Origin: Bacteroidota bacterium
GTDB taxonomy: Bacteria > Bacteroidota > Bacteroidia > UKL13-3
DNA: 37,423 nt
Assembly: GCA_947507965.1 (NCBI GenBank)
Contig: CANNQU010000032.1
Location: forward strand, 1 to 37,423
Reading direction: 5' to 3'
Both the position numbers and the translations under genes were made by a program. The notes under the pieces were generated by a model that ran no database searches, had not been told where the DNA came from, and was given only the letters and a program-made list of their open reading frames with translations. Below, in pieces: positions 1-37,423 of this stretch; the first letter of the stretch is position 1, and each line of letters opens with the position of its first letter.

Positions 1-20
1 CAATAGTGTCCTAAACGTTT
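1..20. repeat. Left terminal inverted repeat of the IS4-family element
   Basis: Twenty bases matching the reverse complement of 1316-1335 at 19 of 20 positions. The match continues weakly for a few A/T bases further inside. This end lies beyond the stop codon of the transposase. Confidence 0.88.
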
Positions 21-76
21 TTAAATCCTTACAAATTTACTGATTTTATTGACTTGTAGCTTGCAAATTCTGCTTT

Positions 77-1249
77 TCAAAAAAGCACCCCTTGTATTTG
101 ATTTATACCAAGTGGCTTTTCACATGATTCAAATGGACTATCTAGCCAACTTTGCAAATCTATTTTAACGAATAAGTTCAATCGTATAAAAGCAACAAGA
201 TTTGAAAGGTGCCAGTTATATTTTGCCATTGCCTTTAGGAACTTTAGAATCAAGATTGTTATTAAAGCCGTCCAGACCTGAATCATTACAGCATTTTCCG
301 AGGTTCCAATAAATGACTTAATATGCAGTAGTTGTTTGATTTCTCTGAAGAATATTTCAACCTGCCACCTGCTTTTATACAACTCTCCAATCGTGTTTGC
401 TGTCCATGTGAGTTGATTGGTGATTAGTTCGATGACTTGCTGGTTCTTCTCATCCCAAACGCTAACCCGACGAAGACATCTTGGGTACTTTTTTTTTGAT
501 GCTGTCCCCTTGAGCTCTATTATTTCATCCTTAAGGATATGTTCGTGACGATTTTCAGGCAATGAATTTTCTTTAATTGACTTAAATTGTATGTTTTCCT
601 TATGCCTAACAACAAAGAACACTTTGTTGCTGTCCCAAATATTAAGCAATGCAAAATCATTGTAATACCTATCAGCAACAATCACACTCCCTTTCAGTAA
701 TGGTACGTCATACGCCCCTTTATTATCTGCCGTTTTACCATCTGTGATATTTACATAAGCTGGCAAGTTTCCATCATAATCAAGCAAGGTATGGAGTTTT
801 ATTGCTCCTTTTGCGGTTTTATATTTTGCCCAATCAAAAAGAGTGAGGCATAAACTGATAGTGGTAGAGTCAAGTAGAAATATTTTTGACTTAATTCTAA
901 ACTTTACCTGCTTAAACTGTGCCTGCTGTCCTAAACTTCCCAGCAACTTAAAATAATAGGCTTTGAAGAGTTCCCAATTGCGATTCTTGTTTTGATAACT
1001 AATACTAGATTTGGATGGTGCCTTCTCAACCCCTAGATGGTTCAGATTACCCGTCGCGGATCTTAAACCATTGCTGATATCTCGAACTGACTGACTTTTG
1101 GCAAACTGGCAAAACAGCATCGAGACCAAATGTGTCCAACTGTTATAGCCCTTATTGTGTTTATCAGTCTCTTTCTCATTTACAAGTGAATTAAATCTAG
1201 ATCGATCTAATTTAGAAATTATTTGAGAAAACAATGTTAGATTTGCCAT
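77..1249 (-). CDS. IS4-family transposase (DDE)
   Basis: This 390-residue protein would catalyse cut-and-paste movement of the surrounding element. The N-terminal 70 residues resemble the DUF4372 domain found in front of many IS4 transposases. The catalytic core shows Asp127 (LLDSTT), Asp193 (VADRYY) and Glu298. The last sits in the diagnostic YREK signature: Tyr291, Arg294, Glu298 and Lys305, with the family spacing Y-2-R-3-E-6-K. The frame has no stop or frameshift and length is normal for the family, so the enzyme is probably functional. The start is the ATG at 1249, which leaves a short leader inside the right terminal repeat. No Shine-Dalgarno sequence is seen. Confidence 0.93.
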   Translation of the reverse strand: MANLTLFSQIISKLDRSRFNSLVNEKETDKHNKGYNSWTHLVSMLFCQFAKSQSVRDISNGLRSATGNLNHLGVEKAPSKSSISYQNKNRNWELFKAYYFKLLGSLGQQAQFKQVKFRIKSKIFLLDSTTISLCLTLFDWAKYKTAKGAIKLHTLLDYDGNLPAYVNITDGKTADNKGAYDVPLLKGSVIVADRYYNDFALLNIWDSNKVFFVVRHKENIQFKSIKENSLPENRHEHILKDEIIELKGTASKKKYPRCLRRVSVWDEKNQQVIELITNQLTWTANTIGELYKSRWQVEIFFREIKQLLHIKSFIGTSENAVMIQVWTALITILILKFLKAMAKYNWHLSNLVAFIRLNLFVKIDLQSWLDSPFESCEKPLGINQIQGVLF

Positions 1250-1315
1250 AGGAAGGGGGGCTTTTGAAGAACCTCAAAGGTAACTCTGAGGAAAAGACTT
1301 CCCTTTCCTTTTTTT

Positions 1316-1335
1316 AAACGTTTAGGACGCTATTG
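1316..1335. repeat. Right terminal inverted repeat of the IS4-family element
   Basis: Reverse complement of the left end with one mismatch. It lies on the promoter side of the transposase, about 70 bases upstream of its start codon. The sequence after 1335 is the insertion-site flank. Confidence 0.88.
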
Positions 1336-1447
1336 ATCTAAAATTAGAAATAATACATGATTACCATTTTCACTGCCTCCTACTCAGGTATAACACGACG
1401 GATTTTTGGAAGACTACAACCCATGGGGAATTAAAAATTCGAACCCA

Positions 1448-1918
1448 TTAATGGTGGTATTTCTCATGGTTTAAGATCGTGAAAACCCGGTATATTTGTT
1501 CTGCAAGAAGCAGCCGTATCATTTGATGCGTAAAGGTAAGCCGTGATAAACCGATTTTTTTCTGACTGCGTTTTTCTATGGTTTCATCAAAGCCGAAAGC
1601 ACCTCCAATGAGGAATACTAAATTCGATACGCCACGGTTCATTATTCCTTGAAATTCATTCGCAAATTGAACCGATGTAAATTCTTCACCTCGTTCATCA
1701 AGCATGATTACGATATCGGTATCTTTTAACTTGTCTAAAAATATTTTTGCCTCCTTACGTTTGAGTTCCTCTTTAGGCAAAGAGGCTGCATTCTTAACCT
1801 CATCGAGCTCCAGCCAAACCAGACTTGTGTATCGCTTTATTTTCTCTAAATAAACAGTAAGACCTTCCTTTAAAAAAGGTTCTTTGGTTTTGCCCATGCT
1901 GATGACGGTAATCTTCAT
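1448..1918 (-). CDS. rlmH: 23S rRNA (pseudouridine1915-N3)-methyltransferase RlmH
   Basis: RlmH methylates N3 of pseudouridine 1915 in helix 69 of 23S rRNA, using S-adenosylmethionine, on assembled ribosomes in the cytoplasm. At 156 residues it is the normal family length. The SPOUT-class features are visible: the start MKITVISMGK, the glycine-rich SAM loop FLIGGAFGF near residues 102-110, and the strongly conserved C-terminal knot with LTFTHQMIRLLLAEQIYR and the final HEKYHH. The gene stands alone. It lies about 110 bases from the insertion sequence, whose transposase reads in the same direction away from it, so the IS does not interrupt it. It is divergent from ppk1. Confidence 0.96.
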   Translation of the reverse strand: MKITVISMGKTKEPFLKEGLTVYLEKIKRYTSLVWLELDEVKNAASLPKEELKRKEAKIFLDKLKDTDIVIMLDERGEEFTSVQFANEFQGIMNRGVSNLVFLIGGAFGFDETIEKRSQKKIGLSRLTFTHQMIRLLLAEQIYRVFTILNHEKYHH

Positions 1919-2000
1919 GTAAAAAATAATATTCAGTAAATCGTCAATAACACCTGCTATATTAATTAAAATTTACTATGGTTAAAAGGCAATAATAATT

Positions 2001-2008
2001 TATTTTCG
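2001..2008 (+). promoter_or_regulatory. Possible -7 promoter box of ppk1
   Basis: TATTTTCG matches the Bacteroidota -7 consensus TAnnTTTG at seven of eight positions. It ends four bases before the ATG of ppk1, implying a message with almost no leader. No convincing -33 TTG lies upstream, so this is tentative. Confidence 0.3.
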
Positions 2009-2012
2009 CGGG

Positions 2013-4070
2013 ATGGAGGTAACAAAGAATAAACAAGGATTGTTTATTGATCGCGACTTAAGCTGGTTGTTTTTCAATCAGCGTGTACTTCAAGAAGCAC
2101 AAAATACAGCTGTTCCTTTAATAGAAAGGTTAAAATTTCTGGGTATTTTTAGTAATAACTTGGATGAATTTTTTCGGGTGAGAGTCGCCTCACATCAACG
2201 TATCAGCCTGTTGCGTAAAACGTTCTCACTGAAATACAACCCGGAAGCCCTTCTCAAACAAATACAAGAAAAGGTACTACAACAACAAGATGAATTTGAA
2301 ATTACCTACAAGAGTTTGATCACCCAACTCAAGAAACAAAAGGTTGAAATTATTAACGAATCACATTTAACGACAACAGAAGCAAAAGAAATTAAGGACT
2401 ATTTTAAGACCGAGGTCTTGCCACATATTCATCCGATTGTGTTAAGTCACAAAACGGTTTTCCCCGAACTTAATGATAAAAGTATTTATTTGGCAGCCCA
2501 TTTGTACAAGCAAAGTAATCCACTCAACAGGATGTATGCTTTAATTGAAATCCCTACCAAAGTACTCTCTCGTTTTTACACATTAGTTTCCTCTAAAAAG
2601 ATCACTCGGATTATTATGCTCGACGATATCATACGGTATTGTTTGGTCGATGTTTTTAATATTTTCGATTATGATTGTTATAAGGCCTATACGGTGAAAC
2701 TTACCCGAGATGCTGAGTTGTCGATTGTAAACGAAGGTTTTGAAAGCATGTTGGTTAAGGTTTCGAAAAGCTTAAAACAACGAAGCAAAGGCAAACCCGT
2801 TCGTTTTGTATTTGATGAAAATATGCCTGCGGAGTTACTTAAAATGTTCGTCCGTAAATTTGCCTTAAAGGAACAAACATTAATTCCAGGTGGGCGCTAT
2901 CATAATTTCAAAGACTTTATGAATTTTCCTTCCATTAAAAGCCCGAAGTTAGTTTATCCTGAAATCAAATCCATTCCTTACCTGCCATTCGACCACGCTC
3001 AGAAAATTGTGCATGCGATACGTGAGAACGATCATTTGATTATGCATCCATACCATACCTTTGATTATGCCGTACGTTTTATTCGCGAAGCGGCAATCGA
3101 TCCCCAGGTTACAGAAATTAAGATTTCATTATATCGTTTAGCTCGGAATTCAAATATTGCCAATGCCCTTATCAGTGCTATTAAAAACGGGAAACAGGTT
3201 ACGGTAATCATGGAGTTAAAGGCCCGGTTTGATGAAGAACATAATATTTTTTGGGCCAATAAAATGCAGGAAGCAGGGGCCAAGGTTATTTTTACATCCC
3301 CTAATCAAAAAGTGCATTGTAAACTTTGTTTGATAAAGCGAACGGAGAAGAAAAAGTCGGTTTATTACTTGCAATGTGGCACCGGTAACTATAATGCCGA
3401 TACCTCAAAAATTTATTCCGACTTGTCGCTTTTTACCGTTAATCCAAAATTAACAAAAGATGCACTTGAAATTTTCAAGTATCTTACCACAAGCAATTAT
3501 AAGCCGAAGACGAGTCATATTCTTACGGCTCCATTTGGCTTGAAAGAGCAGATTTTAAAATTTATCGATACGGAGATTGCAAATGCCAAGAAAGGGAAAG
3601 AAAGTTTTATTTATGCGAAGCTTAATAGCCTTTCCGATACGGTAGTAATTGAACGGCTTTACAAAGCCTCTGCCGCTGGAGTTAAAATTAAACTTATAAT
3701 TAGAGGCATCTGTTGTTTAGTTCCTGAGAACAAGCTATGCAGCAAGAACATCGAATGTAAGAGTATTATAGGGAGATATTTGGAGCATTCCCGTTTCTTT
3801 ATATTCAATAATAATAACGATCCTCATGTGTTTATGTCGAGTGCCGATTGGATGGAAAGAAACTTTTATTCACGAGTAGAATCGGTGATTCCTATCTTAA
3901 ATAAGAAACTCAAGAAACAGATTTTTCGCATTTTTGATTTGCAGTGGAGCGACAATGTAAAAGCACGCCACATGGATTTGCTGAATTACAACAAACATTA
4001 TGAGGAGAGTAAAAAAGGCAAAGTAAATTCTCAGTTGGAATTATTCAATCTATTAAATAATGCAAGCTAA
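2013..4070 (+). CDS. ppk1: Polyphosphate kinase 1
   Basis: PPK1 reversibly transfers the terminal phosphate of ATP onto a growing inorganic polyphosphate chain, usually at the membrane, and supports phosphate storage and stress survival. The 685-residue protein is close to the E. coli enzyme in length. The four usual parts follow in order: N-terminal domain (opening with the typical IDRDLSWLFFNQRVL), head domain, and two C-terminal phospholipase-D-like domains. The two active-site histidines are present: His435 in KVHCKL, the residue phosphorylated in the family, and His592 in LEHSRF. Their numbers match those of the E. coli protein. No ppx or second ppk is adjacent. The gene is divergent from rlmH and convergent with the hydrolase gene, 41 bases away. 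Confidence 0.97.
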   Translation: MEVTKNKQGLFIDRDLSWLFFNQRVLQEAQNTAVPLIERLKFLGIFSNNLDEFFRVRVASHQRISLLRKTFSLKYNPEALLKQIQEKVLQQQDEFEITYKSLITQLKKQKVEIINESHLTTTEAKEIKDYFKTEVLPHIHPIVLSHKTVFPELNDKSIYLAAHLYKQSNPLNRMYALIEIPTKVLSRFYTLVSSKKITRIIMLDDIIRYCLVDVFNIFDYDCYKAYTVKLTRDAELSIVNEGFESMLVKVSKSLKQRSKGKPVRFVFDENMPAELLKMFVRKFALKEQTLIPGGRYHNFKDFMNFPSIKSPKLVYPEIKSIPYLPFDHAQKIVHAIRENDHLIMHPYHTFDYAVRFIREAAIDPQVTEIKISLYRLARNSNIANALISAIKNGKQVTVIMELKARFDEEHNIFWANKMQEAGAKVIFTSPNQKVHCKLCLIKRTEKKKSVYYLQCGTGNYNADTSKIYSDLSLFTVNPKLTKDALEIFKYLTTSNYKPKTSHILTAPFGLKEQILKFIDTEIANAKKGKESFIYAKLNSLSDTVVIERLYKASAAGVKIKLIIRGICCLVPENKLCSKNIECKSIIGRYLEHSRFFIFNNNNDPHVFMSSADWMERNFYSRVESVIPILNKKLKKQIFRIFDLQWSDNVKARHMDLLNYNKHYEESKKGKVNSQLELFNLLNNAS

Positions 4071-4111
4071 ATAGCTTGTTGTTGAAACGCACTAAATCAA
4101 CTCAACGTATA

Positions 4112-5236
4112 TTAAGGTATAAAGTAATGGAATACCTTGTTCGATAAATCGCAAATTACATCTGCCAGGTCAGCTACTTTTGCACCTTTGGTCATTACCG
4201 TGATAAGGTACGTATGAGCACCTGTATATACGATTCCCGACTCATGTAATTGACGTATTTCGCCTGAAACGCTTTCTCCAAATTTATGAGCAACCATTAC
4301 ATTCTTTGGTAAATCTCTTGTTAAGCCACGGGTAAAGGTAGAATTGGAAAGTAGGCTAAGGGCATATTGAGAATTTTTCACATTTAAATATGTGGCATTG
4401 TATAATACCCTCAAAAACTTGGAATAGTCGCTGGCAGTAATGGTGTATTGAAGATTTTGCATATCCATTTTATGTATTCCTAAAGTCATAAAAAGCGTAT
4501 TTAATTCGTCAATATCTAACTCACGATTTAAAAGCAAGGTTGCAAAATTATCAGAACGCACGATCATTGGATAAAACAAATCACTAACCTTATAGGGCAC
4601 ATTGGGCTGTATCACCTGATCTTTGTAGGATTGCCCTGGAACAACAGCGCTTTTCTCAAGTATAAGTGTTTTCGATAATATTTCAGGGCTCTCTTCCGAC
4701 TTTTTAAGGTAACAAATAAAAACAGCTAATTTCATTAAACTCCCTGGATAATATCCTTCTTTATCATTTACATCCGTCCACCTATCATTATCCAAATCCA
4801 TGATATAAATGGAAGCCGATTGAACCTTTCCATTGCTCTTACCATCCTTGATAATTTGCTGTAATGATGAATCCAAGGTAGAAAGCTCTGGGGCCGGTGA
4901 TGGAGTTTCTACTAAGAGAATAGGGTGAGTTAACCCATTTACATTGGCTCTTACCACTTGCTTCTCGTTTTTATATGACGAAGTATTACTCGTGGTAGCA
5001 TTATTTCCCAGGCCATCCGATTGACTTACGGCAGTATTGGCATGGTTTTGCTCTGCTAAATATTCAGCCGTATTTTCCTTGATTTTTAAATGGTAGGTTT
5101 GGTTCGTGTCATTTTGTATACTTTCTAATATCTTCTTCTCTTGTTTCGATAGAAAATAGAAAAATACCAGAGACGTTAATAGTACTGCGATTAGCAGATA
5201 ATAGGCAGGGAATCTTTTATTGAAATAATCTACCAT
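4112..5236 (-). CDS. Membrane-anchored class A beta-lactamase-like serine hydrolase
   Basis: This is a serine hydrolase of the class A beta-lactamase/penicillin-binding superfamily, held to the outer face of the inner membrane. With the ATG at 5236 the protein has 374 residues. A short cytoplasmic start is followed by one membrane segment (about 9-29) and a low-complexity Ser/Thr/Asn linker to about residue 115. The catalytic domain carries the three family motifs: Ser166-x-x-Lys169 (SLMK), Ser228-Asp-Asn230 and Lys318-Phe-Gly320 in place of KTG. The open frame extends to a TTG at 5302, but the ATG puts the membrane helix near the N-terminus, so I prefer it. I see no clear Glu166-type (EXXXN) deacylation motif, so true beta-lactamase activity is uncertain. 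A peptidoglycan-related hydrolase or regulator is equally possible. Confidence 0.82.
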   Translation of the reverse strand: MVDYFNKRFPAYYLLIAVLLTSLVFFYFLSKQEKKILESIQNDTNQTYHLKIKENTAEYLAEQNHANTAVSQSDGLGNNATTSNTSSYKNEKQVVRANVNGLTHPILLVETPSPAPELSTLDSSLQQIIKDGKSNGKVQSASIYIMDLDNDRWTDVNDKEGYYPGSLMKLAVFICYLKKSEESPEILSKTLILEKSAVVPGQSYKDQVIQPNVPYKVSDLFYPMIVRSDNFATLLLNRELDIDELNTLFMTLGIHKMDMQNLQYTITASDYSKFLRVLYNATYLNVKNSQYALSLLSNSTFTRGLTRDLPKNVMVAHKFGESVSGEIRQLHESGIVYTGAHTYLITVMTKGAKVADLADVICDLSNKVFHYFIP

Positions 5237-5502
5237 GTTTTTATGTTTATTGTTTAAAGTCAATGCAAGCGAATTTTCTACATTCAGACGAATGGTTTTC
5301 AAAAGGTTGCATTATAATTCGTTTAATTTTAAAAAAACCTCAAAGAAGGTATTCTGCCAATCGATCGCTCTGTAGGAGCTTGATACAAAATAAATTTAAT
5401 TATCCCGATAATAATCGAAATCAATCGCTCGCTTTATGGTAATGACCTATTGAAAATTTAAATATTAAAATTTAAATGCGGTTCGGATCTTAAATAATTC
5501 AT

Positions 5503-5509
5503 TATTTTG
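5503..5509 (+). promoter_or_regulatory. Possible -7 promoter box of the multihaem cytochrome gene
   Basis: TATTTTG followed by C is one base shorter than the TAnnTTTG consensus. It ends ten bases before the ATG at 5520. The intergenic region 5237-5519 between two divergent genes shows no other clear signal to me. Confidence 0.3.
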
Positions 5510-5519
5510 CATTTCTTTC

Positions 5520-7454
5520 ATGCGCCAGGCTGCTAATATTCTTTTTTTCCTCTTTTTTATTCTAACGATCTGTTATTCTTGTCATCATAACGGCTCTTCC
5601 GAATTGGAGGTTTCACCATACTTAAACCATAATCCAAAGGTTGGTTACGTAGGTAACGAAATTTGCAAAGGTTGTCATCCCGATATCTATGCTACGTTTT
5701 CAGAAACAGGAATGGGTAAATCCTGGGGGCTGGCTACACATCAAAAATCGGCAGCTCAATTTAAGTCGAATACGGTGGTTTACGATACCTTAAAGAACTT
5801 ATACTACCATCCTCAATGGCAAGGCGACACGTTGCAAATCGTTGAATTTCGGATGGTGGGGAAGGATACCGTATTTCAGCGTAAGGAGAATATTAAATAT
5901 ATTGTAGGCAGCGGACAACATACCAATTCACATCTATACGAAGTCAATGGGTTTCTTTATCAAGCACCGCTAACTTTTTACACGCAATCGCAACAGTGGA
6001 ATTTACCCCCAGGCTTTAATGAAGGTAATAATACTCGTTTTGGGCGAGCCATAGAATTAGAGTGTATTACCTGTCATAATGCACTTCCTGCTTTTGATTT
6101 TCAAAGCCAAAATAAATACGATAAAGTGCCTCTTGGCATCGGTTGTGAAAACTGTCATGGGCCTGGTAGCCTGCATGTACAGGAGAAACAACAAGGTAAG
6201 GTGGTGGATATCCGGAAAGAAATTGATTATACCATTGTAAATCCGGCGAAACTTCCTTGGCAGCTGCAAATCGATGTATGCCAAAGGTGTCATTTGCAAG
6301 GCAACGCCATCTTAAAGGAAGGGAAATCATTTATGGATTTTCGACCCGGCATGAAACTAAGTCAGGTGATGGATATTTATATGCCTCATTTTGAAGGCGA
6401 CGATAGTAAATTTATTATGGCCTCTCATGCCGAACGTCTGCAAAAAAGCAGCTGTTTCCTAAAAAGCAATAAAATAGACGAGGCAAATAGCCTTGGAATG
6501 ACCTTAACGTGCATTACCTGCCATAACCCTCATGTGAGTGTGACCGTGACAGGTAAAGAAAAATTCAATAAAATTTGTGAAAATTGTCATCAACAGAAAC
6601 GTTGCGTGGAGGCTCCCGAAATATTGAAAAAAGCAAACAATAATTGTGTTTACTGCCACATGCCTAAAAATGGAACCAGTGATATACCTCATGTAACCGT
6701 GCATGACCATTATATTCGAAAACCTATTTCTACGCAAAAGCTTCAGGACGTGCGGAAGTTTGTAGAGATAAAATGCGTTAACAATCGAACCCCAACAGCA
6801 GCATCGAAAGCAGAGGGCTATCTTAATTATTATGAAAAGTTTGACTTAAAATCGATGGTTTGTTTAGATTCGGCCTATATTTATTTGCAGCAATGTGAAA
6901 ACAGGGCTGATTTGTGGGTGCACTATTATTATTTAAAACAAGATTATAAAAAGGTATCTGATGTTGGAAAAAATTTAAATCTAAATACCATACAAGATGC
7001 CTGGACAACCTACCGGGTTGCCGAAAGTTATATAAAGCAAGATGATTTTAGCTCGGCAGAAAAATGGATTGACATTACGGTTGCATTAAGGCCTAAACAG
7101 CTTAATTTTTTGCAGAAGCAAGGTATGGTAAAGTATAATTTACTAAAAATAGCAGAGGCAAAGAAACTCTTCGAAACGATGGTTACCTATAACCCGAAGT
7201 ACGCGGAAGCCTGGAGTAGCTTAGGTTTGATTGTATGCAATAGGGGAGAGGGCAACATCGTACTAGCCCTGCAATACGATGACCAAGCTTTACGTTTGGA
7301 TCCTGATTTGGAAAGTGCCCTTATGAACAGTCTTGATATTTTTAATGCCACCGGCAACACGGTCGAATTTCTAAAGTATTTACGGCGGCTTTACAAAATC
7401 TCACCTCATCAGGCGAAGCTTTTACCTATGTATAGGAAGTTTAATATTCAATGA
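5520..7454 (+). CDS. Seven-haem cytochrome c lipoprotein with C-terminal TPR repeats
   Basis: This 644-residue exported protein is predicted to bind seven c-type haems. CXXCH motifs lie at residues 49-53, 182-186, 209-213, 254-258, 331-335, 353-357 and 376-380. Several are in contexts typical of cytochrome c554-like proteins (CITCHNPH, CENCHGPG, CVYCHMP). The N-terminus is hydrophobic and ends at Cys21, a probable lipoprotein cysteine. An eighth CXXCH at 18-22 overlaps this site and is unlikely to bind haem. From about residue 470 the protein has no haem motifs and looks like TPR helices (for example YNPKYAEAWSSLGLI and LRLDPDLESALMN). An electron-transfer role on the periplasmic or outer-membrane side is inferred. 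The redox partner is not encoded nearby, so the pathway is unknown. Haem attachment requires the cell's cytochrome c maturation system, not seen here. Confidence 0.88.
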   Translation: MRQAANILFFLFFILTICYSCHHNGSSELEVSPYLNHNPKVGYVGNEICKGCHPDIYATFSETGMGKSWGLATHQKSAAQFKSNTVVYDTLKNLYYHPQWQGDTLQIVEFRMVGKDTVFQRKENIKYIVGSGQHTNSHLYEVNGFLYQAPLTFYTQSQQWNLPPGFNEGNNTRFGRAIELECITCHNALPAFDFQSQNKYDKVPLGIGCENCHGPGSLHVQEKQQGKVVDIRKEIDYTIVNPAKLPWQLQIDVCQRCHLQGNAILKEGKSFMDFRPGMKLSQVMDIYMPHFEGDDSKFIMASHAERLQKSSCFLKSNKIDEANSLGMTLTCITCHNPHVSVTVTGKEKFNKICENCHQQKRCVEAPEILKKANNNCVYCHMPKNGTSDIPHVTVHDHYIRKPISTQKLQDVRKFVEIKCVNNRTPTAASKAEGYLNYYEKFDLKSMVCLDSAYIYLQQCENRADLWVHYYYLKQDYKKVSDVGKNLNLNTIQDAWTTYRVAESYIKQDDFSSAEKWIDITVALRPKQLNFLQKQGMVKYNLLKIAEAKKLFETMVTYNPKYAEAWSSLGLIVCNRGEGNIVLALQYDDQALRLDPDLESALMNSLDIFNATGNTVEFLKYLRRLYKISPHQAKLLPMYRKFNIQ

Positions 7455-7470
7455 CAATGCTTTAAGCCTT

Positions 7471-7478
7471 AACTTTGC
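7471..7478 (+). promoter_or_regulatory. -7 promoter box (TAnnTTTG) of rimM
   Basis: TAACTTTG, followed by C, matches the Bacteroidota -7 consensus exactly. It lies in the 37-base gap after the cytochrome gene and ends 13 bases before the rimM ATG. This suggests rimM has its own start site with a leader of only a few bases. No -33 TTG at proper spacing is evident. Confidence 0.5.
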
Positions 7479-7491
7479 AGCAGCATAACAA

Positions 7492-7998
7492 ATGATTTAT
7501 AGTCAAAAAAAAATAATTATCATCGGGTCGATTGTTAAAACACACGGAGTTCATGGGGCCTTGATGGTACGATTGATCGCTGGGTTTAACACCTCCATTT
7601 TAAACAAGGCCAGCTCGTGCTTTCTCATGATAAGAAACAAGCCGGTACCCTTTAAAGTTTTGGAAGCCATAGAAAGTAGTAACTGCGAAGTGATTCTTCT
7701 TTTTGCAGATATCCAATCGAAACCCCATGCTGAGGAATTTCTTAATTTGGAGATTGCTGTGGAGAGAAACAGCCCTATTCGAAAGAAGAAAACCGATAAT
7801 ATACTTTTATTGGTAGGGTATAAAATTTATAATGATGGGGTATTAGTAGGGACCGTTCAAAACATAGAAAATCCGGGCAAACAATTTTTATTTGTACTAG
7901 AAAACGACTTGCTTCTACCGGCACATGATGATCTAATTGAGTTTATTGACGACAAAAAAAAGTCAATCTTTATGAAATTACCGGAAGGGCTGATTTAG
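7492..7998 (+). CDS. rimM: Ribosome maturation factor RimM
   Basis: RimM binds ribosomal protein S19 and helps mature the head of the 30S subunit and process 16S rRNA. The 168-residue protein is the usual length. It has the N-terminal RimM barrel with the conserved start IGSIVKTHGVHGAL (residues 11-24), a middle linker, and a PRC-barrel domain from about residue 100. It ends in the typical pattern LPAHDDLIEFID...LPEGLI. RimM is often encoded in an rpsP-rimM-trmD-rplS operon. Here none of these partners is present: a cytochrome gene precedes it and a permease gene follows 35 bases later. The ATG at 7492 is the only good start. Confidence 0.9.
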   Translation: MIYSQKKIIIIGSIVKTHGVHGALMVRLIAGFNTSILNKASSCFLMIRNKPVPFKVLEAIESSNCEVILLFADIQSKPHAEEFLNLEIAVERNSPIRKKKTDNILLLVGYKIYNDGVLVGTVQNIENPGKQFLFVLENDLLLPAHDDLIEFIDDKKKSIFMKLPEGLI

Positions 7999-8033
7999 TT
8001 TTTTTTTGATTATTATTGTAGCACCATTAAACG

Positions 8034-8780
8034 ATGCTCTTAATTACTTTTTTCAATCATTTTGGCAGGTACCTCCTGTTTCTCAAAGGGATATTTAGCA
8101 AACCCGAGCATTTTCGTGTTTACGTACGTCGTACCTTAGATGAAATGTATGTCATTGGAAATGGATCGCTTTCCATCGTGGCTATTATTTCCATTTTTAC
8201 CGGCGCCGTTACCACCGTTCAAACCGGGTATCAGCTCACCTCCGAATGGTTGTCGCGTACGGTAATTGGCGCTATCGTTTCCGATTCTGTGATACTTGAA
8301 TTGGCTCCTACGATCACCTCCTTGGTACTTGCAGGTAAAATAGGATCCAGTATCGCATCTGAAATTGGCACGATGAAAGTTACCGAGCAAATAGATGCCT
8401 TAGACGTAATGGGAATAAATTCTCGCGCATTTTTGGCCTTACCCAAAATCACCGCAGGGCTCATCATGATTCCGTGCCTTATTATTATTGCCATGTTTTT
8501 AGGAATATCCGGCGGGTATTTTGCCGGTAAATTCTCCGGAATACTTACTCCTGAACAATTTATTGAAGGAGCTCAAAGTTCCTTTAGAACCTTCACGCTC
8601 CAGTTTTCTATCATCAAGAGTTTTACCTATGCCTTCCTTATAACCTCGGTTTCGGCCTACCACGGGTATCAAGTTACCGGTGGTGCACGCGAAGTAGGTC
8701 AGGCGAGCACACGTGCCGTGGTTTATAGCTGTGAATTGATTTTATTCAGCGACTATATTTTGGCTCAATTAATGTTATAA
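8034..8780 (+). CDS. MlaE/YrbE-type ABC transporter permease
   Basis: This 248-residue inner-membrane protein belongs to the MlaE permease family, which moves phospholipids or other lipids between inner and outer membranes with MlaF-type ATPases and MlaD/MCE proteins. The family core is clear: an amphipathic N-terminus, FTGAVTTVQTGYQL, the motif ELAPTITSLVLAGKIGSSIASEIGTMKVTEQIDALDVMGIN (about residues 85-125), and four or five hydrophobic segments ending in the AYHGYQVTGGAREVG loop. The ATPase and MCE genes that usually follow are missing: the next gene is gyrA, 239 bases away. The partner proteins must be encoded elsewhere if the transporter works. It is spaced 35 bases from rimM and may be co-transcribed with it. 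Confidence 0.9.
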   Translation: MLLITFFNHFGRYLLFLKGIFSKPEHFRVYVRRTLDEMYVIGNGSLSIVAIISIFTGAVTTVQTGYQLTSEWLSRTVIGAIVSDSVILELAPTITSLVLAGKIGSSIASEIGTMKVTEQIDALDVMGINSRAFLALPKITAGLIMIPCLIIIAMFLGISGGYFAGKFSGILTPEQFIEGAQSSFRTFTLQFSIIKSFTYAFLITSVSAYHGYQVTGGAREVGQASTRAVVYSCELILFSDYILAQLML

Positions 8781-8913
8781 CGCCGTCCTAATCTTTCTAG
8801 GAAAAATCATACTTTTTAAGGGTTCTATTTATCGCTGGGTGTATTCTTTCTCAAGAGGCTAAAAAAGAGCGGAAATGTTAGTATCTTTTAACCTAAAAGT
8901 GCAATAAAATGAG

Positions 8914-8921
8914 TACTTTTG
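8914..8921 (+). promoter_or_regulatory. -7 promoter box (TAnnTTTG) upstream of gyrA
   Basis: TACTTTTG matches the Bacteroidota -7 consensus exactly, about 98 bases before the gyrA ATG. If used, it gives gyrA a leader of roughly 90 bases, unlike the very short leaders suggested for other genes here. No clear -33 element is visible. The region 8781-9019 otherwise holds no gene I can support. Confidence 0.4.
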
Positions 8922-9019
8922 AACCTTTTAGAAAGAGCTTTAACATTTTATATTTAATATTAACAAAAGCCTCTATTTCCGATACGAAATCGACAGGAAA
9001 AAAGAGCGTTTAAAGAAGT

Positions 9020-11581
9020 ATGGCAGAAGATCGAATTATTAAGATAAACATTGAGGATGAAATGAAGACCGCATACATCGATTATTCGATGTCGGTTATC
9101 GTATCACGTGCCTTACCTGATGTGCGCGATGGTTTAAAGCCAGTGCACCGCCGTGTGCTTTATGGTATGAGTGAATTGGGAATGGCTTCCAATAAACCCT
9201 ATAAAAAATCGGCACGTATTGTTGGTGAGGTTTTAGGTAAGTATCACCCGCACGGCGATTCATCTGTTTATGATACGATGGTGCGTTTAGCGCAAAGTTG
9301 GAGTGTACGCTACCCTTTTGTTGATGGCCAAGGAAACTTTGGTAGCATTGACGACGATCCTCCGGCTGCCATGCGTTATACGGAAGTACGTATGCGAAAA
9401 ATTGCCGAAGAGATGCTGGTTGACCTAGAGAAAAATACGGTAGATTTTAGGCCTAATTTTGATGACAGCTTAACGGAGCCTACTGTTTTACCTTCAAAAG
9501 TTCCGAATTTACTGGTGAATGGTGCTAGCGGTATTGCCGTTGGTATGGCTACCAATATGGCACCTCATAATTTGTCGGAAGTGTGTGATGGGGTGATCGC
9601 ATATATCAACAATAACGAAATTACGATTGAGGAGTTGATGAAATACATCAAAGCTCCTGATTTTCCTACGGGTGCCATTATATTTGGCTATGAAGGGGTG
9701 AAAAAAGCTTTTGAAACGGGCAAAGGAAGGATTGTGATGCGCGCCAAAACAAATTTTGAGGTAGCACCTAACGGAAGAGAGCAAATAATTATTACTGAAG
9801 TACCCTACCAAGTGAATCCTGCGACACTATTAAGTAAAGTAGATAATTTGGTTTCGGAAAAAATAATTGACGGCCTCCATGCCGCCCGAGATGAGAGTGA
9901 TCGAGATGGGATGCGCATTGTTTTCGATCTAAAGAAAGATGCCATTGCTAATATTGTTCTAAATAAACTGTTTAAATACACCGAACTTCAAACTTCTTTT
10001 AGCGTTAATAATATTGCTCTGGTAAACGGCCGACCGATGTTACTGAACTTAAAAGAGATGATTCACTATTTTGTGGAGCACCGCCATGAAGTTGTAAAGC
10101 GCCGTACTCAATATGAGCTGGAAGAAGCGCAAAAACGGGCCCATATTTTAACCGGCCTAATCATTGCTGTTGATAATCTGGATGAAGTAATTAAAATAAT
10201 AAGGGAATCGAAAACCCCAGATGAAGCAAGAGATCAACTCGTACTGCGTTTTCAATTAAGTGAAATCCAATCTAAAGCGATACTTGACATGCGTTTACGT
10301 GTGCTAACCGGTTTAGAGATAGAAAAACTTCGCGCAGAATATGCCGAACTGATGCAAATAATTGATAAGCTAAACGCAATTTTGGCAGATGAAGGATTGA
10401 GAATGAACATCATTAAAGATGAACTTTTAGATATAAAAAGTCGATTTGGGGATGAACGTCGTTCACACATCGAATACACCGCCGACGATTTAGATATTGA
10501 AGATTTAATTGCCGACGAAGCCGTGGTGATTACCATCTCGCATCTTGGGTATGTAAAACGAACCAACGTTGGTGAATATCGTACGCAAACCAGAGGAGGA
10601 CGGGGAAGTAAAGGGGTTTCCAATAGGAGCGAGGATTTTGTTGAATATTTATTCGTTGCTACCACACATAACTATCTACTTTTGTTTACCGAACAAGGCA
10701 GGTGTTTCTGGCTTAAAGTTTACGAGATACCTGAAGGTGAGAAAAATAGCAAAGGCAGGGCCATACAGAATATGGTTAATATTCCACCCGACGATAAAAT
10801 AAAAGCATATATCAATGTAAAAAAGCTAACAGACCAGGAATATATTAAATCAAACTTTGTAGTAATGTGTACTAAAAATGGCATTATTAAAAAAACAATG
10901 TTAGAAGATTATTCTCGTCCGCGTACCAATGGCGTTAATGCCATTACCATTAGAGAAGGCGATATGTTACTTGAAGCACGCCTTACTTCAGGCAATGATG
11001 AACTGATCATTGCAAAGAAATCGGGCAAAGCCATTCGCTTCAATGAGAGTTTGGTGCGTGATATGGGAAGAACCGCCAGTGGTGTGAAAGGAGTGACTTT
11101 AGAAAATGCGGATGATTTTGTGGTAGGAATGATTGCCATCAAAGAACAAAGTGATACCATATTGGTGGTGAGTGAAAATGGCTATGGTAAACGTACCGAT
11201 TTGGAAGACTATCGAATTACTGGAAGAGGTGGAAAAGGGGTTACTACCCTGAAAACGACTGATAAAACAGGAAGTTTGATTACGATAAAGAATGTATCGG
11301 ATGTAGATGACTTAATGATTATGACCCGAAAAGGTATCACGATCCGTTTGGCAGTGAAAGAAATGCGGGTCATGGGGCGTGCCACACAAGGTGTACGATT
11401 AATTAATTTGCAAGATAAAGACGCGATCGCGTCCGTAACCGTTTTGGAATCGGCAGTTGAAATAGAAGGAGAGGAGCTGGGAGACGAAAATTCGATTGAT
11501 GGTATTTCACCTATCGACGTACAAACTACGGCTATTAGTGAAACGGATGCAACCCCATTGCCTGAAAATCCTATTGATTAA
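9020..11581 (+). CDS. gyrA: DNA gyrase subunit A
   Basis: GyrA is the DNA-breaking subunit of gyrase (A2B2), which introduces negative supercoils using ATP hydrolysed by GyrB. The 853-residue protein has the usual order: winged-helix and tower domains, long coiled coil, and the six-bladed C-terminal DNA-wrapping domain. The catalytic tyrosine is Tyr120 (AMRYTEVRM). The quinolone-determining region reads HGDSSVYDT with Ser81 and Asp85, the positions equivalent to E. coli Ser83 and Asp87, so no common resistance substitution is seen. The GyrA box is QTRGGRG at 523-529, which marks gyrase rather than topoisomerase IV. The last 40 or so residues form an acidic, probably flexible tail. gyrB is not in the window. 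A TPR gene follows on the same strand. Confidence 0.97.
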
Positions 11582-11694
11582 AAGAAGGAATTAAATTTAA
11601 TAGACATTCGTATTAATTTCTGTTAAAAATTTCCATTCGCATTGTTTTGGATTTTAATTTGATGGTAGAAAATAAGTACAACATTATATAGAAT

Positions 11695-12963
11695 ATGAAA
11701 TCTCTTAAATACCTTTTTATTTTTATTTTTTTCGTCATTTCAATTGCAGCATCAGCTCAAAGAAATAACGTAGAAACTGCAAAAATCAGCCTTCGCGACG
11801 GAGACTTAAAAGATGCCAAGAAGTATATTGACTTGGCGGCGGCGCATGAAGAAACCAAAAATAACGCCAAAATGTGGCTCACTCGTGGCGATGTTTATTT
11901 TGCCATCGCCATCGACACCACGCTTATCGGAAAAGCACTGCGACTGTTTGAGGCTGAACCGGCCTATAAGTCATTGGAATCGTATATTAATTGTATTAAG
12001 ACGGGTGACGTAAAACTATCGAAAGTGGCATTAGATCAAATTGCAGGCGAGACCGGTAAAGTTTTAGGTATTGCCCCCGTAGTTTATAACGAGGCTTTAA
12101 TCGCTCAGCAAAACCAAATTGATAGTATTGATCGCAATGGATTCGCTACATCGATTCGTTATTTTGAATTGATATTGAGTGCCTTCCCTTACGATAAAGA
12201 GAATAAAATTAAAGCAGCCAATACCGACTTAACGGAAAATACCGTGGTAAAGAATATCGGTAAAATTGCATATTTCAAAAAAGATTGGGCTCTGGTAACA
12301 AAATATTTAGGCAAGTTGGCGGCAGATAATTTCCTAGATGAAGACGTTTATATTACGCTTAGTAAAGCATTTCAAGAGCAAGGCGATACCGTAACCGCTA
12401 TTAAATATGTAGAGCAAGGCCGTGATTTATTACCCGAAAAACAAGTGTTGATTGATGAAGAGCTGGCGTTGTTTAGTTTAACCAATCAAGGTGATAAATT
12501 AATTGAAAAGCTCTCAAAGGCTATAGAAGGAGATGCCAGCAATGCAAAATATTATTATTATCGTGCTATTACCTACGAAGGACTTGCAAAAAATGATACC
12601 AAATTAGTAGGCTATGCTGAAAAGGCTGAAGCCGATTATTTGAAGTCGTTAGAATTGGAAGCCAATAATTTGGATGTTAATATCAGACTTGGGATTATGT
12701 ACTTTAATAAAGCGGTTCCTATTATTAACGAAAGAGAAAGCACCGATAATATAAAACAAAAAAAGAAATTTGATGACCTAAACACCCAAGCCAATTTACT
12801 GCTAAACATTTCTTTAAAATATTATCAAGCAGCAAATGCAATTAAAGCCGATGATATTGAAGTGCTCACGTATATGAAACTTTGTTATGCTCAGCTAGGC
12901 GACGAAGCTAAAGTGTTGGAATTAGGAAAGACAATTAAATTGCTGGAAGGCACACAGAAATAA
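11695..12963 (+). CDS. Exported tetratricopeptide-repeat protein
   Basis: The 422-residue protein begins with a signal peptide (lysine, then a phenylalanine/isoleucine-rich core, then AASA before Gln22). The rest is alpha-helical with TPR-like repeats. Recognisable units include residues around 30-75 (AKKYIDLAAAHEETKNNAKMW), 200-240 (ITLSKAFQEQGDTVTAIKYVEQG) and the C-terminal YMKLCYAQLGDEAKVLELGK. It is presumably a periplasmic scaffold that binds other proteins, but its role is unknown. It follows gyrA by 113 bases on the same strand and ends at a good terminator. Whether it is co-transcribed with gyrA cannot be told, and no clear promoter box is next to its start. The ATG at 11695 is well placed for the signal peptide. 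Confidence 0.85.
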   Translation: MKSLKYLFIFIFFVISIAASAQRNNVETAKISLRDGDLKDAKKYIDLAAAHEETKNNAKMWLTRGDVYFAIAIDTTLIGKALRLFEAEPAYKSLESYINCIKTGDVKLSKVALDQIAGETGKVLGIAPVVYNEALIAQQNQIDSIDRNGFATSIRYFELILSAFPYDKENKIKAANTDLTENTVVKNIGKIAYFKKDWALVTKYLGKLAADNFLDEDVYITLSKAFQEQGDTVTAIKYVEQGRDLLPEKQVLIDEELALFSLTNQGDKLIEKLSKAIEGDASNAKYYYYRAITYEGLAKNDTKLVGYAEKAEADYLKSLELEANNLDVNIRLGIMYFNKAVPIINERESTDNIKQKKKFDDLNTQANLLLNISLKYYQAANAIKADDIEVLTYMKLCYAQLGDEAKVLELGKTIKLLEGTQK

Positions 12964-12968
12964 AATGG

Positions 12969-12996
12969 ATGCCGGGATAACTATTTATTCCGGTAT
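12969..12996 (+). terminator. Intrinsic terminator after the TPR gene
   Basis: A 12-pair stem including two G-T pairs (12969-12980 with 12985-12996) closes a four-base loop. It starts six bases after the stop codon and is followed by a T-rich run (ttctttgttattatt). An A-rich stretch on the other side means it could also act on minus-strand transcripts of the DUF1573 gene. Confidence 0.7.
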
Positions 12997-13128
12997 TTCT
13001 TTGTTATTATTATTTAACATAATATAAATTATAAGACAATATAAAGCTTTTAATTATCTCTTGTAACGTAATGAAATCAAAGCTTTAGGCTACTTGTTGA
13101 AGAATCGTACAGAACGTAACCAAGAATA

Positions 13129-14199
13129 TTATTCAACGTTAACACGTACATTAAGGTGAACGACTTGTTTTTTTCGATCGGTAGAAATTAAGGTGATTAA
13201 TTTATTGGTTACTCCTTTTGAAACTCCGGCGGTATTAAAAATAATTTTCAATTGCGCTGTTCGTCCTGGCGCAATTTTATCTTTACTTAAAATAGTTTGC
13301 GTACATCCACATGAAGCACGCACATTTCGTATAAATAAGGTATCCGTCCCCATATTTTTAATTTCAAAAATATGCGTTTTAATATCCCCAATTTTAATGG
13401 TGCCAAAATCATATTCTGTTTCTTTTAAAAACAGATTGGCATTATTTTGTTGTAAGGTATCAAAATATTCCAGAATTTCTGCACTGGCATAAAGTGTTTT
13501 ATTGGCATAATCTTTATCGTTAGTAAGCATTAAAAATTTGTCGATTTTAAAACCAAAATCCGGGTTTAAGGTGGCATTATAGTTTATATAGATTACGCCT
13601 TCCTGATGCGGTTTAATAACATTGGGAGCACAGGCGCTTTGGATATAAACGGGAGGCTGAAATTCGAAGACAGTAATGGTATCATCGCTGTTATTAAAGA
13701 ACCGAATCTCTTTCTGCTGGAAGGAATCGTTACTATAAATTTTATCGAAATGAACATGGGTCATATCAAACAATAAACGGCCTGATGGCAACGTGTATTT
13801 TTCTTTTTGCGTTTTATAGATATCGATACATTTCCCGCGTATATCAATATAATTTAAAGTGGGTTCGGCATTACTTTCCACCGTAATTGATTTGTTGAAC
13901 GTTTTTTCTAGAGGAAAACATTCGAAGATAACCGTAAAACTACCTCTTTTTCCGGGCGCAATGGGTAATGAATCCCATTGTGGTGTAGTGCACCCACAGC
14001 TGGCGGTAACTCGTTTAAGAATTAACGGATGCTTTCCGGTATTTGTAAAATAAAAAATATGACTAACTTTTGTGCTAATTTTAATATTTCCAAAGTCAAA
14101 CTTTTCTTCATCAAAATGGAGGGTTGTGGTGGGTATGGTTTGAGCAAGAATTGCTGAAGTACAAAAAAATGAAAATAGAAGAAGTTTGTTAGCCCACAT
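13129..14199 (-). CDS. Exported protein with two DUF1573 domains
   Basis: Starting at the ATG at 14199 the protein has 356 residues, with a signal peptide ending near AILAQ. Two DUF1573 immunoglobulin-like domains are visible. The first (about 25-120) has FDFGNIKISTKVSHIFYFTN and ASCGCTTP. The second (about 255-355) has YDFGTIKIGDIKTHIFEIKN and ASCGCTQT. The FGxI opening and SCGCT hairpin are the family signature. DUF1573 proteins are common, secreted or periplasmic Bacteroidota proteins of unknown function. The middle region (about 125-250) is a more divergent third beta-sandwich. The longer frame starts at a TTG at 14208, but that TTG is part of a perfect promoter box, so the ATG is the better start. 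It is divergent from ytxJ. Confidence 0.88.
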   Translation of the reverse strand: MWANKLLLFSFFCTSAILAQTIPTTTLHFDEEKFDFGNIKISTKVSHIFYFTNTGKHPLILKRVTASCGCTTPQWDSLPIAPGKRGSFTVIFECFPLEKTFNKSITVESNAEPTLNYIDIRGKCIDIYKTQKEKYTLPSGRLLFDMTHVHFDKIYSNDSFQQKEIRFFNNSDDTITVFEFQPPVYIQSACAPNVIKPHQEGVIYINYNATLNPDFGFKIDKFLMLTNDKDYANKTLYASAEILEYFDTLQQNNANLFLKETEYDFGTIKIGDIKTHIFEIKNMGTDTLFIRNVRASCGCTQTILSKDKIAPGRTAQLKIIFNTAGVSKGVTNKLITLISTDRKKQVVHLNVRVNVE

Positions 14200-14205
14200 C
14201 GTGTT

Positions 14206-14213
14206 CAAATTTA
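14206..14213 (-). promoter_or_regulatory. -7 promoter box (TAnnTTTG) of the DUF1573 gene
   Basis: On the minus strand TAAATTTG matches the consensus exactly and ends six bases before the ATG at 14199. It overlaps the alternative TTG start at 14208, which argues against that start. The expected leader is nearly absent. Confidence 0.5.
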
Positions 14214-14299
14214 GGTGAATTATTTTGATATCGAATTGTTAATAGATTTTAAAAACAACGTTAATGCTTGCCATGATGAAGAAACACAACATAATTCAT

Positions 14300-14307
14300 T
14301 AAGTTTG
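14300..14307 (+). promoter_or_regulatory. -7 promoter box (TAnnTTTG) of the ytxJ/histidine kinase operon
   Basis: TAAGTTTG, followed by C, is an exact consensus match ending ten bases before the ytxJ ATG. A TTG at 14268-14270 is about 29 bases upstream, too far for the usual -33 spacing. The divergent DUF1573 promoter lies about 90 bases away in the same intergenic region. Confidence 0.48.
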
Positions 14308-14317
14308 CGGAAGAAAT

Positions 14318-14659
14318 ATGATGGAATGGAATAATATTACGGATACGAATCAGATCGATTTGCTTATTAAATCTTCGTTTGATAAACCACAAGTAATTTT
14401 CAAACATAGTACCCGATGCAGCATTAGTTCGATGGCATTAAATAGATTTGAGAGACTCTGGAATTATGATGAAAAAACCGTAATTCCTCATTTCCTCGAC
14501 TTAATTGAGTATCGGCAGTTATCAAATGCAATTGCAATTCAATTTAACATAATGCATGAATCGCCCCAACTGCTGCTGATTAAAAATGGCGTTTGTATCT
14601 ATAATGCAAGCCATAATGGGATAAGTGTAGCAACGATTAGTGGTTATCTTAACAAGTAA
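14318..14659 (+). CDS. ytxJ: Bacillithiol-system monothiol bacilliredoxin YtxJ
   Basis: This 113-residue protein matches the YtxJ (DUF2847) family, thioredoxin-fold proteins with one conserved cysteine that are associated with bacillithiol. They are thought to remove bacillithiol from oxidised proteins. The key motif is KHSTRCSIS with the single active cysteine Cys34, placed like the thioredoxin CxxC but with Ser at the second position. The region HESPQLLLIKNGVCIYNASHNGIS is the conserved cis-proline part of the fold. Its presence suggests that the organism makes bacillithiol, but no bsh genes are in the window. It is followed after only five bases by a sensor kinase gene, so the two are almost surely one operon. 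The start could be either of two adjacent ATGs. Confidence 0.88.
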   Translation: MMEWNNITDTNQIDLLIKSSFDKPQVIFKHSTRCSISSMALNRFERLWNYDEKTVIPHFLDLIEYRQLSNAIAIQFNIMHESPQLLLIKNGVCIYNASHNGISVATISGYLNK

Positions 14660-14664
14660 ATAAA

Positions 14665-15939
14665 ATGCGCAAACGTACCGTACGCCTTATTATCTTATTA
14701 GCGTTAGTATCCATTATAGGTATTACCATTACCCAACTCTATTGGGTGGTAACGAAATACAAACAGGAAACCGAAGATTTTGAAAGAAAGGTTGAATCGG
14801 GTTTGCGTAAAGTGGCTGAAGATATATTAAAGGTAAAAGATAAAGAAAGCAAGCTTCACCCAACGACGGTAAGGCAATTGGCTGGCGACTACTACGTCGT
14901 AAATATTAATGACGAAATTAATGCGAATGTGCTTGAATTTTACTTAAAGAAAGATTTTTTCGATCTCAGTATTCATTCTTCCTTTAGTTACGCCATCTAT
15001 GATTGTGAAGGCGATAAAATAGTGTATCGAAGTGCTTTAAATGAACAAGGAGAAAAAATCGAAGTCGTAGTACCACGCCGCGACTTGCCTGTTTACGAGC
15101 ACGATAACTACTATTTTTCAGTGTATTTCCCCGACAAGAAAGCAGATATTATTTCGGGTATGGGGGCCTGGATTTTTTCCACTATCGCGGTTCTTATCGT
15201 TCTTTTTTCGTTTGTAATTATTGTTTATATCGTACTGCGGCAGGAACGGCTATCCGCCATTCAAAAAGATTTTATCAATAATATGACGCATGAATTTAAA
15301 ACACCGATCGCCACTATTTCTATTTCGAGTGATGTATTAAAAAATCCGAATATTATTAAAACCCCGGAACGGCTTGCGAGCTATGCAACCATCATCCAAG
15401 AGGAAGCGCTTCGACTCAAAAATCAAGTGGAACGGGTGTTGCAAATGGCACACTTAGACCGGGACGATATAAAATTAAAATGGGAGGTGGTTGATGCCCA
15501 TGAGATCATCAAAAAATCGATTCAAAATATACAGCCCACTTTACATGATAAAAATGCAGTAATCAACTGTACGCTTTCCGCTAATAATCCAAATATAATG
15601 ACGGATAAATTGCATTTGACCAATATCATCTTCAACCTATTGGATAATGCTTTAAAATATTCAATTAATGCACCGGAGGTGAGAATTGTTACCAGCAATT
15701 TGTCGAAACGATTTGAAATAATAATCATCGACAACGGAATTGGCATTGCCGATGAACAACGCAAAAAAATATTCGATAAATTCTATCGTGTTCCAACCGG
15801 GAACTTGCATGACGTAAAAGGTTTCGGGCTGGGATTAAATTATGTGAAAATTATGATGAAGAGTTTGAAAGGAAGTGTTGAAGTGGAGAGCGAACCTGGA
15901 AAAGGTTCTAAGTTTATTCTAACCTTTCCTTCGATCTGA
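14665..15939 (+). CDS. Two-membrane-segment sensor histidine kinase
   Basis: The protein has 424 residues. Membrane segments at about 8-29 and 168-190 enclose a periplasmic sensor region of about 140 residues with no domain I recognise. The HisKA dimerisation domain follows, with the phosphorylated His209 in MTHEFKTP. The ATPase domain has the N box around Asn324-Asn328 (NLLDNALKY), the G1 box DNGIGI (356-361) and the G2 box GFGLGL (386-391). All catalytic motifs are present. No response regulator gene is adjacent: sppA follows after 83 bases and its own promoter. The regulator must be elsewhere, or the kinase works with a shared one. Co-transcription with ytxJ hints at a thiol or redox signal, but this is only inference. 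Confidence 0.92.
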   Translation: MRKRTVRLIILLALVSIIGITITQLYWVVTKYKQETEDFERKVESGLRKVAEDILKVKDKESKLHPTTVRQLAGDYYVVNINDEINANVLEFYLKKDFFDLSIHSSFSYAIYDCEGDKIVYRSALNEQGEKIEVVVPRRDLPVYEHDNYYFSVYFPDKKADIISGMGAWIFSTIAVLIVLFSFVIIVYIVLRQERLSAIQKDFINNMTHEFKTPIATISISSDVLKNPNIIKTPERLASYATIIQEEALRLKNQVERVLQMAHLDRDDIKLKWEVVDAHEIIKKSIQNIQPTLHDKNAVINCTLSANNPNIMTDKLHLTNIIFNLLDNALKYSINAPEVRIVTSNLSKRFEIIIIDNGIGIADEQRKKIFDKFYRVPTGNLHDVKGFGLGLNYVKIMMKSLKGSVEVESEPGKGSKFILTFPSI

Positions 15940-15992
15940 TATAAAAATATAGACTACTCCCCTCTCAAAAAGTAATTCCCCGATAAAAGAAA

Positions 15993-16000
15993 TATCTTTG
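15993..16000 (+). promoter_or_regulatory. -7 promoter box (TAnnTTTG) of sppA
   Basis: TATCTTTG, followed by C, is an exact and typical Bacteroidota -7 box, 22 bases before the sppA ATG. A leader of about 15-18 bases is expected. No convincing -33 TTG is seen. Confidence 0.55.
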
Positions 16001-16022
16001 CACCCATCAATCCATTTACATT

Positions 16023-17765
16023 ATGCGACAATTTTTTAAATTTACATTAGCTTCCATGCTTGGCTTGCTCTTGTTTTGTATTTTATTTTTTTTCATCGTC
16101 ATCGGTATCGCTATCGGTATTAGTAAAAAAGATGCTGTAGAGGTAAAGGCGAAAACGATATTACTCCTTGATTTCAAGGGTGAAGTATTCGAGCGTGCTG
16201 CCGATAATCCGTTCGCAAAATTGCAAGGAGATGAAAATAACGCCATCGGATTAAACGAGTTGTTAGAGAATATTAAAAAGGCGAAGTCTGACCCCAACAT
16301 AAAAGGAATCCTCCTCGATTTAGGCCCGGTAAATGCTGGTGCAGCAACCAAGGATGAAATTAGATCCGCCTTAATTGATTTTAAAACTTCAGGCAAATTC
16401 GTGTATTCGAAAGCCGACTATTACTATAATGGCAATTATTATATAGCCTCCGTTTCCGATAAAATCTTCCTCACTCCTACCGGAGAAATGCTGTTTAATG
16501 GTACCTCAGCCCAACCCACATTTTACAAAGGGATGTTAGATAAAATTGGCGTGGAAATTCAAGTAATTCGTCATGGTAAGTTTAAAGGTGCGGTGGAACC
16601 TTATATTAAAGATCGCTTGAGTGAAGAAAACAAAATGCAGATTCGTAGATACAAAAGTGCGGTTTATAGTAACTATATAACCAATATTTCCAACGATCGA
16701 AAGATTAGCCTGAGTGAAGTATATGCCCTCGCTGATGAAATGAAAATACGCAGTCCGCAAGATGCTAAAACATACCGGTTAATCGATGAATTAGCCTATT
16801 CTGATGAAGTAGAAAAAGCCATCCGAGAGAAACTTGAAATGGGTGAAAAAGAGAAAATAAATTATTTAAGTCTGAGTAAATATAAAAATGTTCCTGGCGA
16901 AAAGAAAGAAACCGATTCAAAGAACACTATTGCTATTATTTATGCTCAGGGTGAAATTCGAGATGGGGAGGGTGATGATGCCACCATTGGTGGCACACGT
17001 TTCGCACAAACGATAAGAAAAGCTCGTACCGATAACAAGATAAAAGCGATTGTTTTAAGAATAAATTCACCCGGGGGGTCGGCACTTGCCAGCGACATTA
17101 TTTGGCGGGAGGTGAAGTTAGCTGCGGAAACGAAGCCTGTAATTGTGAGCATGGGTGATGTGGCTGCCAGCGGGGGGTATTATATTGCTACTCCGGCTAC
17201 CTTCATCTTTGCTGAACCTAGTACGATCACAGGTTCTATTGGTGTATTTGGATTGTATCCGAATATGCAAAAATTATATAATGATAAGTTGGGTATCACG
17301 GTGGATACCGTTAAAATAGGAAGGTATAGCGATTTAGGAAATACAGCACGTCCTTTTAATAATGATGAGAAACTACTTTTACAATCATTTATTGAACGTA
17401 CCTACGACAATTTCATCGCTCGGGTGGCGGAAGGCCGGCATAAAAACAAGGCTGATATTGATAGCATTGCTCAAGGTCGTGTGTGGGCGTCATCCGATGC
17501 ACTCGCCTTAGGCCTGATTGATAACATCGGTTCGATTAATGATGCCATTACCATGGCTGCACAAAAAGCCAATATTTCAAGTTATCGAATCAAAGAAATG
17601 CCGACATTGAAAAATCCAATAGAAGAACTAATTAAAAGTCTTCGTGGCGATGCCAAGATAGCGGCTACTCTTAAAACGGAATTAGGAGAGAATTACCAAT
17701 TCTACGAACAGTTAAAATATGCTCAACAAAATCAAGGAATTCGGATGGAATTAATTTGGTGGTAA
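16023..17765 (+). CDS. sppA: Signal peptide peptidase SppA, 67K (double-domain) type
   Basis: SppA is a membrane-bound serine protease that degrades signal peptides left in the inner membrane after secretion. The 580-residue protein is of the long type with two tandem S49 domains. An N-terminal membrane anchor covers about residues 7-33. The catalytic dyad can be placed: Lys188 in FKGAVEPY of the first domain, and the nucleophile Ser383 in DVAASGGYYIA of the second. The motif RINSPGGSALASD around residues 345-357 is also typical. Neither domain is broken. The gene has its own promoter and stands between a kinase gene and a convergent sugar-transferase gene whose stop is only 14 bases away. 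Confidence 0.95.
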   Translation: MRQFFKFTLASMLGLLLFCILFFFIVIGIAIGISKKDAVEVKAKTILLLDFKGEVFERAADNPFAKLQGDENNAIGLNELLENIKKAKSDPNIKGILLDLGPVNAGAATKDEIRSALIDFKTSGKFVYSKADYYYNGNYYIASVSDKIFLTPTGEMLFNGTSAQPTFYKGMLDKIGVEIQVIRHGKFKGAVEPYIKDRLSEENKMQIRRYKSAVYSNYITNISNDRKISLSEVYALADEMKIRSPQDAKTYRLIDELAYSDEVEKAIREKLEMGEKEKINYLSLSKYKNVPGEKKETDSKNTIAIIYAQGEIRDGEGDDATIGGTRFAQTIRKARTDNKIKAIVLRINSPGGSALASDIIWREVKLAAETKPVIVSMGDVAASGGYYIATPATFIFAEPSTITGSIGVFGLYPNMQKLYNDKLGITVDTVKIGRYSDLGNTARPFNNDEKLLLQSFIERTYDNFIARVAEGRHKNKADIDSIAQGRVWASSDALALGLIDNIGSINDAITMAAQKANISSYRIKEMPTLKNPIEELIKSLRGDAKIAATLKTELGENYQFYEQLKYAQQNQGIRMELIWW

Positions 17766-17779
17766 CGGCGTATTTAATT

Positions 17780-19195
17780 TTATTTACCCCTCCCCTGTAC
17801 CATAATAATTGCAGTATAGAACATAATTTTTAAATCCATAGAGGTACTCATGTTCTCGATGTATAGAATATCGTATTTCAATCGTTCTACCATCTGTTCT
17901 ACATTTTCGGCATAGCCGTATTTTACCATTCCCCAGGAGGTAATACCGGGCTTAATTTTATAGAGATGCTTATAATGGGGTGCTAATTTCGTGATTTGTT
18001 CAATAAAATAAAGCCGTTCGGGTCGATACCCCACAATGCTCATGTCGCCGATAAGCACATTATAAAATTGAGGTAACTCATCTAATCGAACCTTACGTAA
18101 GAAAATACCCAAGCGTGTTCTGCGATCATCGTGTTGGTTAGAAAGTTGAGGAATATCACGCTCCGCATCTACCTTCATCGTTCGAAATTTATGTATAAAA
18201 AAAGGTTTTGCATGAAGTCCAATTCGTTGTTGCTTATAAAAAACAGGGCCTTTCGAGGTAAGCCATACGGCGATTGCGGTGAGAACAAAAAAGGGTAAGC
18301 CAATTAAAAGCACAAGCAATGCAAAGAAAATATCGATTAGGCGCTTTGTTGCCCGTTGCCATTCGGGCATAATTTCGGTGTTGACTTCAATCAAAGCCGA
18401 ACCCCATACATTGGTCATTTTTACACTCCCGGTAACAATGTCGTACATATCTGGCGTTATCTTAACTTTTACGTTTTCATTCTCAAGCAGCGTAAAAATG
18501 GGGTCTAAATGTTCGTGGTCTTGGTTTTCAAGAGCAATGATGACATCTTCCACAGCCTCCGTGACGAGTAGTTTTGGCAGCGATTGATAATTTCCAAGAT
18601 TACGTGTTAACGATTGTAATTTATCGTCAGATAGCTCATTGGTTGTAATATATCCTTTTACCCAATTGCCTTGTATTTTTTTACCAAACATTAATTCATT
18701 ATAAAGAAGCAGCGCCTTATTACCATTGCCAATAATGATGGTATTAAATTTTATCTTACGATGTGAAATAAAATATTTAGTAATCGAGGTTTGAATAAAA
18801 CGGAAGAAGGCGGTGAAAAAAAAGTGTAATGCAAAAAGCACGAATACCGATTTATAATAATCTTTATACGTTTTCACTTCATCATCAAGTAATAACACAA
18901 AGAACAAAACAATAACACCAAGGGCAACAGTATTCATTGTTTTCGATAGTTCCCATAATCGCGATCTGCGATAAATTTTTCGATAATGCCCTGTTAAAGC
19001 ATAAAGAGCAATCCAATACAAACTATAAAGCATAGCAGAAGCGAAAAATTTCTGCTGAAAATCAACGGGGATAATATATCCAAACTTTACCGATTCAATA
19101 TAGTTTTTTCGAAACCAAAAAAATAGTCCCCAAGTAATTATAGCAGCAAGGATATCAAAAATAATATATTGTGATGTTTTGAGTAATTTATTCAA
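17780..19195 (-). CDS. Polyprenyl-phosphate sugar-1-phosphate transferase (WcaJ/WbaP type)
   Basis: This enzyme starts polysaccharide repeat-unit synthesis by moving a sugar-1-phosphate from a nucleotide sugar to undecaprenyl phosphate in the inner membrane. The 471-residue protein has four N-terminal membrane segments (about 8-28, 48-69, 88-104 and 115-137). A nucleotide-binding-like domain follows (about 150-250, with IIIGNG). The C-terminal catalytic bacterial sugar transferase domain begins with the re-entrant helix at RLIDIFFALLVL. The catalytic Asp-Glu pair is 372-373 in LDELPQFYNVL, and GDMSIVGYRPE follows. The sugar used cannot be told. The start is a TTG at 19195, inside the end of the preceding lipoprotein gene (8-base overlap), so translation is probably coupled. 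No in-frame ATG exists near the start. Confidence 0.92.
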   Translation of the reverse strand: MNKLLKTSQYIIFDILAAIITWGLFFWFRKNYIESVKFGYIIPVDFQQKFFASAMLYSLYWIALYALTGHYRKIYRRSRLWELSKTMNTVALGVIVLFFVLLLDDEVKTYKDYYKSVFVLFALHFFFTAFFRFIQTSITKYFISHRKIKFNTIIIGNGNKALLLYNELMFGKKIQGNWVKGYITTNELSDDKLQSLTRNLGNYQSLPKLLVTEAVEDVIIALENQDHEHLDPIFTLLENENVKVKITPDMYDIVTGSVKMTNVWGSALIEVNTEIMPEWQRATKRLIDIFFALLVLLIGLPFFVLTAIAVWLTSKGPVFYKQQRIGLHAKPFFIHKFRTMKVDAERDIPQLSNQHDDRRTRLGIFLRKVRLDELPQFYNVLIGDMSIVGYRPERLYFIEQITKLAPHYKHLYKIKPGITSWGMVKYGYAENVEQMVERLKYDILYIENMSTSMDLKIMFYTAIIMVQGRGK

Positions 19196-20042
19196 AATGT
19201 AATATTTTTATATTGTCAACAAATACGTTCTTTACATTGATATCGGCATTTGCAGCCGAAATAAACAAGCTATACTTTGTGCCAAAAGGGCGTGCCGAAA
19301 CCAAGCCGGTTAAATTAATATAGGCCTTCGACCAGCTTGCTTTAGCGTTCAAAGTTACGACTCCAGTTTTAATAATGGTTGTTGGTTCATCAATATATAG
19401 GCCGATGGCAAGCGGCAATTCCGATTTGTAATTAATTTCCAGAAACGTTTCAGAAATAGCACTTGAGGGTAAACTATACTTATTTCGGGTAGCATATTCC
19501 ATTAGAATTCCATTTTTAATTTCGAATAAAGCACAATGTCCAGGCTCCATATTGTCGGCAGGGATACTATCTCTGGTTAAGGTGTCGATGGTATTATACG
19601 TTGTTTTTGTGAAAAGTGGCAACGGATTTTCAAAGTCTTCAATTAATGCGAATTTCACACTACTCCGATAACCAATAACGGGAAAAATCGTTACCGGATT
19701 TGCGGCGGTAAAATTGATGATGGTGTCGAATGCCGTTAAAAAAGTATAGGCATGTCGTGGGTTAGAAGCGATGGCATTTTCAATAATAGCGGGGGCAATT
19801 TTAATGGAATGAGAGCCCGTTAAAGCGAATGGTATGGAAGCCGGTAAATGATATACCCCAGCAATCTGGTCGTCGATATACACAAATGCTTCCGTAATAA
19901 TTTGCGATGAACTACCTTGTGTTGCTCCATTGGTTACCACACTAAAATGGTTAATTAATAAATAGGACGGCTCCATTGCTTTTTTATTGCATGAGTGGAA
20001 GACGACCATAATCGAAATGAAAGAGACGTAATATTTTATCAT
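19188..20042 (-). CDS. Unknown lipoprotein overlapping the sugar-transferase gene
   Basis: I do not recognise a family for this 284-residue protein. The N-terminus is a lipoprotein signal with Cys18 (VFHSC, then NKK) as the likely acylated residue. The rest looks mostly beta-stranded, without repeats or membrane segments. Residues about 35-150 read like a small immunoglobulin-like or carboxypeptidase-regulatory domain (YIDDQIAGVYHLPASIPF). Residues about 150-284 read like a jelly-roll (ALIEDFENPLP, then SWSKAYINLTGLV, then VKNVFVDNIKILHF), similar to discoidin/carbohydrate-binding folds, but this is a visual impression only. It overlaps the initiating sugar transferase by eight bases, so the two are one operon and may act in the same surface-polysaccharide process. 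A perfect promoter box lies upstream. Confidence 0.75.
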   Translation of the reverse strand: MIKYYVSFISIMVVFHSCNKKAMEPSYLLINHFSVVTNGATQGSSSQIITEAFVYIDDQIAGVYHLPASIPFALTGSHSIKIAPAIIENAIASNPRHAYTFLTAFDTIINFTAANPVTIFPVIGYRSSVKFALIEDFENPLPLFTKTTYNTIDTLTRDSIPADNMEPGHCALFEIKNGILMEYATRNKYSLPSSAISETFLEINYKSELPLAIGLYIDEPTTIIKTGVVTLNAKASWSKAYINLTGLVSARPFGTKYSLFISAANADINVKNVFVDNIKILHFE

Positions 20043-20085
20043 CTGGCAATAAGACAGCAGAAATTTAAATTATAATTAGATAATG

Positions 20086-20093
20086 CAAAAATA
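20086..20093 (-). promoter_or_regulatory. -7 promoter box (TAnnTTTG) of the lipoprotein/sugar-transferase operon
   Basis: On the minus strand TATTTTTG, followed by C, matches the consensus exactly, 43 bases before the ATG at 20042. It lies in the 108-base region shared with the divergent DUF2279 gene. Confidence 0.45.
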
Positions 20094-20150
20094 ACTGTTG
20101 TAAATGAGTTGCTATCATTATTTTTACAAACGTAATAAAATACAGAAAGG

Positions 20151-21098
20151 TTGCATCTCAAATCAAAAATATCGTGCGTATTATTACTTTCCTTCTTGCT
20201 GTGTCATTCATCGATAAATGCTCAAGCGGATAGTATTTACCAACGTAAAAAACAACAACGCATTCGCGAAACGTATGTATATAGTGGTATAGGTGTGTTT
20301 TATTGCACTTTGAGTTATGGCTTATATACAACCTGGTATAAAAAGTATACGACCAGGGCTTTTCATTATTTTAATGATAATAACGAATGGTTGCAGATGG
20401 ATAAAGTGGGTCACTCTTTCTCCTGCTACTCGGAGGCAGTAAATGGCATAAACCTTATGAATTATGTGGGACTACCGAAGAAAAAAGCCTTATTTGTTGG
20501 AGCATTCATTGGTTTTGGGATGCAGAGTATTATTGAGGTGATGGATGGCTATAGCAATCAATGGGGTTTTAGCTGGGGTGATATGGGAGCTAATTTATTA
20601 GGCACTTCCTTAGCCATCTCTCAACAGCTTCTATGGGATGAGCAACGAATAAAAATTTGTTATGGCTTTCACCAAACAAGTTTACGAGCCTTGCGTCCGG
20701 AGGTATTGGGGGATAATTATGTTACCGGGGTACTAAAAGATTATAATGGGCTCACCGGCTGGCTTAGTGTTAACGTCCGAAGCTTTGCCCCCAACTCAAA
20801 AATTTCAACATGGTTAAATTTGGCCGTTGGAATAGGGGCATATAATATGGTAACCGGAAATCCGGGTGATAACATTGTATTTTATGACTCCAAAGGGCAA
20901 GCACACCATTCTGCCGACTACCATCGCTACCGTATCCTGTATTTTGCCCCTGATATCAATCTTCAGAAGATACCCTTTATTAAAAAACGCAAAATATTAT
21001 TTGCTCTTGCTCGGTTTCTGGCTCCTTTAAAAGTGCCTTTACCAACGTTGCAGTATGATAAAAACAAGGGGTTCGGTTTTCGAGCATTTTATTTTTAG
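20151..21098 (+). CDS. DUF2279 family exported protein (YfiM-like)
   Basis: The 315-residue protein has a signal peptide ending near INAQA. It then matches DUF2279, a family annotated as predicted periplasmic or lipoprotein-like (YfiM), of unknown function. Typical segments are the strongly conserved MDKVGHSFSCY (around residue 82), then KKALFVGAFIGFGMQSIIEVMDGYS and SWGDMGANLLGTSLA (about 108-150). The C-terminal part is rich in aromatic residues and may be beta-structured. The start is a TTG at 20151: the frame has a stop five codons upstream and no ATG near, and the TTG gives a sensible signal peptide. The next gene, 25 bases on, has its own promoter box. Confidence 0.82.
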   Translation: MHLKSKISCVLLLSFLLCHSSINAQADSIYQRKKQQRIRETYVYSGIGVFYCTLSYGLYTTWYKKYTTRAFHYFNDNNEWLQMDKVGHSFSCYSEAVNGINLMNYVGLPKKKALFVGAFIGFGMQSIIEVMDGYSNQWGFSWGDMGANLLGTSLAISQQLLWDEQRIKICYGFHQTSLRALRPEVLGDNYVTGVLKDYNGLTGWLSVNVRSFAPNSKISTWLNLAVGIGAYNMVTGNPGDNIVFYDSKGQAHHSADYHRYRILYFAPDINLQKIPFIKKRKILFALARFLAPLKVPLPTLQYDKNKGFGFRAFYF

Positions 21099-21114
21099 TT
21101 TTACAATTTTAGTG

Positions 21115-21122
21115 TAGGTTTG
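21115..21122 (+). promoter_or_regulatory. -7 promoter box (TAnnTTTG) directly abutting the EVE-domain gene
   Basis: TAGGTTTG, followed by C, is an exact match ending one base before the first ATG (21124). With the usual start of transcription a few bases downstream, the message would begin at or after this ATG. Translation may then start at the second ATG (21127) on an essentially leaderless mRNA. Confidence 0.48.
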
Positions 21123-21123
21123 C

Positions 21124-21546
21124 ATGATGGCAAAAGGGAAGCGGATATGGCTAGTAAAATCGGAGCCGAATGTTTATTCATTTGACGATCTACTAAAGGA
21201 CAAGCAAACGGCTTGGACTGGAGTACGTAATTATGGTGCGCGTAACAATTTGCGTGACATGAAGATAGGCGATACTTTATTTTATTATCATAGTAATATT
21301 GGCAAAGCGATTGTAGGAATTGCCACGGTGGTAAAGGAATCCTATCAGGATCCAACAACAGACGATAAAAACTGGCTATGTGTTGATATCGCTCCGGTGA
21401 AGAAACTAAAAACAGAAGTTACCTTGGAGGATGTAAAATCTCATCCACATTTAGCAACTATGGATTTGGTACGGTTGGGAAGATTAAGTGTGCAAACCGT
21501 GAAAAAGGAAGAATTTGAAGAAATCATTAAAATGAGTAACGAATAA
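21124..21546 (+). CDS. EVE-domain protein
   Basis: The 140-residue protein is a single EVE domain, a PUA/YTH-related fold. In well-studied members this fold recognises modified bases in DNA or RNA. The family core is clear: RIWLVKSEPNVYSFDDL at 6-22, then TAWTGVRNYGARNNLRDMKIGDTLFYYHSN at about 30-59, and the end motif LVRLGRLSVQTVKKEEFEEI. The exact ligand and function of bacterial stand-alone EVE proteins are mostly unknown. Some occur near restriction or defence genes, but no such genes are found here. pyrR follows after 14 bases, so the two are probably co-transcribed. Either of two adjacent ATGs (21124 or 21127) may be used. Confidence 0.93.
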   Translation: MMAKGKRIWLVKSEPNVYSFDDLLKDKQTAWTGVRNYGARNNLRDMKIGDTLFYYHSNIGKAIVGIATVVKESYQDPTTDDKNWLCVDIAPVKKLKTEVTLEDVKSHPHLATMDLVRLGRLSVQTVKKEEFEEIIKMSNE

Positions 21547-21560
21547 AATAATATTTCATT

Positions 21561-22085
21561 ATGTCAAGAAAATTTTTGGATTCCAGAAATATCGAAATCA
21601 CCACACAACGGTTATGTTATGAACTAATTGAGAATCATGATGACTTCACTAATTGTGCTATTATTGGATTACAACCACGTGGGGTGTTTTTTGCGCGTAA
21701 ATTACGAGATGCCTTGCAAAAGAGTATTAATAATAAAATCGCTTATGGAGAGCTCGATATTACGTTTTATAGAGACGATTTTAGAACCAAAGAATTAGAT
21801 ATTGAAGCGAACGAGGTGAAAATTGATTTCACCATTGAGGGCAAGAAAATAATATTGGTTGACGACGTATTATATACGGGTAGAAGTGTTCGAAGTGCCT
21901 TAGATGCCCTCAATGATTTTGGTCGCCCGAAGCAAGTGGAACTTCTGGTGCTAATTGACCGTCGTTATAACCGAGAATTCCCCATCGAAGCCGACTATAT
22001 TGGTAAACAAGTGGATACCAGAGCTGACGATAAAGTAAAGGTAGAATGGGACGAAGATGCCGTTTGGATATTAAAGCGGGTATAG
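21561..22085 (+). CDS. pyrR: PyrR-type uracil phosphoribosyltransferase / pyrimidine regulator
   Basis: PyrR converts uracil and PRPP to UMP. In Firmicutes it also binds pyr mRNA to control attenuation. The 174-residue protein has the phosphoribosyltransferase fold with the PRPP-binding loop ILVDDVLYTGRS (about 98-109) and the PyrR-typical segments GLQPRGVFFARKL, DITFYRDDF and LIDRRYNREFPIEADYIGK. No pyr biosynthesis genes are adjacent, and I see no attenuator-like RNA structure around it, so an enzymatic salvage role is more likely than local regulation. It lies 14 bases after the EVE gene and is convergent with leuS, 28 bases away. Confidence 0.93.
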   Translation: MSRKFLDSRNIEITTQRLCYELIENHDDFTNCAIIGLQPRGVFFARKLRDALQKSINNKIAYGELDITFYRDDFRTKELDIEANEVKIDFTIEGKKIILVDDVLYTGRSVRSALDALNDFGRPKQVELLVLIDRRYNREFPIEADYIGKQVDTRADDKVKVEWDEDAVWILKRV

Positions 22086-22113
22086 TCGAAACACGGATTA
22101 AGTAAGGATCAAT

Positions 22114-24885
22114 TTACACCACCACATTAACCATCTTCTTAGGAATAATAATGACTTTCTTGGGCGTTTTACCATCAAGCCATTTTAGGATGATATCATT
22201 GCTTAATACTTCTTGCTGGATTTCCTCGTTGGTGGCGGTAAGTGAAAAAATTAATTCGGTTCGTACCTTACCATTCACAGAAATTCCATAGGTAAATGAG
22301 TTTTCGGTTAGGTATTGTAAATCACAAACCGGGAACGGTTCATAGGCAATACTATGGCTATGATTCATGGCTGCCCATAGCTCTTCTGTAATATGAGGGG
22401 CAAAGGAGGATAATAAAATAATCAGAGGTTCTAAGATACCTTTTTTAGAACATTTTAAGTCCTGTAGTTCATTTACGGCAATCATAAAACTACTGATGCA
22501 CGTATTATAAGCGAGAACTTCAATATCACCTTCCACTTTCTTTATGGTACGATGAAGTATTTTTAGCTCGGCTAGGGTTACCGGTTCATCGTTAACCATT
22601 AATACTCCTTTATCATTATAAAACAACCTCCAGAGTTTACGTAAAAACCTCGACACCCCTTCAATACCTTTGGTATCCCAAGGCTTACTTAACTCCACAG
22701 GGCCTAAAAACATTTCATACATTCGAAAAGCATCGGCTCCATATTGTGCAACAATATCATCAGGATTGACTACATTATTAAGGCGTTTACTCATTTTCTC
22801 TACTTGAGTACCACAAATATATTTTCCATCTTCCAGGATAAACGTAGCGGTTTCAAATTCCTTACGCCAATGTTTTAACTTCGAAGTATCTAATTCCAAA
22901 CCATCACAGCAATTCACGTCAATATGAATTGGACTTACCTCATACTCGTGTTTTAAATTGAAGGAAACAAAGGTGTTTTCTTTGTTTTTAATGCGATAAA
23001 TAAATTTAGAAGTTCCTTGAATCATACCTTGATTCACCAGCTTTTTAAAGGGTTCATCAAAGTCAATAAATTTTAGGTCATGCAATACTTTCGTCCACAT
23101 ACGACTATATAACAAATGGCCTACGGCGTGCTCTGCACCACCAATATATAAATCTACTTGATTCCAATATCTTGTTGCCTCCTTACTTGCAAATTCATTG
23201 GAATTGTGTGCGTCCATATAACGCAGAAAATACCAGCTACTTCCTGCATAACCGGGCATTGTATTGGTTTCGCGTCGCAAGCCCTCCGGCAAATAAACCC
23301 AGTTGGGTATCGTGGCTAAAGGCCCTTCTCCGGTTCCGGTAGGTTTGTAGCTTTGCACGTCGGGCAAGGTTACCGGAAGTTCCAGTTCATTAATAAGGTA
23401 TGGTATATCATTTTTATAGACCACGGGAAATGGTTCTCCCCAATAGCGTTGGCGGCTAAAGCCAGCATCACGCATACGAAAGTTTACTTTGCGTTTGCCA
23501 TTTTTGCGTTTAACAATTTTATCTAAAGCAATGCTAAAGCCCGTTTTATAATCCAATCCATCTAAAAAATCGGAATTGATTAATTTGAAGTTTTTATTAG
23601 TATATGCCTTTTCACTAATATCTACCCCATCAAAAATATTAGTTATCGTAATATTAAAATGTTTAGCAAATGCATAGTCTCTATCATCACCACAAGGCAC
23701 AGCCATAATAGCTCCGGTGCCATAGCTAGCCAATACATATTCGGAAATCCATACCGGTACCTTTACTTTTGTAAATGGATGTTCAACAAACGCACCGGTA
23801 AAAACACCGGTAATTTTCTTTACTTCGGTTAACCGTTCTCTATCGCTGCGACTTTGAACATATTCGAGATACGTTTCAACCTCATGTTTTCGTTCGGCTG
23901 TTGTAATGTCATTCACCAAGGTATGCTCGGGGGCAATAACCATAAACGTTACACCAAATATGGTGTCGGGGCGTGTGGTAAAAACCCGAAGACCATCCGG
24001 ATGATCCAATAGTTTAAATTCAAGTTCAGCGCCTTCACTTCTACCGATCCAATTTCGTTGCATTTCTTTAAGTGAATCACTGAAATCAACCTTGTTTAAA
24101 CCTTCCAATAGTCGGTCGGCATATTCGCTGATACGTAAAAACCATTGACGCATTTCTTTTTTCACAACGATATGGCCTCCCCTCTCACTTAAACCATTGA
24201 TTACTTCATCGTTGGCAAGCACGGTACCGAGTGCTTCGCACCAATTTACCGATGAATACGCACTAAAAACCAAGCGATAATCCATTAAAATAATTTGTTT
24301 CGTTTCCTCATCGTAATTATTCCATTCGGATGCGGTGAATTTTCTATTATTTTCTTCCGGACATTCAATGGTATAATTACCCGTCTCACTAAAACTATCA
24401 ATTAATCGCTTCAACGGTTTTGCATGATTATCAATTCGATCGTAATAGCTATCAAAAAGCTGCATAAAAATCCATTGAGTCCATCGATAGAAATCGGGTG
24501 ATGCCGTGCTTATTTCTTTATCCCAATCGTAGCTAAAGCCTATGTTTTTAAGTTGTTGTTTATAGCGGTCAATATTTTTCTGAGTAGATATAGAAGGATG
24601 AGTACCTGTTTCGATAGCATACTGCTCGGCAGGCAGGCCAAAGGCATCGAAGCCCATCGGGTGTAATACATTAAACCCTTTGTGCCTTTTATAGCGCGAC
24701 ATAATATCACTGGCGATATAACCCAGTGGATGACCTACATGCAGGCCGGCACCACTAGGATAAGGAAACATATCCAATGCATAATACTTTGGTTTGGACG
24801 GATCAATTTGGGTTTCGAACGTTTTATTTTCGAACCAATATTGCTGCCATTTGGCATCCAGTAGGTTAAAGTTGAAATCGATCAT
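22114..24885 (-). CDS. leuS: Leucyl-tRNA synthetase
   Basis: LeuRS charges tRNA-Leu with leucine and edits mischarged products in the cytoplasm. The 923-residue protein is somewhat longer than E. coli LeuRS (860). The HIGH-type motif is HVGH at 49-52 (YPSGAGLHVGHPLGY). The editing domain follows, with TTRPDTIFGVTFMV-like sequence. The second signature reads KMSKR at 697-701, where most LeuRS have KMSKS. The extra length comes from insertions around residues 163-205 and about 630-690, the latter just before KMSKR, as in other Bacteroidota LeuRS as far as I recall. The anticodon-binding and C-terminal domains are intact. It is transcribed separately from the small membrane-protein gene upstream, because a terminator lies between them. 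Confidence 0.97.
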   Translation of the reverse strand: MIDFNFNLLDAKWQQYWFENKTFETQIDPSKPKYYALDMFPYPSGAGLHVGHPLGYIASDIMSRYKRHKGFNVLHPMGFDAFGLPAEQYAIETGTHPSISTQKNIDRYKQQLKNIGFSYDWDKEISTASPDFYRWTQWIFMQLFDSYYDRIDNHAKPLKRLIDSFSETGNYTIECPEENNRKFTASEWNNYDEETKQIILMDYRLVFSAYSSVNWCEALGTVLANDEVINGLSERGGHIVVKKEMRQWFLRISEYADRLLEGLNKVDFSDSLKEMQRNWIGRSEGAELEFKLLDHPDGLRVFTTRPDTIFGVTFMVIAPEHTLVNDITTAERKHEVETYLEYVQSRSDRERLTEVKKITGVFTGAFVEHPFTKVKVPVWISEYVLASYGTGAIMAVPCGDDRDYAFAKHFNITITNIFDGVDISEKAYTNKNFKLINSDFLDGLDYKTGFSIALDKIVKRKNGKRKVNFRMRDAGFSRQRYWGEPFPVVYKNDIPYLINELELPVTLPDVQSYKPTGTGEGPLATIPNWVYLPEGLRRETNTMPGYAGSSWYFLRYMDAHNSNEFASKEATRYWNQVDLYIGGAEHAVGHLLYSRMWTKVLHDLKFIDFDEPFKKLVNQGMIQGTSKFIYRIKNKENTFVSFNLKHEYEVSPIHIDVNCCDGLELDTSKLKHWRKEFETATFILEDGKYICGTQVEKMSKRLNNVVNPDDIVAQYGADAFRMYEMFLGPVELSKPWDTKGIEGVSRFLRKLWRLFYNDKGVLMVNDEPVTLAELKILHRTIKKVEGDIEVLAYNTCISSFMIAVNELQDLKCSKKGILEPLIILLSSFAPHITEELWAAMNHSHSIAYEPFPVCDLQYLTENSFTYGISVNGKVRTELIFSLTATNEEIQQEVLSNDIILKWLDGKTPKKVIIIPKKMVNVVV

Positions 24886-24937
24886 TATCCCGTTGTATTA
24901 ATACGCTTTATTGTTGTTAATTTTATATTCAAAAACA

Positions 24938-24969
24938 GAAGCCGCAACAACGAAGGCTGATGCGGCTTT
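24938..24969 (-). terminator. Intrinsic terminator after the 55-residue membrane-protein gene
   Basis: On the minus strand an eight-pair GC-rich stem (AAGCCGCA with TGCGGCTT) with a 14-base loop is followed by CTGTTTTTG. It lies about 65 bases after the stop of the small gene and about 50 bases before the leuS start, so it separates the two transcripts. Confidence 0.65.
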
Positions 24970-25034
24970 GAAATATTATGATGAGGTACTCCAAGCTTTT
25001 GCCGGGATAATTCTTTGCGATACTTCAAGGATAC

Positions 25035-25202
25035 TTATAACCAGTCGTTCGCCAAAGCAAAAGCAGTAACTAAAATTGGAAGTGGTAACCAAAATGCTTC
25101 AGGACGGTAGATGGTAATTAAAACCATTGCCACCAAACTAACGATGAAGATAATCCAATATTTTCCTTTTGATTTGTGCTGTGTATTTGATGATTCAGTC
25201 AT
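25035..25202 (-). CDS. 55-residue membrane protein of unknown function
   Basis: An open frame runs from ATG at 25202 to TAA at 25035. The protein starts MTESSNTQHKSKGKYW, a polar, basic N-terminus of about 15 residues. Two hydrophobic segments follow, about 16-32 (WIIFIVSLVAMVLITIY) and 37-51 (FWLPLPILVTAFAL), with YRPEA between them, and it ends NDWL. I do not recognise a family. A perfect TAnnTTTG box ends seven bases upstream, with a TTG 16 bases before that box. A terminator follows downstream. Promoter, frame and terminator together make this a believable gene rather than chance. An overlapping plus-strand frame at 25111-25344 has no such support. The function is unknown. Confidence 0.72.
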   Translation of the reverse strand: MTESSNTQHKSKGKYWIIFIVSLVAMVLITIYRPEAFWLPLPILVTAFALANDWL

Positions 25203-25209
25203 AGAGATG

Positions 25210-25217
25210 CAAAAATA
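25210..25217 (-). promoter_or_regulatory. Promoter (-7 box and possible -33 TTG) of the 55-residue membrane-protein gene
   Basis: On the minus strand TATTTTTG, followed by C, is an exact -7 match ending seven bases before the ATG. A TTG at 25234-25236 (minus strand) is 16 bases upstream of the box, near the usual spacing for the Bacteroidota -33 element. It is the best two-part promoter candidate in the window. Confidence 0.55.
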
Positions 25218-25340
25218 TAAAATTATCCCAAATCAAGCGAAGAAAAACCACATTTTATTATATGTTCATATTAAAAGCAGGTTTGGACTTCAATCGCCAA
25301 ATAAAAAAGATATTTTTACCCACTTTATTATTTTAAAATA

Positions 25341-26165
25341 TTGACAACATTAAACAATATAAAAGACTACCTAAAGTACTTGTTGAAGTCGCATAACCTT
25401 CATGGAGTGCATTCTCCGTTTATTTATGACCTTAATGTCAACGTATTAAATCAACGAGTTGCAGGAACAGAACTTTCTAACGTTAATAAGTACAGAAACA
25501 CTTTACAGCATCAAAAGGATTTTATTGATGTGGAGGATTTAGGGCGTGGCTCGCATCAATTAAGGAATAGGAAAAGGTTAATCTCTGCTATTTACGCTAC
25601 GGCCAGCTGCAACAAACGAATGGGAGAAGTTTTATTTCAACTCATCCATCATTATGATTATAAAAATATATTAGAACTTGGTACTTGCCTTGGCGTTGGC
25701 ACTGCCTATATAGAAAGTGCTCTTCGTGATGAAGTTAATGCTCAAATTACCACCATCGAAGGGAGTTCATCCTTACATGATTTTACACAAACAATATTCC
25801 ACTCGGTTTTTAAAGAAAACAAGGTTCATTTTGTATGCGGAAATTTCGATTCTGTACTCCAACAGGTGGTGTCAAACATTGCTCCAATCGATTTGGTGCT
25901 CATCGATGGGAATCATACCTATGCTGCCACGATTCATTATTTTAATATACTCGTTAGCCACCTTAACCATACTAGTGTGCTTATTTTCGACGATATTTAT
26001 TGGAGTAGTGAAATGAAACGAGCTTGGCAAGAAATAAAACTTCACCCGGAAGTAACATGCACTGTTGATTTGTTTCGCTGGGGTCTTGTATTTTTTCGGA
26101 AGGAAATGCAAAAGGAACATTTCACGTTGCGCTTTGATGGCTTTTTACAAGCTCATATAGGTTAA
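25341..26165 (+). CDS. Class I SAM-dependent methyltransferase
   Basis: The 274-residue protein has a Rossmann-type SAM-binding domain. Motif I is ILELGTCLGVGTAYIE (about 110-125), the acidic residue after strand 2 is in ITTIEGS, and LVLIDGNHTYAAT and VLIFDDIYWS mark later strands. The pattern is like O-methyltransferases of the Methyltransf_24/CmcI-like type, with acidic residues that could hold a metal. The N-terminal part, with HGVHSPFIYD at 21-30, is common in Bacteroidota relatives. The substrate is unknown. The frame begins with TTG at 25341. No ATG is available between the upstream stop and the conserved region. It converges on and overlaps the end of the nucleotide-sugar dehydrogenase gene by 21 bases. 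Proximity to polysaccharide genes is suggestive only, since it is on the other strand. Confidence 0.85.
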   Translation: MTTLNNIKDYLKYLLKSHNLHGVHSPFIYDLNVNVLNQRVAGTELSNVNKYRNTLQHQKDFIDVEDLGRGSHQLRNRKRLISAIYATASCNKRMGEVLFQLIHHYDYKNILELGTCLGVGTAYIESALRDEVNAQITTIEGSSSLHDFTQTIFHSVFKENKVHFVCGNFDSVLQQVVSNIAPIDLVLIDGNHTYAATIHYFNILVSHLNHTSVLIFDDIYWSSEMKRAWQEIKLHPEVTCTVDLFRWGLVFFRKEMQKEHFTLRFDGFLQAHIG

Positions 26166-27434
26166 GGAGGTTATCTTGTCTTTGTACATCCCTTTCACAT
26201 CGTAAAGAACCGCTTGTTTTTTGGATATGCTTTTAAAATAAGCGTCACCAAGATTTCGATATTCATCATGCGACACGGCCACAATAATAGCATCATAATT
26301 TTTAGTGATTTTAGCAGCTAACGTAAAGCCATATTCTCGAAATATTTCCTCACTATTAGCCCTAGGATCAACCACTTCTACATTAACATGGAAATTTTTA
26401 AGTTCATTTATAATATCCACCACTTTACTGTTTCGTATATCTGCCACATTTTCTTTGAAGGTTGCTCCCATTACCAATACCTTAGCTTTCTTAAGCGAAA
26501 TATCATGGTCAATCATCTCCTTTATTACTTCCTTGGCAATATAAGAACCAACGCCATCGTTGATATACCTACCTGCTAAGATAACCTTGCAATGGTATCC
26601 TATTTCACTCGCTTTATGGGTCAGGTAATAGGGGTCAACACCGATACAATGACCACCGACTAAACCGGGTTTAAATTTCAAAAAATTCCATTTGGTAGAG
26701 GCTGCTTCAAGCACATCAAACGTGTTGATATTCATTTTATTGAAAATAATGGAGAGCTCATTCATCAAAGCAATATTTAAATCGCGTTGGGTATTCTCAA
26801 TTATTTTTGCACTTTCCGCTACTTTAATGGTCGGGGCTTTATGAATCCCGGCAGTTATTATACTACCATAAACATCGGCAATAGTATCTAATGATTCTTG
26901 ATCGCAGCCAGAAACAATTTTTAGAATCTTAGTCAAGGTATGCTCTTTGTCGCCTGGATTAATTCGTTCGGGAGAATATCCCACCTTAAAATCTCGTATA
27001 AATTTCAAGCCCGATTCCTTTTCCAATACAGGAATGCAATCATCCTCTGTACAACCTGGATATACCGTAGATTCGAATACGACATAATCGCCTTTTTTCA
27101 ATGCTTTACCTACCGAAACACTAGCTCCCAGTAAGGGCCCTAAATCGGGACGATTATGGTTGTCGATAGGCGTAGGAACGGCCACTATGAAAAAGTTTGC
27201 TTTCCTTAGTTCATCAATTTTGTCGGTAAAAAAAATATCACATCCTTCAAAATCTTTACTCTCCAGCTCTTCACTGGGGTCGGTTTTGGTACGCATTAAC
27301 TTTAACCGATCAATATTTATATCGAATCCAATGACACTAAATTTCTTAGCAAATTCCAACGCGATGGGTAAGCCAACATAGCCTAATCCAATTACTGCGA
27401 TCTTTTTTTTCTTATTTATTATACCCTTAATCAT
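26145..27434 (-). CDS. Nucleotide-sugar dehydrogenase (WbpO/TviB type)
   Basis: The enzyme oxidises C6 of a UDP-sugar twice with NAD+, giving a uronic acid for surface polysaccharide. The 429-residue protein shows the N-terminal NAD-binding loop VIGLGYVGLP (about 15-24) and VPTPID. The central domain carries EFVESTVYPG-like and GYSPERINPGD motifs. The catalytic Cys263 is in VGGHCIGVDPYYLT, followed by the C-terminal UDP-binding domain. PYYLT after the cysteine motif and overall similarity favour the UDP-N-acetylhexosamine (WbpO/TviB) branch over UDP-glucose dehydrogenase, but the substrate is not certain. Its ATG overlaps the wzc stop codon by one base (TAATG), so the two are translationally coupled. 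It is the last gene of the wza-wzc operon. Confidence 0.93.
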   Translation of the reverse strand: MIKGIINKKKKIAVIGLGYVGLPIALEFAKKFSVIGFDINIDRLKLMRTKTDPSEELESKDFEGCDIFFTDKIDELRKANFFIVAVPTPIDNHNRPDLGPLLGASVSVGKALKKGDYVVFESTVYPGCTEDDCIPVLEKESGLKFIRDFKVGYSPERINPGDKEHTLTKILKIVSGCDQESLDTIADVYGSIITAGIHKAPTIKVAESAKIIENTQRDLNIALMNELSIIFNKMNINTFDVLEAASTKWNFLKFKPGLVGGHCIGVDPYYLTHKASEIGYHCKVILAGRYINDGVGSYIAKEVIKEMIDHDISLKKAKVLVMGATFKENVADIRNSKVVDIINELKNFHVNVEVVDPRANSEEIFREYGFTLAAKITKNYDAIIVAVSHDEYRNLGDAYFKSISKKQAVLYDVKGMYKDKITSLTYMSL

Positions 27435-29839
27435 TATTTCCGTCTTCGAAAAAACACATTCAATATTCGACTAAAAAAACGCTCCTTCTTCTGTTCTTCA
27501 TAATATCCATATCCATTACCGTACCCATAGCCATAACCATAGCCATAGCCATAACCGTAGCCATAACCATATTTGCTATTACTCAGGTTGGAGTCGTTAA
27601 CTAGCAAGCAAATATTCTTAATATTATTATCATTGGTATGAAGTTCGTTAATCGAATTTACAAAGAGCAAGCGGGAATAATTTTCACGAATCACATAAAT
27701 ATTAACATCAGCATGCTTCATCAGAAGCAGTCCATCGGTTACTAAACCAATTGGAGCCGTATCAATGATGATATAATCATAGATTGTTTTCAATTTCTCT
27801 AAGAGTAAGATTAAGTTATCACTCATTAATAATTCCGACGGATTGGGAGGTATAGGGCCCGAAGTGATAATGTCAAGGTTATGTAAATCGGTTTTTTGAA
27901 TAATCTGCTCGGCCGTTGCTTTGGATATTAAAAAAGTACTAACTCCTACGTCATTGTTCAAACTAAATTCATCAAAGATTTTAGGCTTACGCATATCCAT
28001 ACCAATAAGCACTATTTTTTTATCACTTAAACTTATTACAGACGATAGATTCATGGCCACGAAGGTTTTGCCTTCGCCACTAATGGTGGAGGTAACTACA
28101 ATTACTTTCGGACCATCGCTCCTGGTGAAGTATTGCAAGTTGGTTCGAACACTTCTAAATGCTTCACTGATTTGCGATTTGGGATTATCGCGTACCACCA
28201 ACTTGCTGGGTTTATGACTATGACTAATAACGCCGATAACCGGAACATTCGTGCTTTTCTCCAATTGTATCTTACTTCTCAGCTTGTCATCAAAATACTG
28301 TCGGAAAACAATGATCAATAATGGTATCGTAAGTCCGATAAAAAAAGCAATAATCAGATTGTTTTTCTTATCGGGTGAAACTAATCCATTTAAAACAGCT
28401 TCATCCAATACCTTATTATCCGATATGGTACCTGCTTTTGCAATACCTATTTCGGCTCTTTTCTCCAGCAGGTAGGTGTATATTTTTTCATTTAAAGATA
28501 GTTTCCTGTTTAAATCCAGAAATCTTCGTTCGGCTTCCGGAATACGGCTTAATGAAAACAAAAACTTCTGACGAAGGCTTTCCATGCTACTCAGTTGTAT
28601 TTGATAGTTTTTGCGCAAATTAAACATTCCATTGAGCAAGGTTGCACGTACTCCTTCTATCTCTTGTTCAAGGGTAATAATTTGAGGGTTGGTCGATTTA
28701 CTTTCATAGAGTAATCGCTGTCGTTGGGTTTGAAGTTCGTGTAACTTTTGTATCTGTAATGAAATCGTAGCATCTCCAATGCCCATCGTGGAAGGTGATA
28801 AATTGGTAAGATCTTTATTGGCAAAGATATAATCGTAAATGAACGATAGGATTTTAAGCTCCGTCTCCAACTTGTATTTTTCCGTTTCAATGGCTTCCAC
28901 CTGCGTGGATAATGACTTCGACTCTTCGCTTAAATTAACCACCCCCTTTATTTCGCGAAAACGCTGAAAGCTATCCTGACCTATCGTGAGCAATGCTGAA
29001 ATGCTTTTTACCTGTTCATCAATAAAACGAACGGTATTGTTGGCAATGAGGTTTTTTTCATTAATGCCATAGTCGATATAGGTTTGACAAACCATATTAA
29101 TAACGTCGATACCACGTTGTGGGATTGGATCATTTATCTGAAGCTCAAAAATGCTTGTTTCTTTTACGATACTGATATGTACTGCCGATTTATAATGGTT
29201 TACTAATGATTGGGAATTGTTGTACTTAAATTTAAAATTTCTTTGCCCTTCGGTTTTGAAACTGCGATGGGTAACGGCATCATTCTTGAATATTTTTATG
29301 TCGAAATATCTTGTTTTGATCGTCTCACCAAATTTATACACCATAAAATCCTTCTCATATTTAAGTTCGAAGGTTTCATCGTCGATTAAGTTGAAGAAGA
29401 ACCATTTTCCATAATAACTGCTATCCAATAATTGGCCAGATACAACGAAAGAATTTTCTTTATATATTTCCGCTTCTTGAACTCGCCCAATAGCAATATA
29501 GGTGATATCTAAATCAAGCTTGCTTATTACATCCTTGTATAAGGTACGCGACCGAAGCACATTTAATTCGGTAGTAAGAGGTCTTTTCGCGTCGGGTAAG
29601 CCTAAATCTTCTTTTATCACATCGGATGCACTTCGGGAGGCCGCTTCCTTTAATAATAACGTGCCACTGATGCTATATTGATTGATGGAATAGTAGTTCA
29701 CCAAATAACCAATGGTAAGAGACACGGTGATAAAAGATACGAACATCAACCAATTACCTTTGATCAAGTTTATTAACGGACGAATATTATCTTTTTCCTC
29801 AACGATGCTTTTCGGAATATCTTTTTCTTCTTCGAACAT
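27434..29839 (-). CDS. Wzc-like polysaccharide co-polymerase / tyrosine autokinase
   Basis: This inner-membrane protein controls length and export of surface polysaccharide and phosphorylates its own tyrosines. The 801-residue protein has a Wzz domain with a first membrane segment near 32-52, a long periplasmic coiled-coil region (about 270-470, with GNVR-type sequence before the second membrane segment), and a second membrane segment near 500. The cytoplasmic BY-kinase domain follows. Its Walker A is SGEGKT with Lys591, Walker A' is VLIGMDMRKP and Walker B is DYIIIDTAP. The tail holds 12 tyrosines within residues 757-780, mostly alternating with glycine, and ends in a basic stretch (FFRRRK). 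The gene lies two bases after wza and overlaps the dehydrogenase start by one base. Confidence 0.95.
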   Translation of the reverse strand: MFEEEKDIPKSIVEEKDNIRPLINLIKGNWLMFVSFITVSLTIGYLVNYYSINQYSISGTLLLKEAASRSASDVIKEDLGLPDAKRPLTTELNVLRSRTLYKDVISKLDLDITYIAIGRVQEAEIYKENSFVVSGQLLDSSYYGKWFFFNLIDDETFELKYEKDFMVYKFGETIKTRYFDIKIFKNDAVTHRSFKTEGQRNFKFKYNNSQSLVNHYKSAVHISIVKETSIFELQINDPIPQRGIDVINMVCQTYIDYGINEKNLIANNTVRFIDEQVKSISALLTIGQDSFQRFREIKGVVNLSEESKSLSTQVEAIETEKYKLETELKILSFIYDYIFANKDLTNLSPSTMGIGDATISLQIQKLHELQTQRQRLLYESKSTNPQIITLEQEIEGVRATLLNGMFNLRKNYQIQLSSMESLRQKFLFSLSRIPEAERRFLDLNRKLSLNEKIYTYLLEKRAEIGIAKAGTISDNKVLDEAVLNGLVSPDKKNNLIIAFFIGLTIPLLIIVFRQYFDDKLRSKIQLEKSTNVPVIGVISHSHKPSKLVVRDNPKSQISEAFRSVRTNLQYFTRSDGPKVIVVTSTISGEGKTFVAMNLSSVISLSDKKIVLIGMDMRKPKIFDEFSLNNDVGVSTFLISKATAEQIIQKTDLHNLDIITSGPIPPNPSELLMSDNLILLLEKLKTIYDYIIIDTAPIGLVTDGLLLMKHADVNIYVIRENYSRLLFVNSINELHTNDNNIKNICLLVNDSNLSNSKYGYGYGYGYGYGYGYGYGNGYGYYEEQKKERFFSRILNVFFRRRK
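27500..27571 (-). repeat. Hexanucleotide (GGN TAY) tandem repeat coding the Wzc tyrosine tail
   Basis: About 72 bases made of imperfect six-base units that encode nine Tyr-Gly pairs, then Asn-Gly, Tyr-Gly and Tyr-Tyr. Units differ at third positions (TAT/TAC, GGT/GGC/GGG), so the repeat is not perfect at DNA level. Any gain or loss of units would stay in frame and change only the number of tyrosines. Confidence 0.85.
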
Positions 29840-29841
29840 TT

Positions 29842-30573
29842 TTATTTGGTTAATAATATTAGGGTAGTCGTCAAGGTAATTAACACCGATGCAAAACTAG
29901 TTACCACCATGGAAGTCGATAAATTGGATAACGTATTTTTCTTTCTCAGTGGCTGTACATAAATGATATCATTGGATTGAAGGAAGAAACCATTGGACTT
30001 GAACAGTGTCATTTCTGTGAGGTTCAAGTAAAAAATAGAATCTCCACGAAGCACCTTAATATTCGACCGATTACCGAAGCTTGTTAGATCTCCCGAGGAA
30101 GCTAAAGCATCGAGTAAGGTGGCATTTTCTGAAACCAGTGCTTTAATACCCGGTGAAAGAACTTCACCCAATACCGTAACTTTAAAACTTACCAATTGCA
30201 AGTTTACATAGGGTTCATTAAAATAAACTTTTGCTCTTAACAACAAAGTATCCTTTGCTGAAGTAGTCGTGAGGCCTGCCAACGTAACAATACCAATTAC
30301 CGGTATTTCAATGGTTCCATCTGCTTTTATTAAAAAGCCTCCACCCTCTTTTAGGTTTAGCAGTTGTGCGGAGGTTTGCAATGGGGTATTTATATTTAAG
30401 CTTATAACATCCCCAGCCGAAAGAATATGCGATGATATTTGAGTTGTTTGGTTATTTACTATCGGAGGTGTTGTGCTTTTCGTCTGAAAATATACGGTAT
30501 CTTTCAACGTACTGCAGGAAGCCAATGTAAAAACAATACAAATAAAAGCGAGGTAAAATCGTGACTTCATCAT
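29842..30573 (-). CDS. Wza-like polysaccharide export lipoprotein
   Basis: This is the outer-membrane or periplasmic export component that works with Wzc. Using the ATG at 30573 the protein has 243 residues. The lipoprotein signal ends in LASC with Cys20. The Poly_export domain follows (ILSAGDVISLNINTP, about 55-130). An SLBB-type domain then appears (VNLQLVSFKVTVLGEVLSPGIKALVSENATLLDALASSGDLTSFGNRSNIKVLR). The protein ends in one hydrophobic segment near the C-terminus. The open frame reaches a GTG at 30609, but that start would put a hydrophilic stretch before the signal and would overlap a perfect promoter box at 30582-30589. Either of two adjacent ATGs (30573, 30570) is better. It is the first gene of the wza-wzc-dehydrogenase operon. 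Confidence 0.92.
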   Translation of the reverse strand: MMKSRFYLAFICIVFTLASCSTLKDTVYFQTKSTTPPIVNNQTTQISSHILSAGDVISLNINTPLQTSAQLLNLKEGGGFLIKADGTIEIPVIGIVTLAGLTTTSAKDTLLLRAKVYFNEPYVNLQLVSFKVTVLGEVLSPGIKALVSENATLLDALASSGDLTSFGNRSNIKVLRGDSIFYLNLTEMTLFKSNGFFLQSNDIIYVQPLRKKNTLSNLSTSMVVTSFASVLITLTTTLILLTK

Positions 30574-30581
30574 AAGATTGG

Positions 30582-30589
30582 CAAATATA
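30582..30589 (-). promoter_or_regulatory. -7 promoter box (TAnnTTTG) of the wza-wzc-dehydrogenase operon
   Basis: On the minus strand TATATTTG, followed by C, is an exact consensus match ending eight bases before the ATG at 30573. It fixes the likely wza start and predicts a leader of only a few bases for the whole operon. A -33 TTG at proper spacing is not evident. Confidence 0.52.
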
Positions 30590-30672
30590 GCAACTTTTGA
30601 AGCTAACACCGACTATTTATAAAGAATGGAGCGGTTAATAAACCAATATTAAGTACGAAAAAAGAGAAGGTA

Positions 30673-32169
30673 TTATTTTACTTCCTGCATTAATTTACGA
30701 ACTAAAGGCGAGAGAACAATTAAAATAATGCCTGCTATAAGTGCATATATTGCCAGCTGATGATAACCTTCGGTATAAAGCTGGAGTTTCTTAACCAAGG
30801 GGGCACTGTCATCGGGGCTCGACATTCCTGCACCCAACAAACCGGCCGCATACTGACCGTAAGCACTGGCTAAAAACCATAGCCCCATCATCATTCCCGA
30901 TAATCGTTTCGGTGAGAGTTTCGTCATAATGGATAAGCCAATGGGTGAGAGTGCCAATTCACCAAATGTAATAACCAGATAAGCCAGCGTAAACGTATTT
31001 AATGATGTTAATCCATTGGAGTCGGCAAAGAAACGCGTATAGTAAAAAAGGTAAAATGCACCGGCTAAAAACAGAAATCCTATACCGAATTTTATCACGG
31101 TATTCGGTTCGATTTTTTTCTTTGCCATGGCCAGCCATAGTAAGCCTAAAAGCGGACTGAAAATAATAACAAAAAGTGCGTTAGAAGTATTGTTTACAAT
31201 ATTTGGATTGATTTGAAAAAAGAGTAAATCGGAATGAAGATTATTTTTAGCAAAAAGAGCCAATGAGCCACCACTCTGCTCAAAAAATGCCCAAAAAGCA
31301 ATGGAGAATAGAATAAATATTAAGGCGGCTAAAAGTTTCTTTTGTGCTTTACGCTCTTTTTCTTTATAGGTTTCATATAAAAAATAGAAAATGGCTACCG
31401 GCCCGATGGAATACATGAAATAATCGGTATAATCGGTATTTTTAATCATGATGAAGATCAGTGGAATACATACTAAGGCGCCTAGGTAAACCATGATTTC
31501 TTTTGTGATACGAGTATTTTTGGGCAATGCGAGCAATGGAGAATCGCCTATTGGACCTAATGTTTTCTGCGTGAATAAAAAGGTAATCAACCCGATAATC
31601 ATAACTATCGCTGCCGAAAGAAACGCGTAACTCCAACCAAAATCCGCACTCGTTCCTAAATACACGCATACCGCCCCTCCTAGCAATGCCCCGATATTAA
31701 TTCCGGAGTAGAATAAGCCAAACCCCGCATCTCTCCTATCATCTCCCTCTCGGTAGAGTTCGCCCACCATAGAAGAAATATTGGGCTTAAAAAACCCAGT
31801 CCCAATAATGGAGAGTGTAATTCCAATGAAAAAGAAATTTTGAGGCGCAACAGCAATTATAATATTACCGGCAATCATTACCAATCCTCCAAAGAACAGT
31901 GATTTCTTAAACCCTAATATTTTGTCAGCGAAAATGCCTCCAATAAACGTAAAGGCATATACAAAGGCTTGAATGGCACCATATTTTAAATTGGCTTCTT
32001 TATCGGAAAGCGACAATCCTAATACCTGATCGGCCATAAATATGGTTAACACCCCTCTCATCCCATAGAAGCAGAATCGCTCCCACATCTCAACCAAAAA
32101 TAGATACCAAAGCTGTTTGGGATACTTGCCTTTAAAATTCTGAATTTCTTCTAATGTTAGATTGGACAT
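30673..32169 (-). CDS. POT-family peptide transporter, paralogue 1
   Basis: This is a proton-coupled di/tripeptide symporter of the POT (PTR2) branch of the major facilitator superfamily, in the inner membrane. The 498-residue protein has the family proton-coupling motif ExxERF in helix 1 (Glu27, Glu30, Arg31) and YGMRG after it. It also has the helix 2-3 loop GGIFADKILGFKKS, FFKPNISSMVG (helix 4) and the PTR2 signature FYSGINIGALLGG in helix 5. It is the shortest of three tandem paralogues, is close to the usual family length, and lacks the large extra loops of the other two. Its start is only six bases after the stop of paralogue 2, so they form one operon. Confidence 0.94.
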   Translation of the reverse strand: MSNLTLEEIQNFKGKYPKQLWYLFLVEMWERFCFYGMRGVLTIFMADQVLGLSLSDKEANLKYGAIQAFVYAFTFIGGIFADKILGFKKSLFFGGLVMIAGNIIIAVAPQNFFFIGITLSIIGTGFFKPNISSMVGELYREGDDRRDAGFGLFYSGINIGALLGGAVCVYLGTSADFGWSYAFLSAAIVMIIGLITFLFTQKTLGPIGDSPLLALPKNTRITKEIMVYLGALVCIPLIFIMIKNTDYTDYFMYSIGPVAIFYFLYETYKEKERKAQKKLLAALIFILFSIAFWAFFEQSGGSLALFAKNNLHSDLLFFQINPNIVNNTSNALFVIIFSPLLGLLWLAMAKKKIEPNTVIKFGIGFLFLAGAFYLFYYTRFFADSNGLTSLNTFTLAYLVITFGELALSPIGLSIMTKLSPKRLSGMMMGLWFLASAYGQYAAGLLGAGMSSPDDSAPLVKKLQLYTEGYHQLAIYALIAGIILIVLSPLVRKLMQEVK

Positions 32170-32175
32170 GATATA

Positions 32176-33840
32176 TTAATTAATATTTTTCTCCTGGATA
32201 ATTCTATTAGACCATTTTAATATGGTAAGCATGAGAAGTGTGGCTCCTAAAAGTAACCCGCAATTCAATAAAAAAAAGTTAGTCTTATCTTCATATCTGT
32301 CCCACATGCTGGCCAATACCCCACTTAATTTATTGCCAATGGAAGTTGATAAAAACCAGCCCCCCATCATTAGAGCGGTTATTCGTGGCGGACTAAGTTT
32401 TGAAACCAAACTTAATCCCATTGGGCTAAGAAAGAGCTCACCGATGGTAATGACTCCATAACAGGATATTAGCCACCAAACGCTAACCTTTTCGGCACCA
32501 TTGGCACCCGCTTTTACCGCAGCAAACATAACAAGGGCCGATAATGCAGAAATAAAAAGCCCAAATGCAATTTTTGATGGGGTGGAAGGTTCTTTTCCTT
32601 TTCGGCGAAGCCAGGTGAAAAAAGCAACAACCAAAGGTGTTAACAGGATAACCCAACCAGGATTAATCGATTGACTTAAATTGGTAGACCAGACACTGAT
32701 AGACTTTCCCTCTGCCGGAATCTTATCTTTCTTTTCGTTTCTAAAATAAATGGGGTAATCGTATTCTTTCTGAACTTTCCCATCCAACCTCACCAATCTG
32801 AAATTGGCATCGTATTTTTCTACCGAATCTTTTTTATAAACAATGGATTTGGATTGTTTTAAGGCATTGAAAACCGTTTCTGTATTTCCTTCTACGGTTC
32901 TGGTTGTATATCGGTCGGCCCAGGTATTTAGTGCCGAACCATTTTGTTTAAATACAGCCCAAAAAAGGATAACGACCACAAAGATAGCCAGCATTACAGC
33001 GATCGGACCTTTTTCGTCTTTTTGGGCTTTGAAATAGAGATTACCATAAAAAAACATGACAGGGATACAAGCAAAAATAAAGGCATCGGTGCTATCACTT
33101 CCAAATATATTTCCTCCCGGATTATTAGAACCTGTAGTACCGTTAATCAAATAACCCAATACTCCAGCTATAACCGACGGAACTAAAATTAGCATGACGA
33201 TCTTCCACATCGGCATATCGCCGGGTACAACTCCTTTTTTCTGAACGAAGTTTTTGAAATGCCTGGAACCGTATAAAAACACCAGAACCCCAATAAACAT
33301 ACCAACTCCGGCGGCCATGAAGGCCCATTTCCAACCCAACATAATTTGCAAAGCAGCACCAAAAAAGTTGCAAATAAATGCTCCCACATTTATTCCCATA
33401 TAGAAAATATTATAGCCCTCGTCCTTTTGGTGTTTGTGTTCAGGTACCGAATAAACATTGCCCAATAAGGTAGAAATATTAGGTTTAAAAAAACCATTTC
33501 CCAAAATAACCAATGTCATGGCCAAATAAAGCATCGGTAAATTATGAATACCCATCATGCAATAGCCTATTCCCATTAATACACCTCCAAAGACGATCGA
33601 TTTTTTATAGCCCAAATAACGATCGGCTAATAAACCACCGAGGAAAGGCGTTAAAAAAACAAGGGCAATAAAGGTTCCATAGAGGTCGGCTGACTCTGCT
33701 TCGTTCATGGCAAATCCATCCTTTACATCTTTAAGATATAAAGTAAAAACACCAATCATCAGATAATAACCGAAGCGTTCCCACATCTCACTAAAGAAAA
33801 GAAAAGGAAGCGCCTTAGGATGTTTACTCCATATACTCAT
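32176..33840 (-). CDS. POT-family peptide transporter, paralogue 2, with a TM7-8 loop insertion
   Basis: This 554-residue POT transporter keeps the ExxERF motif (Glu18, Glu21, Arg22). The usual YYGMRAIL that follows reads YYLMIGVF, so the normally conserved Gly and Arg are Leu27 and Ile29. Other signatures are intact: GGLLADRYLGYKKS, GNGFFKPNISTLLG and IFYMGINVGAFIC. A polar insertion of about 75 residues (about 311-385), with many charged residues, lies between predicted helices 7 and 8 on the outer face. Its partners in the array are different in this loop. The lost arginine may change proton coupling or substrate choice. It is the first gene of the pair with paralogue 1 and is separated from paralogue 3 by a terminator. 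Confidence 0.93.
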   Translation of the reverse strand: MSIWSKHPKALPFLFFSEMWERFGYYLMIGVFTLYLKDVKDGFAMNEAESADLYGTFIALVFLTPFLGGLLADRYLGYKKSIVFGGVLMGIGYCMMGIHNLPMLYLAMTLVILGNGFFKPNISTLLGNVYSVPEHKHQKDEGYNIFYMGINVGAFICNFFGAALQIMLGWKWAFMAAGVGMFIGVLVFLYGSRHFKNFVQKKGVVPGDMPMWKIVMLILVPSVIAGVLGYLINGTTGSNNPGGNIFGSDSTDAFIFACIPVMFFYGNLYFKAQKDEKGPIAVMLAIFVVVILFWAVFKQNGSALNTWADRYTTRTVEGNTETVFNALKQSKSIVYKKDSVEKYDANFRLVRLDGKVQKEYDYPIYFRNEKKDKIPAEGKSISVWSTNLSQSINPGWVILLTPLVVAFFTWLRRKGKEPSTPSKIAFGLFISALSALVMFAAVKAGANGAEKVSVWWLISCYGVITIGELFLSPMGLSLVSKLSPPRITALMMGGWFLSTSIGNKLSGVLASMWDRYEDKTNFFLLNCGLLLGATLLMLTILKWSNRIIQEKNIN

Positions 33841-33900
33841 TTAGTTTTCTGAAATTAATAACGCATATGCTGAACTATTCATAAAGCAATAATAAATAAA

Positions 33901-33931
33901 AAAGCCTTGTAAAAATAATTTACAAGGCTTT
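33901..33931 (-). terminator. Strong intrinsic terminator between POT paralogues 3 and 2
   Basis: A perfect 13-pair stem (AAAGCCTTGTAAA with TTTACAAGGCTTT) encloses a five-base loop. On the minus strand it is followed by a run of T (TTTTTTATTTATT when the stem end is included). It lies 18 bases after the stop codon of paralogue 3, so that gene ends its own transcript and the paralogue 2-1 pair needs another promoter. Confidence 0.88.
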
Positions 33932-33949
33932 TGATATGAATTTTAAAAT

Positions 33950-35818
33950 TTACGCATTCTGCTTCTCATTTCCACTCATTTGTTCTAATTTATTACTTAA
34001 AAAGTAAAGAATCACTGCGGCGACACCAGTCATTATAATAAAAAGCATAAAGAAATTAAACAAGTTATCAATCAGCATACCCATAAATTTCGGTTTTTCT
34101 GGTTTCAAATCCCATACCTGGACTACCTGTTCCTTAATTTGAACTTTATCTACGATCTTCTCTACAGAATCTTGTGTTAGCAGTTTGGTTCCATTGTCAA
34201 ATAATATAACTCTGTCAACATATTTATTTCCTCCTTTTATAAGCTGCAATTGGAAGTTCGTAATCGCTACTTTATTTTCATCTAAAACAATACTGGCTAT
34301 ACTATCAGGACTTTTTGAGTCGTTATTCCTTTTTACTAAACTTACATGGGCAGAATATACCAAGGTCGTTTCTTGAGGATTGGCTTTCCAAACCTTTGCA
34401 TCTAACATGGCCGTGTCCAATAAGGCAACATTAGTTTTGTCAGTCGTATTAGCAAATGATTTCTCGATTTTTACATCTTCAGGAATTAATGCGCTCAAAG
34501 TACCTGCAAATTTATTAGCTGCAGCGTTAGCTAAAAACCAAGTCCCCATCATAAGTGATGATAAACGAATGGGTGATAATTTTGAAACCATAGATAATCC
34601 TATCGGTGACAAACATAATTCCCCCATGGTATGAATAAGATACAAGGCAACTAACCACCACATGCTTATTTTTTCACCACCAGCCAAACCACGCACTGCA
34701 AAAGCAATAACAACATATCCTAAAGCCACAAACATAAGGCCTATAGCCATTTTTCTTGCGGAAGACGGCTCGGCTTTACGTTTATGTAGAATACCCCAAA
34801 GTATCGTAAAAATTGGGGCTAATGCAATAATCGCCAGCGGGTTAATTGATTGAAAGTAGGATGCAGGCATTTCCCAATTACCTAACGTACGATTTGTTTG
34901 TTGGTCGGCAAATAATGTGAGTGATGCACCTGCTTGCTCAAAGGCTCCCCAAAAGAAAATAACAAAGAATGCTAAAATAAAGATTACAATTATTCGGTTT
35001 CTTTCAACTGTATTTAAGCTTTTATCAGATAAAATTAATGCGGGAACAGCAATCATAGCACCGTAAATCACATAACTCACGATATCTAAATCCATCTTAA
35101 ACATCTGTTTAAAATTTAACATAAAGAAGACTATTCCAATAGATCCAATAATCGTAAGAATAGCTTGAAAATCTAATTTCTTTACTCGCAATCCTATTTC
35201 TTTTCCTTGCTCACTTATGAGCATCTTTTTTTGAAACATAGCGAAAGAAATTAAGCTAATAACCATTCCGATACAGGCGGCTAAAAAACCCCACTTATAA
35301 TCTACCTTTTCTGCCAAGGTACCGCAGACTAAAGGTGAGAAAAAGGCCCCTAAATTAATCCCCATATAGAATATTGTGAAAGCACTATCTATTCTTCTGT
35401 CATTGGCAGGATATAACTGACCAACCATTGTAGAAATATTTGGCTTAAAAAAACCATTTCCTATAATCAGTGAAGTGAGTCCTAACCACATCATCGAAAT
35501 TGCAGAAGCGCCGGAAGATGACGCACTTAAAAACATAAAAAATTGGCCTATGGCCATAAGCAATCCACCAATCATAATACTTCGTCTGTTCCCTAAAAAC
35601 TTATCGCTTAAATAGCCTCCTAACAATGGCGTTAAATAAACCAGACCAGTATAGCTTCCATAAATATTAGAAGCGTCGGATTTTTCTAGAAAAAGCATCT
35701 TAGTCATAAACAAAATGAAGATTGCTCTCATTCCATAATAACTAAATCTCTCCCACATTTCAGTGAAAAAGAGGAAATAAAGCCCTTTCGGGTGACCTGT
35801 TGATGTTGTGTCTGCCAT
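33950..35818 (-). CDS. POT-family peptide transporter, paralogue 3, with a large loop near the C-terminus
   Basis: The 622-residue protein has all core POT motifs: ExxERFSYYGMR in helix 1 (Glu20, Glu23, Arg24, Arg31), GGYLSDKFLGNRRS, GNGFFKPNISTMVG and IFYMGINLGAFFS. It is over 100 residues longer than paralogue 1. The extra length is a polar segment of about 125 residues (about 448-575) just before the last membrane helix (582-608). It contains strand-like stretches such as VDRVILFDNGTKLL and is predicted to lie outside the membrane. The gene lies 48 bases after serS on the same strand, so it may be partly co-transcribed with it, and it ends at a strong terminator. Confidence 0.94.
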   Translation of the reverse strand: MADTTSTGHPKGLYFLFFTEMWERFSYYGMRAIFILFMTKMLFLEKSDASNIYGSYTGLVYLTPLLGGYLSDKFLGNRRSIMIGGLLMAIGQFFMFLSASSSGASAISMMWLGLTSLIIGNGFFKPNISTMVGQLYPANDRRIDSAFTIFYMGINLGAFFSPLVCGTLAEKVDYKWGFLAACIGMVISLISFAMFQKKMLISEQGKEIGLRVKKLDFQAILTIIGSIGIVFFMLNFKQMFKMDLDIVSYVIYGAMIAVPALILSDKSLNTVERNRIIVIFILAFFVIFFWGAFEQAGASLTLFADQQTNRTLGNWEMPASYFQSINPLAIIALAPIFTILWGILHKRKAEPSSARKMAIGLMFVALGYVVIAFAVRGLAGGEKISMWWLVALYLIHTMGELCLSPIGLSMVSKLSPIRLSSLMMGTWFLANAAANKFAGTLSALIPEDVKIEKSFANTTDKTNVALLDTAMLDAKVWKANPQETTLVYSAHVSLVKRNNDSKSPDSIASIVLDENKVAITNFQLQLIKGGNKYVDRVILFDNGTKLLTQDSVEKIVDKVQIKEQVVQVWDLKPEKPKFMGMLIDNLFNFFMLFIIMTGVAAVILYFLSNKLEQMSGNEKQNA

Positions 35819-35866
35819 AGATTGAATGATTATAAAATTAAATTTGTTGCAAGTAAGTAAAAAAAA

Positions 35867-37138
35867 CTAATTAATCAGATCAAAACCACAATAAGGTTGT
35901 AATACTTTAGGGATTTTTACCCCATCCGGGGTTTGGTAATTCTCTAATAAGGCGGCTACAATACGTGGTAATGCTAAAGCCGAGCCGTTTAACGAGTGTG
36001 CTAAAACATTTTTTCCATCTGAATTTTTATACCGGCATTTTAATCGGTTGGTTTGAAAAGATTCGAAATTACTTACACTACTCACTTCCAGCCATTTTTG
36101 TTGTGCTGCACTAAATACCTCAAAATCGAAGGTGAGGGCACTGTTAAAACTCATGTCGCCACCACACAAACGTAGAATACGATAAGGCAGTTCAAGTTTT
36201 TGCAATAAGCCCTTTACATGAGCTACCATGGTATCCAATATTTGATAGGATTCTTCAGGCCTAGCAATTTGCACCAGCTCCACCTTGTCAAATTGATGCA
36301 AGCGATTTAAACCCCGCACATGAGCCCCATAGCTCCCGGCCTCTCTTCGAAAGCAAGGTGTATAAGCCACATTTTTAACCGGCAGTTGCTCTTCTTTTAA
36401 AATTACATCCCGGTACATATTGGTTATGGGTACCTCAGCCGTTGGAATTAAATACAAATCATCGATGCCGATATAATACATTTGTCCTTCCTTATCAGGT
36501 AATTGTCCGGTGCCAAAGCCACTCTCCTTGTTAATAACGATGGGCGGTTGTACTTCAATATAATTAGATTTCAGTGCCTCATCCAAGAAAAAATTAATGA
36601 GCCCTCGCTGCAATCGGGCACCCTTTCCTTTATAAAATGGAAATCCTGCTCCGGTTACCTTATTACCCATTTCAAAATCTACAATATCATATTTAGAGGT
36701 AAGTTCCCAATGAGGCACAGCGCCTTCATGCAAAACAGGCATTACCCCTTCCTGGAAAATATTTTCATTTTCTTCCGGTGTTTTACCAAAAGGCACCGAT
36801 GCATGAGGCATATTGGGAAGCTTAACCAATGAGTCGAACAGGGCCTTCTCTAATCCATCTAAATGATCTTCCAGTCCTTTTTGAGATTCTCGAATGCCCG
36901 TACTTTTAATTTTTATGGTTTCGGCTTCATCAAGCATACCTTGCTTCATTAGATTACCTATTTCTTTCGATAACGCGTTTAATTCACTTTTGTTACGTTC
37001 GGCTTCGGTTTGATACTTTCGTTTCTGTTCATCCAATGAAAGAATTTCTTCCACCAGATTTAATTCCTTAAAGTTTTTTTTCTGAAGACCAAGTAGTACC
37101 GCTTCTTTGTTGTCGCGTAGATATTGTAGTTGTAGCAT
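35867..37138 (-). CDS. serS: Seryl-tRNA synthetase
   Basis: SerRS charges tRNA-Ser, and the precursor of tRNA-Sec where that exists, with serine. The 423-residue protein is the usual length. The N-terminal 110 residues form the antiparallel coiled coil that grips the long variable arm of tRNA-Ser (ETDKRKYQTEAERNKSELNALSKEIG-like charged heptads). The class II core shows PTAEVPITNMYRD, motif 2 PCFRREAGSYGAHVRGLNRLHQF and motif 3 LNGSALALPRIVAALLENYQ. All active-site motifs are intact. The gene is followed on the same strand by POT paralogue 3 after 48 bases and preceded, about 100 bases away, by the end of an unidentified gene. Confidence 0.97.
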   Translation of the reverse strand: MLQLQYLRDNKEAVLLGLQKKNFKELNLVEEILSLDEQKRKYQTEAERNKSELNALSKEIGNLMKQGMLDEAETIKIKSTGIRESQKGLEDHLDGLEKALFDSLVKLPNMPHASVPFGKTPEENENIFQEGVMPVLHEGAVPHWELTSKYDIVDFEMGNKVTGAGFPFYKGKGARLQRGLINFFLDEALKSNYIEVQPPIVINKESGFGTGQLPDKEGQMYYIGIDDLYLIPTAEVPITNMYRDVILKEEQLPVKNVAYTPCFRREAGSYGAHVRGLNRLHQFDKVELVQIARPEESYQILDTMVAHVKGLLQKLELPYRILRLCGGDMSFNSALTFDFEVFSAAQQKWLEVSSVSNFESFQTNRLKCRYKNSDGKNVLAHSLNGSALALPRIVAALLENYQTPDGVKIPKVLQPYCGFDLIN

Positions 37139-37238
37139 TTTAATATGGTAAATAGGAGCAATAAATGGAAGGCATTTCGAATAAGGTAAATAGGAAATAT
37201 AGGTTGTAAAAATATTAAAAAAAATTGAAATACGGGCT

Positions 37239-37423
37239 CTACTTTAGTCGAATGACACGTGAGAAAAAGTACCTGGGGTATTTCAGTATTTGATGTGCTG
37301 GCGAAAATAAAATGATCCGCAAAGACCGTATCAATGCTGTTTCGTCATTCCTATTCTGAAGCCCTCCTTTCGCAGATCCTAGGTCCATGAACAAGTTACC
37401 ATTGACGTATTTTGATGCTAACG
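37239..37423 (-). CDS. Partial unidentified gene, C-terminal 60 residues
   Basis: An open frame enters from the right edge on the minus strand and ends at TAG (37239-37241). It encodes 60 residues, including NLFMDLGSAKGGLQN and ending FFSRVIRLK. The composition is protein-like, with a hydrophobic stretch (LRIILFSPAHQILKYP) and a basic end, but I cannot assign a family. A stop-free run of this length at a window edge may be real or chance. It would be the gene upstream of serS on the same strand. The 100 bases between it and serS are AT-rich, with TATATTTC-like sequence but no exact promoter box. Confidence 0.4.
   Translation of the reverse strand, partial: LASKYVNGNLFMDLGSAKGGLQNRNDETALIRSLRIILFSPAHQILKYPRYFFSRVIRLK

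Follow-up and report, generated by a model that had tools for sequence, protein, structure and literature searches.

A conserved 55-residue predicted membrane protein of Bacteroidia, encoded by a small gene with its own putative promoter

We describe a small gene on the minus strand of the window, by which we mean the whole 37,423-nucleotide stretch of DNA analysed here. Judged by comparison with its homologues, this 55-codon frame is a gene and not a chance ORF, and it is under purifying selection. The initial annotation had proposed that the frame encodes a small membrane protein from a promoter of its own. This proposal is supported by a conserved -7 box, two predicted helices, the existence of homologues, the signature of purifying selection and the lack of any match in the family libraries.

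The gene and its protein

The frame lies, as first noted, in the 455-base gap between leuS and a methyltransferase-like gene (Table 1), and its translation is MTESSNTQHKSKGKYWIIFIVSLVAMVLITIYRPEAFWLPLPILVTAFALANDWL. The methyltransferase-like gene opens with TTG in the window, and the relative in genome G004 has ATG at the corresponding place. The window also encodes a Wzc-like chain-length/tyrosine-kinase protein, the C-terminus of which is a long Gly-Tyr repeat (GYGYGYGYGYGYGYGYGYGNGYGYY).

Table 1. Positions of the small gene, its associated features and the surrounding genes in the window
Feature	Position	Strand	Basis or remark
Small membrane-protein gene, 55 aa	25035..25202	-	ATG 25202-25200, stop 25037-25035; homologues, dN/dS
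Conserved Tyr15-Trp16, start of helix 1	25155..25160	-	Trp16 in 79/80 members, column statistics
Helix 2 signature, residues 41-53	25044..25082	-	Column statistics, 80 members; ends two residues before the C-terminus
Sigma-A -7 box, TATTTTTG	25210..25217	-	Seven bases before ATG; invariant TAYTTTTG in the genus
Predicted leader, about 3 nt	25203..25210	-	Position of the -7 box
Hairpin, probably an intrinsic terminator, alternatively part of a leuS leader	24939..24968	-	-17.7 kcal/mol, z -4.4
leuS	22114..24885	-	Start 24885; one flank of the small gene
Methyltransferase-like gene	25341..26165	+	TTG start; other flank of the small gene
Wzc-like protein	27434..29839	-	

The gene is present as one copy in all five sampled species of the genus, the relatives being uncultured Bacteroidetes MAGs. 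Among these relatives, the proteins share 76-93% amino-acid identity with that of the window and NG86 dN/dS is 0.08-0.17, while third positions account for 37 of the 62 variable sites in the genus alignment (binomial P 2e-5). In the comparison with G002, 23 nucleotide changes yield 4 amino-acid changes where random placement predicts 15.6; over the genus relatives, 4, 12 and 13 amino-acid changes are observed against 15.6, 26.1 and 25.6 expected. The start codon, the -7 box and the downstream hairpin are kept in the genus alignment; the flanks drift. The initial annotation had looked to homologues and to an excess of synonymous change for support, and both were found, with full-length matches in about 200 genomes and amino-acid changes well under the random expectation.

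The shortness of the frame and the weak terminator tail in the window would suit a chance ORF without a product. Given that the protein is conserved, that synonymous changes are in excess and that nearly all other frames are interrupted by stops, we regard the probability of such an ORF as negligible, and the sequence comparison already refutes it.

Two hydrophobic segments had been read from the sequence, and both are recovered here: Kyte-Doolittle peaks fall around residues 15-33 and 36-52 of the window protein, and AlphaFold2 places helices at 12-32 and 41-51 with moderate confidence (mean pLDDT 74, pTM 0.46). Family members are 49-60 residues long and share a gapless 48-residue core (residues 8-55; 80 members), which runs from a Lys-rich N-terminus through helix 1 (YWxxFxxS) and a short turn to helix 2 (FWLxLPxxxTxFVxAMDxx). 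In helix 2, Pro42 is found in all 80 members, Ala51 in 75, Leu41 in 74, Thr46 in 73 and Asp53 in 69; the stop codon stands two residues past this conserved Asp, and the C-terminal end is fixed. Lys and Arg residues average 2.4 in the N-terminal tail versus 0.3 in the turn (80 members). Since they concentrate in the tail, the positive-inside rule suggests that the N-terminus is inside, which with two helices would place the C-terminus inside as well. With segments of spanning length and a positive-inside charge pattern both present, the product is predicted to be a small inner-membrane protein.

Promoter box, leader and downstream hairpin

The TAnnTTTG box that the initial annotation placed seven bases upstream of the gene is invariant in the genus, reading TAYTTTTG in all five members. 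In the window's genome, of which 437 kb was sampled as background for box and hairpin alike, 3.3% of random 60-mers contain such a box. Across the wider family, TAnnTTTG is found within 60 nucleotides upstream of the ATG in 62-63 of 78 loci (about 80-81%), compared with about 4% in shuffled upstream sequences. As the box persists in this proportion of loci despite differing neighbours, the simplest reading is that the gene is an autonomous transcription unit. A TTG at near-normal spacing had also been claimed, but no TTG or TTTG at -33 is common to the five genus members, and an upstream promoter element is therefore unsupported.

As the -7 box occupies positions -12 to -5 (PMC9723704), transcription is predicted to start at about 25205, so that the mRNA of the window gene would be nearly leaderless. 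At the loci of one other family, f35, the box lies mostly about 23 nucleotides upstream, giving a leader of about 11 nucleotides. Two published Bacteroidota maps (PMC7366714, PMC9723704) put very short leaders at just 3.7-5.5%.

On the downstream side, a hairpin with a T-run had been proposed to separate the gene from leuS. The hairpin itself stands: both of its arms are letter-identical in the five species of the genus, whereas the 4-nucleotide loop and the flanks vary, and it is single copy in the 437 kb of genome. The T-run does not, as it is interrupted in the window (CTGTTTTTG) and leaves a weak tail, which is why a simple terminator scan missed the hairpin. We consider an intrinsic terminator probable. 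A plain terminator requires pairing, not one particular sequence, and synonymous divergence among these five species reaches above 1; the arms thus appear more conserved than a plain terminator would need, and a leuS leader element is possible.

Distribution, neighbours and search for relatives

With one distant member added, the profile recovered homologues in other Bacteroidia families at E-values to 1e-19 and below. A 48-member profile gave 23 positives among 395 Bacteroidia genomes, all of them full-length small frames, and these came from six families only: that of the window, through its genus, f35, f63, f53, f60 and a single f45 genome. In f35, 108 of 148 genomes score, about 107 with a full-length match, and twenty f35 genomes without a match stayed negative with a stronger profile. 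In f63, 99 of 120 genomes score, one of them with a fragment at a contig end, which leaves 98 of 120. Weak partial extra matches aside, there is one copy per genome. About a quarter of the genomes of f35 and f63 have no detectable copy, so the gene is not essential everywhere. Family labels map onto the tree with 6 changes, the minimum attainable, although its 51 columns resolve few deep forks; because the tree tracks taxonomy, inheritance appears to be mainly vertical.

Among 64 genomes of the window's own GTDB family, the gene is confined to one genus, genome G086 excepted. We rejected G086 as evidence for a second genus: its copy (L031 1492-1641; L094, G086:C112) lies on a 5.8-kb contig, nests inside f35 in the tree and adjoins an f35-type gene, and therefore probably entered through a binning error or by transfer. 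A similar case is the f45 match, which comes from a genome that is 57% complete. Low-scoring matches in the window's family beyond the genus were set aside as out of frame or due to chance (atpG overlaps, transporter-length frames).

The neighbours, whose products we named by visual inspection of the sequences, are constant inside each lineage and differ between lineages. Conservation next to leuS had been suggested as a check and holds inside the genus, where leuS always lies downstream of the gene at about 110-160 bases; elsewhere it does not. In f35 the gene stands beside malQ or a pyrophosphatase, in f53 beside a PD40/OmpA-type gene and ilvE, and in f63 beside a 3-hydroxyacyl-CoA dehydrogenase or GHMP-type kinase and an Mfd-like gene. 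Neighbour clustering across the lineages found no common partner, which argues that the gene is not a fixed part of an operon. This arrangement also bears on whether the frame might be a leuS leader peptide with an attenuator, whose translation would serve solely to regulate leuS by way of the hairpin. The constant spacing in the genus, the invariant arms in between and the failure to see a TAnnTTTG box from the hairpin to leuS in the five-genome alignment would all fit, but the linkage breaks down in the other families. Since the protein is conserved there beside other genes, it is the peptide itself that is kept, and we consider a leader peptide improbable.

The initial annotation did not recognise the family, and our searches agree with it. 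At the curated cut-off, Pfam and NCBIfam gave no family for the window protein and, for other members, only scattered matches with E above 0.006; there was no Pfam or NCBIfam match to CydX, AcrZ, KdpF, NapE/TorE, SecE, SecG, ATP synthase c or holins. PHROGs gave no coherent family match, and sequence and fold searches of the PDB and searches of Rfam and plasmids gave no relative. A Foldseek search with the AlphaFold2 model returned generic helical hairpins only (E above 2), and a literature search found no published description of the family. A holin of phage origin or a type I toxin, that is, a small hydrophobic killer peptide, would have a fitting size and hydrophobicity. However, in addition to the PHROGs result, 2.9 million viral contigs held no relative (scanned with one close query, as the family profile is too diverse for the scan), and the gene's single copy, its vertical descent and its promoter box of housekeeping type also speak against such a protein, which we regard as very improbable. 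The leader-peptide, holin or toxin and chance-ORF readings are all contradicted by the distribution of the gene.

Possible roles of the protein

The reading that we rank as most likely, with a probability of roughly 40%, is that the gene is monocistronic and sigma-A-driven and encodes an inner-membrane hairpin that serves a larger membrane complex as a constitutive accessory subunit. Under this model, sigma-A would direct a monocistronic mRNA for a 55-residue two-helix hairpin, with the Lys-rich N-terminus and the C-terminus predicted to be cytoplasmic and the turn of 4-6 residues periplasmic. The helices would then dock on a larger inner-membrane complex, in a constitutive accessory role that may be stabilising or regulatory, and the Pro-containing helix 2 with its terminal Asp may form the contact surface. 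As no partner or functional neighbour was found, the accessory role rests on analogy. The closest known analogues, CydX, AcrZ, KdpF and TorE/NapE, are mostly single-helix proteins and are often encoded near their partner. The window protein differs from them in that it has a second helix and lacks a constant neighbour, and no member of its family matches their Pfam models. It resembles them in being short, hydrophobic and free of any enzymatic motif; these four act by docking on a large membrane complex, and where the role of a small conserved membrane protein has been established, it is often to stabilise or adjust such a complex (PMC6134056, PMC7267776, PMC6005532).

ATP synthase subunit c and other hairpins offer a second comparison, since they too consist of two antiparallel membrane helices and c-ring hairpins are the best Foldseek matches. 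They lend some appeal to a hairpin that self-assembles into a homo-oligomer and is itself active, for example as an ion or proton leak or in modulating lipids or envelope stress. An autonomous gene with no fixed partner nearby would suit self-assembly, as would the polar Thr46 and the Pro inside helix 2 and the Asp at its end. Nevertheless, at E above 2 the fold matches are insignificant and reflect only a helical hairpin, and the window protein is about 15-30 residues shorter than subunit c, lacks its mid-helix 2 carboxylate, has no sequence relation to it and has no Pfam ATP-synthase c match. We therefore consider self-assembly unlikely, though second in rank to the accessory subunit; the remaining probability falls to roles not listed here.

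Conserved families that lack annotation are not in themselves unusual, since only 6.1% of the families in a microbial small-protein catalogue receive a conserved-domain annotation (PMC11364881). Indeed, the GMSC (PMC11364881) and FESNov (PMC10849945) families likewise include conserved, clade-restricted and unannotated small membrane proteins. The distinctive points here are a broad distribution at one copy per genome, a length free of gaps and a promoter that stays with the gene from one context to the next. The result is a near-core bacterial gene outside the curated family libraries, with one copy in most members of f35 and f63. Tentatively, and with less confidence than we place in the accessory role, we suggest that it may be a shared derived feature of several Bacteroidia families and a lineage-specific, previously uncharacterised subunit of a core complex that serves the envelope or respiration. 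If it is a true subunit of a core membrane complex, then one of its components is missing from how that complex is currently modelled in these bacteria. Furthermore, with the present profile, annotators could assign a name to the family throughout the class.
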